From positions 372,001-436,000 of the forward strand of contig NZ_SOSC01000002.1 of NCBI RefSeq assembly GCF_005049285.1: 64,000 nt of DNA, in the 5' to 3' direction. Below are positions 1 through 64,000 of this stretch, piece by piece (position 1 is the first letter of the stretch; each line of letters begins with the position of its first letter). The stretch is from Halorientalis salina (GTDB lineage Archaea; Halobacteriota; Halobacteria; Halobacteriales; Haloarculaceae). Below the pieces are notes generated by a model. It was not told the DNA's origin. It was given only the letters and a program-made list of their open reading frames with translations, and searched no databases. Both the position numbers and the translations under genes were made by a program.

Positions 1-355
1 GGACGACCGTCCCCATGGCGATGATCGAGTGCTCGCCGATGGTCGAATCGGTCAGCGTCGAGTTGAACCCGATCAGACAGCCGTCTTCGACGGTCGTGTC
101 GTTGAGGACGGCCCCGTGGCCCACCATGACGTTGTCGCCGACCGAGGAGGCGTGCAGGACCGCGTTGTCGCCCACGTGCGATTCGTGCCCGACGCGGACC
201 GGTGCCACGTCCCCGCGCAACACCACGCCCGGCCAGACGCTGGCGTTCGGTTCGACGGTTACGTCACCGACGACCGTTGCCTCCCGACTGACGTGTGCGT
301 AGCCGTGGATGTCCGGCATCGTGCCCTCGAACCCGTACTCGCGGCTGTCCACCAT
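1..355 (-). CDS. Gamma-carbonic-anhydrase-like hexapeptide-repeat protein (3' part missing)
   Basis: The minus-strand reading frame starts at the ATG at 355 and runs off the window edge after about 118 codons. The translation shows repeated left-handed beta-helix hexapeptides (VVGDVTVEPNASVWPGVVL, then further turns such as SSVGDNVMVGHGAVL). The VLRGD segment and the Gln/His-rich turns match the gamma carbonic anhydrase / acyltransferase fold family, whose members bind a metal through histidines at trimer interfaces. The metal ligand set cannot be fully checked because the gene is cut. True carbonic anhydrase activity versus a generic LbH protein is undecided. It is divergent from the FAH family gene that follows. 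Confidence 0.85.
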   Translation of the reverse strand, partial: MVDSREYGFEGTMPDIHGYAHVSREATVVGDVTVEPNASVWPGVVLRGDVAPVRVGHESHVGDNAVLHASSVGDNVMVGHGAVLNDTTVEDGCLIGFNSTLTDSTIGEHSIIAMGTVV

Positions 356-576
356 ACGACTGCCCAGGCAGTTGGTAGCTTAAAGGGTTGGCTCGGTGGT
401 AACCACGTGGCCCCGGACCGGCGCGGGAGATTACGGGATATTGACGCACAACGCGACCGTCTGGGACGGAACCCAGGGGCAGTTGTGACCGACGAGAACC
501 CGAACACCGACTCGGGAGCAGAGAGCGCGCCCCGATATCGGGAGAGGTAAACCACAGGGGTGGGAAGCCACGCGCG

Positions 577-1287
577 ATGAAACTCGCACGTGCGGACACA
601 CCTGATGGCGTCGTCGAGGGCGAATACGTCGACGGCACCCTCGAAACCGACGAGGCAACGTACACGATCGGCGAGGACGCGACCCTGCTCGCGCCCTGTG
701 ACCCCGACGCGCTGTTCTGCGTCGGGCGCAACTTCGGCGAGAAGGTCGACCAGATGGATTACGACATCCCGGACGTGCCCGACTGGTTCATCAAACCGCC
801 ACACAGCCTCCACCCGCCCGAGCAGCCCATTCCCTACCCCGAGTGGACCGAGGAACTGACCTACGCCGGGGAACTCGCCGTCGTCATCGACGAGGCGTGC
901 CACGACATCGAGGAAGACGAGGTCGACGACGTGGTCCGGGGCTACACCATTTTGAACGACATGGACGCCCTGGACCAGGAACGTCGCACCGCCCGCAAGG
1001 CCTTCGACAGCTCCGGGCCGCTGGGCCCCTGGATCGAGACCGACTACGAACCGGTCGGCAAGGAGATGGAGACCACGATTAACGGCGAGCGTCGCCAGCA
1101 CGACAACACCGAGAACATGTTCAACAAGCCCCGCGAGACCATCGCCTTCCTCTCGGAGCGATACACCTTCCGCCCGGGCGACGTGATCTCCTTCGGCAGC
1201 CCGGCCAATCCCGGCCTGGTCGAACCCGGCGACGAGATCGAGATCCGCTACGAGGGCATCGGGACGCTGCGAAACACCGTCGAGTAG
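577..1287 (+). CDS. Fumarylacetoacetate hydrolase (FAH) family protein
   Basis: A 236-residue protein whose whole length matches the FAH C-terminal catalytic fold. Family signatures are a FCVGRNFGEK start of the domain near residue 48, YAGELAVVI near 97-103 (metal-binding acid E99), and ILNDMDALDQERR near 125-137 with further metal-binding acids. The C-terminus has the usual FRPGDVISFGSP and EPGDEIEIRYEGIG elements. Family members hydrolyse or decarboxylate 2-oxo-type diketo acids, often in aromatic compound degradation, or act as oxaloacetate decarboxylase/tautomerase. The exact substrate is not readable here. It is a single gene with no catabolic neighbours. Confidence 0.88.
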   Translation: MKLARADTPDGVVEGEYVDGTLETDEATYTIGEDATLLAPCDPDALFCVGRNFGEKVDQMDYDIPDVPDWFIKPPHSLHPPEQPIPYPEWTEELTYAGELAVVIDEACHDIEEDEVDDVVRGYTILNDMDALDQERRTARKAFDSSGPLGPWIETDYEPVGKEMETTINGERRQHDNTENMFNKPRETIAFLSERYTFRPGDVISFGSPANPGLVEPGDEIEIRYEGIGTLRNTVE

Positions 1288-1326
1288 TCGACCGGTCGAA
1301 CGGGTCGGCCGCCCGGCGCTCGCGAA

Positions 1327-1335
1327 GTATTTAAC
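1327..1335 (+). promoter_or_regulatory. Putative archaeal TATA box of the pilus operon
   Basis: GTATTTAAC lies 32-40 bases before the ATG at 1367 in an otherwise GC-rich gap. This spacing fits transcription starting a few bases before the start codon. Confidence 0.5.
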
Positions 1336-1366
1336 ATCCGACAGCCACTGTAGCCGATACCGATTG

Positions 1367-3202
1367 ATGAGTCATGGTTCTGATACCGGGAACGAACAGG
1401 GAGACCGCGGACGAGACGCGGGAACGGCCCCGTTCGCGGAGGTGCTAGCCGACCACGGCACGGCCAGTCGTGCGGACTTGAATTCGAATGGGGAACTTCC
1501 CGTCCGGGATCACCCGACGGTCAGGGCCGTCCTCGGCGACGTTGTGGCGTCCTTTCAGACCGAATCCGAGGACGAGTCGTTCGTCCCGACCCCATCGGCG
1601 TCGTACGTCGCCGAGCAGTTCTTCGATTTCGGGTATCTCGACCGGTACGAGGAGGTCGACCGGACCTGGGTCGACAGGCCGTACGCCTACACGTCGATTC
1701 TCTACGACGAGACGGACAACGAGTACGTCTATCACGTGAGCGAACCGGTCCTCGACGAGTTCGAGCAGTACGTCCGCGAGGACCTCGTCGAGTTGTTGCG
1801 GGACAACCTGCTGTATCACTCCTTCGAGGACGAGGCGGAGCGGGAAACGGTGTTCAGGCGGGAGGCAGAGCGTCTCATCACCGACCACGCGGCGACCGTC
1901 GACTCGGGGTCCCTGCACAAGTTGCTGTACTACCTGCTCCGGGGGTTCATCCACTACGGCCCGATCGACCCGCTGATGCGGGACCCGGCTATCGAGGACA
2001 TCTCCTGTGACGGGGCCGACGTGCCGATCTTCGTCTATCACCGGACGTACCGGGACCTGGTGACGAACGTCGCGTTCGAGCGCGATCGGCTCGATCCCTT
2101 TACCTTCCGTCTGGCACAGCGGGCCGGCAAACAGCTCACCGTCTCGGACCCGCTCGTGGACGCGAGCCTCCCCGACGGGTCGCGCGTCCAGTTGACGCTC
2201 GGCGGCGACGTGAGCACGCGGGGGTCGAACTTCACCATCCGGAAGTTCGCCGACGTGCCGTTCACGCCGGTCGACCTCGTCGCGTCCGGTACCTTCTCGG
2301 CCGCACAGATGGCGTACTTCTGGCTGGTCATCGCGAACAACAAGTCGCTCATTTTCGCCGGCGGGACCGGCTCGGGGAAGACCTCCAGCATGAACGCCGT
2401 CTCCTTTTTCGTTCCGCCCCGGAGCAAAGTCGTCAGCATCGAGGACACCCGCGAGATCGATCTCCCACACGACAACTGGATCCAGAGCGTGACACGCGAC
2501 GGCGTCTCCGCCGACGGACGGGGGGAAGTCTCGATGTACCGGCTCCTCCAAGCGGCGCTGCGCCAGCGGCCGGAGTACCTGCTCGTCGGCGAGATCCGGA
2601 CCGAAGAGCGGGTCGCACTCGCCTTCTTCCAGGCCATGTCGACGGGCCACACCGCCTACACGACGATGCACGCTGACTCGGTCGAGACGGCGCTCAGTCG
2701 GCTACGGAACCCGCCGCTGAACGTGCCGGAACAGATGTTACAGGACCTCGACGTGATCTCGGTCCAGGCACAGACGTTCCTCGGGGACGACCGGGTGCGG
2801 CGGAACCGAACCGTCGCCGAGATATCGGCCGGCGAGTACGGCTCCGGCGTCGAGACCAAGCGCATCTTCGAGCGCGACGCCGCGACCGACACGCACGAAC
2901 AGGTCGGGGACTCGGTCGTGCTCCAGGAGATCGCACACGATCGGGGCTGGGACGACACTCGGCTTGAGCGGGAACTCCGGGAGCGCGAGCGAGTCATCCA
3001 GTATCTCATCGATGCGGGGATGACCGACTACGGGGACGTGGCCCGGACGATCAAGATGTACCACCGCAACCCCGACCGGCTCATGGAGCGAATCCGCGCG
3101 GAGACACTGACGCGCGAGGACCTCCCGGACAGACGGCCGGCCGTCACCGACATCGGCCCGTCGGACATCAGTGGGGCGGAGGACCTCATCGAGGACTCAT
3201 GA
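1367..3202 (+). CDS. Type II/IV secretion (pilus) assembly ATPase, PilB/TadA-like
   Basis: A 611-residue hexameric motor ATPase of the archaeal type IV pilus/archaellum family. It shows a Walker A loop GGTGSGKTSS near residues 330-339, the Asp box IEDTREIDLPH just after it, a Walker B-type segment LLVGEIRTEER near 403, and the conserved His of TGHTAYTTMHAD. The long acidic N-terminal region replaces the bacterial N1 domains. An upstream TTG is in frame, but the ATG at 1367 is preferred. Its end overlaps the next gene at ATGA, so ATPase, membrane platform and pilin are translationally coupled. It probably powers assembly of the surface filament built from the pilin encoded two genes on. Confidence 0.93.
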   Translation: MSHGSDTGNEQGDRGRDAGTAPFAEVLADHGTASRADLNSNGELPVRDHPTVRAVLGDVVASFQTESEDESFVPTPSASYVAEQFFDFGYLDRYEEVDRTWVDRPYAYTSILYDETDNEYVYHVSEPVLDEFEQYVREDLVELLRDNLLYHSFEDEAERETVFRREAERLITDHAATVDSGSLHKLLYYLLRGFIHYGPIDPLMRDPAIEDISCDGADVPIFVYHRTYRDLVTNVAFERDRLDPFTFRLAQRAGKQLTVSDPLVDASLPDGSRVQLTLGGDVSTRGSNFTIRKFADVPFTPVDLVASGTFSAAQMAYFWLVIANNKSLIFAGGTGSGKTSSMNAVSFFVPPRSKVVSIEDTREIDLPHDNWIQSVTRDGVSADGRGEVSMYRLLQAALRQRPEYLLVGEIRTEERVALAFFQAMSTGHTAYTTMHADSVETALSRLRNPPLNVPEQMLQDLDVISVQAQTFLGDDRVRRNRTVAEISAGEYGSGVETKRIFERDAATDTHEQVGDSVVLQEIAHDRGWDDTRLERELRERERVIQYLIDAGMTDYGDVARTIKMYHRNPDRLMERIRAETLTREDLPDRRPAVTDIGPSDISGAEDLIEDS

Positions 3203-5355
3203 ACGACGACAGCGGCGACGAGGTGACGGAAACCCTCCCGTCGGGGATGGATTCGGAGTACGGGCTCGGCGGGATGTCCGAGCCCAGACGGCCGCCGGAC
3301 GCCGACGGGGACCGACTCCGCGAGGAGTACGGTCGACTCCGGGCCTACTTCAAGCGACGGCACCAGGCGTACGCCGACCTCCAGCGCTCGCTCAACCAGG
3401 CCCGGTCGGGCACCAGTTACGACGTCTATCTCACCAACGGCGTCCGCTACGCCGCGAGCGCCGCTGTCGTCGGCGCCGTGATTGGCGTCCTGTTGACGCT
3501 GTTGTTGGACTCCCTCGGAGTCGTCGCGGGGTTACAGAGCCCGCTTCAGGTCACGGGCAGTGTCTCCGAGTACGTCGGTCGGAACCGACTGCTGTTGGTC
3601 GGTGCGGGGTTGTCGGTCGCCCTCGCGCTGACGCTCTCCGGCCTCGTCTGGCAGATACGCTACAGGTACCCCGGGTACGTCGCCAGCGGGCGGCGGCGGA
3701 ACATCGACGTGACGCTCCCCCACGCGATCACGTTCATGTACGCGCTCTCGTACGGCGGCATGGACTTGCTCGAGGTGATCGACGTCATCGCCGAGAAGGA
3801 GGACACCTACGGCGAGGTGGCAAACGAGTGCCAGATGATCGCCCGCGACGTGGAACTGTTCGGTAACGACATCTATTCGGCGCTGCAAAACGCCCGGAAC
3901 CTCACGCCAAGCCGTCACTTCGAGCAGTTCCTCGACGACATGATCGCCGTGCTGGACGCCGGCGGCGACCTCACGGCCTTCTTCGAATCGGAGAGCGACG
4001 AGTACCTCGAAGAATCCCGCGAGGAACAGGAGTCGTTCCTGGAACTGCTCGCGCTGTTGAGCGAGGTGTTCGTCGTCGGCTTCGTCGCCGCGCCGCTGTT
4101 CCTCATCGTCATCCTCGTCATGATCAGCCTGCTGGGCGGGAACACCGTCGAGGAGTTGACGGCCCTGGTCTACGTCGTCTTGCCGCTGGCGATGATCGCG
4201 TTCGTGGTCCTGATCGATACCCTCTCGGAGCCGTATCGGATCGCGACGGTCGAGTTTGATATCCAGCAGGCGGCCGTCCTCGGCGGCAGCCGATCGGTCC
4301 TCCGGTCGGTTCTGGGCGATCGGATCGCCGTCTGCAGGGAGTGGGTCGCCGTCTGGGCCGGGACTGACGACGCCGTCCCGGACCCCCTGACCGAAACCGA
4401 GAAGCGACAGCGCCAGTACCTCGAATACGAGCGCCACCGGCGGTTGCAGACGGCCCGTGAACTCCTCGCGAACCCGCTGGACGCGATCAGTGATCGGCCG
4501 ACGTTGACGCTCGCGTTCTCGGTGCCCGCGGCGACCCTGCTGGTCGGTGTGACGGTCGCCGCTGGGCTCGTCACTCCCACCGGCCGGGCCGTCGTCGAGG
4601 AGCCAGTGTGGACGACGACGCTGCTTTTCGTCCTGCCGCTTCTGGTCGTGCTCGTCCCGCTGTCGGCGTTCCACGAGCGGAAAGCCGGGCGGAACAGGGA
4701 GATCGCCAGCCGGTTCCCGGACACGTTGAACGTGCTGTCGTCGGCCAACCGGATGGGCGTCGCGTTCACCGACGCGCTCACCCTGGTTTCCCGATGGACG
4801 CGCGGGCCGCTGGCAGCGGAGATCGAAACAGTCAGAAACGACATCCGGTGGAACTTCGACACGCACTCGGCGCTGTACGCGTTCGCGGACCGGTTGCGGG
4901 TCGCCCAGCTATCCCGAACGCTGACACTGATCGCCGAAGGGGCGCGGTCCAGCACGGACCTGTCCCGCGTGCTCGCCATCGCGGCAGAGGACACCCGCGA
5001 GCGCGAGCGGGCCAGACGGCGGCGACACGCCGAACTGTCGTCGTACATCGCCGTCGTCGTGATCGGCTTCCTGGTGTACCTGCTGGTCATCCTCCTGCTC
5101 AGCGCCAGCTACCTGGAGCCGATCGCCGAGGCCGCGGCGACCGCGCCGGAGATTCCCGGCCAACCGGAATCACCCCTCGCCCTGCAGAACGTCCCGATCC
5201 AGACCTATCAGGCCCTGTTTTTCCACTCGGCGCTCATCCAGGGCCTCGGCGTCGGCGTGCTCGCGGGCAAGCTCTCGAACGACAGCCTGCTCGGCGGGCT
5301 CAAGTACAGCATCGCACTCGTCGCGCTCACACTCATCGCGTTCACGCTCGCATGA
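3199..5355 (+). CDS. Type II secretion F / TadC-like pilus membrane platform protein
   Basis: A 718-residue polytopic membrane protein with two type II secretion system F domains, the usual arrangement in archaeal TadC/PilC proteins. Hydrophobic segments lie near residues 80-110 and 130-155, then after each cytoplasmic helical domain (about 290-345 and 415-500), with a final group at 610-718. The first F domain carries TFMYALSYGGMDLLEVID and the second carries NVLSSANRMGVAFTDAL, the tandem helical repeats that contact the ATPase. It overlaps the ATPase gene by four bases upstream and the pilin-like gene by four bases downstream. Its role as the inner membrane base of the filament is inferred from family and context. 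Confidence 0.9.
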   Translation: MNDDSGDEVTETLPSGMDSEYGLGGMSEPRRPPDADGDRLREEYGRLRAYFKRRHQAYADLQRSLNQARSGTSYDVYLTNGVRYAASAAVVGAVIGVLLTLLLDSLGVVAGLQSPLQVTGSVSEYVGRNRLLLVGAGLSVALALTLSGLVWQIRYRYPGYVASGRRRNIDVTLPHAITFMYALSYGGMDLLEVIDVIAEKEDTYGEVANECQMIARDVELFGNDIYSALQNARNLTPSRHFEQFLDDMIAVLDAGGDLTAFFESESDEYLEESREEQESFLELLALLSEVFVVGFVAAPLFLIVILVMISLLGGNTVEELTALVYVVLPLAMIAFVVLIDTLSEPYRIATVEFDIQQAAVLGGSRSVLRSVLGDRIAVCREWVAVWAGTDDAVPDPLTETEKRQRQYLEYERHRRLQTARELLANPLDAISDRPTLTLAFSVPAATLLVGVTVAAGLVTPTGRAVVEEPVWTTTLLFVLPLLVVLVPLSAFHERKAGRNREIASRFPDTLNVLSSANRMGVAFTDALTLVSRWTRGPLAAEIETVRNDIRWNFDTHSALYAFADRLRVAQLSRTLTLIAEGARSSTDLSRVLAIAAEDTRERERARRRRHAELSSYIAVVVIGFLVYLLVILLLSASYLEPIAEAAATAPEIPGQPESPLALQNVPIQTYQALFFHSALIQGLGVGVLAGKLSNDSLLGGLKYSIALVALTLIAFTLA

Positions 5356-7052
5356 CAGACAGAGATCTACCAGCCGACAGGGGTACAGCACGGACGGACC
5401 GACAGCGGTTTCGCGGTGACGACCGGGCCGTCTCGGCAGTTCTCGGGTCGGTCCTCATGTTCGGGCTAGCGGTGCTACTGGTCGCGCTCGTCCAGCTCAA
5501 CGCCGTCCCGGCCGCGAACCAGCAAGTCGAGTTCGAGCACAATCAGCGCGCACAGGGCGACATGCAGGAGTTCCAGGAAGTGCTCACCCGCACGGCCGCA
5601 ACCGGCGTCGAAGGGACGGTCAAGATCGAGGCCGGAACCGGCTACCCGACGCGACTGTTCCTGTTCAACCCGCCGCGGGCGACCGGGAGTCTCGACCTCT
5701 CGGAGTCCGGGACGGCGACACTGGACAACGCCCGGGCCGCGGGAGAGGCGGGCGATTACCTGAACGGAACCGAGCGGTCGTTCGCGACGAAGTCGGTCCG
5801 ATACCAACCGAACTACAACGAGTACCGGAACGCACCGACGACGGTCTACGAGAACGGCGTGCTCTACAACCGATACGAGAGCGACCAGTCGCTCGTCCAG
5901 GAACGTGGTGCGCTCGTCAGCGGCCGGCGCATCTCGGTGGTCGCACTGCAGGGTCGACTCTCGACCGCCAGCGCTCACTCGGTGTCGGTCGGTGTAACGC
6001 CTGTCAGCGGCCCGGCCCGAACCGTCAGCGTCGCCGACGACGGGACGCCGATTACCCTGACGGTTCCGACCGAGCTATCAGTCGACGACTGGGAGGCGAT
6101 ACTCGACGACGAACGAACAGCAAACGGCGGCTACGTGGCCGATATCAGACCCGGACCGGACGAGGGGACCGTCACCATCGAACTCCAGCAGGGGGTCACC
6201 TACGACCTGCGGCTCGCCGCGCTCGGGCTCGGGTCCGATTTCGAACGGACGACAGCACCGCAGTACCTCGTCGACGTCGGGGAGAGCAGGTCGACGGTCC
6301 CCGAAAACACCACCCAGCAGTTCACTGTCGAAGTCAGGGACAGGTACAACAACCCAGTGAGTGACGTCGCAGTGACGGCGACGGCCTCCCAGGGAACGGT
6401 GACACCGGTGGAAACCAACCGGAGCGACAGTGACGGACGGGTCACACTGTCCTACGAGACACCGGCTGACGTAGACGAGACGACGCCCGTGACGATCACC
6501 GCGAGTTTCAACGGGACAGCGCCGGCCGCTCAACGTGAGGTGGTTTTGGAACGGAGTGTGTTCGACGCTGACGGGTCGGGAAGCGACGGGGATGGGGGGA
6601 ACACGGTCAACCCGGGCACGGGACAGTCCGTCGCGTTGGTCGACTCGGAACTCGTCGGCGGGACGTGTTCGTCACGGAACCAGGACTGTGTGGCCGACCT
6701 CACCTTCCAGAACCTCGATGCGACGGCCGGCCGGAGCGTCTCCCGGCTGCGCGTCAGTTTCTACTCGGCACAGGGGGACGCGCCGCCGGAGACCTACACG
6801 GTCTCGGACTCGCCGAGCGGCCCGACCGCGACAGGGGACGTCGGTGGCCGCTTCAGGAACGTCTCGGTCACGCCGCTCGCCGCTGCCGACGGGGCGGCTG
6901 GCGGTCCCGACGAGCGGACCTACCGGTTCGCGTTCGACTTCTCCGGAAACAGGGACGGCGTCAAGCGGGGCGATTTCTTCGCTGTCGAGATCATCTACGA
7001 GGACGACGCCGGACGCAGATCGACGGCGACGTACTTCGGTGCACCGGATTAG
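5352..7052 (+). CDS. Very large type IV pilin-like protein with Ig-like (Big-1-type) domain
   Basis: The ATG at 5352 overlaps the previous stop. The 566-residue product has a 24-residue charged leader, then DDRAVSAVLGSV followed by a hydrophobic helix to about residue 50, the class III (prepilin) signal that archaeal PibD peptidase cleaves. Ordinary haloarchaeal pilins have 130-200 residues. Here a long beta-rich ectodomain follows, including a segment at about 305-396 (FTVEVRDRYNNPVSDVAV, then SDGRVTLSYE) resembling bacterial Big-1/invasin Ig-like domains. A final domain contains a possible disulphide pair (GGTCSSRNQDC). Position after the ATPase and TadC genes suggests an operon-specific pilin or tip adhesin. 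Confidence 0.87.
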   Translation: MTDRDLPADRGTARTDRQRFRGDDRAVSAVLGSVLMFGLAVLLVALVQLNAVPAANQQVEFEHNQRAQGDMQEFQEVLTRTAATGVEGTVKIEAGTGYPTRLFLFNPPRATGSLDLSESGTATLDNARAAGEAGDYLNGTERSFATKSVRYQPNYNEYRNAPTTVYENGVLYNRYESDQSLVQERGALVSGRRISVVALQGRLSTASAHSVSVGVTPVSGPARTVSVADDGTPITLTVPTELSVDDWEAILDDERTANGGYVADIRPGPDEGTVTIELQQGVTYDLRLAALGLGSDFERTTAPQYLVDVGESRSTVPENTTQQFTVEVRDRYNNPVSDVAVTATASQGTVTPVETNRSDSDGRVTLSYETPADVDETTPVTITASFNGTAPAAQREVVLERSVFDADGSGSDGDGGNTVNPGTGQSVALVDSELVGGTCSSRNQDCVADLTFQNLDATAGRSVSRLRVSFYSAQGDAPPETYTVSDSPSGPTATGDVGGRFRNVSVTPLAAADGAAGGPDERTYRFAFDFSGNRDGVKRGDFFAVEIIYEDDAGRRSTATYFGAPD

Positions 7053-7088
7053 GGGAGATGGCCCGCACGCGTCACCGCAGCGCGTGAC

Positions 7089-7535
7089 TCAGTCGTCCTC
7101 GCCGTCCTCGATGTCGACGACCAGCACTGGCAACTCGATGCCTTCGACGACGCGCTCGGTGACGCTCCCCATCGAGGCCAGTCGGTCTCGACCGGTCCGG
7201 CCGTGTGTCCCCATCGTCACGAGGTCGATCTCCGCCTCCTCGGCGTACTCGATGATCTCGCGGTGTGGGACGCCCTCGCGGCGCTCGGTCACGACCGGCA
7301 CGTCGACGTCGGCGAGTTCGTCCGTGGCCGCCTCCAGAGCCCGTTCGCCCTCCTGTTCCATCGACGCGGCGATGTCGGCTTTGGCGTCGTCGTCGGCGGC
7401 CAGGTACACGCGGCGGTCGACGACGTAGAGCACGTGCAGCGTCGCGTCGTTGTCGGCGGCGATGTGGGCGGCGTGGTCGAGCGTCTCTGTGGTCCCGCGA
7501 CTTCCATCAGTCGGAACGAGTATTCTGTCGTACAT
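7089..7535 (-). CDS. Universal stress protein family (UspA)
   Basis: A 148-residue single USP domain starting MYDRILVPTDGS. An upstream in-frame start would add 13 residues but would disrupt the usual beginning of the fold. It carries the ATP-binding loop GTHGRTGRDRLASMGSV near the C-terminus, typical of the ATP-binding USP subgroup, and the closing strand ELPVLVVDIE. Haloarchaea carry many such copies. The gene is convergent with the pilin gene. Its stress role is known only at family level and no partner is visible. Confidence 0.93.
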   Translation of the reverse strand: MYDRILVPTDGSRGTTETLDHAAHIAADNDATLHVLYVVDRRVYLAADDDAKADIAASMEQEGERALEAATDELADVDVPVVTERREGVPHREIIEYAEEAEIDLVTMGTHGRTGRDRLASMGSVTERVVEGIELPVLVVDIEDGEDD

Positions 7536-7749
7536 AACGATCCCGTCCGGGAGTTGGAAGGCCGCGTACTTCAAACGGCACCCCGAGCCACCGTGCGATC
7601 AGCCGAGACGACACGAAACGTATCTGGCGGCCTGTATGTAGCGATAAGAATAGGTAGACTCGGACGAGACGGTCCCTACTGAGTGCAATGAGCCAGACGA
7701 TCCATCAGGCGTCCGTGGCGCGACCGCGGGGACGCTACGAGGAGAGCCG

Positions 7750-8304
7750 ATGACGGACGACGAGCCGGTGCGCGTGGAGCTGTACGTTCGGTCGCTCCTG
7801 GCGGGACAGGCACGCAGCCAGCAGGACGAGGCGATCGAGCGATTGGCGGCGCTCGAAGACGCCGGTGTGATCGACGAGTCTCAGCTCGTGATCTGGGGTC
7901 GGCAGGCCCCGGCATCGCCGGCAGAGGCTCGCACGGACGCCGGCGTGTTCGCGCGCAACCGCGTGACCGTCTTCTCGGAGTGGGCGTCGGCCAACGGCCT
8001 CTCGGTCGAAGAGCAGTTCCAGCGTCGGACCGTCGATTCCGCGATCAGCGGAGAAACCTATCGAGCGGTTCGATTCCCCGTCATGACGCTGGCAGAGTAC
8101 CACGGCAAGGACCTCACGTTCGTCGCGCCCGCGAACGGACCCGAAACGACCTACGCCGTCCAGGACCGTCTCGACACGATCGAGATGGAGTCCCGACCCG
8201 CGGACCGGAACGGCGAGTTCCAGCCGATCGAGCAAGCATACGCCGAGCCGCCACACCAGTTGACGCTGACCGATCCGGAGGGAGTGGACGTCCCGGAACC
8301 GTAA
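7750..8304 (+). CDS. Conserved haloarchaeal hypothetical protein
   Basis: A 184-residue soluble protein beginning [25 protein letters not shown]. It has no signal peptide or membrane segment. The N-terminal 90 residues look alpha/beta with an amphipathic helix. The middle ([18 protein letters not shown]) and [10 protein letters not shown] are helix-strand. The C-terminal tail is Pro-rich. The overall pattern resembles haloarchaeal HTH-containing proteins of unknown function, but no DNA-binding motif is certain. It is followed 80 bases later by msrB on the same strand. Coding potential is strong from codon bias and lack of competing frames; function is unknown. Confidence 0.75.
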
Positions 8305-8384
8305 TCGGGCGACGTGAGTCTCGATCGTGCCAGGGGCGCGGCGACGGGGGAACGCGTATCAACGTCCACGCCCTAGTCGGTTCC

Positions 8385-8795
8385 ATGTCTCAAGAAGTCG
8401 ACGAGGACCTTCCGGAGACGGACGCGGAGTGGCGCGAGGTACTCACCGACGAGGAGTACGAGATCCTGCGCGAGGCGGGGACCGAACCGAAGTTCAGCGG
8501 CGAGTTGGTCGACCAGAAAGCGGACGGGAACTACGCCTGTGCCGGCTGCGGCGCAGAACTGTTCGACTCCGAGACCAAGTTCGAGTCCGGATCGGGCTGG
8601 CCGAGTTTCTACGACGCGGCGAAGGACAAGATCGAGACGCGAGTGGACACCAGCCACGGCATGCGACGGACCGAAGTCGTCTGTGCGACCTGCGAGGGTC
8701 ACCTCGGCCACGTGTTCGAGGACGGCCCGGACCCGACTGGCAAGCGGTACTGCATCAACTCCGCCGCGCTCGACTTCGAACCCGAGGACAACTGA
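8385..8795 (+). CDS. msrB: Peptide-methionine (R)-S-oxide reductase MsrB
   Basis: A 136-residue enzyme that reduces methionine-R-sulfoxide in proteins. It has both zinc-binding CxxC pairs (C52/C55 in CAGC and C100/C103 in CATC), the signature GSGWPSFY near 69-76, and the catalytic Cys at about 123 in RYCINSAAL. Length and architecture equal the free-standing MsrB family. The ATG at 8385 was chosen because the longer in-frame extension upstream lacks conservation-like content and overlaps the preceding gene. It is cytoplasmic, used in oxidative damage repair; no msrA is adjacent. Confidence 0.95.
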
Positions 8796-8822
8796 CCCAG
8801 TTGCAATACGTGTCGTAAGGAC

Positions 8823-8833
8823 AATAATTTTAC
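8823..8833 (+). promoter_or_regulatory. Putative TATA box of the histidine kinase gene
   Basis: AATAATTTTAC lies 25-35 bases before the GTG at 8858. This spacing supports that GTG as the start of a leaderless mRNA. Confidence 0.5.
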
Positions 8834-8857
8834 GTCTCGGCAGACAGTAACTAAGCT

Positions 8858-10039
8858 GTGTTGCCGGCGGACCGGCCAGCGGAACATCCGGGTGAGGGGG
8901 TCAGCCCAGGGACGGACGTTCGACAGCGGTTCGAGCGGTTGCTCGCGACGACGCCGTACGGCGGTCCGATAGTCGTCGGAACGGTCGGTGCTGGACTCTT
9001 CCTCGCCACGGTGATGAACTTCCTGTGGGAGTTGCGCCTGTTCGGGTTCCAGTGGCCACAGGTCGCGGCGGTCGTCCTCTCGACGTGGCTGTCGGTCATC
9101 CTCGTGTACGGTGCCATCTACCTGGCCGGGACCGAGTTCTCGGCCCGACAGCGCTGGGGGGTCGCCGGCGCGACCATCGCGGGGTTGGTGATAGTCTACC
9201 TGACGATGTATTTCACCGTCGTCATCCGGACCTCGACGGGCATCTACGTCGGCCGTCCGGTCCTCCAGTTGCTCGCCAGCGCGCACACGGGCGCTATCGC
9301 CGGACTGGTCATCGGAACGTTGTTCGTCGAGACCAGACAGGACGCTCGCGAGGCGCGACAGGTCGGCGATCAACTGGAGTTCATGCACAGCATCCTCAGA
9401 CACGACGTGTTGAACAGCATGACCGTCGTTCGAGCCCGTGGCGAACACCTCGATCGGCAACTCGACGGCGAGTACCAGGAGTCCCTCGACGCGATTCTCA
9501 ACCAGACCGAGAGCGTCATCGACCTCTCCCAGCGTGCGCGAGCGACCGTCGAGGCGCTGGCCAGCGACGCCGAAATCACGCCGGAACCGGTCGATCTCTC
9601 GGCGGTCCTCCGCGAGGAGATCGAGACCGTCCGGAAGAGCTACGACGACCTCTCGGTGTGGGCGAACGTACCCGACGACGTGACCGTCCTCGCCGACGAC
9701 ATGCTCGCGGCGGTGTTCGGGAACCTGCTGGGGAACGCGGTCCACCACAACGACGCGGACCAGCCGGTCGTCCGGGTCTCGGCAGCCGCCGCCAACGATA
9801 CCGTCCGGGTCAAAGTCGCCGACAACGGCCCCGGCATCCCCGACGAAAAGAAGGTGACGGTGTTCCGTCGGGGCAACAGCACGAGCGGCGGCGGGTTCGG
9901 CCTGTTTTTCGTCCGAACGATGGTCGAGCAGTACGGCGGCTCCGTCTACGTCGAGGACAACCGACCCAGGGGAGCCGTCTTCGTCGTGGAGCTTCCGATG
10001 GCCGAAATAAACAGTGCCTTCGAAGGCTTCAACGAGTGA
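8858..10039 (+). CDS. Membrane sensor histidine kinase
   Basis: A 393-residue kinase starting at GTG. Four predicted membrane helices occupy about residues 35-150 with very short loops, so the membrane bundle itself is the likely sensor. The H-box is [18 protein letters not shown] (phospho-acceptor His near 182). The ATPase domain has N-box [11 protein letters not shown]1 [11 protein letters not shown], and a glycine-rich [13 protein letters not shown] lid. There is no PAS, GAF or HAMP domain. No response regulator is adjacent, so this is an orphan kinase, as is common in haloarchaea. The signal and target are unknown. Confidence 0.92.
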
Positions 10040-10215
10040 CGTTCGGTCGGTTGCAGTAAGTTTTCGAGAAGATCAGTCCTTCGTAGGTCAATCAGACAGC
10101 GGTGATCTGCATGCACAGGCGGACGGTCGGCGATGGCGAGACGCGCCCGAACGACGGCCGGAGGGGGCGTCGATCGGTCCGCTTCGTGGCACACGTTACC
10201 GAGAGTTCCACGGAA

Positions 10216-10221
10216 CTTATC
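10216..10221 (+). promoter_or_regulatory. Putative TATA-like element before aIF-1A
   Basis: CTTATC lies 24-29 bases before the ATG at 10245. It is a weak but correctly spaced match to haloarchaeal basal promoters. Confidence 0.35.
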
Positions 10222-10244
10222 AGTGTATCGCTCGTAGTGAGCGT

Positions 10245-10529
10245 ATGAGTGAAGAATCAGGGCGTCGGAATCTCCGTATGCCCAACAGTGACGAGCTGTT
10301 TGCTGTCGTCACCGAACACAACGGTGGCAACCACGTTCGACTGCAGTGCGAAGACGGCAAGAGCCGGATGGGGCGCATTCCGGGTCGGATGAAGTTCCGG
10401 ACATGGATCAACGAGGACGACGTGGTCATCGCCGAACCCTGGGACTGGGACGACGACAAGGCCAACATCGAGTGGCGCTACGACGGCCGCGACGCCGACC
10501 AGCTCCGCGAAGAAGGCCACATCCAGTAA
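10245..10529 (+). CDS. eif1A: Translation initiation factor aIF-1A
   Basis: A 94-residue S1/OB-fold protein with the family core [20 protein letters not shown], then [18 protein letters not shown] and [16 protein letters not shown]. It binds the small ribosomal subunit A site and promotes initiation complex formation with aIF-1 and aIF-2. The length is typical for haloarchaea. A longer frame extends upstream, but the ATG at 10245 matches the known N-terminus [13 protein letters not shown]. It is a single gene with its own promoter-like element. Confidence 0.95.
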
Positions 10530-10597
10530 CGACCCCGGTCTTCGTCGGGCGCGGATTCTATCGTTTTCAGTTCGGAGCGCCAGCCGCGGAAAAAGAG

Positions 10598-12409
10598 TTA
10601 CTCCAGGTGGTGGTAGTCGAGTTCGTAGCCCGCTTCGAGCGCAGCCTGGACCTCGCTGGAAGGAGCGGACACGCCACGGGTGTCGCGCTCCATCCCGGTG
10701 TCACCCCGTCGGAACAGGACGTTCCGGTCCCAGTCCGACGACGGCGCTTCGAAGTCGGTTCGGTAGTGCGCGCCGCGTGACTCCTCGCGGGCGAGTGCGC
10801 CACGGAGGATTCCCTCGGCCAGCGTCAGCATGAAGGATAGGTCCACGGCGAGTTCGAAGTCCTGGTCGGTCCGGTCGCCCTCGACCCGGAGGTCACCGGT
10901 CCGTTCGTGCAGATTCTGGAGCGTCGAGAGTCCGGCTCGCAGGCCGGCTTCGTCGCGGATGATGCCGGCGGACTGGGCCATACACTCCCGGAGATCGGCG
11001 ATGAGCGTCGCCGGGCGAACCGTCCCGTCGGCGTCACCGAGTTCATTGAGGGCGTGCATGGCTCGTTCGGCGTAGGCGGCCATCCCGTCGGGGAGCGTCG
11101 GAGATCGGGGGGCACGGTCAGCGAGGTGCTCGCCGACGACAGTCCCCATCGCGACGGTCTCGGCCAGCGAGTTACCGCCGAGGCGGTTCGCACCGTGGAC
11201 GCCGGCGGCCGACTCGCCGACGACGTAGAGGCGGTCGACGCGGGTCGCGCCGGTCGTCCAGTCGATGTCGACGCCACCCATCGTGTAGTGGGCGGTCGGT
11301 GCGACCTCCATCGGGTCCTCGGTGATGTCGACGCCGAGCGAGGCGAACCGCTCGACCATCGACGGCAGTCGCTCGCGGACGTAGTCGGCGTCCCGGTGAC
11401 TGACGTCCAGATACACACCCTCGTTCTCGGTGCCCCGGCCCTCGCGAATCTCCTGGGCGATGGCCCGGGCGACCACGTCGCGGGCGTCCAGTTCCATCTG
11501 GTCAGGCGAGTATCGTTCCATGAACCGCTCGCCATCAGCGTTGAACAGCCGTCCGCCCTCGCCGCGGACGGCCTCGGTCACGAGCCGGCCCGACCATTCC
11601 TCGCCGTAGCGGTCGCCGACCATCCCGGTCGGGTGGAACTGGACGAACTCCAGATCCATCAGGTCGGCACCGGCCTCGTAGGCCAGCGCCGGCCCGTCGG
11701 CGGTGTTCTCGTCGTCGCGTGAGGAGTGGCGCTCGTACAGCGCGGAGAACCCGCCGGCGGCCACGACCACGTAGTCGGCGACGAACAGGACGAACTCGCC
11801 GTCGGTCAGATCCACCGCGACTGCGCCGTAGACGCGATCGCCGTCCGACAGCAGGTCGGTGATCATCACGTTGTCCCGGTAGGGGATCCCCAGCGACTGG
11901 GCTTTCGAGACGAGCGTGTCGAGGATCGCCTCGCCAGTCCGGTCGCCGACGAACGCCGTCCGCCGGAACGACTGGGCACCGAAGTACCGCTGGTTGATCT
12001 CGCCGTCGTCCGTGCGGTCGAAGTCGGCCCCCCAGTCGTCGAGTTCGCGCAGTTGGTCGGGCATCGCCTTCGTCACGGTCTCGACCGCGACGGGGTCGTT
12101 CAGGAAGTGCCCCTCGTTGAGCGTGTCCGCAGCGTGAATGGTCCAGTCGTCTTCGGGATCGAGGCTCCCCAGTGCGCCGTTGATGCCGCCGGCTGCCCAG
12201 GTGGTGTGTGCGTCACCGTGGTCCCGTTTGCCGACGACGAGCGATTCGACGCCGCGATCGGCGAGCTCGATGGCCGTACGTGCACCGGCCGCGCCCGCAC
12301 CGATGACCAGCACCGGGACCGCCACCGTCTCGTACTCTGAGGGCTGTGCTCTCGCGTCCGCCGTGGGGGAGTCCACGGGGTCCTCGTCGGGGAGTCCGTA
12401 CTGAGTCAT
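10598..12409 (-). CDS. FAD-dependent fumarate reductase/succinate dehydrogenase-type or L-aspartate oxidase-type flavoprotein
   Basis: A 603-residue flavoprotein. The dinucleotide-binding motif VLVIGAGAAGARTAIEL sits near residue 33. A fumarate reductase active-site segment EFVQFHPTGMVGDRYGEE follows mid-protein, with LVTEAVRGEGGRLF and a C-terminal HGANRLGGNSLAETVAMG, and a helical C-terminal domain. The segment GDAHTTWAAGGING has His where succinate dehydrogenases bind FAD covalently, whereas aspartate oxidases usually have another residue. No iron-sulfur or membrane-anchor subunit gene and no nadA/nadC is adjacent, so the electron partner is unknown. A GTG five codons upstream is possible; ATG at 12409 is preferred. 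Confidence 0.87.
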   Translation of the reverse strand: MTQYGLPDEDPVDSPTADARAQPSEYETVAVPVLVIGAGAAGARTAIELADRGVESLVVGKRDHGDAHTTWAAGGINGALGSLDPEDDWTIHAADTLNEGHFLNDPVAVETVTKAMPDQLRELDDWGADFDRTDDGEINQRYFGAQSFRRTAFVGDRTGEAILDTLVSKAQSLGIPYRDNVMITDLLSDGDRVYGAVAVDLTDGEFVLFVADYVVVAAGGFSALYERHSSRDDENTADGPALAYEAGADLMDLEFVQFHPTGMVGDRYGEEWSGRLVTEAVRGEGGRLFNADGERFMERYSPDQMELDARDVVARAIAQEIREGRGTENEGVYLDVSHRDADYVRERLPSMVERFASLGVDITEDPMEVAPTAHYTMGGVDIDWTTGATRVDRLYVVGESAAGVHGANRLGGNSLAETVAMGTVVGEHLADRAPRSPTLPDGMAAYAERAMHALNELGDADGTVRPATLIADLRECMAQSAGIIRDEAGLRAGLSTLQNLHERTGDLRVEGDRTDQDFELAVDLSFMLTLAEGILRGALAREESRGAHYRTDFEAPSSDWDRNVLFRRGDTGMERDTRGVSAPSSEVQAALEAGYELDYHHLE

Positions 12410-12601
12410 GAGGGGAATTGTCACCGGACCGGCGTTGGGCCCGGATCTGTCCGAATTTAGGCGACGGAATGCGATAAGGGCTTCGCGAGCGTGCGCGCTT
12501 AGGCGACGTCAGTATCAGGCATTGACCCGTATCGCGACGAGAACGCACGGAGTGGTCTGCACGGAGAGACGTGTCTCAGCACGTTAGCGTCTGAAAGAAC
12601 G

Positions 12602-12606
12602 AAAAA
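12602..12606 (-). terminator. Putative T-rich terminator of cspA
   Basis: A run of five T on the minus strand, 36 bases after the cspA stop. Haloarchaeal transcription often ends at such oligo-T tracts. The run is short, so confidence is low. Confidence 0.3.
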
Positions 12607-12642
12607 TCGCGTTGTGTCGCTCAGCAGCGACTGTACGAAATC

Positions 12643-12837
12643 TTAGTTGCGAACGACGTTCGTCGCGCGCGGACCCTTGGGGGCGTCCTCGATGTCGAAC
12701 TCGATGTCGGTCCCCTCGGTGAGGTCCTCGCCGCCAACGTCTTCCATGTGGAAGAATACGTCCTCGTCCTCGTCTTCTGTCTCGATAAACCCGTAACCGC
12801 CTGTGTCGTTGAAGAAATCAACCGTACCGTTTGCCAT
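12643..12837 (-). CDS. cspA: Cold-shock domain protein CspA
   Basis: A 64-residue single cold-shock domain. RNP1-like GGYGFI follows the start MANGTVDFFNDTG, RNP2-like VFFHMEDV is present, and the C-terminal strand reads GPRATNVVRN. Haloarchaeal CspA proteins have exactly this length. It binds single-stranded nucleic acid and acts as an RNA chaperone. It is preceded by a long AT-richer gap with a TATA-like box and followed by an oligo-T stretch, so it forms a single-gene unit. Confidence 0.96.
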   Translation of the reverse strand: MANGTVDFFNDTGGYGFIETEDEDEDVFFHMEDVGGEDLTEGTDIEFDIEDAPKGPRATNVVRN

Positions 12838-12863
12838 TACGAATAAACAAACGTCGACCCCAC

Positions 12864-12871
12864 GTATTAGT
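12864..12871 (-). promoter_or_regulatory. Putative TATA box of cspA
   Basis: CTAATACG on the minus strand lies 27-34 bases before the cspA ATG, consistent with a short leader. The region upstream to about 12960 is notably AT-rich for this genome. Confidence 0.45.
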
Positions 12872-13071
12872 CTTCCGCATTCGTACCCCTATTCTATTTA
12901 TTTCTATACGAACGTCCTGCATAAACCATAAGCCATAGTCATTCGGCCACACATACTGGATTCTGTCACGAATACTGTTCGATTCAACACATTTCGAGCG
13001 AACTTCAGGGGAATCAACAGAACCGGTCGGTGCGGTTTGGGAGATACAGGGGTCCGACGGGGAGGCCGACG

Positions 13072-13080
13072 ATACTTTAC
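13072..13080 (+). promoter_or_regulatory. Putative TATA box of the methyltransferase gene
   Basis: ATACTTTAC lies 23-31 bases before the GTG at 13103 and supports that start for a leaderless mRNA. Confidence 0.45.
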
Positions 13081-13102
13081 GTATCGGCAGTAGTCCTTAG
13101 AC

Positions 13103-13726
13103 GTGGATTCTAACGAAGTTCGCCGGCAGTGGGCAGAACGGTCCGGTGAGTATTCACCGGGGTATTACGCCCATTACGGCCCGGACGAGACGAGCGAGGC
13201 GATTCTGGACCTCCTCGACCAGTTCGTCGGCCGAGACGCGACGGTTCTGGAACTCGGCTGTAGTTCGGGCAGACACCTCTGGCATCTCTACGACCACGGG
13301 TTCGAGACCCTCGCGGGCATCGAGGTCAACGACGACGCGATGGACGTGCTGGCCGAGAACCACCCGGAGCTCGCCGACGAGGGGACGTTCTACATCGACG
13401 CCATCGAGAACGTCGTCGGCGAGTTCGACGACGGGCAGTTCGATGCGGTCTACTCCGTGGAGACCCTCCAGCACCTCCACCCGGACGCCGAGTGGGTCTA
13501 CGAGGAACTGGTCCGGATCACGGACGACCTCCTCGTGACTGTCGAGAACGAGGGCGGAAGCGAGGCGTCCGAATCGAGCGAGGCAGACGTCAACTACGTC
13601 AACGACGAGTTCCCGCTGTACTATCGGAACTGGAACCGTATCTTCACCGACCTGGGACTCGACGAGGTGGCCGCCGAGTCCGGCAAGCGGGATACGATCC
13701 GTGCTTTCCGCACGGCGGAATCGTAA
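13103..13726 (+). CDS. Class I SAM-dependent methyltransferase
   Basis: A 207-residue Rossmann methyltransferase starting at GTG. Motif I VLELGCSSGRHLWHL is near residue 48, the acidic end of strand 2 is GIEVNDDAMDVL, and the post-motif FDAVYSVETLQHLHPDAEW resembles small-molecule methyltransferases such as the UbiE/COQ5-like group. The substrate cannot be read. The C-terminal part (VNYVNDEFPLYYRNW) is probably the substrate cap. Just after its stop lies one copy of a 14-bp repeat that flanks the following toxin-antitoxin pair. Confidence 0.9.
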   Translation: MDSNEVRRQWAERSGEYSPGYYAHYGPDETSEAILDLLDQFVGRDATVLELGCSSGRHLWHLYDHGFETLAGIEVNDDAMDVLAENHPELADEGTFYIDAIENVVGEFDDGQFDAVYSVETLQHLHPDAEWVYEELVRITDDLLVTVENEGGSEASESSEADVNYVNDEFPLYYRNWNRIFTDLGLDEVAAESGKRDTIRAFRTAES

Positions 13727-13731
13727 CACGA

Positions 13732-13745
13732 GGCCTCGGCACTCA
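13732..13745 (+). repeat. Left copy of 14-bp direct repeat flanking the toxin-antitoxin pair
   Basis: GGCCTCGGCACTCA begins six bases after the methyltransferase stop. An identical copy occurs at 14744-14757, about one kilobase on, just after the PIN toxin gene. Surrounding bases differ. This is the geometry expected for a target-site or attachment-site duplication. Confidence 0.75.
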
Positions 13746-13875
13746 CCGCTCGGACTCTATCCCCATCTCAATACGTCTCTACAGCGACGCCGAGCGCGTT
13801 CTCCGTCTCCTTGTTCAGCATGTGCAGGTCGGAGACGGTCACTGTCGAAATCAGTGATGGCTCCGCAGGCTAATA

Positions 13876-13885
13876 CTTATATATT
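13876..13885 (+). promoter_or_regulatory. Putative TATA box of the toxin-antitoxin operon
   Basis: CTTATATATT is the strongest TATA-like sequence in the window. It lies 34-43 bases before the antitoxin ATG at 13919, giving a short leader. It argues against the alternative GTG start at 13889. Confidence 0.55.
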
Positions 13886-13918
13886 CGTGTGTACAATGTA
13901 TGTACTAGTGGTCGTGTT

Positions 13919-14221
13919 ATGGGGAGCACCAGGGTCAACTTCCGGTTGCCGGAGAACCTGATCGAGAAGGCAGACGTCGCCGCCGAAGTCAGCAAAAAGA
14001 ATCGGACGGAGATCGTCAAAGAAGCGCTCACGGAATACTTCGACGAGATCGAAGACGACGAGAGGTTTCAGGAGGCAGTCGTTGAACTGTACCTCGACGA
14101 CCAGATCGGATTCGATGTCCTGAAAGGATTCATCGGCAGGCGAGATGCCGAATCCGTCCGGGCCTCGAAAACCATTCTGGACCAAGGCGAAGGCCTGGCC
14201 GACGACCTCGCAGGGCTGTAG
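13919..14221 (+). CDS. Ribbon-helix-helix antitoxin-like protein
   Basis: A 100-residue protein whose first 45 residues form a ribbon-helix-helix DNA-binding fold: strand STRVNFRLPENL, then two helices (ADVAAEVSKKNRTEIVKEAL). The C-terminal half is acidic and helical and probably wraps the partner toxin. It sits nine bases before a PIN-domain gene on the same strand, the classic VapBC-like order, so it likely autoregulates the operon and neutralises the toxin. The start at 13919 was chosen because the TATA box is too close to the earlier GTG. Codon use is AT-richer than neighbouring genes, consistent with acquisition. Confidence 0.85.
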   Translation: MGSTRVNFRLPENLIEKADVAAEVSKKNRTEIVKEALTEYFDEIEDDERFQEAVVELYLDDQIGFDVLKGFIGRRDAESVRASKTILDQGEGLADDLAGL

Positions 14222-14230
14222 TGTGAGAGC

Positions 14231-14716
14231 ATGATCGTCGCGGATACGAGCACACTCATTTCGCTAGCCTCTATCGACCTCCTCGACACGTTTCTCACCG
14301 AGTTCGATACTCATACGACGGAAACAGTGGTCGAAGAGTTAGCGGAGACTGCGGAGTATGACGATCGGCATGGAAAGGCAGCCGAAGCCGTCCTCCGGAA
14401 CCTGGATAGGATACCTATTCACCGAGTTGAAGGCAGGTTTGAATCGTCCCGTGTCGACAGGGGCGAGGCCAGCTGCGCGCTGTTGACCCGAGAACTGAAC
14501 GCGGAGTTCTTGCTCACCGACGACCTGAGAGCACTTCCCGAACTCCAATCACTGGTAGACGCGAAGGTGGCGATCTCACCAATCATCCTCAAAGCCCTCG
14601 TGAAAAGAGAAGTCCTGAAGCGAGAGACAGCCCAAGAGAAACTGGACCAACTCGCGGAAAACCGGGACTGGCTCGGCGCACCGATCTACAGAAGAGCCCA
14701 GAAACTGTTCGAGTGA
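14231..14716 (+). CDS. PIN-domain toxin-like ribonuclease (VapC-type)
   Basis: A 161-residue PIN domain. The likely metal-binding acids are D5 in MIVADTSTL, E36 in TVVEELAE, E79 in RGEASCALL and D97/D98 in FLLTDDLRAL, the four-acid signature of VapC-like RNases. The C-terminal helices (KALVKREVLKRETAQEKLDQL) resemble the DUF3368-type PIN proteins seen in archaea. It follows the RHH gene by nine bases. It probably cleaves RNA when free of antitoxin; the target is unknown. It ends 27 bases before the right copy of the 14-bp repeat. Confidence 0.87.
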   Translation: MIVADTSTLISLASIDLLDTFLTEFDTHTTETVVEELAETAEYDDRHGKAAEAVLRNLDRIPIHRVEGRFESSRVDRGEASCALLTRELNAEFLLTDDLRALPELQSLVDAKVAISPIILKALVKREVLKRETAQEKLDQLAENRDWLGAPIYRRAQKLFE

Positions 14717-14743
14717 ACAACCACGTTCTGGTACCAGGAAAGG

Positions 14744-14757
14744 GGCCTCGGCACTCA
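14744..14757 (+). repeat. Right copy of 14-bp direct repeat flanking the toxin-antitoxin pair
   Basis: Identical to 13732-13745 (GGCCTCGGCACTCA). The two copies bracket exactly the promoter, antitoxin and toxin. Confidence 0.75.
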
Positions 14758-14928
14758 TAGGGTTCGTCACGGCCGGGTGTCGAAGCCGGCTCGGAACGAC
14801 CAGTTCGTCATCGGCCAGCGGCGGCTACGTGACGCGACGGCAAGTGGGTTACCCTCCGGAACCGATCGAAACCGGTACCGGCTCGAACCAACACGGGACC
14901 GCAGAACGTAGCGAGTGTCGCCGTGGGA

Positions 14929-15594
14929 TCAGTCCGCGATGTCCCAGCGGTCGGTGGTCACGCCGTCGACACCGACGGCACGGAGGGCCGCGATCTCGTC
15001 GGCCGTCCGCGCCGCTTTCCAGGCGACGACGTCCAGTCCCTCGTTCTGTGCGGCGGTGACGATGTCGGTCTCCAGACAGAGATCGTAGTGCGGGTGGACG
15101 ACTTCACAGCCGTGTTCGATGGCGATCTTGAGACTCGTCGACGGGTCCGACTCGAAGAGGTACCCGGTGGCAACGTCCCAGTCGACGGTGTTGACTTCCC
15201 GGATCGAGGCCGGACGGAACGAGGAGACGGTCACGCCCACGTCGAAGTCGGCGACAACGTTCCGGACGTCGGCGGCCAGGCCGGCGTCTTTGAGTTCGAG
15301 TTGGGCGCGGACGCCGTCCGGGAACGCGTCGAGCACGTCTGAGAGCCGGGGGATCGATTCGCCCGAGTCCAACACTTCGAGGTCTCGTAGTTCCTCCCAG
15401 TCCAACTCGCCGATCGGACCGGTTCCATCAGTCAATCTATCGACGGTTTCGTCGTGAAAGACGACCAGTTCCCCGGACCCACACCGCCGGACGTCGACCT
15501 CGACCGCGTCGAGGTACTGGGCGGCGCGCTTGACCGCCCTGACGGTGTTTTCCGGACACTGGGCGGCACAGCCCCGATGGCCGATGAGCTCCAT
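14929..15594 (-). CDS. Glycerophosphodiester phosphodiesterase family protein
   Basis: A 221-residue TIM-barrel GDPD. Catalytic elements are GHRGCAAQCPENTVRAV at the start (His and the Glu/Asn of ENT), VEVDVRR with the metal acids, and VVFHDETVDRLTDGTG with the second His. Further elements are AQLELKD and the C-terminal DGVTTDRW. It hydrolyses glycerophosphodiesters to an alcohol plus glycerol phosphate. There is no signal peptide, so it is cytosolic. It lies 129 bases downstream of, and on the same strand as, a nucleotidyltransferase and a glycerophosphotransferase-like gene, suggesting shared glycerol-phosphate chemistry. The ATG at 15594 was chosen over an upstream start because the domain begins there. 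Confidence 0.92.
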   Translation of the reverse strand: MELIGHRGCAAQCPENTVRAVKRAAQYLDAVEVDVRRCGSGELVVFHDETVDRLTDGTGPIGELDWEELRDLEVLDSGESIPRLSDVLDAFPDGVRAQLELKDAGLAADVRNVVADFDVGVTVSSFRPASIREVNTVDWDVATGYLFESDPSTSLKIAIEHGCEVVHPHYDLCLETDIVTAAQNEGLDVVAWKAARTADEIAALRAVGVDGVTTDRWDIAD

Positions 15595-15723
15595 TACTGG
15601 GAGCCAGGCGTAGGACGGCATTAACGCTATCGCCTCTTCGTGCGTCGACCGCCCAGCGGCGATACGTTCGAATCAGCCGGAGTTGTCGGACGGGAACACA
15701 GCACGATCGGCCCTATCCTCGGT

Positions 15724-16413
15724 TCAAGTCTGGAGGTCGAGTTCGTCAGTGGCCTCTAGGGGGAGCTTACGGCGCGCGGCGAAGAGATCCCGCGGGTAGT
15801 TGATCTCGATGTGCTGGTCGGCGGGGATCGGAGCCATTTCGGTCTCGATGGCGGTGTAAAGCCCTGGGTACCACTCGTCGCGGTGTCGGTAGAGGTACCG
15901 ACGGGCCGCGTCCAGATGCGAACGGTCGATGACGCCGAGGCCGGCGTGGCGATGACCGGTAATCATTCCGTACTCCGCGACGAGTCCCCGGTCATCGGAT
16001 CGGAGCGCAGTCGAGTGGTTCTGGTACCCGGGAATGTAGGCGACGACGCTCCGATCGGCGGCCGAGGAGTGCTGGTCGACGACGCTCGCGATCGTCGCTT
16101 CGGTCACGACGACGTCGCCGTTCAAAACGAGGACGTCGTCGTCGATCCCGGCGAGTCCCCGACGGAGCGATTCGGCGTTCTCGTAGTCGTCCCAGTCCTC
16201 CATGACGATGGTTCGCGCATCGGTGATGTCGTCGACGACGTTTTCGTATGCGTACCCGAGCACCACCGTCAGCTCGTCGACGTGTCCGGTGAGACAGCCG
16301 TGCTGGCGGTCGTACAGCGTCCGGCCGGCGAGGTCGATGAACGCTTTGGGGACCTCCGACCCGTGGGAGCCGAGTCGGCTCCCCTCGCCAGCGGCGAGGA
16401 TCACCGCGTGCAT
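15724..16413 (-). CDS. NTP transferase (cytidylyltransferase-like) for an alcohol or sugar phosphate
   Basis: A 229-residue nucleotidyltransferase. The signature AAGEGSRLGSHGSEVPKAF holds the GxGxR-type nucleotide loop and the catalytic Lys. VLNGDVVV carries a metal-binding Asp, and the C-terminal IEINYPRDLFAARR resembles the end of phosphocholine/inositol-phosphate cytidylyltransferases. The start overlaps the end of the upstream glycerophosphotransferase-like gene by 13 bases, indicating coupling. It probably makes a CDP- (or UDP-) activated polyol or sugar used by that neighbour. The substrate is inferred from context only. The longer reading frame upstream is the shadow of the neighbouring gene. 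Confidence 0.85.
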   Translation of the reverse strand: MHAVILAAGEGSRLGSHGSEVPKAFIDLAGRTLYDRQHGCLTGHVDELTVVLGYAYENVVDDITDARTIVMEDWDDYENAESLRRGLAGIDDDVLVLNGDVVVTEATIASVVDQHSSAADRSVVAYIPGYQNHSTALRSDDRGLVAEYGMITGHRHAGLGVIDRSHLDAARRYLYRHRDEWYPGLYTAIETEMAPIPADQHIEINYPRDLFAARRKLPLEATDELDLQT

Positions 16414-17402
16414 GCGATCACCTCCTCGGCCGCGCGTTCGCCTGCGCGACCGTCCATCGGGATGCCGAGTTCCGCGAGCGTGCTCGCGCGTTCCTGTGCG
16501 ACCGCCTCGGGGTAGCCCTGTTCGTAGAGTTGATCGACGAGATCGAGCGAGAGCGTCTCCGTCTGGAGACCCACTGTGGGGATGTCGAGATCGGCTTCGG
16601 TGTCGGTCAGTTGGAGCAGCGGCCGGCCGGTGTGGAGCCACTCGGTGATGATGCCCGAGCAATCGGAGATCAGCAGATCGGCCCACAGCAGGCTCTCGCG
16701 GGGCGTGCTCGTGTCGTCGAAGGTGACGTTCGGGAGGCCGGCGATGCGTTCTTTACAGGCCTCGGTCAGTGTCCGCCCCGGCTCCTCGATGCGGTCCATC
16801 GGATGGGGGCGGAATCGGAGCTCGTAGTCGGAATCGGCGAACACGTCGAGCACCCGGCTCGCCGTTCGCAGGTAGCTCCCGCCGCCGTAGTTGTGGTTCG
16901 TGGGCGCATAGAGAACCCGACGCTCCCGGGGCAGGGTCGTACTGACGAGGGCGTCCGCTTCGGGCACGCCGACGACGCTGACGTTGACGGTCTCGGGAAA
17001 GGCCTCGCGGTAGTGGTCGGCCCAGTGCTCGCCCGGGGCAAGCGCCAGGTCGACCACGTCACCAAGGTCGCGCGTCGTCGTCCGCGCCTCGCCGCGACCC
17101 AGCGAGGCCCCGTGCCGGACGTGGACGAGCGGATACTCGCGCTGGAAGGCCGGTTGCTCGTCGAGAACCTCCGTGGTGAACCGGTGGTTCTGGACGATCA
17201 CGTCGGGATCGATGTCGAACACGGCCGCATCGAGGTCCTCGACGGACGCGATCGAGCGTTCGACGACCGGAATCGACTGCGGACAGCCGCTCCCGTCCGG
17301 ACGCAAGGGCAGAACGGCCGACGAGTCGCCCAGATGTCGGTCGATCGAAACGAAGGTTTTCTGCATGAAGCGCCGGTCGAGTGTATAGAGGATGGTAACC
17401 AT
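16401..17402 (-). CDS. CDP-glycerol glycerophosphotransferase family (TagB/TagF-like) protein
   Basis: A 333-residue GT-B-like transferase. Diagnostic parts are VHVRHGASLGRG (compare WHG-TPLK-G in TagF enzymes), VLYAPTNHNYGGGSYL, ELRFRPHP, and the C-terminal LLISDCSGIITEWLHTGRPLL, equal to the TD-SS-xDY nucleotide-binding motif of CDP-glycerol glycerophosphotransferases. In Gram-positive bacteria these enzymes polymerise poly(glycerol phosphate). Here the product may be a phosphodiester-bearing glycan or a modified polar lipid. It is the first gene of a minus-strand set with the nucleotidyltransferase and probably the glycerophosphodiesterase. Confidence 0.87.
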   Translation of the reverse strand: MVTILYTLDRRFMQKTFVSIDRHLGDSSAVLPLRPDGSGCPQSIPVVERSIASVEDLDAAVFDIDPDVIVQNHRFTTEVLDEQPAFQREYPLVHVRHGASLGRGEARTTTRDLGDVVDLALAPGEHWADHYREAFPETVNVSVVGVPEADALVSTTLPRERRVLYAPTNHNYGGGSYLRTASRVLDVFADSDYELRFRPHPMDRIEEPGRTLTEACKERIAGLPNVTFDDTSTPRESLLWADLLISDCSGIITEWLHTGRPLLQLTDTEADLDIPTVGLQTETLSLDLVDQLYEQGYPEAVAQERASTLAELGIPMDGRAGERAAEEVIACTR

Positions 17403-17707
17403 TCTGACTAAATCGTCTCCGGTGAAACTGGTTGACTGCCGATTCGATCCGGGTCCGCCGCTCTCAAGACGGCAAAGGTAGCATCAATACACCATCCGAA
17501 TCATTAACTTTACCGGCTTAATTTATTGAAAACAACCGTAGCTACTCGGATCCGACACCACAATCTTCCAGAAAGTAAGGAGCAGGCACTGTCGCCACAC
17601 CGGTCGGGTCGCCCCGGGCCGGGCGTATAGGGAACACCACGAGACGTATCGGACCGGCGAGTCGGAGTGACCGGTTACACTTTTTCCTTCCAGTATCGAC
17701 TGGACGT
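17403..17707. other. Intergenic region between divergent genes, AT-rich centre
   Basis: 305 bases separate the minus-strand glycerophosphotransferase-like gene and the plus-strand permease. The stretch about 17490-17540 is strikingly AT-rich (CATTAACTTTACC, TTAATTTATTG) and could hold promoters for either side or a horizontally acquired remnant. Short reading frames on the minus strand here (65-73 codons) lack any recognisable feature. No RNA gene was recognised. Confidence 0.4.
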
Positions 17708-18940
17708 ATGCTCTCGGCACTGTCTGGCACGGACCGATACCGGACCGGCTGGTGGCTGTTCACGCTCGCACTCGGCGGGGCCTTCGCGTTCGTGGTGTTC
17801 TCGTTCGTCGGGACGTTCGTCTTCGGCGTGTTTCTCTACTACGGACTCCGGCCGCTGCAACGACGGCTCCAGCGCCACGTCCCCGCGGAGGCCGCCGCGA
17901 CGATCGCCCTGCTCGTCGTGGCGCTTCCGATGCTCGTCCTCGTCGGTTCGCTCGCCGTCGTCGGCATCGGTGAACTGCTCGCCGTCCTCGACGGCGCCCC
18001 GATCAGGGAGACGATCAACTCGTACGTCGATCTGTCGGCGGTGTCGGAACCCCTCGACGGCGCCGAGCAGTTGGGAGCCGAGGGCGCGTCGATCCAGAGC
18101 GTCGCCGCGGCCAGTCTGGGCGTTCTCGCCTTCCTGACCGACGTTCTGTTGCACCTGTTCATCGCGGTGACCGTCGCGTTCTACCTGTTGCGCGACGACG
18201 AGCGCATCAGGGCCTGGTTCGAGGGGAACGTCGCCGGGCAGGGGACGACCGGTCACGCCTACGCGACCGCCGTCGACCGCGATCTGGGCACCATCTACTT
18301 CGGCAACGTCCTGCTGGTCGGCGTCGTGGCCGCGATCACGCTCGCCTTCTACCACGCGTTCAATCTCCTCGCGCCGACCGCGCTGACCATCCCGTTCCCG
18401 ACGGCGCTCGCCTTGCTCACCGGCGTCGCGAGCATGGTCCCGATCGTCGTCGGCAAACTCGTCTACGTGCCGCTGACCGCGTATCTCGGCACAGTCGCGT
18501 TCCGGACCGACCCCTCGCTGCTGGCCTTCCCGATCGCCCTCTTCGTGGCCTGTCTGGTCTTCGCCGACCTCGTGCCGATGGGGTTGCTCCTGCCACGCAT
18601 CGCCGGCCGGAAGACCCACGTGGGACTCGTCCTGTTCGCGTACATCCTCGGACCGATCCTCTTCGGGTGGTACGGCCTGTTCCTCGGCCCCCTGCTGCTG
18701 GTGCTGGGCATCCAGACCGTCCGCATCAACCTCACCGAACTGCTCCACGGCCGCCCGCTCACACCGCGTGTGACGGCCGCCGGCTCGATCGGATCGGACC
18801 CCGCCGTCGCCACGTCGGACGGGACCCCAGCGGACCACGAGGATGGGGGTGTGGCCGCCACGGACCACGAGGAGACGGACGTCGAGACCGCAGACGGCTC
18901 GACCGACGCCGACGATTCACCCGGCACTGACGACGAGTGA
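17708..18940 (+). CDS. AI-2E family permease-like membrane protein (paralogue 1)
   Basis: A 410-residue polytopic membrane protein with about eight hydrophobic helices in the AI-2E (PerM/TqsA) pattern: two N-terminal helices, an amphipathic region (about 95-150), then TVAFYLLRDDERI and a C-terminal four-helix bundle ending GPILFGWYGLFLGPLLLVLG. The terminal 60 residues are acidic and probably disordered in the cytoplasm. Members export small molecules or ions; the name comes from autoinducer-2, which is not expected in archaea. A shorter paralogue follows in the same orientation. Substrate unknown. Confidence 0.87.
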   Translation: MLSALSGTDRYRTGWWLFTLALGGAFAFVVFSFVGTFVFGVFLYYGLRPLQRRLQRHVPAEAAATIALLVVALPMLVLVGSLAVVGIGELLAVLDGAPIRETINSYVDLSAVSEPLDGAEQLGAEGASIQSVAAASLGVLAFLTDVLLHLFIAVTVAFYLLRDDERIRAWFEGNVAGQGTTGHAYATAVDRDLGTIYFGNVLLVGVVAAITLAFYHAFNLLAPTALTIPFPTALALLTGVASMVPIVVGKLVYVPLTAYLGTVAFRTDPSLLAFPIALFVACLVFADLVPMGLLLPRIAGRKTHVGLVLFAYILGPILFGWYGLFLGPLLLVLGIQTVRINLTELLHGRPLTPRVTAAGSIGSDPAVATSDGTPADHEDGGVAATDHEETDVETADGSTDADDSPGTDDE

Positions 18941-18961
18941 GGGGTCTCCGGGACTCCCACC

Positions 18962-18968
18962 TTTTTTT
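18962..18968 (+). terminator. Putative oligo-T terminator between the AI-2E paralogues
   Basis: Seven consecutive T (then GTTT) begin 22 bases after the first permease stop and 22 bases before the next ATG. This is a typical haloarchaeal termination tract, suggesting the two permeases are not one transcript, although read-through is possible. Confidence 0.45.
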
Positions 18969-18989
18969 GTTTGCGGTCTACGGGGTAGT

Positions 18990-19997
18990 ATGGACACCAG
19001 TCGTGGGTTCCTCGTCGCGCTCGCACTCGTGTTACTGGCGCTCTCGATCGCCTTCGTGCTCCCGTACCTCCAGTTTTTCCTGCTGGCCGTGTTGCTCGCG
19101 TACGTCCTCGGGCCGGTCCAGCGGCGACTGCAGCCCCGGATCGGGGAGCAGGTCGCGGCCGTGCTGCTCGTCCTGGGGACGACAGTCGTCGTGCTGGTAC
19201 CGCTGTTCGTCGTCGGTCGGGTCGTCGTCTCCGAGGGACTCAGCATCGTTCGCCAGGTCAGGCGGGGAGAGATCACGCTCACGCGGGCCGAAGACCAGAT
19301 TCGGCAACTCACCGGCGTCGAGGTCGACCTCGGGGGAACGCTCAGGACCGTCGTCCGTGACGGGGGAACGGACGCGTTCGGAGGGCTGCTGGGCGCGTTC
19401 GGCGTGGTCACGCATCTGCTCCTCGGATCCGGGATAACGGTGTTTCTCCTCTATTATTTCCTCAAGGACGGCCCGGCGTTCATGGGCTGGCTCCGGCGGA
19501 CGATCCCGCTTCAGGACCGCGTGCAGGACGAACTGTACGCCGAGATCGACGCGATCATGTGGGCCGTCCTGGCCGGCCACGTCCTCATCGCCGTGATCCA
19601 GGGGGGTCTCGCCGGCCTCGGCCTGGCCGTCGTCGGAATCCCCAACGCCCTGTTCTGGACGGCCGTGATGGTCGTTCTCTCGCTGTTGCCCCTCGTCGGC
19701 TCGTTCCTGGTCTGGGGGCCGGCCGTGCTCTTCCTGGGCCTGTCCGAACAGCCCGTTCCCGCCCTGTTCCTGCTGGTGTGGGGAACGATCGTCGTCGGCG
19801 TCTCCGACGACTACCTGCGACCCATCGTCGTCGACCGGTACGCACAGGTCAGCCCCGCCGTCATCGTCCTCGGCCTCATCGGTGGCATCTCGGTCATCGG
19901 CCTCATGGGGATCTTCTTCGGCCCCGTCGTGATCGGCACGCTCCGTGCGACGCTGGACGTGTTCCGCAGGGAATCGCCGCTGCATCCCGGCCGGTAG
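18990..19997 (+). CDS. AI-2E family permease-like membrane protein (paralogue 2)
   Basis: A 335-residue paralogue of the preceding protein, lacking the acidic tail. Family pattern: two N-terminal helices (FLVALALVLLALSIAFVL, then FFLLAVLLAYVLGPVQRRL), an amphipathic central part, FLLYYFLKDGP, then paired helices with LPLVGSFLVWGPAVLFLG, a DDYLRPIVVDR loop and a final LMGIFFGPVVIGTL. The DDYLRP loop is well conserved in the family. It is likely an exporter or channel of unknown substrate. The ATG at 18990 follows a TAG stop and oligo-T tract, excluding a longer start. Confidence 0.9.
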   Translation: MDTSRGFLVALALVLLALSIAFVLPYLQFFLLAVLLAYVLGPVQRRLQPRIGEQVAAVLLVLGTTVVVLVPLFVVGRVVVSEGLSIVRQVRRGEITLTRAEDQIRQLTGVEVDLGGTLRTVVRDGGTDAFGGLLGAFGVVTHLLLGSGITVFLLYYFLKDGPAFMGWLRRTIPLQDRVQDELYAEIDAIMWAVLAGHVLIAVIQGGLAGLGLAVVGIPNALFWTAVMVVLSLLPLVGSFLVWGPAVLFLGLSEQPVPALFLLVWGTIVVGVSDDYLRPIVVDRYAQVSPAVIVLGLIGGISVIGLMGIFFGPVVIGTLRATLDVFRRESPLHPGR

Positions 19998-20084
19998 CGC
20001 CGCCCGCCGCCGAACGTCGGCGCGGTCGAGCGCCCCGTCGGTCCCCACCCGGACGCCAACAGCGACAGTCCCAGCGATCGCCGA

Positions 20085-20097
20085 TTAATAACTCGTG
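20085..20097 (+). repeat. Upstream copy of TTAATAACTCGTG
   Basis: A perfect 13-base repeat of the sequence at 20150-20162, 65 bases apart, in the 183-base gap before the metal ATPase gene. It may be a duplicated promoter or an operator half-site. Confidence 0.5.
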
Positions 20098-20149
20098 CGG
20101 TCAGAGATAGTAAAACGAGGTATCTAATCGCCCAACGCTAACAGCGAAG

Positions 20150-20162
20150 TTAATAACTCGTG
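20150..20162 (+). promoter_or_regulatory. TATA-like promoter element of the metal ATPase gene (second copy of a 13-bp repeat)
   Basis: TTAATAACTCGTG with its AT-rich half (TTAATAA) 25-31 bases before the ATG at 20181, ideal for a TATA box. The identical copy at 20085 suggests duplication or a repeated regulator-binding site. Confidence 0.5.
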
Positions 20163-20180
20163 AGCGAGTAGGGCCGCTCA

Positions 20181-22511
20181 ATGAGCGGCGAAGACCCGGA
20201 CGGAGAGAGAGGGGACCCCGGACCGGTGGCTGGTCCAGCGCTCCAGTTACAGGTCCCCGAAATGGACTGTGCTTCGTGTGTCGGGACCGTCGAGAGTGCG
20301 CTCCGTGGGGTCGACGGGACCGACGAGATGGAACTCAGTCCAACCACGGGACGGGTGACCGTCGGCTACGACGGTCGTGGCGAGACGCGGCAGGCAGCCG
20401 TCAGCGCCGTGGAAGCGGCCGGGTACGGGGTGAGAGGGGTTTCGGTAGACGGTGACGACACGGCGGCGGGACCCGCGACGACGCCACCGGTCTGGCAGAC
20501 GCAGAGAGCGGTCAAGACCGCCGTCAGCGCCGTCCTGCTGGTGGTCGCGCTGGCGATACGGTTCCTGTTCCCCGGCCTCGACGGCGTGGTCGCCAGTCCG
20601 TTCGGCCAGGGGCTGACCGTCGCCGACGGCGTCTTGCTCGCGGCGATCGCCGTCGGCGGCCAGGTGATCCTCCGGAACGGCTACTACTCGGCGAAGAGTT
20701 TCAGTCTCGACATCGACTTCCTGATGAGCGTCGCCGTGGTGGGTGCCACGGGCGTCTCGCTGTTCACGAGCGAGCAGTTGTACATCGAGGCCGCCTCGCT
20801 CGCCGTGCTGTTCAACGTCGCCGAACTCCTGGAGCGGTACGCCGTCGACCGGGCGCGCAACTCGCTGGGCGAACTGCTCAAACTCTCGCCCGAGACCGCA
20901 CTGGTTAGACGCGGCGGGGAACTGATCGACGTTCCAGCCGACGCGGTCGCCGTCGGCGAAACCGTCGTGGTCGAACCCGGCGAGAAGGTGCCCCTCGACG
21001 GCGAGGTGATCGAGGGCGAAAGCGCGGTCAACGAGGCGCCCATCACCGGCGAGAGCGTGCCGGTAGACAAGACGGTCGGCGACGAGGTGTTCGCCGGGGC
21101 CATCAACGAGAACGGCTACCTCGAAATCGAAGTGACGGCGGCCGCGGGCGACAGCACGCTCGCCCGCGTCATCGACCTCGTCGAGAGCGCCCAGGAGCGA
21201 AAGACGAAACGCGAGCAGTTCGTCGACCGCTTCGCGGGCTACTACACGCCGGTCGTCGTGACGGCCGCGATCCTCACTGCAGCGGTCCCGCCGCTCGTCT
21301 TCGGGCTCCCGGCCATCGAGTGGTTCGTCCGGGGCATCACGTTCCTCGTCATCGCCTGCCCCTGTGCGTTCGTCATCAGCACGCCCGTCACGGTGGTGTC
21401 GGGCATCACCAGCGCCGCCCGCAACGGCGTCCTCATCAAGGGCGGCGACCACCTCGAACGGATGGGCGAGATCGACGCCATCGCGCTAGACAAGACGGGG
21501 ACCCTGACCACGGGCGAACTCCGCGTGACCGACGTAGTGCCCCTCAACGGGAACACCGAAAACGACGTACTTCGGTGTGCCAGCGGGCTGGAAACCCGGA
21601 GCGAACACCCCATCGCAGCGGCCATCGTCGGCCACGCCGAGGCCGAGGGCGTCCCGGACGGCGACCGCGAGGTCGACGGCTTCGAGAGCCTCACCGGGCA
21701 GGGCGTGCGCGCGGAACTGGGCGGAGCGATCCACTATGCGGGCAAGCCCGACCTGTTCGACGAGTTGGGCTTCGACCTGAGCCACGTCCACTTCACGACG
21801 AGCGCGGGCGACCTGCCCGCGGACACGCGAGCGCAGTGCGAACGCGAGGGCTGTCTCGACCTCGTCGAGGAGACGATTCCCCGCCTCCAGGCCGAGGGCA
21901 AGACCGTCGTCGTGATCGGGACCGAGGAGGAAATCGAGGGACTCATCGCCGTCGGCGACACGGTCCGTCCGGACGCCAAGCGAGCCGTCGCGGCGTTACA
22001 GGAGCGCGGGCTCACTCCCGTGATGCTCACCGGCGACAACGAGGGCACGGCCCGAGCGGTCGCCGACGAAGTGGGCGTCGCGGAGTTCCGGGCCGGACTC
22101 CTCCCCGAGCAGAAAGTCGAGGCCGTCGAGGACCTCCAAGACGAATTCGGCACGGTGGCGATGGTCGGCGACGGCATCAACGACGCGCCGGCGCTGGCGA
22201 CCGCCGACGTGGGCGTGGCGATGGGCGCGGCCGGCTCCGATACGGCCATCGAGACGGCCGACATCGGCCTGCTGGGCGACGACCTCTCGCGGCTCCCCTA
22301 CCTGGCCGACCTCTCCAGAACCGGCAACGGCGTCATCCGACAGAACATCTGGGGGTCGCTCGGCGTGAAGGCGCTGCTGGCGATTGGCATCCCGTTCGGC
22401 CTCGTGGGCGTCATCCACGCCGTCCTCATCGGCGACGTGGGAATGACGACGGCCATCACCGGCAACGCGATGCGACTCGGCCGGCTGAAACCCGAGGACG
22501 TACTGGAGTAG
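20181..22511 (+). CDS. Heavy-metal-translocating P1B-type ATPase
   Basis: A 776-residue metal efflux pump. An N-terminal heavy-metal-associated domain has MDCASCV (C30, C33). Membrane helices follow, with the actuator motif PITGESVPVDK, the ion-path motif CPC near residue 393 (IACPCAF), the phosphorylation site DKTGTL near 437, the SEHPIA nucleotide-site HP, and the hinge GDGINDAPAL. CPC places it with Cu or Zn/Cd pumps. A large insert in the P-domain (about 520-580) carries CEREGC, a possible extra metal site seen in Zn/Cd-type pumps. It is probably metal-induced; the repeats upstream may bind a regulator. The gene stands alone. Confidence 0.93.
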   Translation: MSGEDPDGERGDPGPVAGPALQLQVPEMDCASCVGTVESALRGVDGTDEMELSPTTGRVTVGYDGRGETRQAAVSAVEAAGYGVRGVSVDGDDTAAGPATTPPVWQTQRAVKTAVSAVLLVVALAIRFLFPGLDGVVASPFGQGLTVADGVLLAAIAVGGQVILRNGYYSAKSFSLDIDFLMSVAVVGATGVSLFTSEQLYIEAASLAVLFNVAELLERYAVDRARNSLGELLKLSPETALVRRGGELIDVPADAVAVGETVVVEPGEKVPLDGEVIEGESAVNEAPITGESVPVDKTVGDEVFAGAINENGYLEIEVTAAAGDSTLARVIDLVESAQERKTKREQFVDRFAGYYTPVVVTAAILTAAVPPLVFGLPAIEWFVRGITFLVIACPCAFVISTPVTVVSGITSAARNGVLIKGGDHLERMGEIDAIALDKTGTLTTGELRVTDVVPLNGNTENDVLRCASGLETRSEHPIAAAIVGHAEAEGVPDGDREVDGFESLTGQGVRAELGGAIHYAGKPDLFDELGFDLSHVHFTTSAGDLPADTRAQCEREGCLDLVEETIPRLQAEGKTVVVIGTEEEIEGLIAVGDTVRPDAKRAVAALQERGLTPVMLTGDNEGTARAVADEVGVAEFRAGLLPEQKVEAVEDLQDEFGTVAMVGDGINDAPALATADVGVAMGAAGSDTAIETADIGLLGDDLSRLPYLADLSRTGNGVIRQNIWGSLGVKALLAIGIPFGLVGVIHAVLIGDVGMTTAITGNAMRLGRLKPEDVLE

Positions 22512-23300
22512 CTACTCCCCTTCGAACTCCGGGTCCCGTTCTTCGAGCGCGGCCCCGAACCCTTCCCTGCGGTCGTGCGTGTCCCAGATCTCGACCGCTC
22601 GTTCGTGTTCCATGTCCAGTCCCTCGTCCATGGACACGTCGAAGGCGGCGTCGAGACACTCCTTGGCGCGCGTCATGCCGAGCGGGGCCCGCGTCGCCAA
22701 CTCGTCGGCGAGCGCCTGGGCCTCCTCGTCAACGGTCCCAGGGTCGACCACTTCGTGGACGAGGCCGATGCGTTCGGCCTCCGCGGGGTCGATGAAGTCG
22801 CTCCGCATGACGAGGTCCTTCGCACGCGAGAGCCCGATCAGACGGGGAAGCCGCTGGGTCGACCCGCCGCTCGGGAAGATGCCCAGTTTCGTCTCCCGGA
22901 GCCCGTATTTCGCGTCCGAGCCGATGACCCGGAAATCCGCCGGGAGTGCGAGCTCGAAGGCCCCGGCGACGGCCGCCTTCTTGATGCCCGCGACGGTCGG
23001 GACCGAGACGGCCTCGATCGCGTCGAACAGCTCCCGGAGCTTCGCGTGGAACTCCTCGTGTTCGTCGTGGTCGGCCGAGAACATCATCTCCAGGTTCATC
23101 CCGGCACAGAATACCGACCCGTTGCCCAGGAGCGTCATCGCACGCACGTCCTCGCGGTCTTCGACCCGCTCGATGGCCTCGGTCAGGTCTCTGATGACGT
23201 CCTGATTTATGGCGTTGCGCTTATCCGGCCGGTTCAGCCACACGTCCGCCCGGTGTCCGTCGAACTCCACGACCGCCGTTCCCGTGCCGATCTCTGGCAT
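22512..23300 (-). CDS. Enoyl-CoA hydratase/isomerase family protein
   Basis: A 262-residue crotonase-fold enzyme. It shows LNRPDKRNAIN near residue 22, the first oxyanion-hole segment GSVFCAGMNLEMM near 61, and the second AAVAGAFELALPADFRV near 110. A LGIFPSGGSTQRLPRLIG stretch follows, in which the catalytic Glu positions of true hydratases (GIxP-GG) are partly altered (FPSGG), so isomerase or another crotonase reaction is possible. It probably acts in fatty acid or amino acid CoA metabolism. Its stop abuts the stop of the convergent P-type ATPase gene. Confidence 0.9.
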   Translation of the reverse strand: MPEIGTGTAVVEFDGHRADVWLNRPDKRNAINQDVIRDLTEAIERVEDREDVRAMTLLGNGSVFCAGMNLEMMFSADHDEHEEFHAKLRELFDAIEAVSVPTVAGIKKAAVAGAFELALPADFRVIGSDAKYGLRETKLGIFPSGGSTQRLPRLIGLSRAKDLVMRSDFIDPAEAERIGLVHEVVDPGTVDEEAQALADELATRAPLGMTRAKECLDAAFDVSMDEGLDMEHERAVEIWDTHDRREGFGAALEERDPEFEGE

Positions 23301-23393
23301 GCTAACACAGTAACCGAATCGAGGTAAAAACCCACCGGCAGGCGAGAAACGCGCGTCGAAGCCTTACAATGGAAGGGGGTTTCGGGTCGGGAG

Positions 23394-23756
23394 TCAGAAC
23401 CGAACCAGTTCCGACTGGGTTTCGTCCCGACTCTGCGAAGACGGGTTTCCGCGCCGGGCCCCACTCACGAGATACCCGTCGGCGTCGCGGTCGTCGGCCT
23501 GGGAGACATCTTGAATCCAGACGGTCGTTCCCGGACTGCTCAGGTCGCGTGCCCACGCACGGGCGAGCGGTTTCGAGCCGAAGCGGCGGATCGTTCCCCG
23601 GTCGTTGACCCACTCGCCGACCGCGCGACACCTGCGACGGGCGGACGGTTTGATCTCGACGACGTAGCCGGAGTCGGTCACAGTCGGGCTTTGCGTTCCA
23701 GCTACTTCGACCGCTCGGTGGGACACGGGAGCGGGGTTCGCGGGGTATCTTTTCAT
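23394..23756 (-). CDS. Conserved small basic haloarchaeal protein, function unknown
   Basis: A 120-residue frame with a core GYVVEIKPSARRRCRAVGEW, then FGSKPLARAWARDLSSPGTTVWIQDV, which reads like a compact folded domain. It is unusually basic for this proteome and Arg-rich. The C-terminal 30 residues are polar and likely disordered. There is no signal peptide or membrane helix. It is divergent from the DUF151 nuclease gene with only 23 bases between starts, so the two probably share a promoter region. I cannot assign a function. Confidence 0.62.
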   Translation of the reverse strand: MKRYPANPAPVSHRAVEVAGTQSPTVTDSGYVVEIKPSARRRCRAVGEWVNDRGTIRRFGSKPLARAWARDLSSPGTTVWIQDVSQADDRDADGYLVSGARRGNPSSQSRDETQSELVRF

Positions 23757-23779
23757 ACCTTCCCGACGTACTGTGTGCC

Positions 23780-24220
23780 ATGAACGAGGCCACCGTCGAG
23801 GGTGTCGGCGTCGGAGTCGGCGACGAAGGGTCGGGCGCGCCCGTCGTCGTCCTGAGCGCGCGCGACGAACTCCTGCCGATCTTCATCAGCAACGACCAGG
23901 CACAGTCGATGCAACTGGCGCTCGACGGCGAGCCGTTCGACCGGCCGCTGACACACGACCTGTTCGTCCAGATGGTTGCGGAGTTCGGCGGGGCCATCGA
24001 CCGGGTCCGCATCGACGACCTGGCCGACGGCACCTTCTACGCCAAGATCGACGCGGAGCAGTACCACGGCGGCGAGCGCACGGAACTGGTCTTCGACGGC
24101 CGCCCGAGCGACGGCATCGCCCTCGCCTTGCGCGTGGACTGTCCCATCCTCGTCTCCGACGAGGTCCTGGACGACGCCGGCCGCTCCCCCGAGGAGTTCG
24201 ACGTCGAAGGCGCGGAGTGA
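23780..24220 (+). CDS. Bifunctional nuclease (DUF151) family protein
   Basis: A 146-residue protein of the DUF151 fold: LSARDELLPIFISNDQAQSMQLAL near residues 26-45, the central THDLFVQMVAEFG, then strands GTFYAKIDAE and the signature FDGRPSDGIALALRVDCPI. Characterised relatives have DNase/RNase activity, and plant versions act in defence; archaeal roles are not established. The acidic C-terminus is typical of halophiles. It is convergent with the coaD-like gene, whose stop directly abuts this one. Confidence 0.9.
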   Translation: MNEATVEGVGVGVGDEGSGAPVVVLSARDELLPIFISNDQAQSMQLALDGEPFDRPLTHDLFVQMVAEFGGAIDRVRIDDLADGTFYAKIDAEQYHGGERTELVFDGRPSDGIALALRVDCPILVSDEVLDDAGRSPEEFDVEGAE

Positions 24221-24688
24221 CTACCGCAGGTTGCCGTGTTGGTCGATCTCGCCGTGGGCGATTCGCGTCGAGGAGATGCGCTCGCCGTCCTCTGCGAGGA
24301 CGTACGGCGCGACGATCCCGTCGACCGGTTCGAACCCCGCCGCGCGCCGCTGGTCGTTGATCCCTGCGAGTTGTGCGGCCGTCTCCGGCGAGACGACCAG
24401 GGCGTCGATATCGGCTTCCTCGGTGACGATCCCGTGCTCGCTCGTCAGTTCGCGGACCTCCCACTCGCGCCCCCACTCGTCGCCCGCCTCCAGGGCGGCC
24501 TCGACAGCCGCGACCCGGTCGCCAAAGGCCGGGACCGCTCGGCTTCGTGACGACCGGGCGAACTCGTCGCTGGTGACGCCGATGACGAGACCCCCGTCCC
24601 CGTATCGCAGCGCGGTCCGCAGGAGGTTCCGGTGCCCGTCGTGTAACGGCCCGAACGTTCCCGCGACCGCGACGCGCGTTTCGGTCAT
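24221..24688 (-). CDS. coaD: Phosphopantetheine adenylyltransferase (archaeal/eukaryotic type)
   Basis: A 155-residue nucleotidyltransferase of the coenzyme A pathway, joining ATP and 4'-phosphopantetheine to dephospho-CoA. It has the GTFGPLHDGHRNLL signature (HxGH equivalent D-GH), IDALVVSPETAAQLAGIND for substrate contacts and the C-terminal ERISSTRI (ISSTRI motif). Length and motifs match the archaeal CoaD group. The start at 24688 (MTETRV) is preferred to a start seven codons upstream. It is a single gene, cytoplasmic. Confidence 0.93.
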   Translation of the reverse strand: MTETRVAVAGTFGPLHDGHRNLLRTALRYGDGGLVIGVTSDEFARSSRSRAVPAFGDRVAAVEAALEAGDEWGREWEVRELTSEHGIVTEEADIDALVVSPETAAQLAGINDQRRAAGFEPVDGIVAPYVLAEDGERISSTRIAHGEIDQHGNLR

Positions 24689-24893
24689 GGCATAGCCTGG
24701 ACCGGCCACCTACTTCAAGACTCGACCCAGTACCAGCCCGCTACTGCGGCCGAAGCGACCGCATACTAACGGACGTTCCGCCACAGGTACGAGCGAACCG
24801 ATGCAGACAGGCATCACACCCCGCGTCGGGACCGAGGTCCGACCGGCGGTCGGCCCGGCGTCGATCGACGGGTGTGCGTGACGAGTCGCCAGC

Positions 24894-27338
24894 ATGGAAC
24901 CGATCAAGCTCCTCTTCGTCCTGCTGGTCCTGCTGGGGAACACGGTCGGGATAGTCGTCACTGTCCCGCCGGCGGTCGTGCTCGCCGAGGTCGACGACGA
25001 GCGGCTCGATACCGTGACACCGGCCGATCTGACGAACGCCTCCGCGGAGTTGTTGACCGCTCTGAGCAACGGAAGGACGGACCAGACGCGAAACGGAACG
25101 GACGACGGGGCGGCTGCCGACGACGAGCCCACTGTCGTCGAGGGCGAACCCAAGATATCCGTGTTCGCGCCCAATCGGACGGTCGCACCCGGCGACCAGC
25201 GGGAGTTCGTCGTCCAGGTCGTCAACTCGGGCGACCTAGAGGAGACCGGCCCGAACGCTGATCCGGCGGACGAGGACCGCGTCACGACCGCTCGGAACGT
25301 CCAGGTGACGCTCGACGACGACAGTTCACCCGTGGAGGTCCGCAGTGGCACGGTCGGGCTGGGCGACCTCCCCAGCGGGCAGTCGGCGGAGGCGGGCTTC
25401 GCCATCGTCGTGCCGGCGGACGCCGACGCCGATAGCTACGACCTGCCGGTCGAAATCGAGTACGAGTACGTCCCCGAATCCGGCGACGAGGCCGTCGACC
25501 GGGAGTCAGAGACGGTCACCGAGGACGTGGAACTGGTCGTGACCGAGAACGCCCGGTTCGAGGTCGAGTCCGTCGACGCCGACGTCCAGGTCGGCGAGAC
25601 AGACGACGTCGAGGTCGACATCGAAAACGTCGGCGAGGAAGACCTCACCGACGCGACAGTGCGACTGACCTCACGGAACCGGAACCTGCGCGTCGACGGC
25701 TCGAACAGCACGGATCGATACGTCGGCGACTGGGACGCCGGCGAGGACGAAGAGATCGAGTTCCAGGCGACGGCGACCAACGAGTCGGTCCCGCAGGACT
25801 ACGCCGTCGAGGCGGTCGTCAGCTACACGGACGAGGACGGGACCCAGCGGCAGTCCCGGACGCTCGCGTTCGCGGTGACCCCCGACGACGAGCAGACCTT
25901 CGAACTCGACGACGTGGAGGGGCCGCTCCGGGTCGGCGAGGACGCGACCGTCACCGGCGAACTCGAAAACGACGGCCCGGAACCGGCGACCGACGCCGTC
26001 CTGCGGATTCGGTCGGGCGATGCGGACGTCGTGCCGCTGCGAGAGGAGTTCGTCCTCGGTGACCTCGACGACGGCGACGACGAGGGATTCGAGTTTCCCG
26101 TGCGCGTGCGAGAGGACGCCGAACCGGGGGCGCGACAGTTCGAGTTCGTCGTCCAGTACCGTGACGAGAACGGCGACGTACGGGCGAGCGAGTCGCTCCC
26201 GGCCGTGGTCGAGGTCGATGCGGAAGAGACGGACTTCGAACTCGTCACAGTGACCCAGACGCTCCAGGTCGGCGCGGACGGGACCCTCGCCCTCACGCTC
26301 GGCAACGACCGCGACGAGGATCTGACTGACGCCCGGGTGTCGATCCAGTCGCCGAACGCGGCCCTGACCGTCGGCGGCGGGGAGAACGCCTCCCGCTTCG
26401 TCGGCGAGTGGCCCGACGGCGAGAACCGGACGGTGCGGGTACCGGCCGAACTGGACGCTGACGCGACCGCGGACAGCTATCCGCTGGTCGCCACCGTGGG
26501 GTACACCGAGGAGGACGACGACACGAACCGCTCGGACCCGATCCGGTTCGGCGTCACGCCGGCCGGCGAGCAGCGATTCCGCGTCGAGAACGTGACCGGG
26601 ACTCTCAGCGTCGGCGAGGAGGGACTGGTCACAGGACAGTTGACGAACGCCGGTCCCCGGAACGTCACCGACGCCGTCCTGGTGCTGGCCAACGGTTCGC
26701 GAAACGTCGACCCCCGGGAAAACGAGTTCGCCGTCGGTCGGCTGGCCAGCGGCGCGTCGACCCGGTTCGCCTTCCCCGTCGACATCCGTGAGACGGCCGA
26801 GGCCGGGCCACGACAGCTCACCGTCCGCGTCGAGTGGCGCGACGCCGACGGGGACCGCCGCGAGAGCGACTCGCTCCCGGCGAACGTGCGAGTCGGGCCC
26901 GAGACCGACGCGTTCGCCGTCCGGGCGGCGAGCGCCACCGTCGCGGCCGGGTCGACCGAGACCGTCACGCTGGTCGTCAGAAACACCCGGAACGAGACGC
27001 TGCGAAACATCAATGCGAAGCTCTTCGCGACCGAGCCGTTGACCGCCGAGGACGACGGGGCCTTCGTCGACAGCCTCGAACCGAACGAGACGGTCCGTCT
27101 GCGGTTCGACGTGAGCGCGAGCGGCGGCGCGAACGCGAAGCGCTTCCCGCTCAAGGTGGACTTCCAGTACGACGAACCGGACGGCGAAACCAAGCTCTCC
27201 GACACCTACCAGGTCGGCGTGCGCGTGACCGAGTCCGAAGGCGGCCCATTCAGCGGGATGCTGTCGGTCTCCGCCGCGCTGGTCGGCGTCTTCCTCCCGG
27301 TAGTCGGCGGCTACCTCTGGCACCGCCGCCAGCAGTGA
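24894..27338 (+). CDS. Exported CARDB/COG1361-type repeat protein, partner of an RND transporter
   Basis: An 814-residue protein with an N-terminal signal sequence (residues 5-30) and a C-terminal membrane anchor (about 786-807) ending in basic HRRQQ. Between them lies a first beta-sandwich domain (about 85-215), then five related Ig/CARDB-like domains of about 112 residues. They alternate in two subtypes: A at 222 and 450, a divergent A at 674, B at 338 and 563. Each starts with a strand like VDADVQVGE or VEGPLRVGE and ends in the next. The anchor and order mean it is extracellular. The RND transporter gene begins one base after its stop, so the two probably form a complex. Confidence 0.88.
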   Translation: MEPIKLLFVLLVLLGNTVGIVVTVPPAVVLAEVDDERLDTVTPADLTNASAELLTALSNGRTDQTRNGTDDGAAADDEPTVVEGEPKISVFAPNRTVAPGDQREFVVQVVNSGDLEETGPNADPADEDRVTTARNVQVTLDDDSSPVEVRSGTVGLGDLPSGQSAEAGFAIVVPADADADSYDLPVEIEYEYVPESGDEAVDRESETVTEDVELVVTENARFEVESVDADVQVGETDDVEVDIENVGEEDLTDATVRLTSRNRNLRVDGSNSTDRYVGDWDAGEDEEIEFQATATNESVPQDYAVEAVVSYTDEDGTQRQSRTLAFAVTPDDEQTFELDDVEGPLRVGEDATVTGELENDGPEPATDAVLRIRSGDADVVPLREEFVLGDLDDGDDEGFEFPVRVREDAEPGARQFEFVVQYRDENGDVRASESLPAVVEVDAEETDFELVTVTQTLQVGADGTLALTLGNDRDEDLTDARVSIQSPNAALTVGGGENASRFVGEWPDGENRTVRVPAELDADATADSYPLVATVGYTEEDDDTNRSDPIRFGVTPAGEQRFRVENVTGTLSVGEEGLVTGQLTNAGPRNVTDAVLVLANGSRNVDPRENEFAVGRLASGASTRFAFPVDIRETAEAGPRQLTVRVEWRDADGDRRESDSLPANVRVGPETDAFAVRAASATVAAGSTETVTLVVRNTRNETLRNINAKLFATEPLTAEDDGAFVDSLEPNETVRLRFDVSASGGANAKRFPLKVDFQYDEPDGETKLSDTYQVGVRVTESEGGPFSGMLSVSAALVGVFLPVVGGYLWHRRQQ

Positions 27339-27339
27339 C

Positions 27340-29799
27340 ATGGACGTCGGTAGTAGCACGCTGGACCGGGTCGGCCGCTGGGTCGTCGAGCGCGCCGGCA
27401 CCGTCGTCGCGGCCTTCCTCGTCGCGACCGTGGTGTTCGGCCTCGGCCTCGGGGCCGTCACGACCGAAGCCGGCACAAGCCAGTTCACGGAGGCGACGCC
27501 CGCACAGCAGGCCTTCGAGTCCGTCAGCGAGACCTTCGAGCCGACCTTCGGGCCGACCAACGAGTCGACGCAACTCATCCAGCGCGACCGGAACGTCCTC
27601 GCGAAGTCCGAACTCGTGGCGATGCTCCGGGCCATCGACAGACTCGAAGGCGAGGCGTCGCTCCGCGTCGCCTCGACCGAGAGCGTCGCCGAAACCGTCG
27701 CCCGGACCATCGACCCCACCGCGACGACGACCGACGAGCAGCTCATTGTGCTGGAGAACGCGACGGACACCGAGATCGAGGCGGCTGTCCGGCGGGCGGC
27801 GGCCCGGGACCCGACGGTCCGGACGCGGCTGAGCGAGGACTTCAACCGGGAGTCAGCGACTGCGTCGGCGACCATCGCGGTGGTGACCCACGAACTGCCG
27901 ACGCGGACCGACGCGACGTCCGGTGCCAGTGGGAACGACCCGCTCGAACCCATTCAGGTGCGAGCCCAAAGCATCGTGGCACCCGTCGACGCGGACGTGC
28001 AGGTGTTCGGCTCGGGCCTCGTCGCCGCGGAGTTCGCGACCGTCGTCGGCGACTCCCTGCTGCTGGTGGTGCCTGCCGCCCTGGTGCTCATCCTGCTCTT
28101 TCTGATCGTCGCCTTCCGTGACCCGTTCGACCTGCTGCTGGCGGTGCTCTCGCTCGCGCTGACGCTCGTCTGGACGTTCGGGTTCATGGGCCTGGCCGGC
28201 ATCCCGTTCACGCAGATGCTCATCGCGGTGCCGCCGCTGGTCCTGGCGGTCGGCATCGACTTCGGCATCCACACGATCAACCGATACCGCGAGGAGCGCG
28301 TCACCGGGATGGCCATCGGTCGCGCGCTCGAACGAACATTCGAGCAGTTGCTCGTTGCCTTCGCCATCGTCACCGGCACCACGGTCGTCGGGTTCGGGGC
28401 GAACCTGTCGAGTGCGCTCGCCCCCATCCGGGATTTCGGCCTGGTCGCCGCCGTCAGCATCGTCTTCACGTTCCTGATTTTCGGCCTGTTCCTCCCCGCG
28501 CTAAAGGTCATGACCGACCGGTTCCGGGAGCGCCGGTCGCTCCCGCAGTTCGGGTCCGAACCGCTCGGCCGGGAGGGGTCCCGACTCGCCGGTCTGCTCA
28601 CCGCCGGCGTGACCATCGCACGGCGTCAGCCGGTGGCGTTCCTGCTGATCGTGGCGGTCGTCTCCGGCGGTGCGAGCGCCTACGCGACCGGCGTCGACAC
28701 CTCCTTTTCCGACGAGGACTTCCTGCCGCCGGCCCAGACGCCCGAGATTTACGATACCTTCCCGGAACCGTTCCGGCCCTCGACGTACACCGTCACGCGG
28801 ACCATCGATTTCCTGGAGGAAAACTTCGAGGCCGCCGCCGAGGACAGGGTGACCATCTACGTGGAAGGGCCGCTGGAGGAGGACTTCGCACTCGAATCCT
28901 TCCAGCGGGCACGGAGCGACCCCCCGGACACGTTCGTCGCCGACAACCGAACCGCTCGGACCGAGAGCATCGTGACCGTCATCGAGGGCCAGGCCGAGCG
29001 CTCCGATTCCTTCGCCGCCCTCGTGGCCCGAAACGACCTCGACGGGGACGGCATCCCGGAGCGTGACCTGGGAACCGTATACGACAGGCTGCTCACCTCG
29101 CCGGCCCGCGATCAGGCGCTGCGATACATCTCCGAGGACCGTCGCAGCGCACGCGTCGTCTACACGACCGAAAGCGACGCATCACAGTCGGCGGTCACCG
29201 CAGACGCCCGGCGGGTCGCCGACCGCTACCGGTTCGAGGCGACGGCCACCGGCGAGACCGTCGTCTTCCAGTCCGTCTCGGAGGTCATCTTCCGGTCGGC
29301 AATCCGGAGCCTGGTGGTGGCGCTCGTGTTGACCGCGCTCTTTTTGCTCACGGTATACAAGCTCCTGGTCGACTACGCGACGCTCGGGCTGGTCAACCTC
29401 GTCCCCATTCTCGTCACCGTCACGTTCATCGCCGGGTCGATGCGAGCACTCGGCGTCCCCTTCAACGCCCTGACGGCGACGATCCTCTCGATTACCATCG
29501 GGCTCGGCATCGACTACTCGGCACACGTCGTCCACCGGTTCGCCGACGAGTTCGACCCGGATGCGTCCGCGGACGTGTTCCCGGCCATCGAACGGACAGT
29601 CAGGGGGACTGGCGGCGCGCTGACCGGCAGCATGCTCACGACGACCAGCGGAATCGGCGTGCTGGTGCTGGCCTTCACCCCGATTCTCGGTCAGTTCGGG
29701 CTTATTACCGCCCTCAGCGTGTTCTACTCGTATCTGGCTGCCGTCGTCGTCACGCCCTCCGTGGTCGTCGTCTGGCATCGACTGGTCGTGACGGAGTAA
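27340..29799 (+). CDS. RND superfamily / MMPL-type transporter
   Basis: An 819-residue polytopic protein with duplicated architecture: one N-terminal helix, a roughly 190-residue external loop, five helices, then the whole pattern again. Each half has an RND signature in the proton-relay helix: AVGIDFGIHTINRY near residue 305 and GLGIDYSAHVVHRF near 725. It resembles MMPL/HpnN-type lipid or hydrophobic substrate transporters rather than tripartite drug pumps. It starts one base after the exported repeat protein stop; this gene pairing recurs in haloarchaea. Proton-driven export or membrane-lipid movement is likely; substrate unknown. Confidence 0.92.
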   Translation: MDVGSSTLDRVGRWVVERAGTVVAAFLVATVVFGLGLGAVTTEAGTSQFTEATPAQQAFESVSETFEPTFGPTNESTQLIQRDRNVLAKSELVAMLRAIDRLEGEASLRVASTESVAETVARTIDPTATTTDEQLIVLENATDTEIEAAVRRAAARDPTVRTRLSEDFNRESATASATIAVVTHELPTRTDATSGASGNDPLEPIQVRAQSIVAPVDADVQVFGSGLVAAEFATVVGDSLLLVVPAALVLILLFLIVAFRDPFDLLLAVLSLALTLVWTFGFMGLAGIPFTQMLIAVPPLVLAVGIDFGIHTINRYREERVTGMAIGRALERTFEQLLVAFAIVTGTTVVGFGANLSSALAPIRDFGLVAAVSIVFTFLIFGLFLPALKVMTDRFRERRSLPQFGSEPLGREGSRLAGLLTAGVTIARRQPVAFLLIVAVVSGGASAYATGVDTSFSDEDFLPPAQTPEIYDTFPEPFRPSTYTVTRTIDFLEENFEAAAEDRVTIYVEGPLEEDFALESFQRARSDPPDTFVADNRTARTESIVTVIEGQAERSDSFAALVARNDLDGDGIPERDLGTVYDRLLTSPARDQALRYISEDRRSARVVYTTESDASQSAVTADARRVADRYRFEATATGETVVFQSVSEVIFRSAIRSLVVALVLTALFLLTVYKLLVDYATLGLVNLVPILVTVTFIAGSMRALGVPFNALTATILSITIGLGIDYSAHVVHRFADEFDPDASADVFPAIERTVRGTGGALTGSMLTTTSGIGVLVLAFTPILGQFGLITALSVFYSYLAAVVVTPSVVVVWHRLVVTE

Positions 29800-29926
29800 C
29801 TCCCACGGGAGCCGACATTCGCAGGCGCGTTGGTCAAGTGTCTCGGTACCATTAGACATGGTATGTGCGCAGTGGTTCGGACAGGGCACGGACGGCCACT
29901 CACGTCGATCGGTCGCGTCGGCTGAG

Positions 29927-30946
29927 ATGGATCCGCTCGACCGCTTCGAACGGTTACGGGGCTGGTTCCCGATTCCAACGAGGCAACAGGGGTTCGCCCC
30001 GATCCGGTGGCTCCTCCTGGAGGGGAACCGATACGCCGTCACGTTGGCCCTGCTCTCGATCACGTTCGGGAACATCCTCCTTGTCGGGTCGATCTGGACG
30101 CTGGAAATGCAGCAGCTCCTGACCGAGACCGAAACCGTCCAGACGCTGCTGAACACGCTCCTGAGCGGCATCATCCTGCTCGTCTCGATCGTCGTCTCGA
30201 TCAACTCCATCGTCCTCTCGTACGACATCACCCACGTCGGCGAACAGGAGGAGCGCATCGAGAGTGCGCTGACGTTCCGGCGTGACGTCGGGCAGATGGC
30301 TGACATCGAGGGAGCGCCGACGAACCCGAGTGCGTTCCTGACCGTGATGGCCGAGGTCATCAGGCAGCGCGCTCGCGATCTCGAAGAAGTCGCGGAGGGA
30401 GCCGACGCGGAGTTCGCCAAGGAGATCCAAGACAAGGTCGAGGCGACAGCGACGACGGCCGAGCACCTGGAGGAATCACTGGAGAAAGTCGGCGGTGCCG
30501 AGTTCGGCGTCCTCTGGCTGGGACTGGAGATGGATTACGACACGCTGCTGGACCGCTCGCGGCTGATCGCGACGACGGACAGTGCCAGCCTCTCCGAGAA
30601 CGTCGACGAGCAGTTCGAGCAACTCCGGCAGGCCTTCGAGCTGTTCGCGACCGGGCGCGAGTACTTCAAGACGCTGTACTACAGCCGGGAGATCTCCCAG
30701 CTGTCCCGAACGCTGCTGTTCATCTCCCTGCCGGCCATCCTCGTCACCGCGACGACGATCCTCACCATCAGCGCACGGCTCCTGCCCGAGGTCTGGATGC
30801 TCGGCCTCCCGCCGCTTCTGACCTTCGTGGCCGCAACCTTCACCATCTCGCTGGCCCCGTTCATCGTTCTCACGGCGTACATGCTCCGGATCGCGACCGT
30901 CGCCCACCGGACCGCCGCCGCCGGCCCGTTCACCATCCGGTCCTGA
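29927..30946 (+). CDS. Conserved haloarchaeal four-helix membrane protein
   Basis: A 339-residue protein beginning MDPLDRFERLRGWFPIPTRQ. Two membrane helices lie near residues 36-60 and 75-105, a soluble helical domain of about 150 residues (rich in Glu, coiled-coil prone: VEATATTAEHLEESLEKV) follows, and two helices lie near 258-285 and 290-325. An upstream ATG at 29858 would add 23 residues that look non-conserved and lie too close to the TATA-like ACCATTAG, so 29927 is preferred. The layout resembles bestrophin-like or mechanosensor-like membrane proteins only loosely; function unknown. Confidence 0.78.
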   Translation: MDPLDRFERLRGWFPIPTRQQGFAPIRWLLLEGNRYAVTLALLSITFGNILLVGSIWTLEMQQLLTETETVQTLLNTLLSGIILLVSIVVSINSIVLSYDITHVGEQEERIESALTFRRDVGQMADIEGAPTNPSAFLTVMAEVIRQRARDLEEVAEGADAEFAKEIQDKVEATATTAEHLEESLEKVGGAEFGVLWLGLEMDYDTLLDRSRLIATTDSASLSENVDEQFEQLRQAFELFATGREYFKTLYYSREISQLSRTLLFISLPAILVTATTILTISARLLPEVWMLGLPPLLTFVAATFTISLAPFIVLTAYMLRIATVAHRTAAAGPFTIRS

Positions 30947-31228
30947 CGCCGACTCGCCACAACAGCGGCGGGACCCTCACCTCAAATCGAGCGGCTGATA
31001 GAAAGACGGGCTTACGCTGGAGTTCTGGAACAGATATCCGCCGACAGTAGATTGCGATCGCCTTTGGGGGAGCGCCCGGCCAGTGGCAAGCGACCCCGAG
31101 TGACGGGGATCGACGTCCACGGAACGGTAATCACGTAGTACCCGACACTGGCTGGTGCTTATTCGTTGAACCGTCGTCCGCGTTTAACAGTCCGTAGCAC
31201 CACTAGTTCGGTGCGGTGGAGGCAACTT

Positions 31229-31825
31229 ATGACAGAGGACAACGACCTGTTAGAGTCATTCATGGACGGATCGACGCGTCGGTCGGTACTGAAGACCGGA
31301 ACGCTCGCCACGGCAGGGCTTGCACTGGGCACCGGGACGGCCACAGCACAGGAAGACGACGGTGACGGCGGCGGACTGGGCGAGGAGTACGACAAGGCGT
31401 TGATGTTCGCCGACCAGTTCAATCCCAACTCCAAGTTCGTCATTTCGTCGCCCGTGCTCCAGTGGAACCCCAACGTTCAGGAGGTCCGCGAGGCGGCCTG
31501 GTCGGAGTACAACACCCGGATGATCCGGTATCTCAACACGGGCCAGCGCGCGACCTTCTTCCAGGCCGAGGCCGCCGAGGTCCCCGAGTTCGACCAGGAG
31601 GCGGGGTACGTCGTCGACGCCGAAGGGGACACGAGCGAACAGGGAACCCCTCAGCCCGAGGTGTTTGATATGCACCAGGAGTGGGCACCGTTCGGCGCGT
31701 CCCGACTGGTAACGGTGAACTTCACGCCCGTCGGTGAGGACGAGGAAGACGCCCTCCTCGAACAGGAGGACTGGTGGACCCAGGATGGCGGCGGGCAGAC
31801 GCCGACCGGGCAGACGCCGCAGTAA
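31229..31825 (+). CDS. Tat-exported hypothetical protein
   Basis: A 198-residue exported protein. The N-terminus has a twin-arginine signal (STRRSVLKTGTLATAGLALG) ending TATAQEDD, a typical signal peptidase I site near residue 43. The mature part is acidic with FNPNSKFVISSPVLQWNPNVQEV and a long helix near AWSEYNTRMIRYLNTG. The C-terminus ends in a Gly/Gln/Thr/Pro-rich repeat (GGGQTPTGQTPQ). There is no cysteine lipobox, so the protein is probably released or surface-bound. A GGAGG ribosome-binding sequence at 31218-31222 lies six bases before the ATG, unusual here where most starts look leaderless. Confidence 0.82.
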   Translation: MTEDNDLLESFMDGSTRRSVLKTGTLATAGLALGTGTATAQEDDGDGGGLGEEYDKALMFADQFNPNSKFVISSPVLQWNPNVQEVREAAWSEYNTRMIRYLNTGQRATFFQAEAAEVPEFDQEAGYVVDAEGDTSEQGTPQPEVFDMHQEWAPFGASRLVTVNFTPVGEDEEDALLEQEDWWTQDGGGQTPTGQTPQ

Positions 31826-31986
31826 CGGGCTCTCAGCCATCGTCGGGTCGACCGCATCACATTCTTTGGTGCCCGCTGCGGGCCGGAGAGTCGCGGTTCC
31901 GGTCGCTGGTATCATTCCGCAACGTTGCTGGTCCGCAGTCGGTCACTACCGCTTAGTGACTGGCGACCCTACTTCGTGCGTCTCCG

Positions 31987-32553
31987 ATGACACGCATCAT
32001 CGCGGAGCGCTCAGTGAACACCGCGCTGTCGTGGCTCCAGGTCGTCGTCCTCGGACTGGTAACCCTCGGGACGGCCGTCGTCGGGTCACCGCTCTGGACC
32101 GGCTTCACGCTCGTCAGTCTGGGGATCGTGCTCGCTCCCGCGATCGTGACACGGGACGCGTCGGTGATGCCGGCCTGGACCGTCGTCGCACTGCTGACCG
32201 TCCCGCTGGTCCTCCGGGCCCTTGGCCCCTTTCGGCCGGTGTTCGTCTACGTCGTCCTGGCGGCGCTGGCGCTCATCGTCGCCGTCGAGATCGACGCCTA
32301 CTCCTCGGCGGCGTTTACCCCCTGGTTCGCCGTCGTCTTCGTCGTCTTCACCACGATGGCCGTCGCCGGCCTCTGGGGCGTCGCACAGTTCGCCTCGGAC
32401 GCCTCCCTCGGCACCGAGTACCTCACGACGGGCGACGCGCTGATGTGGGACCTCGTCGTGGCGACGGCCGTCGGACTCGGTGCCGGCCTGGTTTTCGCCG
32501 GGACCGTGCTGGACCGGACGAACGACGAGTCCGAGACCGCAGCTACCGGGTGA
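31987..32553 (+). CDS. Conserved membrane protein, six-helix
   Basis: A 188-residue protein with about six hydrophobic segments (TALSWLQVVVLGLVTLG, LWTGFTLVSLGIVLAPAI, WTVVALLTVPLVL, FVYVVLAALALIVAVEI, then two more) and an acidic C-terminal tail. The gene ends six bases before the next membrane protein gene (33195 end), so the two are probably co-transcribed and may interact. No catalytic motif is visible; function unknown. Confidence 0.8.
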   Translation: MTRIIAERSVNTALSWLQVVVLGLVTLGTAVVGSPLWTGFTLVSLGIVLAPAIVTRDASVMPAWTVVALLTVPLVLRALGPFRPVFVYVVLAALALIVAVEIDAYSSAAFTPWFAVVFVVFTTMAVAGLWGVAQFASDASLGTEYLTTGDALMWDLVVATAVGLGAGLVFAGTVLDRTNDESETAATG

Positions 32554-32559
32554 TCTCGC

Positions 32560-33195
32560 GTGTTCGAGTCCCTCCGGACCGACAGTTCGCCCGTCCGGTG
32601 GTTCACACACGGCGTGCAGGCTCTGCTCGTCGGACTTGTCGCGTACTCGCTCGTCTCCTTTCAGTTCGGCGAACTCGTCAACATGGGGATTCCGCTGGCG
32701 CTCGCGTTCGTCCCCACCGGGCTGCGACTCGCCGGCTATCGGGTCAATCCGGTCGTCGGTCTCTGGATCGTCAGCGCCGCCCTGTTACACGTTCTGGGGA
32801 GTTTCGGACTCTACACGATGCTCCCCTGGTTCGACCAGCTCGCACACGCAGTGTCGGCGTCGCTGGTGGCCGGCGTCGGCTTCGCCGCCATCCAGTCGAT
32901 CGACCGGTACCATCCGGTCATCGAGATCCCGCCCCGACTCCGCTTCGTCTTCCTGTTCGTGTTCGCCACCGCCTTCGGCGTCCTCTGGGAGCTCTCGGAG
33001 TTCGCTATCGGCCTCCTCGCGAGCGTGCTCGGCGGCGAACCACTCCTCGCACAGTACGGACTCAGTGACGTGGTGTTGGACCTGCTGTTCAACTCGGTGG
33101 GTGCGCTCGTCGTTGCCGCACTCGGCACGGAGTACTTCGAGAACCTGACCCGGGTCTTCGGCCGGGAGTTCGACTTCGGAGCGGACGACCAGTAA
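32560..33195 (+). CDS. Membrane protein, DUF2238/YjdF-like
   Basis: A 211-residue GTG-start membrane protein. Helices are interspersed with FGLYTMLPWFDQLAHAVSA and VLWELSEFAIG, matching the DUF2238/YjdF family pattern with conserved Asp/His and Glu residues inside membrane segments. This suggests a metal- or proton-related function, though none is proven. The C-terminus is acidic and cytoplasmic. Six bases separate it from the upstream membrane protein gene, and it ends convergent with trpB. Confidence 0.83.
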   Translation: MFESLRTDSSPVRWFTHGVQALLVGLVAYSLVSFQFGELVNMGIPLALAFVPTGLRLAGYRVNPVVGLWIVSAALLHVLGSFGLYTMLPWFDQLAHAVSASLVAGVGFAAIQSIDRYHPVIEIPPRLRFVFLFVFATAFGVLWELSEFAIGLLASVLGGEPLLAQYGLSDVVLDLLFNSVGALVVAALGTEYFENLTRVFGREFDFGADDQ

Positions 33196-33200
33196 CCGGG

Positions 33201-34382
33201 TCAGTTCCCGAGGTCGAAGTGCTCGGCCGCGGTCTCCATGTCCTTGTCGCCCCGGCCCGAGAGGTTGACGACGATCGTCTCGTGGTCGGTCTCCTCGGCG
33301 ACCCGTTTTGCCATCGCGAGGCCGTGGGCCGTCTCCAGGGCGGGGATGATCCCCTCGGTCATCGAGAGCGTGCGGAACGCCTCCAGAGCCTCGTCGTCGG
33401 TGATCGCCCGGTACTCGGCCCGCCCGAGTTCGCGGAACATGGCGTGTTCGGGGCCGACGCCGGGGTAGTCAAGCCCCGCTGAGACCGAGTGAACGTCGGT
33501 GTCGTCGTCGATGACCCGGGTCTTCATGCCGTGGATGACGTCCTCTTTGCCGTCGTCCAGTGGCGCGGCGTGACGGCTGGATCCGGAGCCGTCGCCCCCG
33601 CCTTCGCCGCCGTAGAAGGCCACGTCGTCGTCCCGGAACGCGTGGAAGAGGCCAATGGCGTTCGAGCCGCCGCCGACGCAGGCCACGCAGGCGTCGGGCA
33701 GGCCGCCGAGCTGCTCGATGGCCTGTTCGCGGGCCTCCTCGCCGATGACCGACTGGAACTCACGGACCATCCGCGGGAACGGGTCCGGCCCCACGACCGA
33801 CCCGACCATGTAGTGGGTGTCCTCGACGTTCTCCATGAAGTCCTCCAGAGCCACGTCGACGGCGTCGGCGAGGCCGGCACCGCCCTGCGTGACGGGGTTG
33901 ACGTCCGCACCCATCAGGCGCATGCGGAAGACGTTCATCCGCTGGCGCTCGACGTCTTTTTTCCCCATGTACACCTCGGTGTCGAGGTCGAACAGCGCGC
34001 CGACCATCGCCGTCGCGGTGCCGTGTTGCCCCGCGCCGGTCTCGGCGATGAGTCGCTCCTTCCCGGCCTTCTTCGCGAGCAGCGCCTGTCCGACGGCGTT
34101 GTTGATCTTGTGTGCGCCGCCGTGGAGCAGGTCCTCGCGCTTGAGGTAGATCTCCGCGCCGTACTCGGCCGAGAGTCGCTCGGCGTGGTACAGCGGCGTC
34201 GGCCGACCGGCGTACTGCGAGAGGATGGCCCGGAAGTCCTCGCGGAACTCCTCGGTCGTGGCGATCTCCTCGAAGGCAGCGGCGAGTCGTTCCAGCGGTT
34301 CGTGCATCGGTTCGGGAACGTGTCGACCGCCGAACCCGCCGAACTCGCCGTCCTCGTCGACTCGCTCTCCGTCCTTGCTCAT
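33201..34382 (-). CDS. trpB: Tryptophan synthase beta-chain-like PLP enzyme
   Basis: A 393-residue fold type II PLP enzyme. The PLP lysine lies in [25 protein letters not shown] contains the catalytic Glu and the indole tunnel. The phosphate loop is [10 protein letters not shown], and the COMM-domain residues [16 protein letters not shown] are intact. The start at 34382 follows from the protein's N-terminal [11 protein letters not shown] block; a longer frame upstream is not conserved-looking. TrpA and TrpC are not adjacent, unlike the usual archaeal trpCBA order, so this may be a second, orphan beta chain. It condenses indole and serine. Confidence 0.92.
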
Positions 34383-34508
34383 GGTGGCGTGTGTCTCTAC
34401 AACCCTACAAATGTGTATCGAATCGACCGGTGTCGCCCCGCGACGGACCCCTGCGGCGTGACTGGGGCCTGCACAACGCTTACGGTGGTGACTCCCTGAG
34501 TAGGCCTC

Positions 34509-35039
34509 GTGGATTCCGTCGAGGTCAGTACCGTCGTCTACCTGCCACCGGAAGAGATCTACGAGTTCCTGCTGGATTTCCCGCGGTACGCGAACTACTC
34601 GAAACACCTCCAGGAGGTCCGTAGCGACGGCGACGGTCGCCCGGGAACGAACTACTACATCACGTTCGCCTGGTGGAAACTGTCCTACACCGCCCACTCG
34701 GAGGTGACCGGCGTCGATCCGCCCGAAAAGATCGACTGGCGCATCACCAAGGACATCGACGCGGCGGGGTACTGGGGGATCGACCCGATCCCGGAGGAAG
34801 CACCGCCAGGAGAAGCCGCGGCGTGTCGCGTCCGATTGTCGATCCAGTTCCACCCCGACTCGGCGGATTCGAACACGCTCGACCTGCCGCGATTCGTCTC
34901 GCTGGACTGGGTCATCGAGAAGGTGAAACCGAAGATCCGCGAGGAAGCCGAACGCGTCGTCGAACGCATCGTCGCCGACCTCGAAGGCAGCCGCCGTCCG
35001 GTCGAGCTAGAGATCCATTCCGCGCCCGATTCGGTGTAA
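34509..35039 (+). CDS. SRPBCC (START/polyketide-cyclase-like) domain protein
   Basis: A 176-residue single-domain protein starting at GTG. The N-terminus [31 protein letters not shown] is the typical SRPBCC strand-helix-helix opening. The middle strands ([19 protein letters not shown]) and the long C-terminal helix ([21 protein letters not shown]) complete the helix-grip fold. Such proteins bind hydrophobic ligands or act in coenzyme Q-like lipid handling. The ligand is unknown. It is divergent from trpB. Confidence 0.86.
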
Positions 35040-35162
35040 AACCGACAGCGTTCGTACTACCGGACAGAAATGTTCGCACCCGACAGCTGTCGGGCAGGCA
35101 TCGATCCACGATAGTGCGGGCCGCGCACCGATTGGGTGATTGCGGACTGCTGTCCGGTAGTA

Positions 35163-35873
35163 TCAGGAGGGCGTCTCGTAGTCGCCGCCGTACTTCATGA
35201 AGAAGTAGGCCAGCCCGAGCGACGCGCTCATGACGAACGCCGTCGCGACGCCGATGGACTTCGCGGGGCCGGGGATCGAGGGCACACCGCCACCGCCGCC
35301 TCCGCCGCCGGTCGACTTGGTGGGGTAGTCGGTCCCGACGACGATGGAGCCCAGCATGCCACTGGCTTCGTGGGGCATGCAGTAGTAGTTGTAGATTCCG
35401 TCTTCCTCGAACGTGTACTCGAACTGGACGCCGGTGGTGTCCACCGGGTCGCCCGACTCGAACACGTCGTCGTCGGAGACGACGTTGTGGGCACCGCCTT
35501 CGCCGGTCCACTCCCACTGGACGGTCGCGCCGTTGTCGACGTGGACGGCTGGCGGGTCGAACGCCAGGCCGCTGCTTCCGGCACCGACCTGGACGGTCAC
35601 CGTGTCGCTGCCCGTCTCGTCGGCGACCTCGCCCTCGTAGAGGTTCGCGTCGTCCAGGTAGCCGCCGAGGTCCGGCGGTCCTGCTTGTTCGCCGCCTCCG
35701 CCACCGCCACCGCCGCTGGTCTCGTTGCCGGCGGTTTCGTTGCCGCTGGTCTCGTTACCTGCGGTTTCGTTGCCTTCCTGTGCGGCTGCCGTCCCGGTCG
35801 CAGCAGCGACCGCCGTACCACCAGCGGCCGTCTGCAGGAACCGCCGGCGCGAAACGTCCGCATTATCAGCCAT
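35163..35873 (-). CDS. Halocyanin-type blue copper protein
   Basis: A 236-residue exported cupredoxin. A Tat signal (SRRRFLQTAAGG) is followed by low-complexity NETAGNETSG and poly-Gly. The plastocyanin-like domain (about 75-190) carries the copper ligands in GGAHNVVSD (His) and YNYYCMPHEASGMLG (Cys, His, Met). A second poly-Gly linker leads to a C-terminal membrane helix (about 210-230), so it is anchored outside. Halocyanins carry electrons to terminal oxidases, which fits the oxidase genes just downstream on the opposite strand. Confidence 0.94.
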   Translation of the reverse strand: MADNADVSRRRFLQTAAGGTAVAAATGTAAAQEGNETAGNETSGNETAGNETSGGGGGGGGEQAGPPDLGGYLDDANLYEGEVADETGSDTVTVQVGAGSSGLAFDPPAVHVDNGATVQWEWTGEGGAHNVVSDDDVFESGDPVDTTGVQFEYTFEEDGIYNYYCMPHEASGMLGSIVVGTDYPTKSTGGGGGGGGVPSIPGPAKSIGVATAFVMSASLGLAYFFMKYGGDYETPS

Positions 35874-35986
35874 GTACGACGGTTAGAGAGGGGTTGTAGT
35901 GAATATGTTGGTTCGTCTCTGTCAGACCGTTGTCTCGGTCGGTCGGTTCCGATGCTCCTTTTACTGCCCGGACCCACTACGCGACC

Positions 35987-36403
35987 ATGACTGAGGAACC
36001 CGGATTGAGCGATCAGTACCGGATGGCCAGTCCCTGGCCGCTGTTCGTCGCGCTCGGCGTGGCCCTCTCGGAGGTCGGCATCATCATCGGCATCTTCGCC
36101 ATCGCCGTCGGCGGCCTCCTCCTGCTCGGGGGCAGCGTCGCTGGCATCCTCAAGGAATCGGGCTACGTCGACGAGCTCTGGGGGTTCCTGCTCGGGTTCG
36201 GGGCATTCCTCCTCGTTGCCGGCGGTGCGCTGTTCGCCTCGCAGGTCGGCCTCGACAGCGGGGCGGCCCTGTCGGTCGTCGCGAACCCTGGTGGGTTCGG
36301 ACAGATCATTCCGCGCGCGCTGGCCATCGCCGTCGCCGGCGTACTGCTGTTGGGCTCCGGCGCAGTCGGCCGGGTGCTCGAAGCCAGCGCGACCGACGCC
36401 TGA
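35987..36403 (+). CDS. Small oxidase-associated membrane protein (DUF7541-like)
   Basis: A 138-residue protein beginning EEPGLSDQYRMASPWPLFVALGVALSE, with four hydrophobic segments. This start and length are characteristic of a haloarchaeal family found next to cytochrome oxidase genes (I recall it as DUF7541; not checked). The ATG at 35987 is chosen over an earlier in-frame start. It is divergent from halocyanin and precedes another small membrane protein and oxidase subunit I, so an accessory or assembly role in the oxidase is inferred. Confidence 0.85.
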   Translation: MTEEPGLSDQYRMASPWPLFVALGVALSEVGIIIGIFAIAVGGLLLLGGSVAGILKESGYVDELWGFLLGFGAFLLVAGGALFASQVGLDSGAALSVVANPGGFGQIIPRALAIAVAGVLLLGSGAVGRVLEASATDA

Positions 36404-36489
36404 CCGCGCTGCAGTCGCCTCCGCCGACCCGGTGAGCTGGCGCGCGCGATTTCGACAACCTATTTACCCGTGTCCCCGAACGGTCGACC

Positions 36490-36777
36490 ATGTCATCGAG
36501 CACCTTCGACCGTGACACACTGCTCGACCTCACGGTCAACGCGATCCCGCTGGGCATACTGCTGTTCTTCATCGGGGCGTTCACCTTCGCGAACCCGTTC
36601 GGCTGGGACGGTCTCGTGTCGACGCTCCAGTTTTCGATCGTCATCATCACGGGCCTCCTGCTCACGATCCTCACGTACTACGCGGGGAAGGCGATCTCCG
36701 AGGCCGAGGCCGAAATGGAAGCCGAAGGCGCTGTCGAGACCGCTCACGCCGACGCCGACGAAGACGCGACGGCCTGA
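36490..36777 (+). CDS. Small oxidase-associated membrane protein (DUF6684-like)
   Basis: A 95-residue protein with two membrane helices: LTVNAIPLGILLFFIGAF, then FSIVIITGLLLTILTYYAG. A Glu/Ala-rich acidic tail follows. The N-terminus (SSTFDRDTLLDLTVNAIPLG) matches a haloarchaeal family I recall as DUF6684, which sits beside heme-copper oxidase subunit I. It probably is a small structural or assembly subunit. It lies between the previous small membrane protein and subunit I on the same strand. Confidence 0.85.
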   Translation: MSSSTFDRDTLLDLTVNAIPLGILLFFIGAFTFANPFGWDGLVSTLQFSIVIITGLLLTILTYYAGKAISEAEAEMEAEGAVETAHADADEDATA

Positions 36778-36807
36778 TACGGTTCGCGATACCTGTTTCC
36801 CGCGATG

Positions 36808-36827
36808 CCCGCCCGATATCGGGTGGG
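36808..36827. other. 20-base palindrome in the gap before oxidase subunit I
   Basis: CCCGCCCGATATCGGGTGGG reads almost identically on both strands around CCCGATATCGGG. It lies 31 bases after the small membrane protein stop, so it could be a 3' hairpin or a dimeric regulator site upstream of the oxidase gene. The rest of the 290-base gap holds only the TATA-like box before subunit I. Confidence 0.35.
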
Positions 36828-37035
36828 CGATGTGAAAACGACGTACAGCGGTTCGTATCAAACCGCGATCCGATTCCCGTGACGTCTACCGGGCACCACG
36901 CCAGTCGGTCGGGTTTCCCTACACCTACCGCAGATAGCGTCGTCTTTCTCGGCCGGATGCGGTCACGGGCTGTCGAAACCGACTGCTGTTATAAGCAGGA
37001 CGAACCCGTTCGCGGGGGGAGGAAAATGGAACCTT

Positions 37036-37044
37036 TCTTTATCC
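37036..37044 (+). promoter_or_regulatory. Putative TATA box of oxidase subunit I
   Basis: TCTTTATCC lies 24-32 bases before the ATG at 37068, consistent with a leaderless oxidase mRNA. Confidence 0.5.
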
Positions 37045-37067
37045 CCCAGTCCTGAGGTTTCGGTATC

Positions 37068-38861
37068 ATGGTTGAAGGGCAGCTCGCGCTGACGGCGTTG
37101 ATGGGGGTTTTCCTCGTCGTCGTCGCGGCGCTTCTGACACGATTGGAGGACTGGCGCTCGTATACGCCACTGGCAGGCGGGAGCGGTATCGGCGAACAGA
37201 CGGGCTACGGTCACCAGGAAAAACCCGGCGGTATCGTCCGCTGGCTGACCACCGTCGACCACAAGGACATCGGCATTCTGTACGGCGCCTACGGCCTCCT
37301 CGCGTTCGCAGTGGGCGGCCTCATGGCGTTTCTCATCCGGATGCAACTGGTCACGCCGGGCGGAGCCGTCATCGAGAACGGCTTCTACAACGCCATTCTG
37401 ACCAGTCACGGCATCACGATGCTGTTCCTCTTCGGGACGCCCATCCTCGCGGCGTTCTCGAACTACTTCATCCCGCTTTTGATCGGCGCGGACGACATGG
37501 CGTTCCCCCGCATCAACGCCATCGCCTTCTGGCTGCTCCCGCCGGGCGCACTGCTGGTCTGGGGCGGCTTCTTCCTACCGGGCGTCACCGCAGCACAGAC
37601 GTCCTGGACGATGTACACGCCGCTATCGGTCGAACAGGCACACGCGGGCGCGGACCTGATGATGCTCGGCCTGCACCTGACCGGAGTCTCGGCGACGATG
37701 GGGGCGATCAACTTCATCGCGACCATCTTCACCGAGCGCGGCGAGGAGGTCAACTGGGCGAAACTCGACATCTTCTCGTGGACGGTCCTCACCCAGTCGG
37801 GGATCATCCTGTTCGCGTTCCCGCTGCTGGGCAGCGCGCTCATCATGCTCCTGCTCGACCGGAACTTCGGGACCACCTTCTTCGCTATCGAGGCCGGTGG
37901 GACCATCCTCTGGCAGCACCTGTTCTGGTTCTTCGGCCACCCCGAGGTGTACATCCTCGTCCTGCCGCCGATGGGGTTGGTCAGTTACATCCTGCCGAAG
38001 TTCTGCGGTCGCGAGCTGTTCGGGTTCAAGTTCGTCGTCTATTCGACGCTGGCTATCGGCGTCCTCTCCTTTGGCGTCTGGGCCCACCACATGTTCACGA
38101 CCGGCATCGACCCGCGGCTCCGGGCGTCCTTTATGGCGGTATCGTTGGCGATCGCGATACCCAGCGCCGTCAAGACCTTCAACTGGATCACGACGATGTG
38201 GAACGGGAAACTGCGGCTGGCGACGCCGATGCTGTTCTGTATCGGCTTCGTCGCGAACTTCATCATCGGCGGGGTTACCGGCGTCTTCCTCGCCTCGATC
38301 CCGGTCGACATGATCCTCCACGACACCTACTACGTGGTCGGACACTTCCACTACGTCATCATGGGTGCCATCGCGTTCGGCGTCTTCGCGGGCGTCTACT
38401 ACTGGTTCCCGATCTTCACTGGCCGGATGTACCAGCGCACGCTGGCGAAGTGGCACTTCTGGCTGACGATGATCGGGACGAACCTGACGTTCTTCGCGAT
38501 GCTCATCCTGGGCTATCTCGGCATGCCCCGGCGCTACGCCAGCTACGAGCTCGGGAGCTCGATCGCACCGCTCGCTCAGATCATCAACTTCCACCAAATG
38601 GCGTCCGTCGGTGCGGTCATCCTGCTGATCGGCCAGCTCATCTTCGTCTGGAACATCGCGACCTCCTGGCTGGAAGGCCGGGAGGCCGGTCCGGACCCCT
38701 GGAACATGCAGGAGGAAGCACCGCACCTGTACGGTCGTGAGTTCGACTGGCACAACGAGCGCCTCGAAACCGCCATCGCGGACGGCGGGGACGAAGAGAA
38801 AGCGATGACCGACGGCGGGCAGGACCCGTCCGACGAATCGCTCGACTCCGACGACGCGTAA
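37068..38861 (+). CDS. Heme-copper terminal oxidase subunit I (cytochrome c oxidase-type)
   Basis: A 597-residue, roughly 13-helix catalytic subunit that reduces O2 and pumps protons. An extra N-terminal helix precedes the core. Ligands visible: low-spin heme His 114 (TSHGITMLF); CuB His 291 cross-linked to Tyr 295 in FGHPEVY; the CuB pair 340/341 (WAHHMFTTG); and heme ligands in VVGHFHYVIMG (about 426 and 428). The HPEVY Glu indicates an A-type enzyme. It is grouped with two small membrane proteins and a halocyanin donor. Subunits II and III are not in the window. The acidic C-terminal tail is typical of halophiles. Confidence 0.95.
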   Translation: MVEGQLALTALMGVFLVVVAALLTRLEDWRSYTPLAGGSGIGEQTGYGHQEKPGGIVRWLTTVDHKDIGILYGAYGLLAFAVGGLMAFLIRMQLVTPGGAVIENGFYNAILTSHGITMLFLFGTPILAAFSNYFIPLLIGADDMAFPRINAIAFWLLPPGALLVWGGFFLPGVTAAQTSWTMYTPLSVEQAHAGADLMMLGLHLTGVSATMGAINFIATIFTERGEEVNWAKLDIFSWTVLTQSGIILFAFPLLGSALIMLLLDRNFGTTFFAIEAGGTILWQHLFWFFGHPEVYILVLPPMGLVSYILPKFCGRELFGFKFVVYSTLAIGVLSFGVWAHHMFTTGIDPRLRASFMAVSLAIAIPSAVKTFNWITTMWNGKLRLATPMLFCIGFVANFIIGGVTGVFLASIPVDMILHDTYYVVGHFHYVIMGAIAFGVFAGVYYWFPIFTGRMYQRTLAKWHFWLTMIGTNLTFFAMLILGYLGMPRRYASYELGSSIAPLAQIINFHQMASVGAVILLIGQLIFVWNIATSWLEGREAGPDPWNMQEEAPHLYGREFDWHNERLETAIADGGDEEKAMTDGGQDPSDESLDSDDA

Positions 38862-38874
38862 CGCGAACTCCGAC

Positions 38875-38880
38875 TTTTTT
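38875..38880 (+). terminator. Putative oligo-T terminator after oxidase subunit I
   Basis: Six T in a GC-rich context 14 bases after the stop, a typical haloarchaeal 3'-end signal. The following purL gene has its own TATA-like box. Confidence 0.45.
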
Positions 38881-38973
38881 CGACGTTCAGTGGGTTTCCG
38901 AGGGCCGTCCGAGATTCAGCGGTCGCTGTCTCGTCCGCTCAGGTGGCCGCTGTCGAGACCGGACATGGAAAGC

Positions 38974-38980
38974 GATTTAG
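38974..38980 (+). promoter_or_regulatory. Putative TATA box of purL
   Basis: GATTTAG lies 25-31 bases before the purL ATG at 39005. Confidence 0.4.
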
Positions 38981-39004
38981 CCGGCCTGTGGCTACGGATC
39001 CTCA

Positions 39005-41161
39005 ATGAGTCTCTCCGATTCGGACCGCGAACTCGTCACCGCGGAACTCGGTCGCGACCCGACGGCGGCCGAGGCCGCGCTCTTCGAGAACCTCTGGAGC
39101 GAGCACTGCGCGTACCGCTCGTCGCGACCGCTCCTCGCAGCGTTCGACAGCGAGGACGACCGGGTCGTCGTCGGGCCCGGCGACGACGCCGCAGTGGTCG
39201 CGCTGCCCGACACCGACGGCGGGAACAGTGACACGTACATCACGATGGGGATCGAGAGCCACAACCATCCCTCCTACGTCGACCCGTTCGACGGCGCGGC
39301 CACGGGCGTCGGCGGCATCGTCCGCGACACGCTGTCGATGGGGGCCTATCCCATCGCGCTCGCGGACTCGCTGTACTTCGGCGGCTTCGACCGCGAGCAC
39401 TCGCGCTACCTGTTCGAGGGCGTCGTCGAGGGCATCAGCCACTACGGAAACTGTATCGGCGTCCCCACAGTGACGGGCAGCGTCGCGTTCCACGACGGCT
39501 ACGAGGGCAACCCGCTGGTCAACGTCGCCTGCGTCGGCCTGACCGACGCCGATCGCCTCGTCACCGCGGAGGCCCAGGAACCCGGGAACAAACTCGTCCT
39601 CGTCGGGAACGGGACGGGCCGGGACGGCCTCGGCGGGGCCTCCTTCGCGAGCGAAGACCTCGCGGAGGACGCCGAAACCGAGGACCGCCCGGCGGTCCAG
39701 GTCGGGGACCCCTACACCGAGAAGTTGCTCATCGAGGCCAACGAGGCCCTCGTCGACGAGAACCTCGTCGAGTCCGCTCGCGACCTGGGGGCGGCGGGCC
39801 TGGGCGGCGCGACCAGCGAGATGGTCGCCAAAGGCGGTCTGGGCTGTGAGATCGAACTCGAACGGGTCCACCAGCGCGAGCCCAACATGAACGCGCTGGA
39901 GATCCTGCTCGCCGAATCCCAGGAGCGGATGGCCTACGAGGTCGAACCCGAGAACGTCGACGCCGTCCGGGAGATCGCCGAGCGGTTCGACCTGGGCTGT
40001 TCGGTCATCGGCGACGTGACCGAGGGGAACTACGTCTGCACGTTCGAGGGCGAAACGGTCGTGGACGCCGACGCCGAGTTCCTGGGCGACGGCGCGCCAT
40101 TCAACGACCTCGACGCCGTCGAACCCGAGCAACCGGAGACCGACCTCCCGGACGCCGACCTGACAGAGGCGTACGAGGCCGTCGTCGGGAGTCCGAACAC
40201 GGCCTCGAAACGGTGGGTCTACCGGCAGTACGACCACGAGGTGCAGGTCCGGACGGCGACCGCGCCGGGCGACGACGCGGCGTTGCTGGCGATTCGAGAG
40301 GAAGGGATCGGACTCGCCTTCTCGTCGGGGGCGGACCCCAACTGGACCGAAGCGGCTCCGTACGACGGGGCGCGGGCCGTCGCGCTGGAGAACGCGACGA
40401 ACGTCGCGGCCAAAGGCGCGACGCCGCTGGCTGCCGTCGACTGTCTGAACGGCGGCAACCCGGAGAAATCGGACGTGTACGGCGGGTTCAAGGCTATCGT
40501 CGACGGACTGGCCGACGCCTGCAGCGAACTCGACGTGCCCGTCGTCGGCGGGAACGTCTCGCTGTACAACGACTCGAACGCCGGCCCGATCCCGCCGACG
40601 CCGACACTGGCGCTCGTCGGGACGAAGGAAGGCTACGAGGCACCGCCGGCGGCCCTCGACGGCGAGGGTGAACTGGTCGTGGTCAACGACCGCACGCTCG
40701 CGGGCGAGAGCGAGGGCCGACTCGGCGGGTCGGAGTATCTCGTGCAGTTCGGCGGGAGCGACCAGTATCCAGACCTCCCGGACGAGCGGGCGGCGTTCGT
40801 CGAGACGCTGGCCGAGGTAGCCGACGCCGTGGAAACACTGGCCGTCCACGACGCGAGCCACGGCGGCCTGGCGGTCACGCTGGCCGAGATGGTAACCGCG
40901 GACGCGGGCGCGACGGTCACGCTCGACGGCGAGGCTACCGCCCAAGAACTGCTCTTCCACGAACAACCCGGTCGCGTCGTCGTCGAGACGACAGACGCCG
41001 AGGCCGTCGCGGCGGCCTTCGACGGTGTCGCACCGGTCACGTCGGTCGGCAGTGCCGACGGTTCAGGCGAACTGGAGATCGCGGTCGGCGACGAGACCAT
41101 CGCGGACGACGCCGACGCCATCGCCGAGCGTCGGTCGGTCATCGAGCGCGAACTGGAGTGA
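39005..41161 (+). CDS. purL: Phosphoribosylformylglycinamidine synthase subunit PurL
   Basis: A 718-residue enzyme of purine synthesis (small-PurL type) that amidates FGAR with ATP and ammonia supplied by PurQ with PurS. Signatures: [17 protein letters not shown] near residue 28, the ATP site [38 protein letters not shown] near 80, the second AIR-synthase-like half with [10 protein letters not shown], and [11 protein letters not shown]. Length equals other archaeal PurL proteins. purQ and purS are not adjacent. It starts leaderless behind a TATA-like box. Confidence 0.96.
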
Positions 41162-41230
41162 GCAGGGCGATCGACCGGTTCGGCTAGCCAACTGATATAT
41201 TCTCAGCGGACCAACCGACGCACCGACAGG

Positions 41231-41587
41231 ATGGCATCGGACCGACCACCGAGCGACGAAGGGGCACTCACCTGGCGAGTCGAACGCGTGCTGACGGAGT
41301 CCCAGGCCGTTCTGTGGGGAGTCATCCTGGTGGCGACGGTGTTCGACGTGCTCACCACGATGCGAGGGCTGGCTTTGGGCCTCTCTGAGGGCAACGCCGT
41401 GGCACAGGCCTTCCTCGACACGTACGGGACGCCGGGCATCGGGTTGCTGAAGTTCGTCGCACTGGTACTCCTCGTTCTCTCGTGGTGGGCGCTCCCCGAC
41501 CGGTCGGCGACCATCGTGCTCGCGGGGTTCGCCGTGATTTCATTGTTGACCATCGCACTCAACGCGCTGACGCTGGCGGCGCTCTGA
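41231..41587 (+). CDS. Small membrane protein (DUF5658-like)
   Basis: A 118-residue protein with three to four hydrophobic helices: AVLWGVILVATVFDVLTT, then LLKFVALVLLVLSWWAL and AGFAVISLLTIALNAL. The VFDVLTT Asp followed by GNAVAQAFLDTYG fits the family pattern D-xxTT / N-xxxxxF I associate with DUF5658, a haloarchaeal membrane family of unknown role. It is convergent with the very small membrane protein gene behind it. Function unknown. Confidence 0.78.
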   Translation: MASDRPPSDEGALTWRVERVLTESQAVLWGVILVATVFDVLTTMRGLALGLSEGNAVAQAFLDTYGTPGIGLLKFVALVLLVLSWWALPDRSATIVLAGFAVISLLTIALNALTLAAL

Positions 41588-41621
41588 CGGGTATCGAGAG
41601 CGGACAGAGAGAAGGTCGCGC

Positions 41622-41807
41622 TTACAGCACCAGCGGCAGGCCGAAAGTGATGGCCACGCCGACGAGGAAGACGACCAGGCCGAACCCGACCTGACTCATC
41701 TCGTAGTCGCTCTGCGGTGCGGTGCTCCGGAGCGGTGGTTCCTGCTCGGGCAAGTCCGGACTCGACGGGTCGTAATCCGGTCGGTCCTCGTCGTGGTCGT
41801 CGCTCAT
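41622..41807 (-). CDS. 61-residue single-helix membrane protein
   Basis: A tiny protein with a Pro/Asp-rich N-terminal half (DYDPSSPDLPEQEPPL) and one C-terminal membrane helix (VGFGLVVFLVGVAITFGLPLVL). The central SDYEMSQVGFG resembles a conserved haloarchaeal micro-membrane protein family. The acidic N-terminus and clean start codon support it as real, despite its size. It probably is an accessory membrane peptide; nothing further can be said. Confidence 0.7.
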   Translation of the reverse strand: MSDDHDEDRPDYDPSSPDLPEQEPPLRSTAPQSDYEMSQVGFGLVVFLVGVAITFGLPLVL

Positions 41808-41881
41808 ACGTGGCGGTACTGTTGGGGGGTACTTCGATGTATCGAAAGGACGCCCTGACGACCCGATTTCGGCCGTGTCTA

Positions 41882-41888
41882 TTTATAC
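41882..41888 (+). promoter_or_regulatory. Putative TATA box of the acyl-CoA ligase gene
   Basis: TTTATAC lies 22-28 bases before the ATG at 41910, a good haloarchaeal promoter match for a leaderless mRNA. Confidence 0.5.
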
Positions 41889-41909
41889 CACGATACGCAA
41901 CCACGTGGC

Positions 41910-43928
41910 ATGGTATCGGCCGACGAGATCGAGCGACTCCGCGAACGCGAACGCGAGTACGACGACGAGGTCATCGGCGACGGCACGCTCGTGGAGTTGT
42001 TCGACGAGAACACCCGACGCTACAGCGACAGTGACGCCCAGCTGTACAAGGGCGGCGTCTACGACCGGTCGCTCACACCGGACGTGATCTCACCCGCCGA
42101 TTCGGGCGAATACGCGTCGATCACCTACGGGGAGATGGGGGATATCGTCCGACGACTCGCGGCCGGCTTCCGCGAACTGGGCGTCCAGCCGGGGGACCGA
42201 GTGTCGATGTTCTCGGGGACTCGCATGGAGTGGGCCGTGAGCGACTTCGCGCTCCTCGCGGCCGGCGGCGTCGTCTCGACGGTCTACAAGGAGTCCGGAC
42301 CGCGACAGGTGAACTACCTCGTCAACCACCCGGGCTCCATCGGGGTCGTCTGCGAGAACGAGACGCTGCTCGACAGGGTCGTCAAGATCCACAGCGAACT
42401 CGACCTGGCGTTCGTCGTGGTGTTCGACGAACTCGACAAGTACGCCGACGTCGACGGCATCCACTCGCTGGCCGACGTGTACGAACTCGGCGCGGACCGG
42501 TACGACCGGGCGACCTACGAGTCCTGGCTCGACGACCGTGAGCCCGAGGACCTGGCGAGTCTGATCTACACCTCGGGGACGACGGGCATCCCGAAAGGGG
42601 TCGAACTGACTCATCGCAACTTCCGGGCCAACGTCAATCAGATCCGCCGGCGGTCGGGGCCGCGTCCGGACAAGGGACCGGACGTGCCCGCCGTCACCAG
42701 CGACACGCGCACGCTATCCTTCCTGCCGCTGGCCCACGTCTTCGAGCGGACCGTCGGCCACTTCTTCATGTTCGCCTGCGGGGCGACCGTCGGCTACGCG
42801 GAGAGCCCCGACACCGTGGGCGAGGACATCGCGAAGGTCCAGCCCAACGCCGCCGCGAGCGTCCCGCGGGTGTACGAGCGCATCTTCGATCAGATGCGCG
42901 AGGAGGCCGGCGGGTCGGCCGCGAAAGAGCGGATCTTCGGGTGGGCGACGGACGTGGCCCGCCGGTGGGCCAGGACCGAGGAGCCGTCGCTCGGCCTCCG
43001 GGTGCGACACGCCGTCGCGGACGCGCTGGTGTTCAGCGACGTGAAAGAACAACTGGGCGGAGAAATCGAATACCTGGTCAGCGGGGGCGGCACCCTGAGC
43101 AAGGAACTCTCGGAGTTGTTCCTGGGCATGGGCATCCCCATCTACGAGGGGTACGGGTTGACCGAGGGCGCACCGGTGGTCACCTCGAACTTCCCCGAGG
43201 CACCCCGACCGGGCACGCTCGGCGCGCCGGTCACCGGCGTCGACGTGCGGCTCGACGAGTCGAGCGTCGACGACGACTTCGACGACACGGACAACAGGGT
43301 CGGCGAACTGCTGTTCAAGGGGCCGAACGTGACCGATGGCTACTGGAAGATGCCCGAAAAGACCGAGTCGGCGTTCACCGACGACGGGTACTTCAAGACC
43401 GGCGACATCGTCGAGGAGACGCCGGACGGGCACCTCCGCTACGAGGACCGGCTCAAGAACCTGCTCGTGTTGACGACGGGCAAAAACGTCTCGCCGGAAC
43501 CCATCGAAGGCGAGTTCGCCACCAGCCCCCAGATCGAGCAGATCATGGTCATCGGCGACGACCGGAAGTTCGTCGCCGCCCTCATCGTCCCCGACTTCGA
43601 GCAGGTCCGCCAGTGGGCCGGCAAACGGGACGTCGACCTCCCCGACAGCGAGGAAGCCATCTGTGAGGACGAACGCGTCCGCGAGTGGATCAACGAGGAG
43701 GTCCAGCTCGTCAACCGCGAGTTCGGCCTCGACTCCGAGGCCGCGATCAAACAGTTCGAACTCGTCGCCACGGAGTGGACCGCCGACAACGACCTCCTGA
43801 CGCCGTCGCTGAAGAAGAAACGCCGCAACATCCTCTCGGCGTTCGAGGACAGGGTCGACCGGATCTACGGTGAGACGAACTCGGCGGAGACGGCAGCGGG
43901 CCCGGTGGCTACAGCCGCCGACGACTGA
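41910..43928 (+). CDS. Long-chain fatty acid--CoA ligase (AMP-forming)
   Basis: A 672-residue ANL-family adenylate-forming enzyme. Motifs: the P-loop YTSGTTGIPKG near residue 220, IPIYEGYGLTEGAPVV, the hinge region GYFKTGDIVE, EDRLKNLLVLTTGKNVSPEPIE with the A8 core, and the catalytic Lys region KQFELVATEWT followed by TPSLKKKRRNIL. The insert and length match long-chain (FadD/ACSBG-like) rather than acetyl-CoA synthetases. It activates fatty acids to acyl-CoA at the cytoplasmic membrane face. It stands alone under a good promoter-like sequence. Confidence 0.93.
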   Translation: MVSADEIERLREREREYDDEVIGDGTLVELFDENTRRYSDSDAQLYKGGVYDRSLTPDVISPADSGEYASITYGEMGDIVRRLAAGFRELGVQPGDRVSMFSGTRMEWAVSDFALLAAGGVVSTVYKESGPRQVNYLVNHPGSIGVVCENETLLDRVVKIHSELDLAFVVVFDELDKYADVDGIHSLADVYELGADRYDRATYESWLDDREPEDLASLIYTSGTTGIPKGVELTHRNFRANVNQIRRRSGPRPDKGPDVPAVTSDTRTLSFLPLAHVFERTVGHFFMFACGATVGYAESPDTVGEDIAKVQPNAAASVPRVYERIFDQMREEAGGSAAKERIFGWATDVARRWARTEEPSLGLRVRHAVADALVFSDVKEQLGGEIEYLVSGGGTLSKELSELFLGMGIPIYEGYGLTEGAPVVTSNFPEAPRPGTLGAPVTGVDVRLDESSVDDDFDDTDNRVGELLFKGPNVTDGYWKMPEKTESAFTDDGYFKTGDIVEETPDGHLRYEDRLKNLLVLTTGKNVSPEPIEGEFATSPQIEQIMVIGDDRKFVAALIVPDFEQVRQWAGKRDVDLPDSEEAICEDERVREWINEEVQLVNREFGLDSEAAIKQFELVATEWTADNDLLTPSLKKKRRNILSAFEDRVDRIYGETNSAETAAGPVATAADD

Positions 43929-43979
43929 CCGGGCCGTCAGTGCGTGCAGTTCGATAACGAGTGTCGAACCGAGGAGAGG

Positions 43980-43986
43980 TTATTAG
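43980..43986 (+). promoter_or_regulatory. Putative TATA box of the transducer gene
   Basis: TTATTAG lies 27-33 bases before the ATG at 44013 and supports that start over an earlier in-frame codon at 43944. Confidence 0.45.
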
Positions 43987-44012
43987 TGTCTGTCAGGAAA
44001 ATCGGTGTGGAA

Positions 44013-45905
44013 ATGAGTCTCATGGACCGTGTCGTGCCGGGGTCCGTCCGGCACTACTACCTCAGGCGGTACGCGCTGGTCGCGCTGGGAATCGTCGCCG
44101 GTGGGTTGGTTCTCGCGACGGTCGTGGAGAGCAGTTTCCTGCTCGTGGGGTATTTTTCGGCCGGCTTCGCGGTGGTCGGTGCGACGACGGGCCGCCGGAC
44201 GGTCGGGGCGCTGACGGACCTGCGGGAGCGGGCCGAGGCCTTCGAGGGGACCGACCGGCTCGACCCCGAGGACATCGAGACGGACGTCGGGATCGGTCGC
44301 GAGGACGAACTCGGACGACTCTACGACGCGTTCGGGGCGATGAGCGCCGCGCTGCAGAAGGAACTCCGGACCGTCGAGCGGGCACGCGAACGCGCATACG
44401 AGGAACGCCAGGAGCTCGAAGACGCACAGGCGGAGGCAACTGAAGCGAAACAGCGGGCCGAGCGGCTCAACGACCACCTCGAACGGAAGGCGGCCGACTA
44501 CGAGACGGTCATGGAGCGGGCCGCGGCGGGCGACCTGACCCAGCGGATGGACCCCGACAGCGAGAGCGGGGCGATGACCGCGATCGGGGAGACGTTCAAC
44601 GAGATGATGGCGGCGCTCGAACGGACGATGGTCGGCACCGTCGAGTTCGCCGACGAGGTGACCACCGCGACCGACGAGATATCGGTCAGCGCGTCGGAAA
44701 TCACGCACACGAGCGACACGGTCAGCGATTCGGTCCAGGAGATCGCCGGCGACGCCAACGACCAACACGAGACCCTGGAGCGGACCAGCGACGAGGTCGA
44801 GGACGTGTCCGCGACCATCGAAGAGATCGCCGCCTCGGCCGACGAGGTGGCCGCCAAATCCGAAGCCGCAGCCGAGTACGGCGAGGAGGCCAGCGAGTAC
44901 GCCACCGACGCGGTGAGTCAGATGGACACCATTCAGGAGACGGCCACCGAGTCCATCGAGCGGGTCGAACGGCTCGATGGCGAGATCGAACAGATCGGCG
45001 AGGTGGTCGATCTCATCGACGACATCGCCGACCAGACGAACATCCTGGCACTGAACGCAGCCATCGAGGCCGAGCGCGCGGGCCAGGGCGGGGCCGGGTT
45101 CACGGTCGTCGCCGAGGAGGTCAAGGAACTCGCAGAGGAGACCAATCGGGCCACAGAGGAGGTCCGAGAGCGGATCGGACAGGTAAAACAGGCGACCGAC
45201 GGCGTGGTGACGGACATGCACGAGATGGACCAGCAGGTCAGCCGGGGCGGCGAGACCGTCGAACAGGCGCTCGACGCGTTAGAAGAGATCGTCGACCGCG
45301 TCACGGAGGCCGACGAGGGCGTCCAATCGATCAGCGACGCGACCGACGAACAGGCCCGATCGACCCAGCAGATCGTGGACATGATCGACGAAGTCTCCGA
45401 GATCAGCCGGGAGACCGCCGACCGCGCCTCGGACACCGCGGCAGCGGCCCAGGAACAGACGGCGTCGGTCACGGAAGTCAACGACAGCGTGCAATCGCTG
45501 TCCGACCACGCCGAATCGCTGAACGAACTCCTCGCGCAGTTCTCCGTCGACGACTCGCGCGACGTCGACCTCGACACCGACTCCGCCCAGGTGACGGCGG
45601 ATGCGTCCGTCCGGGCAGTGGGTAGCGGCCGATCCGAACCTGCCGGCGCTGACTCGTCCAATGTGGACGCCACGGGTGGAAACGAGTTCACCGCGAGCGA
45701 GTCACCAGAGGTACCGAGCAACGGGGACGACGGGTCGACCGGAGCCGCGGCGGTCGACAGGTCACCCGAACACGGGGACGACTCGGCGGCGACCAACGGG
45801 AACGGGGACGCGGACGGCCTCGACATCGCTGACGGCGAGCTCCCGGCGATCGATCTCGACGAGGCGACGGCCGAGAACGCCGAGAACCTGTTCGAGTCGG
45901 AATAA
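44013..45905 (+). CDS. Methyl-accepting chemotaxis-type transducer (Htr) with two close membrane helices
   Basis: A 630-residue transducer. Two hydrophobic helices (about 22-42 and 46-66) are separated by only a few residues, so there is no extracellular ligand domain. Two HAMP-like segments follow (around 70-125 and 160-210), then a long coiled coil. The hairpin tip [20 protein letters not shown] is the CheA/CheW contact. Glu/Gln-rich methylation-type heptads flank it. The C-terminal 110 residues are acidic and disordered. No che gene or photoreceptor is next to it. It is probably cytoplasm- or membrane-sensing, or paired with a membrane receptor. Confidence 0.92.
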
Positions 45906-45933
45906 CGCCGCCGCGGTGCTCGGTCCGGACCGC

Positions 45934-45940
45934 TTTTACT
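45934..45940 (+). promoter_or_regulatory. Putative TATA-like box of hisF
   Basis: TTTTACT lies 28-34 bases before the ATG at 45968. The match is fair. Confidence 0.35.
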
Positions 45941-45967
45941 GTCCGGCCACGGACACACATCCAACAG

Positions 45968-46783
45968 ATGGTCCTGACCAAGCGAATCATCCCCTGTATC
46001 GACGTCGACATCGACGACGACGGGAACGCGGCGGTCTACACGGGCGTCAACTTCGAGGACCTGGAGTACACCGGCGACCCCGTCGAGATGGCAAAGCGGT
46101 ACAACCGCGCCGGGGCCGACGAGTTCGTCTTCCTCGACATCACCGCCTCGGCGGAGGGCCGCGAGACGATGCTCGACACCGTCAACGAGGTGGCCGACGA
46201 AGTGTTCATCCCGCTGACCGTCGGCGGCGGCATCCGCACGCGCGAGGATATCAAGGAGACGCTCCGGGCGGGCGCGGACAAGGTCTCCATCAACACTGGC
46301 GCGCTGGAACGCCCGGAACTCATCACCGAGGGTGCCCGGTCGTTCGGTAACCAGTGTATCGTCATCAGCGTCGACGCCCGCCGGCGGTTCGACGAACAGG
46401 GCGAGCACTACGTGGAAATCGACGGCGAGTCCTGCTGGTTCGAGTGCACGGTGAAAGGCGGCCGCGAGGGGACCGACATCGACGTGCTCTCGTGGGCCGA
46501 GGAGGCTGAAGAACGCGGGGCCGGCGAACTGTTCGTCAACTCCATCGACGCCGACGGGACCAAGGACGGCTACGACATCCCGCTAACCAAAGCAGTCTGC
46601 GACGCCGTCTCGACGCCAGTTATCGCTTCCTCCGGCTGTGGCGGCCCCGAGGACATGTACGAGGTGTTCACCGAAGCCGGTGCGGACGCAGGCCTGGCGG
46701 CCTCGATCTTCCACTTCGAGGAGTACTCCATCCAGCGGGTCAAACAGTACCTCGACGAACGAGACGTGCCGGTTCGGCTGTAG
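45968..46783 (+). CDS. hisF: Imidazole glycerol phosphate synthase subunit HisF
   Basis: A 271-residue (beta/alpha)8 barrel. N-terminus VLTKRIIPCIDVDIDDDGN holds the catalytic Asp of strand 1. The second catalytic Asp lies in the FVNSIDADGTKDGYD block, and IASSGCGGPEDMYEVF closes the phosphate site. HisF cyclises PRFAR with ammonia from HisH to form imidazole glycerol phosphate and AICAR. hisH and other his genes are not adjacent, as usual in haloarchaea. The extra residues against the roughly 253-residue bacterial enzyme are a halophilic insertion near the N-terminus. Confidence 0.96.
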   Translation: MVLTKRIIPCIDVDIDDDGNAAVYTGVNFEDLEYTGDPVEMAKRYNRAGADEFVFLDITASAEGRETMLDTVNEVADEVFIPLTVGGGIRTREDIKETLRAGADKVSINTGALERPELITEGARSFGNQCIVISVDARRRFDEQGEHYVEIDGESCWFECTVKGGREGTDIDVLSWAEEAEERGAGELFVNSIDADGTKDGYDIPLTKAVCDAVSTPVIASSGCGGPEDMYEVFTEAGADAGLAASIFHFEEYSIQRVKQYLDERDVPVRL

Positions 46784-46881
46784 GCGGACTCGACGGCGAG
46801 CACCGTCGAGGGACGGGACGAGCCCCGATTCGAAGACTGGACGTGAACGCTTTTCGGGACCGCGGGTCGAGCATCGACGGG

Positions 46882-47199
46882 ATGCAACTCGACGGCTTCG
46901 TCGTGGTCCTGTCGCTCGCACAGACGATCGAACAGGTGACGAGCCTGGGGATTTTGGTCGTCGCCCTGACACTAGCGACCCTGAGTGTGATGGCGTGGCG
47001 TCGCGAGCGCGACCGGCGAATGCTCGTCGTCGCGAGTGCGTACGGGCTGTTCGCCCTGTACGGTCTCATCGTCTTTCTGGAGTATTTCCTGCTGCCGTAT
47101 CTCGGCGTTCAAACCGTCGAACTCCTCGAACACGGGGCCGCGATATTGATTCTCGCTGGCCTGTTGGCCTTCTTTTCGGCCCTCACTGGAGACAGATGA
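46882..47199 (+). CDS. Small membrane protein coupled to a wHTH regulator (DUF7521-like)
   Basis: A 105-residue protein from ATG 46882, with three helices: VTSLGILVVALTLATLSVMAW, MLVVASAYGLFALYGLIVFLEYF and LLEHGAAILILAGLLAFFSAL. A GTG at 46843 would add 13 non-hydrophobic residues. The stop overlaps the ATG of the following regulator (ATGA), so they are co-translated. In haloarchaea such a small membrane protein next to a tandem-wHTH regulator recurs (I recall DUF7521). It may anchor or sense for the regulator; inference only. Confidence 0.78.
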   Translation: MQLDGFVVVLSLAQTIEQVTSLGILVVALTLATLSVMAWRRERDRRMLVVASAYGLFALYGLIVFLEYFLLPYLGVQTVELLEHGAAILILAGLLAFFSALTGDR

Positions 47200-47732
47200 C
47201 GGGGTCAGACGCCGACGTGGACGAACTGGAACTGGAGTCGCGTCGGGCCATCTACAAGGCCATCGAGGCGACGCCCGGCATCCACTTCCGGGCGCTACTC
47301 GACGACCTCGAGTACGCGCAGGGCACGCTCCAGTATCACATCCGCTGGCTGGCCGACGCCGACCTCGTCGAGTCGTCGACCGACGGGAAGTACACGCGCT
47401 ACTACCCCGAAGGTTCGTTCGACGAGGGCGACCAGGCAGTGATGAACGCTCTCCGGCGACAGTGTGCGCGGCGGATTCTGGCCTACCTCGTCAACGACGG
47501 CCCGATGACGACCTCGGAGTTGAGCGAGTGTATCGACAAGGCCGCTTCGACGGTGTCCTTTCACCTCTCGCAGCTAGAAGCGGCCGACCTGGTCACCGGC
47601 GAGCGGGACGGACGGGCGGTCCAGTACGACGTGACCGACCCTGACCGCATCGCCAGACTCTACGCGGTTCACCACCGCTCGTTCACCGACCGTCTCGTCG
47701 ACGGCCTGTTCGACCTCTGGGACAGCTACTGA
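47196..47732 (+). CDS. Tandem winged helix-turn-helix transcriptional regulator
   Basis: A 178-residue protein with two wHTH domains. The first (about 12-75) is LESRRAIYKAIEATPGIHFRALLDDL, followed by QYHIRWLADADLVES. The second (about 85-150) is RRILAYLVNDGPMTTSELSE with STVSFHLSQLEAADLV. Both have the recognition helix plus wing of ArsR/MarR-type archaeal regulators. It overlaps the preceding membrane protein gene by four bases and converges with the heme membrane protein gene by seven bases. It probably regulates its own operon or envelope genes; ligand unknown. Confidence 0.9.
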   Translation: MTGSDADVDELELESRRAIYKAIEATPGIHFRALLDDLEYAQGTLQYHIRWLADADLVESSTDGKYTRYYPEGSFDEGDQAVMNALRRQCARRILAYLVNDGPMTTSELSECIDKAASTVSFHLSQLEAADLVTGERDGRAVQYDVTDPDRIARLYAVHHRSFTDRLVDGLFDLWDSY

Positions 47733-48265
47733 GCGGTCGTCTCCAATAACGGGCCGTAGGCGACGAGGATCCGCAACGCGAGCAGGTAGGCGACGAACGC
47801 CGTGGCGGGAACGACGACCGGCCGCACCAGGCCGAGGACGTCCGTGCCGACGGCCGCCGCGTGGACCGTCGCGAACCCGTAGCCCGAGTACGCAAACCCG
47901 TGGACCACCCGCGGCCCCCACGGTGCCTCGAACCGCGTCGCGTCGAGGAATCCCAGCGCGGCGACGACGACCAGCAGGAGCGCGCCCGCCCCGACGACGC
48001 TGCCGGCGACGAGATACGCGGTTCCGTACGACGGCTCGGGGGCCTGCCCGGTCGCGACGAGCCACGTATCGACGGTACCGAGGACGGCGTGGACGAGCGT
48101 GACGACCAGCGCGAAGACGGCCACGTCGACGTGGACTCGCCTGGCCAGCGCCGAGACGGTGCCGAACGCCGACTCCCCGTAGAAGACGCCCGTAACCGTG
48201 GCGGCGTACAGCGCCGGATAGGCGACCAGTCCGGTCGCGCGGTCGAGCAGCCAGACGAGGTCCAT
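47726..48265 (-). CDS. Ferric-reductase-like heme membrane protein
   Basis: A 179-residue five- to six-helix protein beginning VWLLDRATGLVAYPALYAA, the R-x-TG-x-xA opening of ferric-reductase-like (YedZ/MsrQ type) membrane b cytochromes. Candidate heme His residues occur in RRVHVDVAVFALVVTLVHAVLG and in RVVHGFAYSGYGFATVHAAAVG, two on each of two helices. It is the last gene of a four-gene overlapping set with a TSP3-repeat protein, ApbE and an acidic anchored protein. It probably passes electrons across the membrane; donor and acceptor are not known. It ends in a seven-base convergent overlap with the wHTH gene. Confidence 0.85.
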   Translation of the reverse strand: MDLVWLLDRATGLVAYPALYAATVTGVFYGESAFGTVSALARRVHVDVAVFALVVTLVHAVLGTVDTWLVATGQAPEPSYGTAYLVAGSVVGAGALLLVVVAALGFLDATRFEAPWGPRVVHGFAYSGYGFATVHAAAVGTDVLGLVRPVVVPATAFVAYLLALRILVAYGPLLETTAQ

Positions 48266-48549
48266 CAGGACGCCCCCGTCGTCGCGACCACGTCCGGACA
48301 GCCGTCGCCGTCCTGGAAGCCGTTCTCCGTTTCCGGCCGTGTCGGACAGTCGTCGGCGCTGTCGTTGATGCCGTCGCCGTCGTAATCCGCGGGTGCCCGT
48401 CGCTCCGTCACCTGCCGGACGTCGAGGTCGGCCGCTTTCGCCGACGCAGCCTGCTGTTCGCGTGTCTCGACCAGTTGCCAGCCGACCGGAACGGTCGCCG
48501 TGACCAGCAGCAGCGACAACACCGTCACGGCAAGTTTAGTTCGCGACAT
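48265..48549 (-). CDS. Exported thrombospondin type 3-like calcium-binding small protein
   Basis: A 94-residue protein: an N-terminal signal or anchor helix (LAVTVLSLLLVTATVPVGW), a charged spacer, then two acidic type 3-like calcium loops DYDGDGINDSADDCP and NGFQDGDGCPD with a Cys pair that may form a disulphide. Such repeats are usual in secreted bacterial proteins and rarer in archaea. It starts inside the end of apbE (14-base overlap) and its stop touches the next gene start (TGATG-like). It has no known enzymatic role; it may position or stabilise the redox partners outside the membrane. Confidence 0.78.
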   Translation of the reverse strand: MSRTKLAVTVLSLLLVTATVPVGWQLVETREQQAASAKAADLDVRQVTERRAPADYDGDGINDSADDCPTRPETENGFQDGDGCPDVVATTGAS

Positions 48550-49438
48550 GGCTCTCGAACCCCGACGTCTCGTGGAAGACGCCCTCGTGGACGACCAGTG
48601 CTTCCAGTCCCGCCCAGCTCTCTGCCAGTTCGAGCGCCTCGTCGAGGGGTGACGCCGACAGCGCCGTCGCGAGCGCATCCGCCTCAGTACAGTCCCGGGC
48701 CGCAACGACCGTGACGAAGTCATGTCGCGTTCCGGCCTCGCCGGTCCGGGGGTCGTACACGTGGTCGACGGGTCCCCGAGAGCGGCGGTGTCCCGCAGAG
48801 GTTGCGACGTGCCAGTCCGTCTTCAACACCTTGAGCGGCGTGTCGTTACCCCGGCCGTCCGAGTAGGGGTTTTCGATGCCCACGGGACCGGACGGACTCG
48901 CCACGTCGCCACCACCGGCGACGAACCCCTCCCGCCCGACGCCGTCGAGGGCGTCGAACGCGTGGTCCACGATGTACCCCTTCGCGAGCCCGTTCAGGTC
49001 GAGCGCTCGGTCGGTCGTCACCACGGTCCCGTCGACGTGGATCGACGCGTCCCCCGATCGTTCGGCCGTCGGCCGCGTGCCCCCGTCACGGATGTACGCC
49101 TTCAGCTCGTGTTCGAATCGCCCGCGGCGTACGTCGAAGGCCCCGTCGGTCCTGTCGGCGTACCGCAGTCCACGCCAGACGACGGCGGCGACGTGCTGGT
49201 TCTCCACGCGACCGGTGTCGTTGAGTTCCGTGACAGCGCTGTCGGCGTCGAAGGCGTCCAGGACTGCTTCGAGCTGTTCTGCCCGGTCACGCGCTCGCTC
49301 GACGGCACGGCTGGCACCCGGGCCAGTCGCCGACGCGACGAACGTCGTGTCACAGCAGTCGAACCGACGTTCGGCGTCGCCGAGACGCTCGCGAACGCCG
49401 TCGACGGCGCTCGACACGCTATTGGCCAGTGCTGCCAT
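48536..49438 (-). CDS. apbE: ApbE-family FAD:protein FMN transferase
   Basis: A 300-residue protein with the ApbE pattern: AVLDAFDADSAVTELNDTG near residues 58-76, LDLNGLAKGYIVDHAFDAL near 150, GFVAGGGDVAS near 173, and the metal-site VDHVYDPRTGEAGT with DCTEADALATALSASP near 245. ApbE covalently attaches FMN to Thr/Ser in extracytosolic flavoproteins. No clear flavinylation site (S/D-GA-T/S) is seen in its neighbours, so the target may be elsewhere. An alternative TTG lies one codon upstream. The stop of the upstream gene overlaps its start by one base. Confidence 0.9.
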   Translation of the reverse strand: MAALANSVSSAVDGVRERLGDAERRFDCCDTTFVASATGPGASRAVERARDRAEQLEAVLDAFDADSAVTELNDTGRVENQHVAAVVWRGLRYADRTDGAFDVRRGRFEHELKAYIRDGGTRPTAERSGDASIHVDGTVVTTDRALDLNGLAKGYIVDHAFDALDGVGREGFVAGGGDVASPSGPVGIENPYSDGRGNDTPLKVLKTDWHVATSAGHRRSRGPVDHVYDPRTGEAGTRHDFVTVVAARDCTEADALATALSASPLDEALELAESWAGLEALVVHEGVFHETSGFESHVAN

Positions 49439-49794
49439 CAATCGTCACCGTCCTCGTGGTCCTCGTCGTCGAACCCCCAGAATCCGCCTTCGTCGTCATC
49501 GTCTTCCTCGTCTTCCTCGTCTTCCTCGTCTTCGTGTTCGTCTTCCTCGTCTTCGTCCTTGTCGTCCTCGTACTCCTCGTCCTCGTGCTCTTCGCCTCCG
49601 GAGACGGCGGGCGTGAAGTCCTCGTTTGGCTGTGGCGCGTCCCCACTGGGCGTGACAGTGGGCGATTGGCCGGCGGTGTCGCCGGTGCTATCGATGACGC
49701 CGGGAACGACGATCGCCGACGCTACCACGGCGGTGGCGAGCGCGCCCAGAAGCGTCAGTGCAACCAGTCGGTTCGTCGGGAGCGGTAGTCGCAT
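49438..49794 (-). CDS. Signal-anchored, extremely acidic small protein
   Basis: A 118-residue protein: helix LVALTLLGALATAVVASAIVV near the N-terminus, a Ser/Thr/Pro spacer, and a 45-residue tail almost entirely Asp and Glu, ending GFWGFDDEDHEDGDD. There are two Trp/Phe aromatic residues in the tail. It heads the apbE operon, its stop overlapping the apbE start by one base. The tail could bind cations or interact with a basic partner, or it may be a halophilic stabiliser. Simple-sequence GAC/GAG codon repeats encode it. No cofactor motif was found. Confidence 0.75.
   Translation of the reverse strand: MRLPLPTNRLVALTLLGALATAVVASAIVVPGVIDSTGDTAGQSPTVTPSGDAPQPNEDFTPAVSGGEEHEDEEYEDDKDEDEEDEHEDEEDEEDEEDDDDEGGFWGFDDEDHEDGDD
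49491..49590. repeat. Simple-sequence tract of GTCTTCCTC-type units
   Basis: Nearly perfect short tandem units of TCGTCTTCC encode the Asp/Glu tail of the acidic anchored protein on the minus strand. Such tracts are prone to length change, so the tail length may vary between strains. Confidence 0.7.
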
Positions 49795-49933
49795 ACCCGC
49801 TGCTATCCGAATTCGACAAAAGTGCCTTCGCGTCCGGTCGTCGAAACGTCGTACAGTTCTCGAAGGGATCACCGAGGCAGTGCCCGTAGCCCGCCAACTA
49901 TTTCTTCGTCTGCCACTTTCGGGCGAACGAGCA

Positions 49934-50830
49934 ATGGAATGGCGGTGTGCGTGGTGTGGCAAGCCCCACGAGGAAAACGACCCGCCGTGTGACAACTGTG
50001 GGCACGGGGAGTTCGAGAAGGCCGTCGTCCCGATGGCCCCCGAGGCCGAGGACGACGACAGCGACACGATGACGGTCTGGGTCTGTTCCGAATGCGGGAA
50101 CGACCACCCCAAGCACACGCCACCGTGTGACCGGTGTGGCGGCGGCCCGCTCGAAAAGCGGGAAGTCGAGTTCGATCAGGACCAGGTCATGGCGGAGATG
50201 CTCGGGGACGGCGACGCCGAGGCAAGCGACTACTCGCCGGATATCGGCTATCTCGACGTCCTGGATGCGAAACTCGTGGTCGCCTTCCTCGCCGTCGGCG
50301 CGCTGGTCGTCGTCCTCGGCCTGGGGTTCGCGGGCATCGTCAACGTCCCGTTCCTCCCGAACTCCGGGCCGGTGCCCGGGAACGCGACGGCCGTCGACGG
50401 CCTCTCGCTGTCGACCGTCGAGACGGAGTACGTAACGGAACTGAACGACCGCCGGGCCGCGGGCGGAGCCGACACCCTCTCACGTGACGAGGACCTCGCG
50501 TCGGCGGCGACGTGGGTCAACGAACAGCGCGTGCGACGGGACTACGCCGACGGCGACGGACCCAGCAGCGGGGAGTTACGGGACCGCGTCAGCGACGCCT
50601 GCAGGGAGTCGGAACTCTCCCCGGTGATATTCCGGACGAGTCAGTCCGTCGGGCAGGACGCCGGTGAGAACTTCGAGAACGAGACCGGCATGGCGCGCGC
50701 GCTGGTCGACGCCTATCGGACGAACCCGGACGCGCCCGAGTCCTTCGCGGACGCGTCGAACGGTCTCGTCGGCGTCGACGTGCACGCCGCACCGGACGGG
50801 AGAATATACGTCACGCAACTCGCGTGTTGA
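49934..50830 (+). CDS. Zinc-ribbon and CAP-like domain membrane protein
   Basis: A 298-residue protein with two N-terminal zinc ribbons (WCGKPHEENDPPCDNCGHG and CSECGNDHPKHTPPCDRCGGG), a membrane helix at about 115-145, and an external CAP/SCP-like domain: ETEYVTELNDRRAAGGADTL, the SPVIFRTSQSVGQDAGENF core, and YRTNPDAPESFADASN. The ribbons are thus cytoplasmic and the CAP domain outside. The short CAP region may lack the full catalytic-like His/Glu set. The ATG at 49934 is taken because the earlier frame overlaps minus-strand genes. It converges with rpoL. Confidence 0.83.
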   Translation: MEWRCAWCGKPHEENDPPCDNCGHGEFEKAVVPMAPEAEDDDSDTMTVWVCSECGNDHPKHTPPCDRCGGGPLEKREVEFDQDQVMAEMLGDGDAEASDYSPDIGYLDVLDAKLVVAFLAVGALVVVLGLGFAGIVNVPFLPNSGPVPGNATAVDGLSLSTVETEYVTELNDRRAAGGADTLSRDEDLASAATWVNEQRVRRDYADGDGPSSGELRDRVSDACRESELSPVIFRTSQSVGQDAGENFENETGMARALVDAYRTNPDAPESFADASNGLVGVDVHAAPDGRIYVTQLAC

Positions 50831-50842
50831 TGCCGTAGAAGG

Positions 50843-51127
50843 TCAGGCCGCGGCCTCGAAGGCGTCCTGGAAGGTCGTCGCCTTGTCCATGACCCGCTGG
50901 GCACCGTCTTCGAGCGCGTCGAGCGCGTCGACATCCTCGCCGGTTTTGACGGTGAGGATGGGCTCGGTCTGGCCGCCGGACTGTTCGGGGTTGACGTCGT
51001 AGGTCGCGGCCTCGACGCCGTCGCTTTCCAGCAGTGCGCCCTTGAGCACGTTCATGAAGGTGTGATCCTCGCCGGAGATCTCGATAGAGAGCTCAGTATC
51101 GGTTTTCTCGATGACCCGCAGTTCCAT
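50843..51127 (-). CDS. rpoL: DNA-directed RNA polymerase subunit L
   Basis: A 94-residue small RNA polymerase subunit: [20 protein letters not shown], the dimerisation core [24 protein letters not shown], and the C-terminal helix region [21 protein letters not shown]. RpoL pairs with RpoD to start core assembly (eukaryotic Rpb11/AC19 homologue). Two further Met codons lie just upstream (51133), but the start at 51127 gives the family's usual N-terminus. It has a TTTAA promoter-like box. Confidence 0.95.
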
Positions 51128-51151
51128 ACCCATCTCTGGTCCCCTTTCAGC

Positions 51152-51159
51152 ATTAAACC
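51152..51159 (-). promoter_or_regulatory. Putative TATA box of rpoL
   Basis: GGTTTAAT on the minus strand lies 25-32 bases before the rpoL ATG at 51127. Confidence 0.5.
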
Positions 51160-51194
51160 TCACGGACTACGCCCCTGAGACCACTGGCCCGGTC

Positions 51195-51660
51195 GCTCGC
51201 TTTCAGTTATCCGCCAGGTACTGCGTTGTGTGCATGCCAGCGGTAGCTGGCGGCGCGCATGAGTCTGCACCGCGGCGCTTGCCATACCCGGCGAACGGGA
51301 CGGTGTATCCCTGTGATGTGTTGCTTACCTGCCCTTTTCCGACCCATACAACCCGCGAGATAGCGCGGGGACGCCCCCGGCCACAGCACAGCACTGCTCT
51401 GGTATTATCCAAGTGCGGTCAGGATGCCGGACGCTGGCGTTTCTGCCAGCGTCCTGGGGAGGTGTGGCGGCACTCCCGCGGCCATCTCGGCCGCGGGTGG
51501 ATGCTGTATCGCCTATTTTGCAGGTCACGCGGCCCGTTGATGGGCCGCACACGGCCCGCGTGTCGCGTACCACGCGACCGCGGAACCCCCTTGTGGGGAT
51601 CGACCTGGCGGAATACTAAGGGCGAGGCGGGCCGCCAGGCCCGGCGAGGGCTTAGGCCCG
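51195..51660. other. Hairpin-rich non-coding region enclosed by imperfect long terminal inverted repeats
   Basis: No credible gene lies in this gap (51128-51696, 569 bases). The ends pair: AGTTATCCGCCAGGT at 51205-51219 and ACCTGGCGGAATACT at 51603-51617 (13 of 15 complementary, extendable outward with G-U pairs). Between them stand successive perfect stems: 51236-51251 (6 bp), 51352-51369 (6), 51429-51454 (10), 51475-51497 (9), 51529-51548 (7), 51562-51578 (7), 51587-51598 (4), plus 51629-51642 and 51648-51659 outside. This suggests a large structured RNA or a palindromic, MITE-like element. I could not recognise RNase P RNA or SRP RNA signatures, and the strand is undetermined. Confidence 0.6.
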
Positions 51661-51661
51661 C

Positions 51662-51671
51662 AAAGTATTTG
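51662..51671 (+). promoter_or_regulatory. Putative TATA box of the DUF7527-like gene
   Basis: AAAGTATTTG lies 26-35 bases before the ATG at 51697. Read on the minus strand (AAATACTT) the same bases could start a transcript leftward into the hairpin-rich region. Confidence 0.45.
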
Positions 51672-51696
51672 GACCGCATGGGACTTGTGGATACCA

Positions 51697-54051
51697 ATGA
51701 CGACACGCACGGTCGACCAGGTCGGGAACTGGAGCTCGCGGTCGTTTTCCGGTGGCTACCGTGGCCTGCAGGACCTGTCGGACGAGGGCTTTTCCGGCAT
51801 CGTGACGGCAGGACCGACGCGACTGTGCATGACCAAAGGCAAGGTAGTCGGCGTTCTCGAGGGCGACGTCGAGGACTTCGAGGGCGCGTCGGGCACCGTC
51901 CACGAGGCACCCTCCCCGGCTCTCCCGCTGCTCGCAGTCATGCAGGAACGGAGCGACGAGGTTCGCGCACAGTACTACACGGAAGAGACCCCCATCTCGG
52001 AAGTCGATCGGACGCTGACCGACGGGAACTTCACCGGGTTCGTCGAACTCTCCGAGAACGTCCTATCGGGCGACTACTACATCGTCTACCACCAGGGCCG
52101 CTCGATGAACGTCGCGTGGGTCGGGGAGAGCAGCCAACTGCTCACCGAGGACGAGGCCTTCGACCGAACCCAGGGCGAGGTCGGCATCTACGAGGTCAAA
52201 CCGGTCGACATCGAGGTCATCGAGATTCCGGAGCCCACAGGGTCGGCTTCGGGTGGGACCGGATCGGGTGCACCCGCAGCCACCGACGCCGACGAGTCCG
52301 ACGACGATCCGATCGCCGACGCAGACACCGACGACAGCGACGAGGGCGACGCGGACGATTCGAGTACCGAAACCGATGCGTCGGGGGCCGCGACCGACGA
52401 TTCCGAGACCGAATCAATGTCGCCTGATTCAGCGGAGACGTCGACGACTGAGACCGGCGGGGCGACGACCGAGGCGGGTGCGGACGCTCGCCAGAACCGG
52501 TCGGGAAGCCGGCAGGGTCGAGACGGTCGGTCCGGCCGGTCTCGGGACGACGGAGACAGACAGCAGGCACCGACGGAGGCGGCCTCGCGGCGTGAAGCCA
52601 GCCAGCAGCCGAAAGCCGACCAGCAGCCCCAGACGGGCCAACAGGGCGGTTCGTCGCCGGGGTCACAGGGGGTCGAGCGGAACGCTGGCCAGCCGGCGAG
52701 CCAGTCCGAACCGCCGGCGACCGGATCGACGGGGATCGAGGGCAGCCAGCGGGACGCCGCCGGTGCGTCGGGGCGCTCCGATGCCGTCGGCGGGCTCGAA
52801 ACGCGGTCGATTCCGTCGCTCGATCCCGATCGGACGAGCACGCCGAGCGACGAGGGGAGTTCCGGGTCGGCACCCGATCACGGGCCGGAACCGGCGATGG
52901 GCGGGGCCAAACCCACGGACAGCGCCCCGCAACAGCAGGGTCCAGCGGCACGGCAACAACAGTCGAGCACCGCGCGCCAGCAATCGTCGGAAGCCGCGCG
53001 CACCCAGTCACCGGTCGAGGGCTCGGGGCAGTCACAGCCGGGCCGCTCTGACGGGGCGAGAACCCAGTCCGACGGCGCGGCAACGAGCGCCGAGGGCGGT
53101 CCCGACGCGGGGCAACTCGAAGCCGAGCTGGCCGACCGCGAGGAGGAGATCGAGCGACTCGAATCGGAACTCGACGACGTGGCGGGCGAACGCGACGACC
53201 TCGAAGCGCAACTCGAAGACGTGCGAGCCGAGCGGGACGAACTCGAAGAGCGCGTCGAGCAACTCGAAGGCCGGGTCAACGAACTCCGGACCGAGGAGGG
53301 CGGCGAGTCAGTCGCGGACCGTCGTCGGATGGGTCCGGGCGAGGTCATCGACGGGACCAATCTGTTCGTCCGCTACGACTCGAAGGGGGCCGCGACGCTG
53401 GAAGCCGCTTACAAGGGCAACGCGGAGCCGACGGCGGTGAACGACAACCTCGACATCCAACACCACACGCAGTTCGACGCCGAGGACGTGGCCGTCAACG
53501 GCGAGCCCTTCGGGGAGTTCCTCCACGGCACCCTCCAGTACAAGTTCGTCGAGTGGGCCATCCGGGTGTTGCCCTACGAGATCCGGGACACGGGCCACGA
53601 GGGAGCGTTGAGCGACCTCTACGAGGCGATTCCCGACGTGGATCGGGCGGAGCTCAACGGGTCGATCAGCGTTGTCTACGAGGAAGAGGGGCAGGAACAG
53701 CGTAGTCAGGAGCAGTTCGACGTGGTGCTCCGGGACCGGATGGGGAACCCGCTGGCGGTGGCGAACATGAACGAGTCGCGCCAGCCGGCGAGCCAGTCGA
53801 TGATGGAGACGCTCATCACCGCCGCACAGCGGGTCGGCGAGTCCAAGGAGTCGCTGGCCGGGGCCTTCTTCGTCACGTCGAGTTTCTTCGAGCCGGAAGC
53901 GATGGAAGCGGCCGAGGACGCGACTGGAAGCGGGCTGCTCAGCAGGGACAAGCGAGCGAGTTTCGTGAAACTATCGCGAAAAGACGGGTTCCATCTCTGC
54001 CTCGTCCAGTTCCTCGATGGCCAGTTCGAGCTCTCGGTGCCGGAACTCTAG
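51697..54051 (+). CDS. Haloarchaeal three-part protein: N-terminal conserved domain, disordered linker, coiled coil, C-terminal domain (DUF7527-like)
   Basis: A 784-residue protein. Residues 1-185 form a conserved domain (SSRSFSGGYRGLQDLSDEGF, later ENVLSGDYYIVYHQGRSMN) that I associate with haloarchaeal DUF7527 proteins. Residues about 186-470 are low-complexity Ser/Thr/Gln/Asp. Residues 470-535 are a coiled coil of charged heptads. Residues 545-784 are a second folded domain (VIDGTNLFVRYDSKGAATLEAAYKG). There is no signal peptide, so it is cytoplasmic. It may be a scaffold or regulator. The stop overlaps the stop of the convergent wHTH gene by four bases. Confidence 0.83.
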   Translation: MTTRTVDQVGNWSSRSFSGGYRGLQDLSDEGFSGIVTAGPTRLCMTKGKVVGVLEGDVEDFEGASGTVHEAPSPALPLLAVMQERSDEVRAQYYTEETPISEVDRTLTDGNFTGFVELSENVLSGDYYIVYHQGRSMNVAWVGESSQLLTEDEAFDRTQGEVGIYEVKPVDIEVIEIPEPTGSASGGTGSGAPAATDADESDDDPIADADTDDSDEGDADDSSTETDASGAATDDSETESMSPDSAETSTTETGGATTEAGADARQNRSGSRQGRDGRSGRSRDDGDRQQAPTEAASRREASQQPKADQQPQTGQQGGSSPGSQGVERNAGQPASQSEPPATGSTGIEGSQRDAAGASGRSDAVGGLETRSIPSLDPDRTSTPSDEGSSGSAPDHGPEPAMGGAKPTDSAPQQQGPAARQQQSSTARQQSSEAARTQSPVEGSGQSQPGRSDGARTQSDGAATSAEGGPDAGQLEAELADREEEIERLESELDDVAGERDDLEAQLEDVRAERDELEERVEQLEGRVNELRTEEGGESVADRRRMGPGEVIDGTNLFVRYDSKGAATLEAAYKGNAEPTAVNDNLDIQHHTQFDAEDVAVNGEPFGEFLHGTLQYKFVEWAIRVLPYEIRDTGHEGALSDLYEAIPDVDRAELNGSISVVYEEEGQEQRSQEQFDVVLRDRMGNPLAVANMNESRQPASQSMMETLITAAQRVGESKESLAGAFFVTSSFFEPEAMEAAEDATGSGLLSRDKRASFVKLSRKDGFHLCLVQFLDGQFELSVPEL

Positions 54052-54353
54052 CCTTCGATTTCCGCGACGTCTTCGATTTTCATGTCGTCGAGTTTGTCGA
54101 TGATGTGGTTGATCTTCTCGTCCAGATCGTCGACGAACTCGGATGTCTGTTCGGTCGTGATCGCTCCCTGACTGGACGGCTCGATGAGGTTCTCCTCTTC
54201 GAGCACGCGCAGCGAGTAGCGAACCTTGTGATGCGGGTAGCCCGTCTCGTTCGACATCTTCACGATGCCGATAGGCTCGTTCTCGATTACCATCCTGAGG
54301 ACCTGGAGATGGCGCTCGAGCATATCGACTTCCTTCTCAAGCCTGTCTATCAT
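54048..54353 (-). CDS. Small winged-helix DNA-binding regulator
   Basis: A 101-residue protein: N-terminal helix IDRLEKEVDMLERHLQVLRM (possible dimerising coiled coil), a wHTH (IGIVKMSNETGYPHHKVRYS with LRVLEEENLIEPSSQG as recognition helix and wing), and an acidic C-terminal helix. It is a small haloarchaeal regulator type. It converges with the large DUF7527-like gene with a four-base stop overlap. Upstream, on the minus strand, the 220-base gap to purA contains AT-rich sequence (TTTTAAAGG) that may hold its promoter. DNA target unknown. Confidence 0.86.
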   Translation of the reverse strand: MIDRLEKEVDMLERHLQVLRMVIENEPIGIVKMSNETGYPHHKVRYSLRVLEEENLIEPSSQGAITTEQTSEFVDDLDEKINHIIDKLDDMKIEDVAEIEG

Positions 54354-54547
54354 GGCAATTGTTAACTTGTGTTCGCGGGTTTTAAAGGTTGCTGTCGGGT
54401 CGACTTAAAGAACTGCCTGAATACACAGGTTCGACGGGCGATGTGATAAACGTTTGTGATACGTCGACAGACCGCTTCGCAGGAAGTGACCCGTGAGAGC
54501 CACGTTCTCCGGTGGTTCGTTCGGACGGGCGAAGCGACCGTAATCTG

Positions 54548-54553
54548 TTTATC
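54548..54553 (+). promoter_or_regulatory. Putative TATA box of purA
   Basis: TTTATC lies 23-28 bases before the ATG at 54576, fitting a leaderless mRNA. A GTG at 54573 is directly in front of the ATG. Confidence 0.45.
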
Positions 54554-54575
54554 ACGGTGGGCGTAAACGCCGGTG

Positions 54576-55907
54576 ATGACCGTAACCATCGTTGGGTCGC
54601 AACTCGGCGACGAGGGAAAAGGCGGCATCGTCGACCTCTACGGCGACGCCGTCGACATCGTCGTCCGCTATCAGGGCGGCGACAACGCCGGCCACACCGT
54701 CGTCGAGGGCGACGAGGAATACAAACTGTCGTTGGTCCCCAGCGGGGCCATCCGCGGGAAGGTCGGCCTGCTGGGCAACGGCTGCGTCGTGAACCCACGG
54801 ACGCTCTTCGACGAGATCGACGGCCTGCGCGATCGCGGGCTCGACCCCGACGTTCGCGTCGCACAGCGCGCACACGCGATCCTCCCGTACCACCGGGTGC
54901 TCGACGGGATCGAGGAAGAGGCAAAGAGCGATTCGGACCTCGAAGCCGGCACGACCGGTCGCGGGATCGGCCCCACCTACGAGGACAAGGTCGGCCGCCG
55001 CGGCATCCGCATCGGCGACCTACTCGACCCCGACGTGCTCCGCGAGCGCCTTGAGTACGTCGTCCCGTACAACCGCGCCATCGTCGAGGACATCTACGGG
55101 ATGGAGGCCGGCGAGGAGTTCGACGTCGACGCGCTCTTCGAGGAGTTCTCCGAGTACGGCCGCCGTCTCCGCGAGAACGACATGGCCGTCAACGCCGGCG
55201 AGTTCATCCAGTCGCGGCTCGACGACGACGAGAACGTGATGTTCGAGGGCGCACAGGGCACCTCTATCGACATCGATCACGGTATCTATCCCTACGTCAC
55301 CTCCTCGAACCCGACCGCCGGGGGCGCCTGTACCGGCACCGGCATCGGTCCAACGACGATCGGCCAGGGCGAAATCATCGGCATCGTCAAGGCCTACCTC
55401 TCCCGTGTCGGCACGGGTCCGCTCCCGACGGAGCTGAAAGGCGACGAGGAATCGGAGGATCTCGCCCACTACATTCGCGAAGAGGGTGGCGAGTACGGCA
55501 CCGTCACCGGTCGCCCGCGCCGGGTCGGCTGGCTCGACATGCCGATGCTCCGCCACGCCACCCGCGCGAGCGGCTTTACTGGTCTGGCGGTCAACCACCT
55601 CGACGTGCTGGCCGGGCTCGACGAGGTGAACGTCGGTCACTCCTACACGCTCGACGGCGAGGAAGTGTTCACGATGCCCCCGACCACCGAGCGGTGGGGC
55701 GACTGCGAGCCGAACCTCCGCACCTTCGACGGCTGGCCCGAGGTCGACTGGGAGGCGACCGCCGCCGAGGGCTACGAGGCCATCCCGGAGAACGCACGCG
55801 AGTACCTCGACTACATCAGCGAGGAGTTGGACACACCGATCTACGCGGTCGGCGTGGGTCCGAACCGCTCGGAGACGATCGTCCTCGAACGACCGTTCGA
55901 CCGCTAA
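54576..55907 (+). CDS. purA: Adenylosuccinate synthase
   Basis: A 443-residue GTP-dependent enzyme joining IMP and aspartate, first step toward AMP. Signatures: VGSQLGDEGKGGIVDLYG at the start with the GTP-binding loop, RYQGGDNAGHTVV, TTGRGIGPTYEDKVGRRGIR near 130, FEGAQGTSIDIDHGIYPYVTSSN near 225 and the GTVTGRPRRVGWLDM motif near 310. Length is typical of archaea. It has its own promoter-like element after the regulator gene. Confidence 0.97.
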   Translation: MTVTIVGSQLGDEGKGGIVDLYGDAVDIVVRYQGGDNAGHTVVEGDEEYKLSLVPSGAIRGKVGLLGNGCVVNPRTLFDEIDGLRDRGLDPDVRVAQRAHAILPYHRVLDGIEEEAKSDSDLEAGTTGRGIGPTYEDKVGRRGIRIGDLLDPDVLRERLEYVVPYNRAIVEDIYGMEAGEEFDVDALFEEFSEYGRRLRENDMAVNAGEFIQSRLDDDENVMFEGAQGTSIDIDHGIYPYVTSSNPTAGGACTGTGIGPTTIGQGEIIGIVKAYLSRVGTGPLPTELKGDEESEDLAHYIREEGGEYGTVTGRPRRVGWLDMPMLRHATRASGFTGLAVNHLDVLAGLDEVNVGHSYTLDGEEVFTMPPTTERWGDCEPNLRTFDGWPEVDWEATAAEGYEAIPENAREYLDYISEELDTPIYAVGVGPNRSETIVLERPFDR

Positions 55908-56000
55908 ATCGGGCCGACGACTGCCCCATTGCCGGCTGTCCGGGGCCGACTCCCCCTTTCGTACCGGCAGTATTTTGTCTCCCAGAGTGACCGTTCGAAC

Positions 56001-56726
56001 ATGACACGTCGACGGACAGTACTGCGGACGGGATCGGCGCTGGTGGCACTGGGGTTCGCCGGGTGCAATGCGCTCTCGTCCGAGTCGGACAGTGAGGACG
56101 ACGGCGAAGACCCGGACGCCGACGAGGAAGAGACCACCTCGGCGGGACCCCGAACGACCGATAGCGCGGACGGACCATTCGAGAACGGATCAACGGAAAC
56201 CGAACAGAGGGGCGGCGAGGGAGCGCTCAGTCGCTTTCAGGTCGTACAGGCCATCGGCCGGAAGACCGACGCCGACGGGGACACAGCGATCGGTGCCGTG
56301 GAGCTGGTCGTGACGAAGGCCCAAGGGACCGGGGACATCGATCTGTCGAACGTGACGATCCAGTGGGTCGACGAGACGGACCAGGAAACGATCGTGTACG
56401 AGCGGGTCGACGGTGGCGACAGTGGATCGTTCGCGTACGAGGCGCTCGAAGACGAAGACGGATCGCTCGCAGACGGCGATGCCCCGGTCATCAACAGCGA
56501 AGCCGACAGAGCGCGGCTCGTCATCGACATCGGCGCCGCCGAGTCGGGGAACGCGATCAGCGAGGCGTATTCGACGCCGGTGACCGACGAGACAACCATC
56601 AAACAGCACGGGCTGGGCGAAGGTGAGATGGCCTCCCTCCAGCTCGTGACTGCCGCCGGGGTCGCGACGACGATCCGACTCACCGTGCCAGACTCGCTCG
56701 ACGGCACGGAAGTCGTGCAATTCTGA
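56001..56726 (+). CDS. Tat lipoprotein carrying an archaellin-like beta domain
   Basis: A 241-residue protein. The N-terminus TRRRTVLRTGSALVALGFAGC is a twin-arginine signal ending in a lipobox Cys near residue 22, followed by an acidic spacer to about 75. The rest parallels haloarchaeal archaellins: SRFQVVQAIGRKTDADG, AVELVVTKAQGTGDIDLSNV, TIQWVDETDQET, RARLVIDIG and the C-terminal ATTIRLTVPDSLDGTEVVQF. The hydrophobic N-terminal helix required for filament assembly, and the prepilin peptidase site, are missing; the protein is lipid-anchored instead. Whether it decorates or regulates archaella, or is an unrelated user of the fold, is open. Confidence 0.83.
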   Translation: MTRRRTVLRTGSALVALGFAGCNALSSESDSEDDGEDPDADEEETTSAGPRTTDSADGPFENGSTETEQRGGEGALSRFQVVQAIGRKTDADGDTAIGAVELVVTKAQGTGDIDLSNVTIQWVDETDQETIVYERVDGGDSGSFAYEALEDEDGSLADGDAPVINSEADRARLVIDIGAAESGNAISEAYSTPVTDETTIKQHGLGEGEMASLQLVTAAGVATTIRLTVPDSLDGTEVVQF

Positions 56727-56767
56727 GCCGCCGAAACCCTCAAGACCGCATCGCTGGACTGTCCGGT

Positions 56768-57226
56768 ATGGACGACGCCGGCATCTACGCGCGTGACTCC
56801 CCGCTTCTCGACTGTGCCGTTCAGGTCGGGATCGCACAGGGCCGTGTCATCTCGGTTTCCTTTCCGCGGACCCCCGAGGACGACGCCGAGGCCGACCACG
56901 AGTTGCTCGACCGCATCGAGGCCTACCTGGAAGGCGTCGAGGAGGACTTCACCGACGTCACCGTGGCGCTGACGGTCCCGACCGACCAGCGGGAGGTTCT
57001 GGAGACAGTACGTGGCATCCCCTACGGCACCCAGATCGGCGTCGAGAAGATCACGAGTATGGCCCCCGGTCTCGACCCGGAGAGCGAGGACGACCAGCGA
57101 CTCGTTCGCGAGGCGCTCCAGAACAATCCCGCTCCGCTGTTGATCCCCGACCATCGCGTCCGCGACGGCCCGAGCGCCGCCCCGGCCGAGGTCGCACAGA
57201 AACTCCGGTCGATCGAAGGGCTCTAG
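56768..57226 (+). CDS. MGMT-fold alkyltransferase-like protein lacking the acceptor cysteine
   Basis: A 152-residue protein with the MGMT C-terminal module: TDQREVLETVRGIPYGTQIG (wHTH recognition region), then LVREALQNNPAPLLIPDHRV. True O6-alkylguanine transferases have IPCHR; here the Cys is Asp at position 128 (codon 57149-57151). So it cannot accept alkyl groups by the usual chemistry and belongs with alkyltransferase-like (ATL) proteins, which flag alkylated guanine for repair. ATLs usually have Trp or Ala there, so Asp is unusual. It is convergent, by four bases, with the next membrane gene. Confidence 0.83.
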   Translation: MDDAGIYARDSPLLDCAVQVGIAQGRVISVSFPRTPEDDAEADHELLDRIEAYLEGVEEDFTDVTVALTVPTDQREVLETVRGIPYGTQIGVEKITSMAPGLDPESEDDQRLVREALQNNPAPLLIPDHRVRDGPSAAPAEVAQKLRSIEGL

Positions 57227-57627
57227 TCGTCGGGCGTCGCGTTCGAACCGGCCCCATCCTCGCCGACGTGGCGCTGGTAGAGGTACGCACCGAGGGCGAT
57301 GAACAGCGCCACGTCACCGGCCGGCTCCAGCAGCGGATACGCGGGCACGACGCCGAGCGCAGCCAGTCCGGCGTACCCGAAGGCCAGCCCTGCCAGCAGA
57401 TATCCAGTCGCCGAGACGGCGAGCAGGTTCGTTCGGGTCCCTTTGACCGCGACCCCGAACCCGATAGCGACCACCAGCACCACCCCCACGTGGACCTGCG
57501 CGAGCGCGAACGCGGTCGGACTGTTCGCAAACGCGCCGTAGCCCATCAGCCCACCGTAGATCGCGAGCGCGGCCAGGAGAAACGCGAGCCGTGTCCGCCT
57601 GCTCGTGACCGCCGCGTGAACGTCCAT
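57223..57627 (-). CDS. Small membrane protein, four-helix
   Basis: A 134-residue protein with about four helices (LAFLLAALAIYGGLMGYGAF, FALAQVHVGVVLVVAIGFGV, LLAVSATGYLLAGLAFGYAG, LEPAGDVALFIALGAYLYQ) and an acidic C-terminal tail. No catalytic motif, cysteine pair or clear family was recognised. The end overlaps the alkyltransferase-like gene by four bases, so transcripts run into one another. Function unknown. Confidence 0.75.
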   Translation of the reverse strand: MDVHAAVTSRRTRLAFLLAALAIYGGLMGYGAFANSPTAFALAQVHVGVVLVVAIGFGVAVKGTRTNLLAVSATGYLLAGLAFGYAGLAALGVVPAYPLLEPAGDVALFIALGAYLYQRHVGEDGAGSNATPDD

Positions 57628-57679
57628 ACCCGTCCGTGACCGCCAGTGGCATAAAACCGTTCGGCTCCCAGTTTTTTAC

Positions 57680-57772
57680 TGCGGGGTTCCTCGCAATGTG
57701 TCGTATCGCTGTGGGAACTGCGTGGCGGCGCAGCCGCCACGGTACGAGGTTGCCGGGCGGCGGCCCGCAACC
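57680..57772. other. Two adjacent GC-rich hairpins in a 286-base intergenic region
   Basis: Between the minus-strand membrane gene (start 57627) and the lipoprotein gene lies GTGGCGGC-GCA-GCCGCCAC (57722-57740, 8-bp stem). Next comes a second stem at 57748-57772 (GGTTGC-c-GGGC with GCCCGCAACC, one bulge). A weaker outer pair (GTTCC and GGAAC) encloses the left part. A run of six T at 57672-57677 precedes it. It could be a small RNA, a palindromic repeat element or a terminator array. No tRNA was found. Confidence 0.45.
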
Positions 57773-57913
57773 CACTGGTCGCAAAATCCACAAAAACCGA
57801 ATCGCGCAGGTAGGCGGTCGACGTTTTTACGTGCCGATGTCTGGGGGATGTACACACAAATGGCCGTTTGACCTTTCTCAGGTACTTTCACCAGTGCTGT
57901 CGAAACAGGACGT

Positions 57914-59047
57914 ATGACACGACGAACACTCGTTCTCGTCGCCCTCACAGCAGTCGTGCTTGCGGGGTGTCTGGGCGGACCAGGAACAGAGACGACGACC
58001 GACCCGATGGACAGCAATGGAACGGCCACCGTTTCGAGTGAGAACATTCCCGGTATCTCGGATGGAACGCTCACGAACGCGACGGCGTTGGCACGGGCAA
58101 ACGAGGCGAGCCTGACCGAGACTGGGGGTGCAGTCCAGATTCGTCGGGATGGGCCATCCAGTCAGTCGACGGTTGACCTCGTGGTCGGAGCGGGTCTCAC
58201 GACGTACCAACTCACGGGGTTACAATCCGCGGGCGACGACACGGTCGACGCCGATATCTGGAGTAACGAAACGACGCGAGTCATCCGAACGAGCTACGAT
58301 GGGGAGTACAATTACCGGACGACCGACCGCCGTGACGACCGTTTGAACGTCCTTGTGGCAGTCGAAGACTATCTCGCAGCCGGGAACTTCACGGTAGCCA
58401 ACGAGTCGACCGGCAACGGGACCGTCGTGTTCACTGCCGATACGTTCGTCACACCGACTGACAGTCACGGTCCGCTCACGAACGTCAGTTCACTCGATGG
58501 CCGTCTCGTCGTTAGAGAGTCCGGACTGATTCAGAGCCTCACAGTCTCCGCGACCACCGAGGAAGAGAGTGGATCGTACAGCTACGAACTGCTCCGGACG
58601 GGCGTCGACCGTGTGGCCAAGCCGGACTGGTTCGACGACGTGCCAGCGGGTGCGACACTGCAGACACAACTCAACGTGGACGTCGAGAACAGTTCGTATC
58701 TCGTTGTCCGAAACGAGGGTGGCGATCACGTCCCGAGCAACACCACCATCAGTGTCACCTCGAACAACACGACCAGCACGGCGACCCTCGATACGTCGCT
58801 TATGGCCGGAGACACCCGGTACGCGTATATCGACGCGACAACTGGATCGCTCCAGTTGACTGCGGACCGTCCGACTGCGGGGACTGTCGATCCCGTGACC
58901 AGTCCGGTATCGGTGTCCATCACGACCGATGATGGAGCGTCCCTCTACAGTGCGGGCATGGCCTGGAGTTCCGAAACCGCGTCCGCGCCGGAAACCGGTG
59001 GCTCTAGCGGGAGTGCTGGGGAATCGAGTCCGACTGGCAGTTCGTAG
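57914..59047 (+). CDS. Secreted lipoprotein, haloarchaeal (DUF7537-like)
   Basis: A 377-residue lipoprotein: a Sec-type leader (MTRRTLVLVALTAVVLAGC) with lipobox Cys at residue 19, a GGPGTETTTDP spacer, then a beta-rich domain from about 55 resembling outer-envelope lipoproteins in which long antiparallel sheets carry lipid-like cargo (LolA/LppX-like layout; inference). A central N-glycosylation-rich stretch (several NxS/T) and a C-terminal Ser/Gly/Thr tail follow. Its codon use is less GC-extreme than its neighbours. It is flanked by an oligo-T terminator-like tract. Confidence 0.8.
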   Translation: MTRRTLVLVALTAVVLAGCLGGPGTETTTDPMDSNGTATVSSENIPGISDGTLTNATALARANEASLTETGGAVQIRRDGPSSQSTVDLVVGAGLTTYQLTGLQSAGDDTVDADIWSNETTRVIRTSYDGEYNYRTTDRRDDRLNVLVAVEDYLAAGNFTVANESTGNGTVVFTADTFVTPTDSHGPLTNVSSLDGRLVVRESGLIQSLTVSATTEEESGSYSYELLRTGVDRVAKPDWFDDVPAGATLQTQLNVDVENSSYLVVRNEGGDHVPSNTTISVTSNNTTSTATLDTSLMAGDTRYAYIDATTGSLQLTADRPTAGTVDPVTSPVSVSITTDDGASLYSAGMAWSSETASAPETGGSSGSAGESSPTGSS

Positions 59048-59069
59048 GAACCAGAGTTCATATTGAAAA

Positions 59070-59084
59070 TTTTTGAGGGTTTTT
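59070..59084 (+). terminator. Oligo-T terminator-like tract after the lipoprotein gene
   Basis: Two runs of five T separated by GAGGG (TTTTTGAGGGTTTTT) begin 23 bases after the stop in an AT-rich patch. This is a typical haloarchaeal termination signal. Confidence 0.5.
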
Positions 59085-59150
59085 CCGTGTTGATCTATTA
59101 GCTCTAGCCGATGTACTGCCTGTCCCAGGCAACTACCGACCGATGACTCG

Positions 59151-60146
59151 TCAGTTCGATCCCGCCCAGTCGATGCCCAGCAGTTCGTGGACCGCGAACT
59201 CCAGGGCGTTCACCAGGTAGTGGGCGACGAACACGACCAGGAAACTCCCCGTCACGATGAAGGCGCTCGCGAGTACGAACCCGAGGCCACCGGTCACGAC
59301 GATGCCCAGTTTCCCCTGTGCGCCGTGTCCGAGCGCAAAGGCCAGCGAGGAGACGACGGCCAGCGCCCACGGCGAAGTGCCGAAGCCGGCCGTCGTCGCA
59401 CCGATGACCGCCGCTCGGAAGACGAACTCCTCGACGCCGGCGATGATCGGCAAGACGAGGACGAACAGGACCACCCACCCGGCCGCCGTGTCCGGCGCGA
59501 GCATGCTCCGGAGTCGCTCGTCGTACTCGACGCCCATCGAGTCCGCGCCGGCCGCGCCGAGTTCGTTGACGACGTACAGTCCGACGCCGAGCGCCGCGCC
59601 GACGAGCACCGCCGGGAGACCGGTACTCAGCGGTTCGGCAGTGAGGCCGAACGCCCACGCCGGGATCTCCGTGTACCACGCCGCCAAGAGCAGGAGACCA
59701 CCGAACAGCCCCTGCGTGAACACGACGTTGATCAGCAGTGCACCCGCCGAGAGGTCGCCGGCCTCGTCGTCGGCTTCTGCAGTCGCCGTCTCCCGGGCCG
59801 TCCCGGACGACCCGTCGAGACGTTCCGCGTCGAACGGCGCCGCCGAGTCGGCGAGTTCGACGTCGTCCACAGCCGTCGCTCCGTTGGTGTCGGGCGTCGT
59901 CCCGTCCGCGTTGGGCATTGTCTCGTCCGCGTCGTCCGGGCCGGCGGGCGACGCGTCTGACTCCTCGGTCGACACCGTCGCCAGTCGTCCCGGCGGGTCG
60001 ACGTCGTCACGGACCGCCGACTGTGAGAGCCGAGCAAGCGTGAGAAAGAGCGTGAGAACGACGCCGGTCAGGCCGACGAACAGCGCCCAGTCGGCCCCAG
60101 CGGGGTCGGTCGCGACCCGCAACGCGGACGTCGCCCACTGGGTCAC
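59151..60146 (-). CDS. CPBP (CAAX-like) intramembrane metalloprotease
   Basis: A 331-residue membrane protein. After two short N-terminal helices and an acidic spacer (about 55-130), six to seven helices carry the CPBP active-site set: EEFVFRAAVIGA (E-E-x-x-x-R) near residue 232, ALGHG near 262 and VFVAHYLVNAL near 295. These Glu and His residues bind zinc in Rce1-type proteases. CPBP proteins cleave prenylated or other membrane peptides, or confer bacteriocin immunity; the substrate here is unknown. Its start ends three bases from the LonB stop on the same strand, so they may share a transcript. Confidence 0.9.
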   Translation of the reverse strand: MTQWATSALRVATDPAGADWALFVGLTGVVLTLFLTLARLSQSAVRDDVDPPGRLATVSTEESDASPAGPDDADETMPNADGTTPDTNGATAVDDVELADSAAPFDAERLDGSSGTARETATAEADDEAGDLSAGALLINVVFTQGLFGGLLLLAAWYTEIPAWAFGLTAEPLSTGLPAVLVGAALGVGLYVVNELGAAGADSMGVEYDERLRSMLAPDTAAGWVVLFVLVLPIIAGVEEFVFRAAVIGATTAGFGTSPWALAVVSSLAFALGHGAQGKLGIVVTGGLGFVLASAFIVTGSFLVVFVAHYLVNALEFAVHELLGIDWAGSN

Positions 60147-60149
60147 GGC

Positions 60150-62273
60150 TTACTGCGGGCTCGGACTGCCGCTACCCGCGCCGACCTGGCGATCCAGGGC
60201 CGACCCGGTGATGTTCTTGAGGCGATCGACCAGCGAGTCCTTCTCGGGTTCGCCCGCCAGCGCGACCTCCAGGACCTCGCTGATGTGGGAGACGGGGATG
60301 ATCTCGATCATCTCCTCGTACTCCTCCTCGATCATGACGTCCTGCTCGTTGGCCTTCGGGATGATGACCTGTTCGAGGCCGGACTTGGCTGCGGCCTCGA
60401 TCTTGTGGGTCACGCCCCCGACGGGCAACACGTCGCCCCGGACCGACAGCGAGCCGGTCATCGCGAGGTTCTGCTCGACGGGCACTTCTTCCAGCGCCGA
60501 GATCACCGCGGTCGCGACCGTGATGGAAGCGGAGTCGCCGTCGACGCCGCCCTCGCCGGCCTGGACGAACTGGATGTGAACGTCCCGTTCGGTGATGTCC
60601 TCGTCGGAGAACTTCTTGATGATCGCCGAGACGTTCTGGACTGCCTCCTGGGCCATCTCCTTTAGCTGCCCGGTGGCGATGACCTCGCCAGCGCCCTGCG
60701 AGGGCGTGACCTCGGCCATCACGGGCAGGACGATCCCGGAGTCCTCGCCCATCACGGCGAGGCCGTTGACCCGGCCGATCACGTCGCCCTGTGCGACGGT
60801 GAGCTCGTAGTCCTTGCGGCGCTCGATGTAGTTGTCCGCCAGCTGCTGTTCGATGGAGCGGCTGCGGCGCTTGGCCTGGAGGACGTCCTCCCGGGTGGTG
60901 TACTCCTTGTCCTCGGCGCGAGCGATGTCGCCAGCGACCCGGACCAGTCCACCGAGGTCGCGCAGTTTCAGCGTGAGGTGGCCCTTCCGACCGGCGCGAC
61001 GCCGGGCTTCGAGGATGACCTCCTCGACGGCCTCCTCGTCGAAGTGGGGCAGGCGACCGTCCTTCTCGACCTCTTGAGCGACGAACCGGGCGTACTTCCG
61101 GCGCATCTCGGCCTCGTCCTCGATGGTGTCGTCCATGTACACCTCGTACCCGTACCCCTTGATACGGGAGCGGAGTGCGGGGTGCATGTTCTCCATCGCG
61201 TCCAGGTTCCCGGCCGCGATCATGATGAAGTCACACGGGACGGGTTCGGTCTGGACCATCGCGCCCGAGGAGCGCTCGGACTGGCCCGTGATCGAGAACT
61301 TCCCTTCCTGGATGGCCGTCATCAGCTTCTGCTGGCTGCGGATGTCCAGGGTGTTGATCTCGTCGACGAACAGCACGCCCTTGTTGGCCTTGTGGATGGC
61401 ACCCGGTTCCACGCGGTCGTGGCTCGGGGTTTCCATCCCGCCGGACTGGAAGGGGTCGTGGCGAACGTCGCCCAGCAGCGCACCGGCGTGGGCACCGGTC
61501 GCGTCCTCGAAGGGCGCGGTCTTCTGCTCGGCGTTGTTGACGAGCAGGTTCGGGATCATCGCGTCGTTGCCCCGCGACCCGTAGCGGAACGCGAGGTAGA
61601 TGACACCGGCAGCCAGGATGCCCAGCAGGGGTTGCTGGACGATCAGCAGGGCGTAGCCGATGACGATGGCGATGATGATCCACATGAGGAAGCTGCGCAT
61701 CTGGTTGCGCTTGCGGGCTTCCTCCTTGTGGGCGTCGACGATCTGGTCCCCCTTGCCGGCGGGGACCGTACGTACTTTCGGCTCGTTACCGTCGTCGGGG
61801 TTGTGATAGACGAGAACGTCCTGGAGCTCCTCTTTGGGGAGCAGCTGGCTCATCGCTTTGGCCAGCATGGACTTGCCGGTCCCGGGCGACCCGATCATCA
61901 TCACGTGGCGGCGCTGCTTGGCCGCCTTCTTGACGATGTCCCGAGCGTGGTCCTGCCCGATCACCTGATCGACCAGCCGGTCCGGGACCTTGATGTCATG
62001 GGTCGACTCCACCTTGAGCCCGCCGAGGATGTCGTCCTCTGCGACCTCCTCGTCGACCTCGGCTTCGATCTCGACGTCGCTGCCGAGATCGTCGAGGGTC
62101 CCGCGGTTGCCCTCGGGGACGTCCGGTTCGTCTGTTGTCTCGTCGCCACCGGTGTCGTCGACGAGTTCGGAGGAGCGGTCGTCGTGCTCCTCCGTCGCGT
62201 CTTCCTCGACATCCGTGATGGCATCACTCGCCCCGTCCTGGGGGTCGTCGTCAGTGTCCGTATCGTTGCTCAT
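60150..62273 (-). CDS. lonB: Membrane-anchored ATP-dependent protease LonB
   Basis: A 707-residue archaeal LonB. An acidic N-terminal extension (about 1-75) precedes the AAA+ domain: Walker A GSPGTGKSMLAKA near residue 130, two membrane helices inserted just after it (FLMWIIIAIVIGYALLIV and the next), Walker B GVLFVDEINTLD. The C-terminal protease domain has the catalytic Ser in GGVDGDSASITVA and Lys in GGVTHKIEAAAKSG. LonB degrades misfolded and regulatory proteins at the membrane and is normally essential in haloarchaea. The start at 62273 is preferred over an upstream frame because it directly follows the promoter-like TATA box and short leader. Confidence 0.96.
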   Translation of the reverse strand: MSNDTDTDDDPQDGASDAITDVEEDATEEHDDRSSELVDDTGGDETTDEPDVPEGNRGTLDDLGSDVEIEAEVDEEVAEDDILGGLKVESTHDIKVPDRLVDQVIGQDHARDIVKKAAKQRRHVMMIGSPGTGKSMLAKAMSQLLPKEELQDVLVYHNPDDGNEPKVRTVPAGKGDQIVDAHKEEARKRNQMRSFLMWIIIAIVIGYALLIVQQPLLGILAAGVIYLAFRYGSRGNDAMIPNLLVNNAEQKTAPFEDATGAHAGALLGDVRHDPFQSGGMETPSHDRVEPGAIHKANKGVLFVDEINTLDIRSQQKLMTAIQEGKFSITGQSERSSGAMVQTEPVPCDFIMIAAGNLDAMENMHPALRSRIKGYGYEVYMDDTIEDEAEMRRKYARFVAQEVEKDGRLPHFDEEAVEEVILEARRRAGRKGHLTLKLRDLGGLVRVAGDIARAEDKEYTTREDVLQAKRRSRSIEQQLADNYIERRKDYELTVAQGDVIGRVNGLAVMGEDSGIVLPVMAEVTPSQGAGEVIATGQLKEMAQEAVQNVSAIIKKFSDEDITERDVHIQFVQAGEGGVDGDSASITVATAVISALEEVPVEQNLAMTGSLSVRGDVLPVGGVTHKIEAAAKSGLEQVIIPKANEQDVMIEEEYEEMIEIIPVSHISEVLEVALAGEPEKDSLVDRLKNITGSALDRQVGAGSGSPSPQ

Positions 62274-62312
62274 AGAACCGTTGCTGTTGCCAGAACCGAA
62301 GGGCTGTCGACT

Positions 62313-62321
62313 GATATACTT
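62313..62321 (-). promoter_or_regulatory. Putative TATA box of lonB
   Basis: AGTATATCA on the minus strand lies 40-48 bases before the lonB ATG, giving an untranslated leader of roughly 10-20 bases. Confidence 0.45.
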
Positions 62322-62406
62322 TCTCCCCTCACGGGACCGAGAGTGGCAGTAGAACCGCCAGAGGGCAGCCACATGACCGATTGGTACACGAGTGGTGACT
62401 CGTCGC

Positions 62407-62413
62407 CTTTAAG
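62407..62413 (+). promoter_or_regulatory. Putative TATA box of nadM
   Basis: CTTTAAG lies 24-30 bases before the nadM ATG at 62437, so nadM and its overlapping neighbour share one leaderless transcript. Confidence 0.5.
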
Positions 62414-62436
62414 AAAGTCCTCGTCCATGTGTCAGT

Positions 62437-62949
62437 ATGACTCGGGGGTTCTACATCGGTCGCTTCCAGCCGTACCACGACGGCCATCACGCGCTGGTCG
62501 AACAGATCGCCGAAGCGGTCGACGAAGTCGTCCTCGGCATCGGGAGCGCCGGCGACTCACACACCAGGCGCAACCCGTTCACCGCCGGCGAACGCGTGAT
62601 GATGGTGACGAAAGCGCTCGAAGAACTCGACATCACGTCCTACGTCGTACCCATCGAGGACCTGAACCGCAACTCGGTGTGGGTCAGTCACGTCCAGAGC
62701 ATGTCCCCGCGGTTCGACGTAGCCTACTCCAACAACCCGCTCGTCGTCCGGTTGTTCGAGGAGGCCGGCGTCGAAGTCAGACAGTCGGAGATGTTCAACC
62801 GCGAGAAACTCAAGGGCAGTGAGATCCGCGAGCGCATGATCGCCGGTGGCGAGTGGGAGCCGTACGTTCCCGACGCCGTCGTCGACGTGATCGGCGAGGT
62901 CGACGGTGTCGAGCGCATCCAGCGGGTCGACGCGGTCGACGGCGAATGA
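62437..62949 (+). CDS. nadM: Nicotinamide-nucleotide adenylyltransferase (archaeal NadM)
   Basis: A 170-residue nucleotidyltransferase of NAD synthesis: TRGFYIGRFQPYHDGHHALV with the HxGH-type site, GIGSAGDSHTRRNPFTAGER, and the C-terminal LKGSEIRERM (ISST-like position). These are the hallmarks of archaeal NadM, which joins ATP and NMN. Length is typical. It overlaps the next gene by four bases (ATGA), so NAD synthesis and the SAM hydrolase family protein are co-translated. Confidence 0.95.
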   Translation: MTRGFYIGRFQPYHDGHHALVEQIAEAVDEVVLGIGSAGDSHTRRNPFTAGERVMMVTKALEELDITSYVVPIEDLNRNSVWVSHVQSMSPRFDVAYSNNPLVVRLFEEAGVEVRQSEMFNREKLKGSEIRERMIAGGEWEPYVPDAVVDVIGEVDGVERIQRVDAVDGE

Positions 62950-63713
62950 TCACCCTCAGTTCGGACTTCGGGACCCCCTACCCCGCCGCGATGAAAGGCG
63001 TCATTCTCCAGGAGAGCGACGCTCGCCTGGTCGACGTCGCCCACGACTTTCCCCGACAGGACGTGCGAGCGAGCGCGTTCTGGCTTCGGGAGGTCCTCCC
63101 CTACTTCCCACCGGCTGTCCACCTCGTGGTCGTCGACCCCGGGGTGGGCACCGACCGCGACGCCGTCGTGCTCCGGACCGGCGACCACGCGCTGGTCGGC
63201 CCCGACAACGGCGTCCTCGTCCCCGTCGCGAGGGAACTCGGCCCCGACGACTCCTTCGAGGCGTTCACCGTCGCGGTCGATGACCCCGCGAGTTCGACGT
63301 TCCACGGTCGGGACGTGTTCGCGCCCGCGGCCGCGAGCGTCCACGAGGCTGGGGTCGACTCGTTCCAGGAATCCGAGCAGTTCAGTCCCACGGAGGACGT
63401 GGTCAATCTGCGGTTCCCGGAGCCGAGAGTCGGTGAAAACACAGCGACCGGCGAGGTGCTGGTCGTCGACGGCTTCGGCAACGTGATTACGAACGTCCCC
63501 GGCGACGTACTGACCGACCGGTTCGGGAGCCAGGTCACGGTCAACGACGAGCAGGCCCCCGCCCGCCGGATGTACGCGGCCGTCGACGCCGGCGAGCGCC
63601 TGGTGACAGTCGGCAGCCACGGTAACGTCGAACTCGCGGTCAACCGCGGCCGGGGCGAGGAGGCGTTCGGACTGAGCGCCGGTGACGAGGTCGTGCTGGC
63701 GCTGGATTCCTAA
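62946..63713 (+). CDS. S-adenosylmethionine hydroxide adenosyltransferase (SAM hydrolase, DUF62) family protein
   Basis: A 255-residue protein of the chlorinase/fluorinase-like DUF62 fold. Signatures: ITLSSDFGTPYPAAMKG at the N-terminus, VDVAHDFPRQDVRASAFWL, LVVVDPGVGTDRDAVVL near 65, VGPDNGVLVPVA, and the C-terminal domain with DGFGNVITNVPGDVL. Archaeal members hydrolyse SAM to adenosine and methionine; there is no clear halide-loop sign. It overlaps nadM at ATGA, which links SAM turnover and NAD synthesis by operon, although the reason is not known. Confidence 0.92.
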   Translation: MITLSSDFGTPYPAAMKGVILQESDARLVDVAHDFPRQDVRASAFWLREVLPYFPPAVHLVVVDPGVGTDRDAVVLRTGDHALVGPDNGVLVPVARELGPDDSFEAFTVAVDDPASSTFHGRDVFAPAAASVHEAGVDSFQESEQFSPTEDVVNLRFPEPRVGENTATGEVLVVDGFGNVITNVPGDVLTDRFGSQVTVNDEQAPARRMYAAVDAGERLVTVGSHGNVELAVNRGRGEEAFGLSAGDEVVLALDS

Positions 63714-63716
63714 CCG

Positions 63717-64000
63717 TCAGCGCCGCTGTTCGACCGCGTCGAGCAGGTCTTCGAGCGCCCGTCGAGCGATCCGTTCTTTGATCTCCTGCCGGGTGCCGTC
63801 GAACTCGTAGCGCTCGGCGGCGGTCGTTGAGGACTGGGTCCCCCACTCGCCGGCGTAGGCCACGCCGATGAAGACGGTCCCGACCGGTCTCTCGTCGGTG
63901 CCGCCCTCCGGCCCGGCAATTCCGGTGGTCGAGACGCCCCAGGTCGTATCGGCGGTGTCCCGAACCCCCTGTGCCATCTGACGGGCGACCGGTGCAGAGA
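63717..64000 (-). CDS. CinA-like C-terminal domain protein (5' part missing)
   Basis: The C-terminal 94 codons of a minus-strand gene continuing beyond the window. The piece reads [20 protein letters not shown], then [19 protein letters not shown] and [13 protein letters not shown], the typical end of the CinA C-terminal (nicotinamide-nucleotide amidase-type) domain. Its neighbour nadM also belongs to pyridine nucleotide metabolism, which supports a deamidase or recycling role. The N-terminus and any catalytic Ser/Lys lie outside the window, so the subtype is not determined. It converges with the SAM hydrolase gene, three bases apart. Confidence 0.9.

Follow-up and report, generated by a model that had tools for sequence, protein, structure and literature searches.

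The gene at positions 56001 to 56726 (+ strand) of the window, by which we mean the whole 64,000-nucleotide stretch of Halorientalis salina DNA under analysis, is an open reading frame of 241 amino acids plus a stop codon and encodes a predicted lipid-anchored protein with an archaellin domain. The protein opens with MTRRRTVLRTGSALVALGFAGC, and SRFQVVQAIGR, AVELVVTKAQG...IDLSNVTIQW, RARLVIDIG, and ATTIRLTVPDSLDG follow later in the sequence; an earlier note on this DNA had quoted the motifs and the coordinates of the reading frame exactly. Residues 1 to 22 (MTRRRTVLR...GFAGC; 56001 to 56066, + strand) form a Tat-type lipoprotein signal, in which TRRRTVLR carries the RRR motif and the lipobox FAGC ends the signal with Cys22. 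When we aligned 11 lipoproteins of this kind, the leader was conserved and M1, R4, A20, G21, and C22 were invariant. One of the 11, G001_b, a tandem copy in its genome, has a single Arg and a Sec-like lipoprotein signal. Following the signal is a 52-residue linker (residues 23 to 74; 56067 to 56222, + strand) that is acidic (35% Asp/Glu and 25% Ser/Thr) and, from its composition and low pLDDT, predicted to be disordered. Past residue 25, no 19-residue segment was hydrophobic enough for a membrane helix on the Kyte-Doolittle scale, the mean peaking at 1.25 within a beta strand. The N-terminus is as the earlier note had described it, namely an RRR-type Tat signal with a lipobox Cys and no assembly helix.

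The remainder of the protein, residues 75 to 241 (56223 to 56723, + strand), is an archaellin beta-sandwich domain according to Pfam, the AlphaFold2 model, and the PDB matches of that model. Pfam PF01917 (Arch_flagellin) scored 43.6 bits against a gathering threshold of 29.5 (E 5.2e-11), placing the claimed likeness to archaellins far above noise; the NCBIfam flagellin model gave a weak match, at 27 vs. 210 bits. The protein covers positions 34 to 161 of the 162 in the PF01917 profile and, since the match begins only at position 34, the signal and the first half of the assembly helix are absent. Identity to the archaellins encoded in the same genome is 48 to 49%. These alignments and profile matches show that the protein is an archaellin in which the N-terminal signal and assembly helix have been swapped for a Tat lipoprotein signal and an acidic linker. 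By the same comparisons it falls outside the archaellin class, having the beta domain but neither a class III prepilin-type signal nor the N-terminal helix. Lipidation at Cys22, export by Tat, and display at the cell surface are predicted from the leader.

We modeled the protein with AlphaFold2 from an alignment of lipoproteins and archaellins. The domain was predicted with a pLDDT of about 80 to 96 over most of its length, and the N-terminal third was unstructured. The best PDB matches of the model were archaellins, led by 9eq7 from Halobacterium salinarum (Foldseek E 1.3e-11), which superimposed on the model with a Z score of 18.6 and 1.5 Å across 131 residues; Sulfolobus ArlF (Z 10.7) and ArlG (Z 10.2) both scored below the archaellins. 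A control model from an alignment of lipoproteins alone was of lower confidence (mean pLDDT 66.9), and archaellins still ranked first (E 5.9e-10), with Ig-like proteins at noise level only. The structure comparison that the earlier note had proposed agrees with an archaellin fold in both models.

The gene lies on contig C16 between purA and an MGMT-like (DNA_binding_1) gene at 56768 to 57226 on the same strand (+), the latter a co-directional neighbor by synteny that does not imply a functional link. The arl/che cluster of the same genome is on contig C17 with three archaellins, another archaellin is found on C11, and an archaellin fusion on C1. The window gene is thus located outside the arl cluster, a weak criterion for archaellins given that the one on C11 is a true archaellin. 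A search for related lipoproteins and their gene neighbors, also suggested in the earlier note, revealed a conserved Halorientalis locus before the MGMT-like gene. One or two such lipoproteins were present in seven of eight Halorientalis genomes, and in all seven the MGMT-like gene was directly downstream and co-directional. The other flank consists of trp genes in the six relatives with the lipoprotein and of purA in the window genome. Three genomes (G004, G002, and G001) carry two tandem lipoproteins, and in G007 one of the two copies is intact and the other frameshifted. In L036 (8026-8735), the second lipoprotein of its Halorientalis genome, a frameshift separates the signal frame from the archaellin-domain frame, as in a pseudogene or an assembly error. 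The eighth genome, G006, has a clean empty site, with 88 bases from trpC to the MGMT-like gene. It is the sole Halorientalis genome without the lipoprotein, and its archaellins (L113 and L114) belong to a different, distant clade. Orthologs of the first paralogue gave dN/dS values of about 0.28 to 0.39 and are therefore under constraint. The tree indicates that the paralogue conserved in five of the other genomes had far diverged from archaellins before becoming conserved.

To place the window domain, we used a maximum-likelihood tree of beta-domains. The domain fell inside the Halorientalis archaellin clade (99/98), beside the archaellins of its own genome, and the same-locus lipoproteins of other species branched outside that clade. 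Orthology with the same-locus domains was rejected despite the matching position and signal type (AU p 0.003, for a positional-ortholog group named from synteny and tested after the first tree had been seen). In addition, the surface loop NAISEAYSTPVTDETTIK (56550 to 56603, + strand), identified from alignments, matches the loop NAIGNAYGESITDDNTIR of the archaellins from the same genome and is missing from the same-locus lipoproteins of other species. It follows from the tree placement and the common loop that this locus either received an archaellin domain anew or had an earlier one exchanged. These comparisons show the window domain to be derived from the archaellins of its own host lineage. 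The transfer is not very recent, given the 48 to 49% identity and an end branch of about 1 change per site. A shared descent of the window gene with the fusion on C1, in contrast, was not rejected (p 0.27).

Anchored archaellin domains are found on a variety of other carriers. For instance, L053:1356-2486, from another genus of the same family, is a Tat lipoprotein that bears two archaellin domains in tandem, and L041:6785-8401, the fusion on contig C1, is a 539-residue Tat lipoprotein with a C-terminal archaellin domain and a helix remnant (PF01917, 62.4 bits). Carriers with an Rv0361-like domain and an archaellin domain include a Tat lipoprotein (L105) and a protein with a zinc ribbon and a membrane helix (L092). 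L087 is a DUF7537 lipoprotein with an archaellin domain, and L083 is a short membrane protein with one, adjoining a true archaellin. Another lipoprotein of the window, at 57914 to 59047 (+ strand; MTRRTLVLVALTAVVLAGC), shares 29% identity with the DUF7537 carrier of L087 across 257 aligned columns; its C-terminal domain matched no Pfam family. In a tree of 81 sequences, the state changed between anchored and filament 11 times (10 to 12 in bootstrap trees), at least six changes being forced by the starred branches, although long branches make individual placements uncertain. A single clade of all anchored archaellin domains was rejected (AU p 5e-5). As read from these trees, membrane-anchored archaellin domains arose repeatedly in haloarchaea, near the archaellins of each host clade, and such independent swaps suggest a role for the domain beyond the filament. 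It follows that not all PF01917 matches are filament subunits. We also considered scattered chromosomal archaellin genes in other families as candidate lipoproteins and rejected them, as nearly all retain the assembly helix. Six genomes of the genus coded g73 (G359, G339, G323, G363, G422, and G284) have five to seven archaellin-like genes each, dispersed and not clustered, and those that were fetched retain the assembly helix.

Several of the fusions open with remnants of the helix, as seen in LFLNTAGFLQTEAEETGEQSHEQVTNRL (L041), NAGGFLQSSAEESGEQAAEQVTNRL (L092), and QTGGFLQT (L057), for which the archaellin counterpart is INTAGFLQS...EQVTNRL. The junction in several fusions lies at NTAGFLQ, just beyond the membrane half of the archaellin helix, such that the membrane half is replaced and the outer (second) half is retained; the window gene has no helix remnant at all. 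The carrier of L041 belongs to no known family, is related to the transmembrane proteins L056 and L057, and its family is present in 46 of 146 family genomes. Some members end in a pilin module, of which L100, L095, L097, and L098 scored above the Pfam cut-off for Pilin_N (PF07790) and L102, from the window genome, scored below it. All five are Tat lipoproteins in which the hydrophobic helix is retained and the prepilin signal is gone. By these profile matches, archaellin and type IV pilin modules alternate on one carrier family, our strongest hint that the module may select the filament or exit site.

Reuse of the archaellin beta domain on a membrane anchor, as the earlier note had proposed, is backed by sequence, fold, tree, and synteny. 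For its function we tentatively favor, from sequence comparisons, a surface-tethered archaellin module that docks to the archaellum, its stator, or the envelope passage. The protein would cross the membrane already folded through Tat, receive a lipid at Cys22, and stay attached to the outer side of the membrane, a flexible tether presenting the archaellin domain at the S-layer or inside it. If the tethered domain keeps contacts of the archaellin-archaellin type, it could dock to the filament or to the ArlF/ArlG stator at the site where the filament crosses the envelope. It could then work as an additional anchor or bushing, or as a lipoprotein associated with the filament. In the related fusions, the archaellin domain would direct other surface proteins to this site. 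The earlier note had further held that the protein cannot polymerize like an archaellin; this is reasonable with the helix absent, but oligomerization of another kind is possible, given that helix-truncated ArlG, itself a duplicated archaellin, forms filaments via domain stacking (PMC8667602).

The docking reading is consistent with the archaellin fold and family of the domain, with its place in the genus archaellin clade (99/98), the loop held in common with own-genome archaellins, and the rejected positional-ortholog clade (p 0.003), and with the repeated rise of anchored domains near the archaellins of each host clade. It also fits the fusions that retain the second half of the helix and replace the membrane half, and the constraint on the first-paralogue orthologs (dN/dS about 0.28 to 0.39). 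Alternation of archaellin and Pilin_N modules on one carrier is expected if the C-terminal module selects the filament, ArlF/ArlG show that a copied archaellin can become an envelope-bound component (PMC8667602), and the only Halorientalis genome lacking the gene has archaellins from another clade. However, that same genome is a member of the genus that does without the gene, the gene lies away from the arl cluster, the paralogue of five of the other genomes was far from archaellins before its conservation, and recruitment of host archaellins could merely reflect the nearest available source. More broadly, filament-subunit domains (archaellin or type IV pilin) might serve haloarchaea as exchangeable docking units at the C-terminus, through which lipid-anchored surface proteins reach the archaellum or pilus. 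Fresh recruitment from the filament genes of the host would preserve the match, and the window protein would be the minimal form of anchor, tether, and archaellin module; we regard this generalization as rather unlikely in its full extent.

The leading rival, a quite possible one, is that the domain was reused more generally as an Ig-like display domain that is stable in halophiles and serves adhesion, the binding of ligands, or S-layer packing, without a link to the archaellum. The position of the gene outside the arl cluster beside housekeeping genes points this way, as do a first paralogue that is strongly diverged yet constrained and the variety of carriers, which range from DUF7537 and Rv0361-like domains to a zinc ribbon and lipoproteins of no known family. 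General reuse alone, however, leaves unexplained why recruitment occurred repeatedly from the archaellins of each clade and why archaellin and pilin alternate on one carrier family. Drift would make the many independent origins simple, with the 3′ ends of archaellin genes often joined by recombination to the export signals of other genes and retained for a short time with no function, and it would accommodate the frameshifted copy and the empty site in one species. We consider it very improbable, since the frames are intact, the dN/dS of orthologs is well below 1, and one locus is conserved across seven genomes.

Two further readings link the domain to the archaellum in other ways, and we hold neither to be likely. 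A membrane-bound archaellin head could act as a decoy or receptor mimic that titrates archaellum-binding viruses or blocks filament-guided entry, as might be suspected from a sequence that follows the host archaellins down to a surface loop and from the patchy presence of the gene, with one frameshifted copy. This is improbable, as a 2021 review (PMC7911016), in the passages available, names no established archaellum-binding virus, the protein matches no defense family, its neighborhood is conserved and not a defense island, and a surface-exposed decoy could aid a virus instead of hindering it. Specifically, the PADLOC anti-phage models gave no match to the protein at E 1, which leaves room for a decoy of a kind that they do not cover, and no relatives were found in viral contigs. 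There is similarly little likelihood that the protein is an assembly factor, that is, a chaperone or base plug on a tether, which keeps archaellins close to the motor or stops the filament from growing further. It has the same fold and predicted exported compartment as archaellins and a long flexible tether, but the gene is not in the arl operon, and in the searches made this lipoprotein type was absent from archaellin-bearing relatives in other genera, which argues that archaella do not require it in general.

A duplicated archaellin is the proposed origin of the archaellum stator (PMC8667602). The anchored domains are independent, more recent cases, in which a membrane anchor has taken the place of the assembly helix of an archaellin, and they may serve as natural experiments in how a filament subunit becomes an envelope part, testable in culturable haloarchaea. 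If the docking reading is true, they represent a class of archaellum-associated surface proteins that searches of arl operons overlook.

Among known systems, the haloarchaeal archaellins (ArlA/FlgA/ArlB, PF01917; 9eq7) are closest in the fold and sequence of the beta domain, at 48 to 49% identity to those of the same genome. The window protein differs from them in having a Tat lipoprotein signal and linker in place of the class III signal peptide and N-terminal helix, and in the placement of its gene away from the arl cluster. ArlF and ArlG, described as products of archaellin duplication whose stator extends to the S-layer (PMC8667602), share the derivation from archaellins, a non-filament role in the envelope, and the fold (Z 10.7 and 10.2), the envelope location of the window protein being predicted from its leader. 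They themselves retain an N-terminal membrane helix, are encoded in the arl cluster, and are ancient, whereas the window protein has a genus-level archaellin origin. Homology to ArlF/ArlG in particular was considered and rejected: the window protein has no helix, neither of the two ArlF/ArlG-type proteins encoded in its genome matches it significantly in sequence, and the tree groups it with archaellins. The twin-arginine signal, lipobox, and acidic Thr-rich linker are those of haloarchaeal Tat lipoproteins, whose usual cargo is a substrate-binding or enzyme domain and not an archaellin domain. The Pilin_N (PF07790) lipoproteins, such as L100 and L097, likewise combine a Tat-lipoprotein carrier with a filament-subunit domain that lacks the prepilin signal, but they carry a pilin in place of the archaellin domain and largely retain the pilin helix. 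We found no description of such proteins in the open-access literature consulted, subscription journals and preprints lying outside its scope. With its features combined in no family described in that literature, we place the window protein as a variant of the archaellin-derived envelope proteins.
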